IMG/VR virus record: IMGVR_UViG_3300047322_000009
Span: 1-20,266 of that record
From: a virus
DNA length: 20,266 nucleotides
Direction: 5' to 3' (one strand)
Under the pieces are notes generated by a model that ran no database searches, was not told the origin of the DNA, and was given only the letters and a program-made list of their open reading frames with translations. Position 1 is the stretch's first letter. Each line of letters starts with the position of its first letter. This document shows, one piece after another, positions 1-20,266 of the stretch. Position numbers and translations under genes: made by a program.

Positions 1-74
1 CAGGTCAGAGGCTTGTACTCATCCGCTGTAGCGCCGTAGGCGTGTAGAAGCGCTACGCGCCTGTCTGAGGGCAT
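1..74 (-). CDS. Partial hypothetical protein, 5' end only (runs off the left edge)
   Basis: An ATG at 74-72 opens a frame that stays open to the window edge, giving 24 codons that begin MPSDRRVALLHAYGATADEY. I do not recognise the family. A GGGG stretch in the 3' arm of the hairpin at 80-112, seven bases before the ATG, could serve as ribosome binding site. It has the same strand and order as the genes before it. A contained 7-bp inverted repeat (GTAGCGC at 28-34, GCGCTAC at 50-56) is probably incidental. The fragment is short, so an open frame by chance remains quite possible. Confidence 0.4.
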   Translation of the reverse strand, partial: MPSDRRVALLHAYGATADEYKPLT

Positions 75-75
75 G

Positions 76-112
76 CGAAAGCCCCACCGGTCCACGGGGG
101 TCCGATGGGGCT
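76..112 (-). terminator. Stem-loop with short T run, probable terminator
   Basis: In the minus-strand transcript a 14-bp stem (arms at 99-112 and 80-93, one A-A mismatch and one G-U pair) closes on a 5-base loop and is followed by TTTC (79-76). It lies 21 bases after the stop codon of the small Cys/His gene. The T run is short, so it may be a weak terminator. It also sits directly upstream of the candidate start codon at 74. Confidence 0.6.
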
Positions 113-133
113 GGAAGGCTGCGAGAGGGCCGC

Positions 134-340
134 TCAGCGGTTCTGAGAGCGCAGCGCACGGACCAGCGATAGCCAGCCTTGACGCGAGTACGCCTCAACC
201 ACGATGGGCAGATGCCGCGCGCAGCAGAACGAGACATCCGCAGGGCTCTCAGTCTGCGGCTGCACTACGAATGAGACAGGCCCAGGTTCCGGCGCGTGCT
301 CGTCGGCGCATCCCTTGCAGTTCTGATGTTCGTCACTCAT
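134..340 (-). CDS. Small Cys/His (zinc-ribbon-like) protein, 68 residues
   Basis: I chose the ATG at 340 because GGGAGAG lies a few bases before it. A further upstream ATG at 373 falls inside a hairpin loop. The protein begins MSDEHQNCKGC and carries a CxxC pair (C8, C11) plus C40xxH43 in the stretch FCCARHLP, a plausible four-ligand zinc site. Small proteins with a C..HLP ending are common in Streptomyces and their phages, usually without known function. The C-terminal third is a basic helix (WLSLVRALRSQNR). It follows the 404-residue gene, and the 62-base gap between them contains a strong hairpin. Function is unknown; nucleic-acid or protein binding is only a guess from the metal site. Confidence 0.7.
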   Translation of the reverse strand: MSDEHQNCKGCADEHAPEPGPVSFVVQPQTESPADVSFCCARHLPIVVEAYSRQGWLSLVRALRSQNR

Positions 341-359
341 GGTCTCTCCCAACGGGAAT

Positions 360-388
360 GGGGCCCCAGGCATGTTGCCCAGGGCCCC
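360..388 (-). terminator. GC-rich stem-loop between the 404-residue gene and the small Cys/His gene
   Basis: A 13-bp stem pairs 376-388 with 360-372 around a 3-base loop. In the minus-strand RNA two positions are G-U pairs, which would be mismatches in plus-strand RNA, so the structure favours leftward transcription. No T run follows. It could be a T-less terminator of the sort seen in actinobacteria, a processing site, or a control element for the gene starting 20 bases further on. Confidence 0.45.
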
Positions 389-402
389 CCACTTGGTGTG
401 TC

Positions 403-1617
403 TTACAGGGTGGCAGTGATCATGGCCTTGACTGCCGCGTAAAGCTCCTCAAGCTCAGCGCGCACGGCTTCTTTGGTCTCGTCGCTGGCGTGCTCAAAGT
501 CCTCGGGCTTGGCCTTGACTACGTCCCGCTTGAGCTTCTGGACGAACGAGCGCACGCGGACATCCGGCGACTCAGCCTCAGTGGTCTCCTCGGTCTCCTC
601 GGTCTCCTCGGTCTCCTCGGGCGTGCCCGCTCCCCCGGACGTCAGAGCCTTTTTCGCGTGGTACAGCTCGCGCTGAAGCTCACCGTGCCCCTTGAGCTGC
701 GTACCGTACGTGTCAGCGATGAACTCCGAGACGCTGACATCCTCGGGCTTGGCCTCAAGTGCCTTGGCGTAGCGCTTCTGCTCTTCAGTGTCACTGTCCA
801 GCGACCGGAGGTACTGCGCCCGGACGTCAGAGCGCTGGTGCTGCACGGCACGCTGAAGCTTCTTCAGAGCCTCCTCTGTGTCGTAGTCCTGCTCGAACCC
901 CTCCCCTGCCTTGGCGTACAGCGCGCGAGCCGCTTCCTTGGCTGCATGCGAGGTGCCGAGGATGTCAGGGTTGTTGTCCTTGTTGGGGATACGGCGCCAC
1001 ATGTCCAGCATGATCGAGGCAACGTCCTTGGCAAGGTCACTGGTCTTCAGGTGAAGGTTCACACCCTCGGCCACCCGAACGGCGCCATCGGCGATCAGTT
1101 CCGTGACCCCGTTGTAGATGCTGTAGTCCTTGGGGTCGACCGTGCTGACCTCAGCCTTGGGCTTGGCCTTGGCCTTGGGCTCGGGCTTGGGCTGCGCGGC
1201 AGCAGCCTGTCGGAAGTCCTGTCCAGCCTTGGCCTTGTACCCCGCCCACGTCTTACCCTCGGGCGTCTTGCCCCCGCGAGGCAGGGACGAGATGAGGGCC
1301 TTGGTCTCCTTGTCCAGTTCCGCGAGCCCCTCAGCGTTCTCAGCCTCAGCGAGCGAACGGGCACGCTCGATGTTGGCGCTGATCTGCTCCATGGTGGTCT
1401 GTTCGGGGGTCTGCTCCACCGTCTCAGTGGTCGTGTCGTTGCTCTCAGTCACGGTCTCTCCCTCGTTCTTTTCAATCCAGATCAGGCACTTTTTGCAGGA
1501 CACCGGGGCGTCAGTGCCCTTGAATCCTGCATCGCCCTGCCATGGGTTACAGGCGGGAGACGAGACCTGGTCACCGGGCGTGTAGTGGACCTTACCGCCG
1601 TTCTTGACCACGTTCAC
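403..1617 (-). CDS. Hypothetical protein with N-terminal zinc-ribbon-like segment, 404 residues
   Basis: Starts at GTG 1617 with GGAGGG eight bases upstream, about 30 bases after the predicted transcription start of the promoter at 1656-1685. Residues 1-50 look like a small metal-binding module (H11, C23, C41xxC44) of the kind seen as stand-alone short proteins in Streptomyces and its phages. Residues 56-404 are mostly charged helix. They include a Pro/Ala/Lys/Glu linker (about 142-155), a central alpha-helical region and an acidic EET repeat near residue 335. A second strong ribosome binding site (GAGGGAG) precedes an in-frame GTG at 1452, so a 349-residue short form is possible. I do not recognise the main domain. 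It lies after the lysis and kinase genes in its own transcription unit, so it is unlikely to be a core virion part; that is inference. Confidence 0.75.
   Translation of the reverse strand: MNVVKNGGKVHYTPGDQVSSPACNPWQGDAGFKGTDAPVSCKKCLIWIEKNEGETVTESNDTTTETVEQTPEQTTMEQISANIERARSLAEAENAEGLAELDKETKALISSLPRGGKTPEGKTWAGYKAKAGQDFRQAAAAQPKPEPKAKAKPKAEVSTVDPKDYSIYNGVTELIADGAVRVAEGVNLHLKTSDLAKDVASIMLDMWRRIPNKDNNPDILGTSHAAKEAARALYAKAGEGFEQDYDTEEALKKLQRAVQHQRSDVRAQYLRSLDSDTEEQKRYAKALEAKPEDVSVSEFIADTYGTQLKGHGELQRELYHAKKALTSGGAGTPEETEETEETEETTEAESPDVRVRSFVQKLKRDVVKAKPEDFEHASDETKEAVRAELEELYAAVKAMITATL
583..618 (-). repeat. Four tandem 9-bp repeats coding for Glu-Glu-Thr
   Basis: Four exact copies of GGTCTCCTC (plus strand) follow one another within the 404-residue gene and encode an acidic Glu/Thr run. 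Such a repeat can change copy number by slippage without breaking the frame. Confidence 0.9.
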
Positions 1618-1655
1618 TGTCTCGTCCCTCCGCTGTAGTTGACCTTACAGAGAGG

Positions 1656-1685
1656 ACTCTAGCGGGTCCCGAAATCAACTGTCAA
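1656..1685 (-). promoter_or_regulatory. Sigma70-type promoter for the leftmost transcription unit
   Basis: Read on the minus strand there is TTGACA (1685-1680), an 18-base spacer and TAGAGT (1661-1656). Transcription would start near 1648 and reach the GTG at 1617. It sits just after a strong intrinsic terminator (1720-1759) and touches a 24-bp palindrome (1687-1710) on its upstream side. It is the best promoter match I found in the window. Confidence 0.65.
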
Positions 1686-1686
1686 A

Positions 1687-1710
1687 CCACATACGAAAGT
1701 TCGTAGGTGG
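1687..1710. promoter_or_regulatory. Palindromic operator-like site, copy 1 (promoter-proximal)
   Basis: The core TACGAAAGTTCGTA is at 1692-1705, flanked by CCAC on the left and GTGG on the right, giving an imperfect 24-bp dyad. One base separates it from the -35 box of the promoter at 1656-1685. A protein bound here could block or recruit RNA polymerase. It is one of five copies in the window. Confidence 0.65.
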
Positions 1711-1719
1711 AGAACGCAG

Positions 1720-1759
1720 AAAAGCCCCTGACCTGCGGTTATGTCCGCAAGCCAGGGGC
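1720..1759 (-). terminator. Intrinsic terminator after the dNMP kinase gene
   Basis: A 15-bp stem (arms 1745-1759 and 1724-1738, two G-U pairs in minus-strand RNA) closes on a 6-base loop and is followed by TTTT at 1723-1720. It begins six bases past the kinase stop codon and separates the virion/lysis operon from the leftmost unit. Confidence 0.88.
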
Positions 1760-1765
1760 CGAGTG

Positions 1766-2314
1766 CTACAGGTTGTCAAGGATGGCAGCGTGTAGCTGAG
1801 CAACCGTGCCGTTGTTATGGATCGTGACGTCAGCGGCGTACCCATCTAGGGCCGTTTCGCTGGAATGCTGGGCAGCGCTACCGGTCATGATCTCGGGCCG
1901 GACGATCCGCACCAGCTTGAAACCACGGGCGCGCAACATGCGAGCCTCGTTCTCGTACCGGACGTCAGTGACAACAACCGGGATGTTCCACCGTTCCGCG
2001 TTGTGGACCTTGCGGCCGAGTGCGCTGGTCCAGTAGTCCTCATCGAACTCACGCTGAGTCTGGCCGATGCTCTGAAGCAACCGGCGCACCTCGGGGTACG
2101 TGTCCTTTGCGTATTCCCAACCCACGTCAGCGATAAGGGCCGTGAGCCTCACAGTGACCCCGTAGCCCGTGGGGACGTAGGGGTTGATGCTCAGCGCCAT
2201 CTCTTTCAGCGGATCGGCGAACGCGAGCCGGACGTAAGCGCGGGTGCGTACCAGGTGCAGCGCTGCCGTGTCCTTGCCCGAACGCGCCTTGCCGATTAGC
2301 CCGATGTTGTGCAA
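1766..2314 (-). CDS. Deoxynucleoside monophosphate kinase-like P-loop protein
   Basis: The 182-residue product begins MHNIGLIGKARSGKD, with a Walker A loop of the GxxxxGKD type at residues 8-15 that is characteristic of phage dNMP kinases (T4 gp1-like and relatives). A later TDVRYENEA stretch (about residue 118-126) is also typical of this group. Such enzymes phosphorylate dNMPs to dNDPs in the cytoplasm and raise the nucleotide supply for phage DNA synthesis. The start is TTG at 2314. GGAG lies five bases upstream but is buried in a 10-bp hairpin (2318-2343). The gene follows the lysis cassette and ends in a strong terminator. Placing a nucleotide-metabolism gene after lysis genes is unusual but occurs in actinophages. 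An AAA-family adenylate-kinase-like protein of other specificity cannot be excluded. Confidence 0.85.
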   Translation of the reverse strand: MHNIGLIGKARSGKDTAALHLVRTRAYVRLAFADPLKEMALSINPYVPTGYGVTVRLTALIADVGWEYAKDTYPEVRRLLQSIGQTQREFDEDYWTSALGRKVHNAERWNIPVVVTDVRYENEARMLRARGFKLVRIVRPEIMTGSAAQHSSETALDGYAADVTIHNNGTVAQLHAAILDNL

Positions 2315-2317
2315 GAG

Positions 2318-2343
2318 CCCTCCCAGGTTGGTTCCTGGGAAGG
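2318..2343 (-). promoter_or_regulatory. Hairpin covering the ribosome binding site of the dNMP kinase gene
   Basis: In minus-strand RNA CCTTCCCAGG (2343-2334) pairs with CCTGGGAGGG (2327-2318), a 10-bp stem with one G-U pair and a 6-base loop. The 3' arm contains the only good Shine-Dalgarno sequence (GGAG, 2323-2320) for the TTG start at 2314. This would lower kinase translation unless the stem is opened. It lacks a T run, so a plain terminator is less likely. Confidence 0.6.
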
Positions 2344-2363
2344 GTCTAGCGACTCGAACGCAG

Positions 2364-2543
2364 TTACGCGCCGAAATACAGCTCTAGAAACGACTTGACC
2401 TCAGCGGTTGGGAAGTCGGGGGCGAATCGCGAGACGAGCGGCAGGGCCACGATGACGGCCGAAGCTATCTTGCGCCGATGGGCGACGGCCCAGTAATACG
2501 CCTCGCGTACCTTGGAAGGGTTGTCCGCAGAATGGGTTCCCAT
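2364..2543 (-). CDS. Small membrane protein in the lysis cassette, 59 residues
   Basis: An ATG at 2543 follows GAGGAA and opens a 59-codon frame ending in TAA at 2364. The protein begins MGTHSADNPSKVREAYYWAV. Residues 26-41 (KIASAVIVALPLVSRF) form one short hydrophobic segment preceded by HRRK, so the N terminus should stay inside by the positive-inside rule. The rest is mildly charged and ends ELYFGA. It lies directly after the XhlA-like holin candidate, separated by a large hairpin. Position, size and a single membrane span suggest a second holin, antiholin or other lysis helper. That role is inferred from context only; I recognise no family. Confidence 0.65.
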   Translation of the reverse strand: MGTHSADNPSKVREAYYWAVAHRRKIASAVIVALPLVSRFAPDFPTAEVKSFLELYFGA

Positions 2544-2575
2544 ATTTCCTCACTCACAGTAATGATCTTGGTCCG

Positions 2576-2625
2576 AGCCGGCACGGGGTGTACCCGAACA
2601 AAATAGGACACACCCGACACCGGCT
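2576..2625 (-). promoter_or_regulatory. Long G-U-rich RNA stem-loop between the two lysis membrane genes
   Basis: In the minus-strand transcript 2625-2606 pairs with 2595-2576 over 20 positions, with one C-C mismatch, five G-U pairs and a 10-base loop. The G-U pairs would be A-C mismatches in plus-strand RNA, so the structure belongs to the leftward message. No T run follows, so it may be a weak terminator, an RNase processing site or an expression-ratio control rather than a classic terminator. Confidence 0.55.
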
Positions 2626-2637
2626 TATCACTTAGCG

Positions 2638-2874
2638 CTACTTCAGCGCAGTGAAGATGGTTACGCCTGCACTCGCAACGGCACCCAGCGCAGCAACAGG
2701 AACGGAGTACTTCCAGCGCTCAACGCTGCGTATCCGGTCCTCATGGTCGTCTAGCGTCTTGCTGACTTCCTGATTGGACTGAACGAGCGACCGGACGTCA
2801 TCGCGCAGACCAACAATCTGGTCATAAATCTCGCGCGCAGAGATGGTCACTCCTAGTGGGTCTTGCTCCGACAC
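2638..2874 (-). CDS. Holin candidate, XhlA-like (coiled coil plus C-terminal membrane span)
   Basis: The 78-residue protein has a soluble, charged N-terminal two thirds with a likely coiled coil (about residues 14-52, IYDQIVGLRDDVRSLVQSNQ onward). One hydrophobic segment follows near the end (about 57-77, VPVAALGAVASAGVTIFTAL). This is the arrangement of XhlA-type proteins, which act with endolysins in membrane permeabilisation. It starts at GTG 2874 after a GGGGG stretch, 11 bases past the endolysin stop codon, so the two are co-expressed. A holin role is the natural reading from context, but small coiled-coil membrane proteins can also be antiholins. Confidence 0.75.
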   Translation of the reverse strand: MSEQDPLGVTISAREIYDQIVGLRDDVRSLVQSNQEVSKTLDDHEDRIRSVERWKYSVPVAALGAVASAGVTIFTALK

Positions 2875-2885
2875 AACAACCCCCG

Positions 2886-3782
2886 TTACGCCACGACGTG
2901 AAAACCGTGAGCGTTACCCAGCTTGGTCAGCGACACGAAACCGGGAATGCCGTCAGCGTCCGCACCGCTGAACTTGAGCTTCAGTTGCCACTTGCGGTAA
3001 GCGGCGATCGTGCTAGTGCCCCAACTCCCATCGCTGGCATAAGCCTTGGCTAGGTAGCCCTCGGCCCGTAGCGCAGCCTCGACGAGCTTGACCCCAGCGG
3101 CGTACGTCTGATGGCCCTGCGAGGCGCCCGGATCGGTCTTGGCAGCACGCACGAGCGCAGACAGATCAACGGTTGGCTTGCTCGCTGGCTTAGGGGCAGG
3201 CTTAGGCGCAACAGGAGCAGCCGCGAACAGCGCCGTCTTGCTGATCGCCCCGGGGTCCCAATGATCGTTACCAGGCACGTTGCAATGCCCGTAGTGGCCA
3301 CCCTTGTTGGTCCACACGTCACGCGAACGACTCGCCGCAGGATCGCCGTACTTGGTCGCAAGGGAACCCATGGGGAAGACGTCCGGCACACCCCAACTGC
3401 GGATAGCAGCCATGAGCGCGCGGAAGTTCGGACCAGGCTTCCAGTAGCCAGTGAACGGCGTACCAGCGCGGGCAAGAACCTCGATCTGAATGCAGACCAG
3501 GCCCGTGCGGTTCGTGCGCGTAGCACCATCGTTCTTCAGCGCTCGCGCCGACTGGTTAAGCGGACCGTACTGCCCGATCCTGTCCGTGGTCGGGTCGTAA
3601 AGAATGTGCGGTTCGTAGGATGCAGTGCTCAGATACCTCCCCACAGCGTCGAACGCAGCGTTACCGGCGCCCGATTCGGTCGTATGCCAGACCACGCGCG
3701 GGGGTTTACCGGGGGTGTCCATCGCCCCGCCGATGCTGCCCGAGCCGAGACGCTCAGCGCCCGGAATCCATGCGGTACCCAA
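2886..3782 (-). CDS. Endolysin: N-acetylmuramoyl-L-alanine amidase with peptidoglycan-binding domain
   Basis: I place the start at TTG 3782, where AGAGAGG lies eight bases upstream; the upstream in-frame ATG at 3839 lacks one. The 298-residue enzyme has an Amidase_2/PGRP-like domain (about 1-185). Candidate zinc ligands and catalytic residues are H33 in VVWHTTESG, H166 in GHYGHCNVPG, and H174 and D176 in NDHWDPG. A Pro/Ala/Lys linker (about 190-204) leads to a C-terminal peptidoglycan-binding repeat (about 225-293, with GSWGTSTIAAYRKWQ and SGADADGIPG). It cuts the amide bond between muramic acid and the stem peptide. No signal peptide is visible, so it needs the holin. It follows tail genes and an operator-like palindrome. 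Confidence 0.92.
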   Translation of the reverse strand: MGTAWIPGAERLGSGSIGGAMDTPGKPPRVVWHTTESGAGNAAFDAVGRYLSTASYEPHILYDPTTDRIGQYGPLNQSARALKNDGATRTNRTGLVCIQIEVLARAGTPFTGYWKPGPNFRALMAAIRSWGVPDVFPMGSLATKYGDPAASRSRDVWTNKGGHYGHCNVPGNDHWDPGAISKTALFAAAPVAPKPAPKPASKPTVDLSALVRAAKTDPGASQGHQTYAAGVKLVEAALRAEGYLAKAYASDGSWGTSTIAAYRKWQLKLKFSGADADGIPGFVSLTKLGNAHGFHVVA

Positions 3783-3835
3783 TGTGTTTGCCTCTCTATG
3801 AAAGCGGGCCGAGGCAGCGTGAAGCATGCCCCGAC

Positions 3836-3858
3836 CCACCTACGAATTTTCGTACCTG
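3836..3858. promoter_or_regulatory. Palindromic operator-like site, copy 2 (before the lysis cassette)
   Basis: Core TACGAATTTTCGTA at 3841-3854 has CCACC on its left; the right flank is CCTG instead of the usual GGTGG. It lies in the 77-base gap between the last tail-region gene (stop at 3860) and the endolysin start at 3782. I see no convincing promoter beside it. Confidence 0.6.
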
Positions 3859-3859
3859 C

Positions 3860-4138
3860 TCAGACAGCGTGACGCGAGACGCTAACCGACTGCTTGACGT
3901 AGACATTGGTCCAACCGTCAGCCACTAGGCCATCGATGATGGGGCCTAGCCAACCCTCAAAGTCAGCGTCAGTCGGCATAGGTAGCCCGTCATCAACCGC
4001 GTTCAGGGTGACGTCAACGTTCGCACCAACGCGTGTTCCCTCGGCGGACGTCCGGGAGCAAGTGATATGTACCGTCGCTGCCCCCGTGTCGCTGTAATTG
4101 AAGTCAGGGGTACTAGGGTCGGTCCAAGTTAGTGGCAA
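3860..4138 (-). CDS. Unknown protein at the end of the tail module, 92 residues
   Basis: The frame is open from 4234, but the part above 4138 overlaps the end of the preceding gene and has no ribosome binding site. A TTG at 4138 follows AAAGGTGA at good spacing, so I choose it. The protein begins MPLTWTDPSTPDFNYSDTGA and ends in YVKQSVSVSRHAV. It looks like a compact mixed alpha/beta domain: beta strands near TVHITCSR, a helix near DADFEGWLGPIIDGLVADGW, then a final strand. No signal peptide or membrane span is seen. Position right after the fibre-like gene suggests a tail accessory or a chaperone-like partner, but this is inferred from order alone. Confidence 0.7.
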   Translation of the reverse strand: MPLTWTDPSTPDFNYSDTGAATVHITCSRTSAEGTRVGANVDVTLNAVDDGLPMPTDADFEGWLGPIIDGLVADGWTNVYVKQSVSVSRHAV

Positions 4139-4155
4139 GGTTTCACCTTTCAGAG

Positions 4156-4680
4156 TTACGCGAGTCGCTTGACTTCCATGTACGAGCCAGCGCCCATGCG
4201 CGTTATGTCGACGCCGCTCGTCGCCTGCGCCCACTGAAGAGCGAGCGTTCCGGCCGTAGAGCCCGTGGTAACAATGGCGTCTTCAATGGCAAAGCACTGG
4301 TTACTGCTGCTGTCTCGGGTGCCGTAGGTCGATGGCGTGCTGTAGAGATGCACACCAAATCGACCCTGACCACCGGACGTAACAGACAGAATCTGCCCCT
4401 GGTCAGCACCCAGACATGAGCGGTTGCCGGTTACGCCGCTCGGTACACGCCACTGAGTCTTCAGGCGACATGCGTTCGTTGCGGCGTAGTGCAGGTACAT
4501 GGTCACGTGGTAAACGGCGTTTGCTAGTAGCGGCGCCACTAGGTCAGCGTCGTCAGCGAGGGTGGTGGTTGACACCCTGTCTTCACTTACCGCCTTCCAA
4601 TACGTCTGCGGCAACATCATGTTGAGCGCGTCAGCCGTAATGTCCTGCCCCGGATTCCAAACCGGGAAAGTGTCAGTCAT
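4156..4680 (-). CDS. Fibre-like minor tail protein, 174 residues
   Basis: Starts at ATG 4680 with GAGAGGA just upstream, nine bases after the giant tail protein stops. The N-terminal stretch (FPVWNPGQDITADALNMMLP) is the short attachment-type motif seen in actinophage minor tail and head-fibre proteins. The remainder is beta-rich with a C-terminal jelly-roll-like section (GTLALQWAQATSG, GAGSYMEVKRLA). Proteins of this type decorate the tail tip and can bind host surface sugars. Only one such small fibre is present, so it may work with the lectin-like domains of the preceding protein. The exact role, and which one recognises the receptor, cannot be told from sequence. Confidence 0.7.
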   Translation of the reverse strand: MTDTFPVWNPGQDITADALNMMLPQTYWKAVSEDRVSTTTLADDADLVAPLLANAVYHVTMYLHYAATNACRLKTQWRVPSGVTGNRSCLGADQGQILSVTSGGQGRFGVHLYSTPSTYGTRDSSSNQCFAIEDAIVTTGSTAGTLALQWAQATSGVDITRMGAGSYMEVKRLA

Positions 4681-4689
4681 GTGTTCCTC

Positions 4690-7600
4690 TCAGAGCGCCA
4701 CGACACCAGGGCGGGTAAGCCCGATGTTCTCGCCTGCGCTATGCGACTTGCTTACGGCATTGGTGCTACGCACAACCGTGAAGCGCTGATAGTTGGCAAC
4801 CGTGAAGTCATCAAACGACACGTTGACGGGAAGCGTGTTCGTGCTGAGGCTGGACAGAATCGAGCGCACGCCGACAGACCCAACGGCAGTGATCGCCGTA
4901 TCCGTCGCCGTAGCCTGCCACGCTTCAGGCTCGCGAGCCGTAGCCAGCCAAGCCTTAGCGCTGAGGGTCGAGCCAGCCACGCTAAACCGAACCTTGAACT
5001 TGGCACCTACGGCATGCGTACCAGGCACCGTGACCGACGTGAGGTCAGTCTGAGTACCGCCAACACGCTTTTGCAGCACCAGAGTTAGGGTCTGGTCCGT
5101 GTTGAACGCGAGCCGCGCAAAGTACATGTTGTTCGCGTCAGTCCAGCGAGCAACCGGCCCGAGGTACTCCGGACCACCCGTAGCGAGCGCACTACTCGAC
5201 ACAGTCACCGTCAGGTCAACGTCAGCGGATGGCGCCGGTAGCAGCGTGTACCGAGAGACGTTGATGGACGTATGCGCGTGAACCCCTGCCCCGCTGGCCA
5301 CGCTGTAGTTAGCAGCAGTGCCACCGTTCGTGGTCCACGTGTCGCCGTAGTCAGCAACTCCCCAACCGTTAGCCACCGTTCGACCGGTGAACGAGTCAGT
5401 GAAGCTCTTCACTGCGGTAACCCGCATGTCCTCCCCACCGGCACTCACGCTGAACGGGAACGAGCGAGGCTTAGGCGCACCACCCAGGACGGGCCGAATG
5501 TTCGCACCCTGCACAAGGATTACGTCCGTCGCTGGTGGGGTACCACCGATGGATGCCGCAATGCTCATGCCGTCGATGCCCGCAGGCGCCGTGAACGTGG
5601 CTTCAAAGTACTTCCACGTGTTCGCCACCACAGACAGCGTGTTACTGCTAGTGCTGGTGTACGCGTTCCCTGTGTACCAGTTGAGGTTTAGCCCAATCGT
5701 GCGGGAAGTAGCGCAGCGCATCCACCCCGAAATGACGTACTGGTTACCCGTGATGGCGGGAACCTTGGTCGTGAACGCGTTCGGGCTAGAGGCCACACCG
5801 TTCGGGGTGAACTGGAGCGCCCACCCGCTATAAAGCGGCGAGTCAGGCGCAGACACACGGGCCATCGTTCCACCAGACGCATTCCACCCGAGCGCATCCG
5901 TGTCCAGATACGGGTTAGGGGTTGCGATAGGTGCAGCCTCAACCCATGGCTTACCAGGGGTCACGAGCACATCTACGGCCGTTTCAGTGGGGTCGAGCGC
6001 CTCACCTAGCACCGTGGATATTGAATCGACCTTACCCAGCGAGGCGCCGTTAGCTATGCCCGCTTCACGGCCGTCAGTCTCGGCCACATTCCACACGCTG
6101 TGGGGCGCGCAGTTGTAGTCAATGATCCATTGGGCCAGCGAAAGGGTTTCCTGGTAGCCCTCGACGCGCTGATCAATCAAACCGGGCGGAAGCCACTCGG
6201 GCGGATTGGCGATCGTCAGTCGGTCACCAACTTCTAGGTCAGCAGCGTCAGAGATGAGTGCAGCGTTACGCGTCAGGTCAACAGCGACGGACGGGTAACG
6301 GGCCTCATCCACAGTGCCCATACGCAGGTACCAGAATGCTGTGTTCACAACCTGGTCATCGGTGAACAGGTTCAGGGTCGTACTGTCGTCGTACGTGCCC
6401 ACACCTAGCGGGGGGTTCTGTACGGACAACCGGCCCGTTGCCAGCACCGCTTGCGCCGACCCACCGTTCTGCCGCTCAATCGTGCGATCGTTGCGGATTA
6501 GCTGGTCGTCGTCGACAGGCTCAATCGGGGTGATCAGGCCACGTGCGTTGAAGTCCAGCGCGAGCCCAACCGGCTGGTTATAGAAGCTCCTACGACCCCG
6601 GTAGACAAGCCCGATGTCCTCACGGTTCTCGTACAGGTTTCCACCGTCAGCGTTGGCGGCATCCTGCACGATGTTCAGCACCGTGTCAGACACCTGCGGG
6701 CCAACCTGCGCATGGTCGGTAGTACCGTCCGCAATGATCAGCGGTAGGGACTCCTCACCAGACAGACGCAGCATGCGGTCACCAGCGGTCTCACCGGTCC
6801 ACGCGTCAATGGCGCGCAGGTAGGCGCCGTTAGAGTTCGCGTCCCATGCAGCCCATGCGGATATGTGGCCGATGGCCATTCCGTCAAGCTCAGCCGCAAA
6901 GCCACCAGCGGGGGAAGCCACAGCGACCGGACGGCCAACCGTGCCCACATAGTTGCCACTTGCGGCGCCCGAGTCGCCACCAACGTCAGTCCAAATCAGC
7001 TGCCAGTCAAGTTGCCCGGTAACCGTGGGGTCGGGCGAAACCTCAAACTGAACCTTGGTCCAGCGCCCCCATAGGTCAGTGCCAATGGCCGTGTCCCAGC
7101 GCTGAAGTTCAGTGCCGAACGTGTCACGCGCGATGACTCGGGCAGTGCCCTGTCCCCACTGCAACAGCCACTCACCAACGGTCCCTGTGGAGATAATCCG
7201 CATGTGGGTCCATATGGTGGTGTGGATCGTGTCATGGCGGTAAACCCATTGCACGGTCCATGACGTTGGGGCAGTAGCAGGCGCCGGAATCGGGCCGTAC
7301 ATCATCGGCAGTACGCCGCTCTGACTCGCCAACACCGGAAGCGGGTCACTCGACGCAAGGGTATTCGCTGAGGCCCAAGTGGCAAGGTCAAGCTTCAACG
7401 GCCCGTTACCAACACCCAGGTTGACAGCGCTGGTAGCGTCCGCGCCCTCTTCCATCGGCCAATAGCTCAGAGGCTTGAACGAGGTAATACGGCGCCTCAG
7501 CGTCGAGTTGAGAGCTTTCTTGCCCTGACTCAGTCGGCGCAGAATCCCGGAAGCGACGAGCGGCACATAACCGTCAGTGCCCTCAGCCTCCCAGCGGGTA

Positions 7601-8979
7601 GGCCACTCAGACACCTCCCCCACAAAGCGCGAGCGCCGGTTAGTAATCGCCGCCCCACCCGTGAAAAAGACCAGGTTGTCAATGTGGGCTGCATCCTCAC
7701 CGAACGCAGTGCTGTTGTCCTTGACATACCGGAAAGTGACGGTGCTCTTACCGGTCACGTCCACGGTCGTCTGTGACCATGGCGTAGTGCCCTGCGCACG
7801 TAGCACCTGCACCCCGTCGACCAGGACAAGCAGCCTGTCACCCTCGAACCCACTACCAGCGGCCTCAGATGACGTCCAGTACGAAAACTTCAGTTCGGTT
7901 GCCATCGGGGGCACCGTGACCACAGCGTCTGAAGTCTGGTTGTTGGTGATCGCCCCCGAGCGCAGGGACCAGGCCCCTGTGTCGTAGTGCGCACCGCTAC
8001 GGGCCCAAGGCAGGTTCCCGCCGTTGGTGATGGTTACGTTGTAGGTGGCATCTTCAAAATCCTCGGTCACCGTTCCAACCGACCACGCCCGACCAGCGGA
8101 GTCAGTAAAGGCCACAGTTCCCTCTGTCTGCGCCTCAAAGTTCGGGGAGGCCACAACGGTGCCATTGATGGCCGAACGCACCTCAGCGCGGTAACAGCGC
8201 CCCGTGAAGGGGTACCGCAGGACCGAGATACCAGAGTCAAGTTGCTGAGGCGCCACACTCAGCGGGGCGGAGCTGTTGAAGATCGTCAGCGTCCCGTCAG
8301 TGCTGACAGCGGGAACGCCGATCATGCGCCACGGACCGTCAAGCGAATCGGCCCAGTAGAACGTGAAGGTCACGCCACCCGAACCGTTGTCAGCGTCGAA
8401 CGTGGCCCGTAGGGCAATGCGCTTGGGGAGGTTCTCGGGAATGCCGATCCATGCAGTTCGGCCAACCGTGCCGTCCTGCGTCGTGTGCAGGTACAGCGAG
8501 CGGTTCTCAATGCGCATGTGATACGAGCGGTTACCCGCAGCGCCCCACTTGCCGATGAGCATCTGAGCGCCGGACGCGTACCAATCCGCCTCGCCCTCCC
8601 ACCGGATATCCAGATCACCCGTGATATCCAGCGCGGGAACGTCGGGAGTCGTCGTCAGGTCAGGCTCACCCGACAGATTGTCGAGGAACACCCCACCCTC
8701 AAGCACGCTGACCCGTAGCGGAGTGTTGCGGCCGAACTTGCCGTAAAGGTCGCTGCGAGGGTTGCGAGGCGAGTACCGACCCACAACCCCCGTCAGCTTA
8801 GAAATGCCGTTGTTCAGGGTCAGTCGACACGACCCAGGGTCAACAGCCGCCCCTTCGTTCGCTTTACCGCGCGTGATCGTGACCGGGTCTCGGTCATACA
8901 CGTCAGCGGATATGTCCTGCCACATGCCATCTATTTCTAGCTCTGTGACAATCTTCAGCGGATCGTCGGGGAAACCCAT
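4690..8979 (-). CDS. Giant tail-tip / minor tail protein with several carbohydrate-binding-like domains, 1429 residues
   Basis: Starts at ATG 8979 with AGGAGG seven bases upstream, ten bases after the tape measure gene. Approximate order: an N-terminal tail-tip scaffold (1-110); a concanavalin/LamG-like sandwich (110-310); a second beta-sandwich (305-440, around SGFEGDRLLVLVDGV); more tip scaffold with a second LamG-like domain (500-730, starting SFKPLSYWPMEEG); a baseplate-hub-like region (750-1000); a carbohydrate-binding-module-like domain (1065-1210, around NPYLDTDALGWNASGG); and a final LamG-like domain (1225-1400, around DSFTGRTVANGWG). It probably combines the distal-tail, tail-associated and receptor-binding roles that other siphoviruses split over several genes. 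I see no peptidase or glycosidase motif. Domain edges are my estimates from sequence patterns. Confidence 0.85.
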   Translation of the reverse strand: MGFPDDPLKIVTELEIDGMWQDISADVYDRDPVTITRGKANEGAAVDPGSCRLTLNNGISKLTGVVGRYSPRNPRSDLYGKFGRNTPLRVSVLEGGVFLDNLSGEPDLTTTPDVPALDITGDLDIRWEGEADWYASGAQMLIGKWGAAGNRSYHMRIENRSLYLHTTQDGTVGRTAWIGIPENLPKRIALRATFDADNGSGGVTFTFYWADSLDGPWRMIGVPAVSTDGTLTIFNSSAPLSVAPQQLDSGISVLRYPFTGRCYRAEVRSAINGTVVASPNFEAQTEGTVAFTDSAGRAWSVGTVTEDFEDATYNVTITNGGNLPWARSGAHYDTGAWSLRSGAITNNQTSDAVVTVPPMATELKFSYWTSSEAAGSGFEGDRLLVLVDGVQVLRAQGTTPWSQTTVDVTGKSTVTFRYVKDNSTAFGEDAAHIDNLVFFTGGAAITNRRSRFVGEVSEWPTRWEAEGTDGYVPLVASGILRRLSQGKKALNSTLRRRITSFKPLSYWPMEEGADATSAVNLGVGNGPLKLDLATWASANTLASSDPLPVLASQSGVLPMMYGPIPAPATAPTSWTVQWVYRHDTIHTTIWTHMRIISTGTVGEWLLQWGQGTARVIARDTFGTELQRWDTAIGTDLWGRWTKVQFEVSPDPTVTGQLDWQLIWTDVGGDSGAASGNYVGTVGRPVAVASPAGGFAAELDGMAIGHISAWAAWDANSNGAYLRAIDAWTGETAGDRMLRLSGEESLPLIIADGTTDHAQVGPQVSDTVLNIVQDAANADGGNLYENREDIGLVYRGRRSFYNQPVGLALDFNARGLITPIEPVDDDQLIRNDRTIERQNGGSAQAVLATGRLSVQNPPLGVGTYDDSTTLNLFTDDQVVNTAFWYLRMGTVDEARYPSVAVDLTRNAALISDAADLEVGDRLTIANPPEWLPPGLIDQRVEGYQETLSLAQWIIDYNCAPHSVWNVAETDGREAGIANGASLGKVDSISTVLGEALDPTETAVDVLVTPGKPWVEAAPIATPNPYLDTDALGWNASGGTMARVSAPDSPLYSGWALQFTPNGVASSPNAFTTKVPAITGNQYVISGWMRCATSRTIGLNLNWYTGNAYTSTSSNTLSVVANTWKYFEATFTAPAGIDGMSIAASIGGTPPATDVILVQGANIRPVLGGAPKPRSFPFSVSAGGEDMRVTAVKSFTDSFTGRTVANGWGVADYGDTWTTNGGTAANYSVASGAGVHAHTSINVSRYTLLPAPSADVDLTVTVSSSALATGGPEYLGPVARWTDANNMYFARLAFNTDQTLTLVLQKRVGGTQTDLTSVTVPGTHAVGAKFKVRFSVAGSTLSAKAWLATAREPEAWQATATDTAITAVGSVGVRSILSSLSTNTLPVNVSFDDFTVANYQRFTVVRSTNAVSKSHSAGENIGLTRPGVVAL

Positions 8980-8988
8980 CAGTACCTC

Positions 8989-10911
8989 CTATCGCGCGGC
9001 CATCGGAGCAAATCCACGGCCGTCAACACGGAACATCTTTCGAACCAGGGCCTTCATCTCAGCGTCCGACCCGGTCACGTCTAGGCGGAGAGTCTGCGCT
9101 GCGCTTGCGGCAGTAGCCTTGGCAACACCCCTAGCCTCCAACGCAGCAGCCATCGACGGAATCTGTCGCTTGGTCAGCGTCTGTAGCTGCTTCTTCAGGG
9201 CGGGAGTCTGCTTGGTGATACCGCGCTGGAAACCCTGGATTACCATCCGGCCGTTAGGCGTAAGGATCTTCTTATCCAGAGGGGCGGGACCCTTCCAGCT
9301 AGTCAGCTTGGACGTAAGTCCCCCAAGCGTCGACTTGACAGAACCGAACATGCTCTTAATGCCGTTGACGAATCCAGAGATCAGAGACTTACCGGCGCCT
9401 AGCAGGACACCACCCAGCGAACCGAGCGCCCCCTTGGCCTTACCGGGCAGACCCTTAAGCCACCCGATAGCGTCGCTGATACCAGACTTGGTGGCAGAGA
9501 CCAGCTTGGACCCCGCCGACTTAGCGGCAGACCAAACCTTTCCAGCGAGCGGGGCAAGCGCGCTGAGAACCTGACCAGGCAGCTTCGTGAAGATGCTGAG
9601 CACGAACTTAGCCATACCCGAAACAGCCTGCTTGGCATACCCGAGCGCACCACTGAAGTCACCATGCAACAGCGCGGCAATTGCCTTGAACGCTGGCACC
9701 ACAACCGAAGTGATGTACTTGGCAAGGTAGTTGGCCAGGATCGTTGCAAGCTTCGCAACTAGCGTGATGATCGGGGTGAGGATCGGCACCAGGGCCTGAA
9801 CGATCAGACCGAGCGCGTTGAACAGCGGAACCAGGGCCTGAAGGATCGGCGTAAGCGCGGGCAGCAAAGCCACCACAAGCTGACTGATCGGAGGCAACAG
9901 AGGCATGACCGCCTGCACCAACGCTAGGAACGCCTGAACCAGGGCAGCGAGCACAGGGCCCAGCGCTGCAATGATCGGCATTAGAGCCTGACCTAGCTGA
10001 ACGATGATCGGCCCTAGGGCAGTCAGTAGCTGACTGAGGATTGGACCAGCAACCTTCAGCATCTGGCCCATTAGCTGACCCAGCACAGGGAGGAGAGTGC
10101 CAATCACGGTGCCTAGTCCATCGAACACCCCAGCTGCCGCACCTATACCACCAGCCAGGCCATTCAAGAACCCAGCCAGAGCGTCACCAACCGTGGTGAA
10201 CAGTGCGCCCAGCGACTCGACCAAAGGCTGAGCCTGCTGCATCACAGGGACCAGGCCACTGACCAGGCCGTTAACCAGCCCACCAATACCCTGAACTAGA
10301 GGCTTAATCATCGGGGCAGCAGCCTTGAACAACTGCCCAAGCTGAGGCGCAATGTCGTTGAAGATGCCCTGAATCTGCGTCGCTGCCTGCTCCATGGGCT
10401 TGACCATGGGCTGAACCAGCTTGGTCATCGTCTTAGTGACGTTGTCCTTGAGCTTGGTAAAGGCAGCCTGCACGCCCTTGTTCTCCGCAGCAATCTTGGC
10501 ACCTAGGCCAACTACGGCCAGCGGTACAGCAGCAAGCGCACCAGCGGCACCAACGGCGCCCACACTCATTACGGCGAATGCCTTGCCCAGGTTGGCAGCC
10601 GTAGTCAGTCCAGCCCTACCGGCGCCAACAATGCCCCTGCGCATGGTCGATGCGGCGCCTGAACCAAGCTCGCGCATAACCGAGCCAATACCGCCCAGCG
10701 CATCACGCATTCGCTGACCATTGGTCATCATGGCGTGCGTCGAGGACAAGACACGCCCATCAACACTCCGCCAGTTCCCGTCAGTGTCGCGCGTCATGCC
10801 CGAGGTAGTGGCACCAATGGATCGGATAGCAGCGTTCGCACGGCGCGCACCTGCCTGCACCCTGTCAGTGTCGATGCCAAGCTGAACGGTTAGTGATGCC
10901 AGCGTGGCCAC
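8989..10911 (-). CDS. Tail tape measure protein, 640 residues
   Basis: I start it at GTG 10911, four to five bases after AAGGGGG, where the typical opening VATLASLTVQLGIDTDRVQ begins. The frame runs open to 11037, but that part overlaps the chaperone gene. A predicted helical N-terminus is followed by a hydrophobic segment (about residues 115-145). A long run of amphipathic, LV/PI-rich quasi-repeats covers about 180-430, typical of the part that spans the tail lumen. The C-terminal section SWKGPAPLDKKILTPNGR is a recurrent ending in actinophage tape measures. It sets tail length during tube assembly and passes through the tip at infection. No lysozyme or peptidase domain is visible. It lies directly after the frameshifted chaperones, as in lambda-like tails. 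Confidence 0.92.
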   Translation of the reverse strand: MATLASLTVQLGIDTDRVQAGARRANAAIRSIGATTSGMTRDTDGNWRSVDGRVLSSTHAMMTNGQRMRDALGGIGSVMRELGSGAASTMRRGIVGAGRAGLTTAANLGKAFAVMSVGAVGAAGALAAVPLAVVGLGAKIAAENKGVQAAFTKLKDNVTKTMTKLVQPMVKPMEQAATQIQGIFNDIAPQLGQLFKAAAPMIKPLVQGIGGLVNGLVSGLVPVMQQAQPLVESLGALFTTVGDALAGFLNGLAGGIGAAAGVFDGLGTVIGTLLPVLGQLMGQMLKVAGPILSQLLTALGPIIVQLGQALMPIIAALGPVLAALVQAFLALVQAVMPLLPPISQLVVALLPALTPILQALVPLFNALGLIVQALVPILTPIITLVAKLATILANYLAKYITSVVVPAFKAIAALLHGDFSGALGYAKQAVSGMAKFVLSIFTKLPGQVLSALAPLAGKVWSAAKSAGSKLVSATKSGISDAIGWLKGLPGKAKGALGSLGGVLLGAGKSLISGFVNGIKSMFGSVKSTLGGLTSKLTSWKGPAPLDKKILTPNGRMVIQGFQRGITKQTPALKKQLQTLTKRQIPSMAAALEARGVAKATAASAAQTLRLDVTGSDAEMKALVRKMFRVDGRGFAPMAAR

Positions 10912-10933
10912 CAGACCCCCTTTCTGCCCGTAG

Positions 10934-10957
10934 TCACCTACGAACTTTCGTATGTGC
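10934..10957. promoter_or_regulatory. Palindromic operator-like site, copy 3 (overlaps the chaperone stop codon)
   Basis: Core TACGAACTTTCGTA at 10939-10952 with flanks TCACC and TGTGC. It overlaps the last codons and TAG stop of the chaperone fusion (stop at 10940-10938) and ends 23 bases before the tape measure start codon. It is the only copy that intrudes on coding sequence. Confidence 0.6.
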
Positions 10958-11635
10958 GAACAGAGCCGCCCAAAGCAGCGTTTGCCTTCAGTACCTCTTG
11001 CCAGATCTCTTGCGGCGTCTTCACGCGCTGATACCACACGGGTACAAAATCCTTGGCCTTGAGCTTGGCGCCGTTCGCGTTCGCCACAGTCGCAGCGATG
11101 ATGGAAGCGCTAATGTCCGTACGCTGGTTCGCGTCGAGGGGACCGGTCACCCGCTCGTACGCCATCCACTCAGTGAGTTCTCTGGACGACATACGAGCGA
11201 GCAACTCGGCCACGGGCATACCCAGATGGCCAGCAAGACGGAAGTAAAACTGCCGCTCTGGACGGCCTACTAGTTTCCCGTCAGTTCCTCAACGTCGTCA
11301 TCCGTCAGACCGGAAAGACGAGAGGCTACCTCGACCACGCGAGTAAGGGCCTGGGCACTCTTTTCGCCGAGTCGCTTGACCTCAGCGTCAGAGCGAAACA
11401 GCCGCTTGCCGTTCGCGTCGACCAGGCAGAACGCAGCGAGGCGCGCGCGATACTTGTCAAGGGCCTTGTCCTTGGCAACGGCAGACATGTTGTCATTCAT
11501 GAGGGAGGCCTCAAACCGGTCCCGGTCCGTGCCGTTCATGCCCTGAACGAGAACCGTACCGCCCCACTCCGGGACGTCGACAGGCTCACGCTGAAGATCG
11601 TCAGCGTTCAGGATGTCGTCAGCGGATAGGTACAT
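10938..11635 (-). CDS. Tail assembly chaperone long form (gpGT-like), made by -1 frameshift, 232 residues
   Basis: The first 121 residues are those of the short chaperone. Ribosomes slipping back one base on GGGAAAC (11279-11273) leave the frame just before tandem TAG stops. They read 111 more codons to TAG at 10938, starting LVGRPERQFYFRLAGHLGMP. The part after the slip (FYFRLAGHLGMPVAELLARM, then ELTEWMAYE) is the classic T-domain motif of actinophage tail chaperones. By analogy with lambda gpG/gpGT, the long form binds the tape measure and recruits tail tube subunits, at a set ratio to the short form. An ATG at 11219 lies within this motif and is unlikely to be an independent start. Confidence 0.88.
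11270..11635 (-). CDS. Tail assembly chaperone short form (gpG-like), 121 residues
   Basis: Starts at ATG 11635 with AGGAG nine bases upstream, overlapping the gap after the tail tube stop codon at 11640. The protein begins MYLSADDILNADDLQREPVD and is acidic at its end (LTDDDVEELTGN), the usual make-up for this family. It coats the tape measure during tail assembly and is absent from the virion in lambda. The last two sense codons, GGA and AAC, form the slippery site for the long form. Position between tail tube and tape measure supports the call. Confidence 0.9.
   Translation of the reverse strand: MYLSADDILNADDLQREPVDVPEWGGTVLVQGMNGTDRDRFEASLMNDNMSAVAKDKALDKYRARLAAFCLVDANGKRLFRSDAEVKRLGEKSAQALTRVVEVASRLSGLTDDDVEELTGN
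11273..11279 (-). promoter_or_regulatory. Programmed -1 frameshift site GGGAAAC
   Basis: In zero frame the site reads ACG-GGA-AAC-TAG-TAG, so G-GGA-AAC fits X-XXY-YYZ exactly. Six bases later GCCG (11266-11263) can pair with CGGC (11255-11252). The loop bases CCAGA (11261-11257) can pair with TCTGG (11226-11222), which would give a pseudoknot that promotes slippage. Confidence 0.9.
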
Positions 11636-11639
11636 GTGG

Positions 11640-12062
11640 TTACGCTCCTGCGGTTACGGTCGGCTTGCCCGACACCTTGAACTTCAGCTCAGCAGACAGC
11701 TTGTCGTCTACCGGCGCTTCCTGCGAGAACTCAGTGAGAATCAGCGCTAGGTCCCACTCCCCCAGAGCCTGGGGAAAGACCAGCTTGTAGTTACGTGGCT
11801 TGACGTCTTCAAAGTCCTGTATGAGCACGTCGTGAACGGACGGGTCATAGTTCACCGTGATGGTGACCTCCCCCGCATCCTTCAGGCCACCAATGAACTC
11901 GCGCCACCCGTTCGCCGAGTCGTGCGCGGTAACGTCGTAGGTGTCCCGCTTAATCTCGGGGCCCTTGACATCCGACACCCTGCCGATGGCCGTGAAAGCC
12001 TCAGTCGGGGTGACACCATCACCACGCTTCAGCGCAATGCCGAACGCATCGATACCAGACAC
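11640..12062 (-). CDS. Major tail (tube) protein, 140 residues
   Basis: Starts at GTG 12062; AAGGAGT lies six bases upstream. The protein begins MSGIDAFGIALKRGDGVTPT and contains a pattern usual for siphovirus tube proteins (KRDTYDVTAHDSANGWREFI, then GEVTITVNYDP), consistent with a gpV-like beta-barrel. The subunits stack as hexameric rings around the tape measure. It is compact, with no added Ig-like C-terminal domain, unlike lambda gpV. It sits between the tail terminator and the chaperones, the conserved order. Confidence 0.9.
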   Translation of the reverse strand: MSGIDAFGIALKRGDGVTPTEAFTAIGRVSDVKGPEIKRDTYDVTAHDSANGWREFIGGLKDAGEVTITVNYDPSVHDVLIQDFEDVKPRNYKLVFPQALGEWDLALILTEFSQEAPVDDKLSAELKFKVSGKPTVTAGA

Positions 12063-12066
12063 TCAG

Positions 12067-12459
12067 TTACTCCTTAGTCATGTGGACCCGGTATTCCGCG
12101 TTCAGGTGCTTAACGCGCGGGTCAGGGTCGGGGATTGTCTGATGCTGGGCATGTTTGATGTACACCTGTGAGAACCCAGCAACAGTCAGCGGCACGCGAT
12201 CTAGGGCAGCGTCAACAGCAGAGAACATGTCGTAGATCTCGCTGGACCCCGGGGCCATCGACCAAACGTGAATTGTCACGGAGGAGCTAAGACCCTGCGC
12301 GTCATGAGTGTCATCAGCCAATTCGAGAATGTTCCCGATTGTGACGAACGGGTAAGGGGCAGGCTCGGGCACCTTGTCATAAACCCTGCCAGCGAGCGAC
12401 GGGGCCCCATTGAGCTTGGCGAAAATCGCCGACTGTAGCGGACGCAGTCCAGTAGCCAA
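12067..12459 (-). CDS. Tail terminator protein, DUF3168-like, 130 residues
   Basis: Starts at TTG 12459; GGTGGTGA lies just before it. It begins MATGLRPLQSAIFAKLNGAP and shows the DUF3168 pattern: VYDKVPEPAPYPFVTIGN, then VTIHVWSM, and a C-terminal AEYRVHM strand. Proteins of this type (lambda gpU-like) cap the finished tail tube and form the joint with the head. Only three bases separate it from the preceding stop codon, so translation is probably coupled. Confidence 0.88.
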   Translation of the reverse strand: MATGLRPLQSAIFAKLNGAPSLAGRVYDKVPEPAPYPFVTIGNILELADDTHDAQGLSSSVTIHVWSMAPGSSEIYDMFSAVDAALDRVPLTVAGFSQVYIKHAQHQTIPDPDPRVKHLNAEYRVHMTKE

Positions 12460-12462
12460 GGG

Positions 12463-12834
12463 TCACCACCTGCCAAAGAATCGGGGTGCCGCACGCTGCA
12501 AAGCGCGCTCACCGGTACGTGCATGGATCTGAGCGGCGGGCCCCAAGAACGGCTGATCGTTCATCTTGCTAGTGCCCTTTTCGACGTAGTACGCGTACTC
12601 GCGCACCTTGCCAGGCTGGATCTGCACCCAAGCCTTACCGCTACTGCTGTTCACCTTGGTCTCAATGGAATCCCGCAGCGCACCCGTGTTCACAGGCGCA
12701 AGATCCTTGGCCGTCTTCTGTAGATCCTCGGCCCACTGCTCAAGCGCTTCCGCTCGCAGGCTGTTAGCCCTGCGGGGAAGTTGCGCAATACGAGCAAGGG
12801 CCGTACGCAAACCGCGCAGACCATCCCCCGCCAT
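12463..12834 (-). CDS. Tail completion / neck protein, HK97 gp10-like, 123 residues
   Basis: Its ATG overlaps the stop codon of the upstream gene by one base (TAATG), indicating coupled translation. The family signature is plain: APVNTGALRDSI (about 46-57), YYVEKGTSK (82-90) and QPFLGPA (94-100). HK97 gp10-like proteins act at the neck or tail end during head-tail joining. The N-terminal half is a basic helix. The length is typical of the family. Confidence 0.9.
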   Translation of the reverse strand: MAGDGLRGLRTALARIAQLPRRANSLRAEALEQWAEDLQKTAKDLAPVNTGALRDSIETKVNSSSGKAWVQIQPGKVREYAYYVEKGTSKMNDQPFLGPAAQIHARTGERALQRAAPRFFGRW

Positions 12835-13166
12835 TACTGACCAGCCTGACGGAAGAGACAGCTAGCAGCGAGGTACGTGCCTGGCATGCTCGGCTCGCTG
12901 ACACTCAACACGAGAAACTCGTCAGACCCACGGTGCAGGCGGTCACCACGCTGTACGTCAGTGCCGGGAATCAGGTAGACCGTGTGCGTCTGGCTCTCGC
13001 CGCTCTGCCCACCTAGGACACGCTCAATGGCGGTCGACTGAGCAAAGCGAGCGGGCACCGTGGCAACGTTCGTCCACACGGTAGTGAAACCGCCCATGCC
13101 ATCCGAGGTACGCACGTCCCGGTACACGTCAGCGGACGCATTCAACATGCGCGCAATACGACTCAT
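12834..13166 (-). CDS. Head closure / stopper protein, 110 residues
   Basis: ATG at 13166 overlaps the previous stop codon by four bases (ATGA). The protein begins MSRIARMLNASADVYRDVRT and has a small beta-barrel pattern (DGMGGFTTVW, PARFAQSTAIE, HTVYLIPGTDVQRGDRL). This fits the SPP1 gp16 / phage head-tail joining family that seals the portal-adaptor channel after packaging and binds the tail. The call rests on pattern and on its place third from the tail tube; detailed function is by analogy. Confidence 0.82.
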   Translation of the reverse strand: MSRIARMLNASADVYRDVRTSDGMGGFTTVWTNVATVPARFAQSTAIERVLGGQSGESQTHTVYLIPGTDVQRGDRLHRGSDEFLVLSVSEPSMPGTYLAASCLFRQAGQ

Positions 13167-13774
13167 CGGGACTTCACCACCACACCAGGACCAGCACCAA
13201 AGCGGGCAGCAAGGCGGGCACGCTGCTCATGACTCAGAAGCATGATCCCGGTTTCGACCCCGGAGTACTTCACCTGATAGTCACCGATGCGCTCCATGTC
13301 GACCATGCGCGCGAGCGGGTCACCAGCGCGGAACTGCACCAGGGCCTGACCCGCGAGGCGACACACCATGTCGATGATGTCAGCGGGCACCGTGGGCAGA
13401 CCGTGAACGTAGGTCACCTCGACCGCTGAAGGCTCCATGTCGGCACGCCACCCGTAGGACGACCACTTGACCGCACGCCACCCCATACGGCGCCACAGAG
13501 CGCCACTGGCTAGCTTGTAGTCCGTGACGTCATCGCCGTCGACAGTGACCGAGGTGACCGACTGCACGGGATTGCCAGGAAGCCTCAACCGCTGATCGTG
13601 GTCACCCTCAAGTACCACCGTGCTAGTCGTCTGAGTGATCGGGGTACCCGCAGCCTCGCGAACCAGCGCTGAGGCAACGTCAAGATATGTGGAAACAACG
13701 GCGGTCTCTGACCCAGCAACAGTGACGCCACGCGCTTCTAGGTCAGCGACAGTTGCCAGCGGAACGAGCGCCAT
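13163..13774 (-). CDS. Head-tail adaptor / connector protein, 203 residues
   Basis: Starts at ATG 13774 after GAAGGGTGA. It begins MALVPLATVADLEARGVTVA, the helical opening usual in HK97 gp6 / SPP1 gp15-like adaptors. It is longer than those because of a middle beta section (LRLPGNPVQSVTSVTVDGDD, then EPSAVEVTYVHG) found in actinophage versions. The C-terminal half returns to helices (DIIDMVCRLAGQAL). It forms the ring under the portal to which the stopper binds. It is first of a tightly coupled neck block. Confidence 0.85.
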   Translation of the reverse strand: MALVPLATVADLEARGVTVAGSETAVVSTYLDVASALVREAAGTPITQTTSTVVLEGDHDQRLRLPGNPVQSVTSVTVDGDDVTDYKLASGALWRRMGWRAVKWSSYGWRADMEPSAVEVTYVHGLPTVPADIIDMVCRLAGQALVQFRAGDPLARMVDMERIGDYQVKYSGVETGIMLLSHEQRARLAARFGAGPGVVVKSR

Positions 13775-13786
13775 GGGTCACCCTTC

Positions 13787-13960
13787 TTACTTAGCGGAAG
13801 CGGCAGGCTTACGAGCGGCAGGCTTGAGAACCTCGACCCGCTCAAGCTCGTCACGCTTCAGAAGCTTGCGGAGATATTCGAGCGTCTCGCTGTCCTCTTC
13901 CAGCGTGAACCGAACAACCTGCTTGGACTTGTTCTCTACCTCAACGGCAACCAGGGCCAT
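13787..13960 (-). CDS. Small basic-tailed protein after the major capsid gene, 57 residues
   Basis: The frame is open from 14008, but ATG 13960 has AGGAGT seven bases upstream and gives a start (MALVAVEVENKSKQVVRFTL) like a real fold: two strands, then a charged helix (TLEYLRKLLKRDELERVEVL). The last 14 residues are Ala/Pro/Lys rich. Small proteins in this position are frequent in actinophages and are mostly of unknown function; capsid decoration or a head-assembly aid is possible but not shown. It lies below an operator-like palindrome and hairpin (14005-14028). Confidence 0.75.
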   Translation of the reverse strand: MALVAVEVENKSKQVVRFTLEEDSETLEYLRKLLKRDELERVEVLKPAARKPAASAK

Positions 13961-14004
13961 GGGTGTTACTCCTAAGTCGGTAGGGGTGGGGCAAGGGGCG
14001 GGGG

Positions 14005-14028
14005 CCACCTACGAACTTTCGTAGATGA
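14005..14028. promoter_or_regulatory. Palindromic operator-like site, copy 4 (after the major capsid gene)
   Basis: Core TACGAACTTTCGTA at 14010-14023, flanked by CCACC and GATGA. Here the symmetry extends outward (GGGGG and CCCCC at the ends, about 14000-14033), so the leftward RNA can form a stem of about 16 bp with two G-U pairs. It may act as an RNA hairpin as well as a DNA site. It lies in the 88-base gap between the capsid gene and the 57-residue gene. Confidence 0.65.
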
Positions 14029-14048
14029 CCCCCACTCACTCAGTCAGG

Positions 14049-14924
14049 TCAGGAAGGCAGACCCGTGGTGACGTCAACGTCCATGACCGCTAGGGCCTCC
14101 GGGCGGACGACCTTACCGCCGTACAGGTGGAGACCCTTAATCGCGTCGCCGAAGCTGTCCTGCGGACGGTACGCCTCAACCTTGTTGATCTGCTCCGCGT
14201 ACGTGGTGGCGATGGAGTGACCAGCAACCACGAAGTTGGAAACGGCCGGAAGAGTGCCAGCGGTACCCTGCGGCAGGTTCAGCGAGACCATGACCGAGAA
14301 CCCGAGGATGGAACCAACCTCGCCGTTCTGGATCGGCTGAGTGGAACCGTACTGGTTCGCGTAGATGAACCGCGTGTCCTGAAGGATCAGCGAGTAGAAC
14401 TCGGGCGACACGACCAGGAATCGGCCAGCCGCAGGAACCTTGGACTTGTCAAGCTTGAGCTTCAGCGCAAGCACGATCTTGTACGCAGCGTCAGCAGTCG
14501 CCGCAGCACCCGGGGTCAGCACGTTGCCAGCGTTCGTGGTCATCAGACCAGCGAGGAACGTGTCAGTGACCTCAGCCAGACCAAACGCCGAGTCGTTCGC
14601 AGCGCGGTTCAGAAGCTGCCCACCGTCGCGAACCTGACGCGCGTCAACGTCGTCGACCTCGAACGCAAAGTACTTGGCCTGGTCGACCACAAGCGTGTCG
14701 TCGGTCGTGGTCAGAGTCTGCGGCGCGATGACCGTAGAGTTCTTGGTGTAGGTGCTGATCGTCGGACGCGCAAGGTGCCCGATGTGGACGGTATCGCCGT
14801 ACTGCGCGATGTCGCCCTCATAGTCACGGTTGATAATGCCGCCCTGACCGAAAACCAGGTTCTCGCGTAGGGCAACTAGGAGGTCTGCCGACCAAACCTC
14901 GGGAATGAAAGTGTCAACGGCCAT
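14049..14924 (-). CDS. Major capsid protein, P22 coat-like, 291 residues
   Basis: Begins MAVDTFIPEVWSADLLVALR, followed by NRDYEGDIAQYGDTVHIGHL and DQAKYFAFEVDDVDARQ. This is a recognisable pattern for the P22-coat-type branch of HK97-fold capsid proteins in actinophages. It starts at ATG 14924 with AAAGG about ten bases before. The length is normal for the group. No protease gene is seen, which fits assembly with a separate scaffold (next gene upstream) and no prohead maturation cleavage; that last point is inference. It should be the most abundant virion protein. Confidence 0.93.
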   Translation of the reverse strand: MAVDTFIPEVWSADLLVALRENLVFGQGGIINRDYEGDIAQYGDTVHIGHLARPTISTYTKNSTVIAPQTLTTTDDTLVVDQAKYFAFEVDDVDARQVRDGGQLLNRAANDSAFGLAEVTDTFLAGLMTTNAGNVLTPGAAATADAAYKIVLALKLKLDKSKVPAAGRFLVVSPEFYSLILQDTRFIYANQYGSTQPIQNGEVGSILGFSVMVSLNLPQGTAGTLPAVSNFVVAGHSIATTYAEQINKVEAYRPQDSFGDAIKGLHLYGGKVVRPEALAVMDVDVTTGLPS

Positions 14925-14934
14925 GCCGAAAGTG

Positions 14935-14948
14935 CCTTTCTAGAAAGG
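14935..14948 (-). promoter_or_regulatory. Perfect 14-bp palindrome holding the capsid gene ribosome binding site
   Basis: CCTTTCTAGAAAGG contains the AAAGG used by the major capsid gene. The RNA could form CTTTCTAGAAAG or, exclusively of it, GAAAGGCACTTTC. Both stems are short, so any effect would be modest. Confidence 0.4.
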
Positions 14949-14959
14949 GGTAGTTGGTG

Positions 14960-15604
14960 CTACTTAATGCCGAGCACGTTGTTTAGGCGTCCCTCAGCCT
15001 TGGCCTTGTGGATTTGCTCCGGCGACATGCGCTTGAGGTCATCCCGGGTTAGCTGCTTGGGTCCAGCCGCCTTGCGCGCTGCGCCACCATCACCAGTGCC
15101 CTGAAAGCGTGGCCGGGCCGTTGCGGCTAGGTGTGGCTTTCGGGTTAGAAGTTCCTCGATAGCGTCCGTAATCTCGTCTGCGTCAACGTCGCCTGACTCA
15201 TCAACCTCGAACTTGTCAAGGTCGAGGAAAGCCAGCGCGTCAGCGGGATCGGCAAACTTGCCAGCCGCAGCAGCCTTAATCTCAGACTTGAGGATTCGCG
15301 AATTGGCCTTAGAAAGGGCCTCCCGCGTAGCCTGCGCCTTAATCTGATCGGCGTCAGGAGTCTCGTTCTCGCCCTTAGGGGCGCTCTCCAGTGCGGCGAG
15401 TCGCTGCTCTAGCTCCTGCCGCTTCGTACGCTCCTCGCGCCACTTGCCCTTCATGGAATCCAGCGCCTTTTTACCGGCATCGCCGAGATTCTCGGCACCT
15501 TCCGGATTCGGCTCGCTGTCATCCTCGGTTCCCGCGCCGTGCTGCTCACCAGTGGCAGTCTCATCGGTCACGGTCTCGTCAGTGACAGTCTCGTTTTCGG
15601 GCAT
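14960..15604 (-). CDS. Scaffolding protein, 214 residues
   Basis: Starts at ATG 15604 with GGAGG seven bases upstream. Highly acidic N-terminus rich in Thr and Glu; a coiled coil (about 53-77, KWREERTKRQELEQRLAALE); a middle acidic section; and a C-terminal basic helix (DDLKRMSPEQIHKAKAEGRL) typical of scaffold proteins that bind coat. It guides procapsid assembly and leaves afterwards. Position directly before the major capsid gene supports the call. It lacks a protease motif. Primary sequence is poorly conserved in this class, so identification rests mainly on composition and place. Confidence 0.87.
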   Translation of the reverse strand: MPENETVTDETVTDETATGEQHGAGTEDDSEPNPEGAENLGDAGKKALDSMKGKWREERTKRQELEQRLAALESAPKGENETPDADQIKAQATREALSKANSRILKSEIKAAAAGKFADPADALAFLDLDKFEVDESGDVDADEITDAIEELLTRKPHLAATARPRFQGTGDGGAARKAAGPKQLTRDDLKRMSPEQIHKAKAEGRLNNVLGIK

Positions 15605-15634
15605 GCTGAAGCCTCCATGCGCATTGCGCGCGAG

Positions 15635-15658
15635 TCAGGTACGAAAGTTCGTATGTGG
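15635..15658. promoter_or_regulatory. Palindromic operator-like site, copy 5 (before the scaffold gene)
   Basis: Core TACGAAAGTTCGTA at 15640-15653 with flanks TCAGG and TGTGG. It fills most of the 66-base gap between the MuF-like gene (stop at 15671) and the scaffold start at 15604. No promoter-like hexamers are evident beside it. Confidence 0.62.
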
Positions 15659-15670
15659 TCGCTGAGTTGC

Positions 15671-16567
15671 TCAGCGGAGATAACCGTTTTTGTAGAGCAA
15701 CCGGATAGCGTGGTTGCGGTCGCCATCGGCAAGGCGGTAAATCTCTTCAGGCATCAACCGGGGTGGGCGCTTTTTCTTGCGCGACCCGGTACCTGTGTAG
15801 GTGACTTGCACCGTACGGCCGAACATCTCAACCTTGTCCATGGACTTGCGCGCATTGACCACGCTGTAGATGTTGGCGCCATCATCAATGGCCTTACTGC
15901 CAGCCTCGCCAAACACCCTGCGTCGCTGCTCAGCGCTCATCCGGTCGTACATGTCCCGCGCATCGAGCGTGTAACCAGCCTTGCGCTTGGTAACAGGCTC
16001 CATGGTGCAGTCACAATTGGGATGGCGCTGAAAACCGGTAGAAACGCTGTACTCGCGCCCAGCGAGGATGATGCAGCGAGAGCACGCGGGAAGCTCCACC
16101 ACGCGCACATAGCTGGTCACCTGCTTATTGCCGACCATAGAAGCCTGGTCAGCCTGCCTACCGGTATCCGCGATTACCGTACGGGTCACCATGTTCAGGA
16201 AGGCACCAGCGCGAGCCATTGCGGTACGCGTGTTGTCACCCTGGTCACGGCGCCATAGCGCGGTAGGGATAGCCCGAGCGAGCACACCCATAAGGTTGCG
16301 TCCATCGGGGGTCTGACTCGCGAACTGATGGGGGTCTACCTCGGCGTCTAGTTCGCCGATCAGTTCCCGCATGTAGTCGTTCGTCATGTCCGCTGATTTG
16401 ATCTGCCCCGCCTGAACCATTGCGGTTACCTTCGGCAGCAGTCGACCCCAGTCCCCTGCAACGGAGTTGGGGTCGACCTTGGACCACTCAGCGAGAACGG
16501 CTCGGGCGGTAGCGTCTGCTAGGGCTTCACGGCCCCGTTGGTGCTTCCTGGCTCGCAGGCTCCACAT
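15671..16567 (-). CDS. MuF-like minor head protein, 298 residues
   Basis: Starts at ATG 16567 inside the last 41 bases of the portal gene, in another frame, with GGCGG upstream. The N-terminal half is helical. The C-terminal part contains a conserved metal-binding-like cluster: C162 and C165 in ACSRCIILAG, then H182, C185 and C187 in RHPNCDC. This pattern marks the minor capsid proteins of actinophages related to Mu gpF / SPP1 gp7. These bind the portal inside the head and may be ejected with DNA. The protein is near usual length with no fused toxin domain. The chosen start is the most likely, but a later one cannot be excluded. Confidence 0.85.
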   Translation of the reverse strand: MWSLRARKHQRGREALADATARAVLAEWSKVDPNSVAGDWGRLLPKVTAMVQAGQIKSADMTNDYMRELIGELDAEVDPHQFASQTPDGRNLMGVLARAIPTALWRRDQGDNTRTAMARAGAFLNMVTRTVIADTGRQADQASMVGNKQVTSYVRVVELPACSRCIILAGREYSVSTGFQRHPNCDCTMEPVTKRKAGYTLDARDMYDRMSAEQRRRVFGEAGSKAIDDGANIYSVVNARKSMDKVEMFGRTVQVTYTGTGSRKKKRPPRLMPEEIYRLADGDRNHAIRLLYKNGYLR

Positions 16568-17993
16568 TGTTACCGCCGTTCGCGTTCATGATGTTCGAAA
16601 GGGCCCCCATGGGGTCCGACATCATTTCCTTTTCCTTCATGGCGAGTAGGTCAGCTACCTCGGTAGGCGTAAGCCCATACCGCAGTGCCAGAAACTCGAA
16701 CGGGAAACCGATCGTCTTCAGCTTCAGCAGCGAATCCGCTAGCTGCGTCTGAGAACGTGACTCGGCGTCTGCCCAAATCACTCGACCGCCCGTGATCGCA
16801 CGAGACTTAGCGTCGTTGCCCTGGGCCAGAGCGATCAGCGAGAACACCTCGCGCAGTGCCTGACCAAACCAAAGCTGCTTTTCCTCGACCCGCTTAATCA
16901 GGCCCGTCTCAGCCGCTAGCAGCGCATCACCCGAAATGTTGGTCATGGACCCGATCAGGTAATGCGCAGGCGTGCGAGTCTGAGCGGCGATATGCCCCAC
17001 CGCAACTTCAATGACGTTCGTGTACGCCTCAAGGTTCGCGGCCGTCCACTCATCAATCTTGACGTCATCACCCGTGAAGAACGCCACACGGTCTACAGCG
17101 AACCGTTCAAGGTCCACCGGACGCTCACCGATGATCTGCCCCTGATCGTCCAGCACAGGGACAACCGGCCGTTCCGCACCCAACACGATGCGCTGAGGGA
17201 ACGACGCGTAGTCAGACGCCGTGAAGAGCTGCGCCCACAGCAGGTTTACAGCGTTCTGCATGGCCACAACGCCGCCAACATCGCTGATCGGGTCAGAGAC
17301 CAACATGGGCTTATTGGGAAGCTCCACCATCGGGACACAACCCATGGGATTTGGCTGAGGGTTGGGCTCATGGCCCATATCCCGCGTCTCCCACCCGTCC
17401 ATTTCGTCGTCAGCCTGAAGCATCACCATCGACTTTTTGGGGGTCGACAGATGCGCGCGACGGAACTTCCAAACCTCGTCCGGCAGATACAGGGTGGCGT
17501 AATCAAAACCGCCATCTTCCCAACGCTTCAGCGCGGCACGGCGCTTACGACGCGAACCAGGGACGTACATCACAATGCACTGCGAGGCATCCTCGAACGT
17601 GACCTCTGGAGTCTCCGGATCGTCCGGGTTACCCCACACCAGCACGAAGCTACGGCCACTGTTCACGGCCCCGAGAAAGCCAAGCTGCGAGTCAGCGTCA
17701 AGGGCATTCATCTGCCAGACACGCCACGACTCCTTATCAGCCTCAGTCATGCCGGACGGCTGGACACCAGTGACCGTGAGACGCTCAACCGGCGCATCGG
17801 ACACCACCTGTACCCAGTTATCGGCAAAGTCCTTGTAGCGGTCACCGTGGTACTTGCGGAACTGGTCAGAGGCGAACGTTAGAGGCTGACGGCCCCGGTA
17901 GTACGCCTCATTACGGTCTATCTCCCAGCGCCGGTTACGCAGCTCGGTCTCAAGGATGTCCACCAGGCGGAGCGCTTCAGCTTCTGTGGCCAT
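16527..17993 (-). CDS. Portal protein, SPP1 gp6-like, 488 residues
   Basis: Starts at ATG 17993 after AGGAGGGGG. The beginning, with AYYRGRQPLTFASDQFRKYH and DNWVQVVSDAPVERLTVTGV, is the standard opening of SPP1-gp6-like portals. GNPDDPETPEVTFEDASQCI and later KPMLVSDPISDVGGVVAMQN fit the wing and stem regions. Twelve copies form the ring through which terminase drives DNA and to which the adaptor binds. The length agrees with the family. The Asn/Gly-rich tail (NIMNANGGNN) overlaps the MuF gene. It is 23 bases after the large terminase stop codon. Confidence 0.93.
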   Translation of the reverse strand: MATEAEALRLVDILETELRNRRWEIDRNEAYYRGRQPLTFASDQFRKYHGDRYKDFADNWVQVVSDAPVERLTVTGVQPSGMTEADKESWRVWQMNALDADSQLGFLGAVNSGRSFVLVWGNPDDPETPEVTFEDASQCIVMYVPGSRRKRRAALKRWEDGGFDYATLYLPDEVWKFRRAHLSTPKKSMVMLQADDEMDGWETRDMGHEPNPQPNPMGCVPMVELPNKPMLVSDPISDVGGVVAMQNAVNLLWAQLFTASDYASFPQRIVLGAERPVVPVLDDQGQIIGERPVDLERFAVDRVAFFTGDDVKIDEWTAANLEAYTNVIEVAVGHIAAQTRTPAHYLIGSMTNISGDALLAAETGLIKRVEEKQLWFGQALREVFSLIALAQGNDAKSRAITGGRVIWADAESRSQTQLADSLLKLKTIGFPFEFLALRYGLTPTEVADLLAMKEKEMMSDPMGALSNIMNANGGNNVEPASQEAPTGP

Positions 17994-18016
17994 GTTCGCC
18001 CCCTCCTGGTGGGCCC

Positions 18017-19615
18017 TTATGCGGAGTAGTAGTAGTTCTTGCGCTTAGGCGCCGTCATTCCAGCCGCTACGGCGTCCATCGCTGCCTCATGAGCGAGGAT
18101 GGAAGTAACCGCAACGTCGATTTTTTGGTCTTGGCTGGACTTGGCCAGCACATACCGGCCCTGCGGACGAGCAGCAGCGCGAGCATTTCGAATGTGACCC
18201 GACGTGATCGGGCACCCGTCATGCGAAAACGGGGTGTCAGCCTTGGCAATGTCCGTCTTCAGTCGCTCCGCAGCAGCGTGCATCTGAACAACTCGGCGCG
18301 TATACCAGCTAATTACGACCCGGTCACCGTACTGCGCTGCCCACTGGTCAACCTCGGAGTCCCAATAGGGCGGGTCGGCGTACAGAAGCTTGACGTCATA
18401 GCGCTGCATTAGCTCGTCCAGCGCTGCCGAGACTTCCAACCGGGGCACCTGCCCACCAAAGTCAGCGGGATTCCAAATGGTCGGTAGCTTGTTCGGCCCA
18501 TAGGTGGGAGTGAACTGGAAACCGTCCAGCGTCTCAGCGCGGAACGACGACCAGTCATCAACGTCAGACCCGTCGAACCCCAGGACAACCGGAGTCTTAG
18601 GCGCCACAGTGCGTGAGCCGTTGGCGCGAGCCTCCCAAAGGTTGTGCTCTAGCCAGGCACCAGCACCAGCCACAATGCGGTTACCGAAGAACCTCTCTGC
18701 CTGCGCAGGGTCCGTCTCGGCAAGCTCGCTGGCCTCAGCCTCAATCGCGTCTAGGTCGATGTGCGGGCAATCGCAGTACACAGCGCGGTGAATCTTCCGG
18801 CGCTCCTGCTTGTTCCTGTAGGACAGGTTCAGGGGCGCTTGCGGGAAGTACCGGTAAACGTCCTCAGCCTTGCTCTCATGCGTCCGCTTAGCGGTCGACT
18901 CCTCTGAAGGGTCGTAAGCGTTCGTCGTTTCCATCGAGCGTCCGGACATACCAGCGAGACCACGGCGCATTGTCTCAGCAACTTTGATCATCTTGTTGGT
19001 CGCTGTGTACGTGCCTGTCTCGTCCTGAATGGCGAACGTGATGGGGTTACCGAGTCGCGATTGCGCGGAGCTTGTGACAACGTCTATTCGGCCCTCATCG
19101 CCAACCCTGATGAACCCCTCGCGCACGCTCATGATGGCGCCCAGCGAACCGTGTTTCACCATGGCGGTAAGCGGCCGGTAGACGTTTGCCACCTGGTCTT
19201 CCGACGTAGCCAGTAGCTGAATCAGCGGAGTTGGCTGAGGCACGGCCATAGGCTCACCCTCGGCGTACTCATACGACCAGCCGCAGGGGCACCCATGGTC
19301 CCGGCACCGGTAGCGCTGAGAGCCGTCAGAGAACCCAGCAAACACGGTAGGGCCTGCGGCCTCAGCGAGCACGATCGAGGCTGCGAACGGCCCCTTCCCG
19401 CTCTTCTGAGACATGATTACCTGCGCACGTCGGAAGACGAACGCAGTACTCCGCTGGCCAACCGTCGCATCGGCGCGGACCGTATAGAAGTTGCTGGCTA
19501 CCTTCAGTTGCCAAGGCAGCAACTCGAACGGTTCACCCTGCCTGAAACCATCGGGGATGACGGCATGTGCCTCGATCCACGCAAGCGTGACGACCAGGGC
19601 CTTACCGTCAGCCAT
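18017..19615 (-). CDS. terL: Terminase large subunit (ATPase and nuclease), 532 residues
   Basis: I choose ATG 19615 over the TTG at 19621 because GAAGGCGG then has better spacing. It overlaps the small subunit stop codon by eight bases. ATPase part: Walker A-like SQKSGKGP (69-76), Walker B and catalytic Glu in FAIQDETG (D198, E199). Nuclease part: acidic residues D348 (VLGFDGSD), D414 (LLYADPPY) and D500 (KIDVAV). A short Cys/His insertion (C104, H107, C109, C111 in CRDHGCPCGW) lies between Walker A and B and may hold zinc. The enzyme packages DNA through the portal and cuts concatemers. The C-terminus is basic (KRKNYYYSA). Confidence 0.95.
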   Translation of the reverse strand: MADGKALVVTLAWIEAHAVIPDGFRQGEPFELLPWQLKVASNFYTVRADATVGQRSTAFVFRRAQVIMSQKSGKGPFAASIVLAEAAGPTVFAGFSDGSQRYRCRDHGCPCGWSYEYAEGEPMAVPQPTPLIQLLATSEDQVANVYRPLTAMVKHGSLGAIMSVREGFIRVGDEGRIDVVTSSAQSRLGNPITFAIQDETGTYTATNKMIKVAETMRRGLAGMSGRSMETTNAYDPSEESTAKRTHESKAEDVYRYFPQAPLNLSYRNKQERRKIHRAVYCDCPHIDLDAIEAEASELAETDPAQAERFFGNRIVAGAGAWLEHNLWEARANGSRTVAPKTPVVLGFDGSDVDDWSSFRAETLDGFQFTPTYGPNKLPTIWNPADFGGQVPRLEVSAALDELMQRYDVKLLYADPPYWDSEVDQWAAQYGDRVVISWYTRRVVQMHAAAERLKTDIAKADTPFSHDGCPITSGHIRNARAAARPQGRYVLAKSSQDQKIDVAVTSILAHEAAMDAVAAGMTAPKRKNYYYSA

Positions 19616-20078
19616 CTGCAACCGCCTTCAGTCGGGCAGTCAGCGAGGCAACCGGCGATACAGCGGAATGGGTCGTCTGCTCGTCGTCGTCGGCGTCCAC
19701 CTTGCCGATGGTCCACTTGTTGCGCGCCATGCCGGACACGCTGAGACCGAGCGACTCGGCGAACTGCTTGACCTGACCCCACACAATGGCGGAGCTGCGA
19801 GGAGACTCAGCACGGACAAGCAGACGAACGTAAGAGGCAACTTCAAAGTCTTGGTGTAGCTGCTCCCACATGACAGCCTGCGGGGTCTCCCACAGACGTG
19901 CCCAGAGTTGCAGCTCACGGGGTGAGGCCATGTCGAGCGGGAATGCTGGCTCGGGTCCGTCTCGCCCCTCAGCGGGCAGGGTCACCCAACCGTTGGTATC
20001 CGGCGCTTTGGCCTTGTGGCTACGCTCCGTAGATGTTGGCGCAGGGCCAGACCGGGCGCGCGCTCCTCCCTTGGGCAT
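19608..20078 (-). CDS. terS: Terminase small subunit, 156 residues
   Basis: Starts at ATG 20078 with GGGAGGTGA seven bases before it, the strongest ribosome binding site in the window. It opens with a basic, Gly/Arg-rich arm (PKGGARARSGPAPTSTERSH). Typical actinophage small-terminase motifs follow: WVTLPAEGRDGPEP, PRELQLWARLWETPQAVMWE, then SSAIVWGQVKQFAESLGLSV and ARNKWTIG. Small subunits recognise the packaging site and regulate the large subunit. Being first in the operon and overlapping the large subunit gene supports the call. The DNA site it binds is likely close by, perhaps in the leader 20079-20266, though I cannot show this. Confidence 0.88.
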   Translation of the reverse strand: MPKGGARARSGPAPTSTERSHKAKAPDTNGWVTLPAEGRDGPEPAFPLDMASPRELQLWARLWETPQAVMWEQLHQDFEVASYVRLLVRAESPRSSAIVWGQVKQFAESLGLSVSGMARNKWTIGKVDADDDEQTTHSAVSPVASLTARLKAVADG

Positions 20079-20127
20079 GGGTGATCACCTCCCGTAGCAA
20101 CGTGTGATGTGACGTGGGTCTCAATCG

Positions 20128-20159
20128 GGTGTCTGAACTGGGCGCAGGTGGCAGACACC
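20128..20159 (-). repeat. Inverted repeat in the terminase leader
   Basis: GGTGTCTG (20128-20135) and CAGACACC (20152-20159) are exact inverted copies with 16 bases between them. In leftward RNA they can form a hairpin about 50 bases before the terminase start codon. As DNA they could be a binding site. Confidence 0.55.
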
Positions 20160-20211
20160 TCCCCCGCGTTCAACGTCCCCAAGATCATTTTTAAACACCC
20201 CCCACCCGCAC

Positions 20212-20242
20212 ATCACACTGAGTGATGGTCACTGCCTGTCAA
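20212..20242 (-). promoter_or_regulatory. Possible promoter for the structural operon
   Basis: On the minus strand TTGACA (20242-20237) is followed after 19 bases by TGTGAT (20217-20212). The -35 box is perfect, but the spacing is long and the -10 box matches at four of six. A CATCAC/GTGATG dyad (20211-20227) overlaps its -10 side. It is placed correctly to transcribe the terminase and everything downstream. Confidence 0.4.
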
Positions 20243-20266
20243 CCCCGGTCGTTCCATCCACCAGGC

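Follow-up and report, generated by a model that had tools for sequence, protein, structure and literature searches.

The window, by which we mean the whole 20,266-base virus record that was analysed, carries on its minus strand a compact control region at 1656-1759 (Table 1). Read along that strand, an intrinsic terminator with a 15-bp stem and TTTT is followed by ten nucleotides (1719-1710), a 22-bp dyad, the dinucleotide GT and the hexamer pair TTGACA-18-TAGAGT. In the terminator stem GCCCCTGGCTTGCGG (1759-1745) pairs with CCGCAGGTCAGGGGC (1738-1724), and the folding energy of -33.3 kcal/mol (z -5.7) was equalled by none of 200 shuffled sequences. The initial annotation had described a 15-bp terminator with TTTT, which was correct to the base; it had also placed a palindrome ten bases further on, abutting TTGACA-18-TAGAGT, and every one of these elements was found where it had been put. 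Transcription plausibly starts near 1648, and the open reading frame at 1617-403 begins 31 nt downstream of this presumed +1. The sequence GTAAG lies at 1648-1644, about 7 nt downstream of the -10 hexamer, and occurs at the same place in L060, L062, L063, L066 and L068; it recurs at c and early promoters and perhaps marks the start-site region.

Table 1. Genes and sequence elements of the control region and the dispersed dyad copies in the window.
Feature	Position	Strand	Basis or remark
Repressor gene c, 404 aa, GTG start	403..1617	-	PF25746
-10 hexamer of the c promoter, TAGAGT	1656..1661	-	18-bp spacer from -35
-35 hexamer of the c promoter, TTGACA	1680..1685	-	Consensus match
22-bp dyad CACCTACGAACTTTCGTATGTG, presumed c operator	1688..1709		2 bp (GT) upstream of -35
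Terminator T-run, TTTT	1723-1720	-	Sequence
Intrinsic terminator hairpin, closing the lysis/kinase unit	1724..1759	-	Stem 1759-1745/1738-1724, 6-nt loop
Deoxynucleoside monophosphate kinase gene, last before the terminator	1766..2314	-	dNMP kinase
Second dyad copy, before the endolysin gene, without promoter	3837..3858		Core match
Third dyad copy, before the long tail gene, without promoter	10935..10956		Overlaps the 3' end of ORF 10938-11219
Fourth dyad copy, after the capsid gene, within a longer GC-rich hairpin	14006..14027		-32.4 kcal/mol, z -7.4
Fifth dyad copy, before the scaffold gene, without promoter	15636..15657		Core match

By its sequence, the gene driven by this promoter is the repressor gene c of a phiC31-like Streptomyces phage. 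Its product matched the Pfam family PF25746 (E=2.5e-73, 247.8 bits against a cut-off of 27), as did c of six relatives, including those of the divergent contigs G019 and G020. It follows the lysis and kinase genes, with the endolysin gene further upstream of the kinase, and it is read in the same direction as the late genes. The window stops soon after c; in relatives an exonuclease gene follows, and the order endolysin, kinase, c, exonuclease is that of phiC31, phiBT1 and Rowa, with small extra genes in places. The initial annotation had spoken of a switch point made of a terminator, an operator-like palindrome and a promoter without naming gene c; these three elements are supported, and the label is apt because the promoter belongs to a phage repressor gene.

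The closest cultured c is that of Rowa, at about 45-48% identity. Megablast of the window returned phiSASD1 as its sole match, over the capsid and scaffold genes (14049-15310, 75% identical), and a distant blastn search with the 300-bp region gave no matches; relatives were therefore reached through c and the dyad. Scans of genome contigs with short peptide patterns found no c relatives, and the contigs with a single copy of the dyad core (G006, G007, G008, G017 and G018) were left out as probably unrelated. Several members of the sample are close relatives (G012/G013 and G011/G016, together with G009 and G015, whose c genes are near-identical to that of the window), so P values are indicative only. 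The N-terminal region of c (VHY...CxxC) is a module that varies on its own (window from 1617 downwards, L059, L052 and L054; alignment A1), and in G002 residues 1-49 of c are 59% identical to phiC31 c while the remainder is far more diverged. Near the C-terminal part of c, a short 9-bp tandem repeat at 581-625 of the window encodes a run rich in Glu and Thr.

The dyad is repeated in the window. Its core, TACGAAnnTTCGTA, occurs in five exact copies where 0.0004 were expected at the base composition of the window, and five sites lie within 4 mismatches of the 22-mer against 0.2 in shuffled sequences. These five dyads refer to the fragment at hand; longer relatives carry up to 15 copies. Repeated dyads were also counted in phiC31 (15), phiBT1 (16), Vash (15), Shawty (14), Shady (13) and Rowa (16). 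They lie largely between genes, in the window (4 of 5, with 4% expected), in phiC31 (14 of 15, with 9% expected) and in Rowa (14 of 16, with 8% expected). Four of the window copies stand at junctions comparable to those of phiC31 dyads: the copy at 1688 to that of a dyad preceding c, the copy at 14006 to that of one following the capsid gene, the copy at 10935, which adjoins the long tail gene, to that of one where the tape-measure gene ends, and the copy at 3837 to that of one in front of the endolysin gene.

The sequence of the dyad differs among these phages. The core is CGAAnnTTCG in the window and CTCACGTGAG in phiC31 and phiBT1, and the full phiC31 operator TACTCACGTGAGTA, which is the dyad of phiC31, phiBT1, Vash and Shawty (14-16 copies each), was not found in the window; conversely, the window consensus, with up to 4 mismatches allowed, has no match in phiC31. 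Shady has CACCTAG-N10-CTAGGTG in 13 copies. The sites of Rowa, CACCTcCGAAAATcCGTAGGTG, are very like those of the window. When the dyads were aligned on their centres, the outer CCTA..TAGG was mostly common to all, with CCTC often on one side in Rowa, and the interior differed. The window resembles phiC31 and phiBT1 (Lomovskayavirus) in having a PF25746 repressor, the same gene order and intergenic dyads at matching junctions, including the one that precedes c, and resembles the immunity repressor region of Rowa (Rowavirus) in c itself, in the similar sites and in promoter-type sites of the same spacing (three or more in Rowa). Rowa differs in having no TTGACA at its c promoter and one additional gene separating kinase from c. 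The sites of the phiC31 subgroup are not joined to a promoter in the manner of the window clade, and c of phiC31 is 683 aa long against 404 aa in the window. Several in-frame repressor isoforms would be expected of a phiC31-type c system; c of the window is short. An extra dyad lies inside c in phiC31 (L052:19770), phiBT1 (L054:18892), Shawty (L056:18549) and Rowa (L051:19832), whereas the short c of the window has none. Judged from these comparisons, the phiC31-type arrangement of repressor and operators is already known, and it is the operator sequence that is diverged here.

The link between c and the dyad extends to c genes of much lower similarity. For two divergent c genes, those of G019 (28% identity) and G020 (23% identity), we read the dyad just upstream of c and then counted it across the whole contig. 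The G019 dyad, CCGACTCACGTGAGTCGG, occurred 16 times and the G020 dyad, CACTCAAnTTGAGTG, 13 times, and the reversed-pattern control gave 0 in each contig. The G019 count was partly foreseen, three dyads having been visible beforehand in the 6.7-kb locus; that of G020 was not. By eye, a terminator-like hairpin precedes the dyad at both c loci, and in G019 TTGCGT-18-CATTGT begins 2 bp past the c dyad. As far as the sequences can be read, the order terminator, dyad, promoter and c persists across several operator sequence classes, distant relatives included.

Because the promoter drives c, the dyad at 1688-1709 is very probably a c operator, the counterpart of the repressor sites that are scattered over the phiC31 genome. 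This reading is supported by the dyads at the same gene junctions as in phiC31, by the counts in G019 and G020, and by the persistence of the layout. That another phage or host regulator binds the dyad instead seems quite improbable to us. Structure prediction and PDB searches recognised no DNA-binding fold in c, and the phages also encode a sigma-like gene and other regulators, which would leave room for such a factor. However, the dyad and c occur together across sequence classes, and the copy beside c is always of the type that is repeated in that genome. phiSASD1 has neither an annotated gene between kinase and exonuclease nor a repeated dyad. PMC4557955, moreover, describes the dispersed sites of phiC31, 18-30 in number as in L5, as repressor sites, and places the phiC31 repressor downstream of the virion genes. 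Since phiSASD1 shares its capsid and scaffold genes with the window at 75% identity but lacks the dyad and shows no c gene, the head genes have a history different from that of immunity.

We also considered whether the hexamers might be a chance match, with the dyad acting only as an RNA hairpin or as a roadblock between transcription units. A promoter consensus scan found one match in the window, whereas shuffled sequence would give 4.4 in 20 kb, so that the match is unremarkable by count alone, and elsewhere many dyads belong to larger hairpins. It is the position and the conservation of the promoter that give it significance: the dyad, a TTG-type -35, the spacing and the -10 recur before c in most contigs of the clade despite diverging surroundings, and the dyad of the window, lying upstream of the promoter, would be outside the c transcript. 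A chance match is therefore highly improbable.

The spacing of promoter to dyad recurs at other sites. A TTG-type -35 with a TANNNT-like -10 at 16-19 bp comes after 26 of the 131 sites counted in the window clade, Rowa and Shady, against 0.5% of random positions and a single case on the opposite strand at the same 131 sites, and nearly all of the 26 promoters begin 1 or 2 bp past the 22-mer. The initial annotation had held the copy at 1688-1709 to be the only one beside a clear promoter; this is true of the window, where the other four dyads have none, but not of its relatives, in which further promoters show the same geometry. In several contigs the dyad promoters other than that of c directly follow the dCMP-deaminase gene, in the early region, where phiC31 too has a dyad (34433); the small genes that these early promoters precede gave almost no family matches. 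The two kinds of promoter differ in their -35. In a hand tally, TTGACA was present at the c promoter in 9 of 10 clade contigs (G010 has TTGCGC) and at none of the 15 other promoters of the same geometry, which have TTGCGC, TTGCGA, TTGTGC, TTGTGG or TTGAAA. In G003, one half of the dyad alone is left before the c promoter; this, the TTGCGC of G010 and the different arrangement in the phiC31 subgroup speak against the reading of the dyad as a c operator.

These features bear on the direction of the effect, which the initial annotation had left undecided between activation and occlusion of the polymerase. The position that it gave for the site stands, and the geometry, shared with early-region promoters of relatives, together with the consensus -35 at c makes repression the better reading. 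It is sterically possible that c activates its own promoter, as lambda CI does at PRM, because the site lies upstream of the -35 and overlaps neither hexamer, and the strictly kept spacing between dyad and -35 would suit such a role. We nevertheless regard activation as unlikely, since the consensus -35 and good -10 of the c promoter set it apart from promoters that depend on an activator, and since the same geometry is found at early promoters with a weaker -35, which a repressor should silence, so that one geometry would have to produce two opposite effects. Activator sites, in addition, are not usually centred near -50.

Taken together, the region at 1656-1759 is likely to be the promoter-operator of repressor c, where c would bind the dyad and regulate its own synthesis negatively. 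The terminator would halt the transcripts of the late unit (head, tail, lysis and kinase genes). Just beyond it, we infer that c binds the 22-bp dyad upstream of the -35, probably as a dimer or a larger multimer. Occupying about -61 to -40, the protein would stand in the way of RNA polymerase at the -35 and so limit c synthesis. The same dyad would keep the early-region promoters off in the lysogen, while the consensus -35 at c could permit limited continued expression where weaker promoters are shut. The promoter-less dyads of the late region would add further points of silencing, and may block elongation.

In their distribution, the promoter-less dyads among the head, tail and lysis genes resemble those repressor sites of L5 and R4 that are not at promoters; for these phages PMC6550527 and PMC10276819 report many dispersed intergenic repressor sites, a few at promoters and most elsewhere. 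In L5, however, a monomer binds an asymmetric site, according to PMC4557955, whereas the sites of the window are dyads. The R4 repressor is annotated as L5 gp71-like, and the 24 kb of R4 that we examined contained no repeated dyad of the window type. We rejected stoperators of the L5/R4 type because the window sites are symmetric and the repressor belongs to PF25746, not to the L5 gp71 type.

About a quarter of the dyads stand at the top of longer GC-rich hairpins. Extension by at least 5 further pairs, at least 4 of them GC, was found on the transcribed strand at 46 of 191 sites, compared with 0.6% of random positions. The site of this kind in the window spans 13995-14040, and some of those in phiC31, phiBT1 and Shawty end in or precede T-runs (e.g. 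phiC31 34779). Some operators may thus double as terminators or attenuators. It is possible, though doubtful, that a single operator has three roles, tuning c at TTGACA, silencing early genes at the weaker TTGCGC, and serving as operator and terminator at once at the tip of a hairpin; at such hairpin-tip sites, repressor binding and termination would then act on the same bases.

For an uncultivated group of phiC31-like phages, these results identify what is likely to be the immunity system and predict its operator. Several operator sequence classes within one module layout provide a comparative set for the co-change of repressor and operator specificity, and the classes can be used to ask which phages should be hetero-immune. 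One dyad combined with two kinds of -35 hexamer would, by reporter test, show directly how different outputs can arise from a single repressor.
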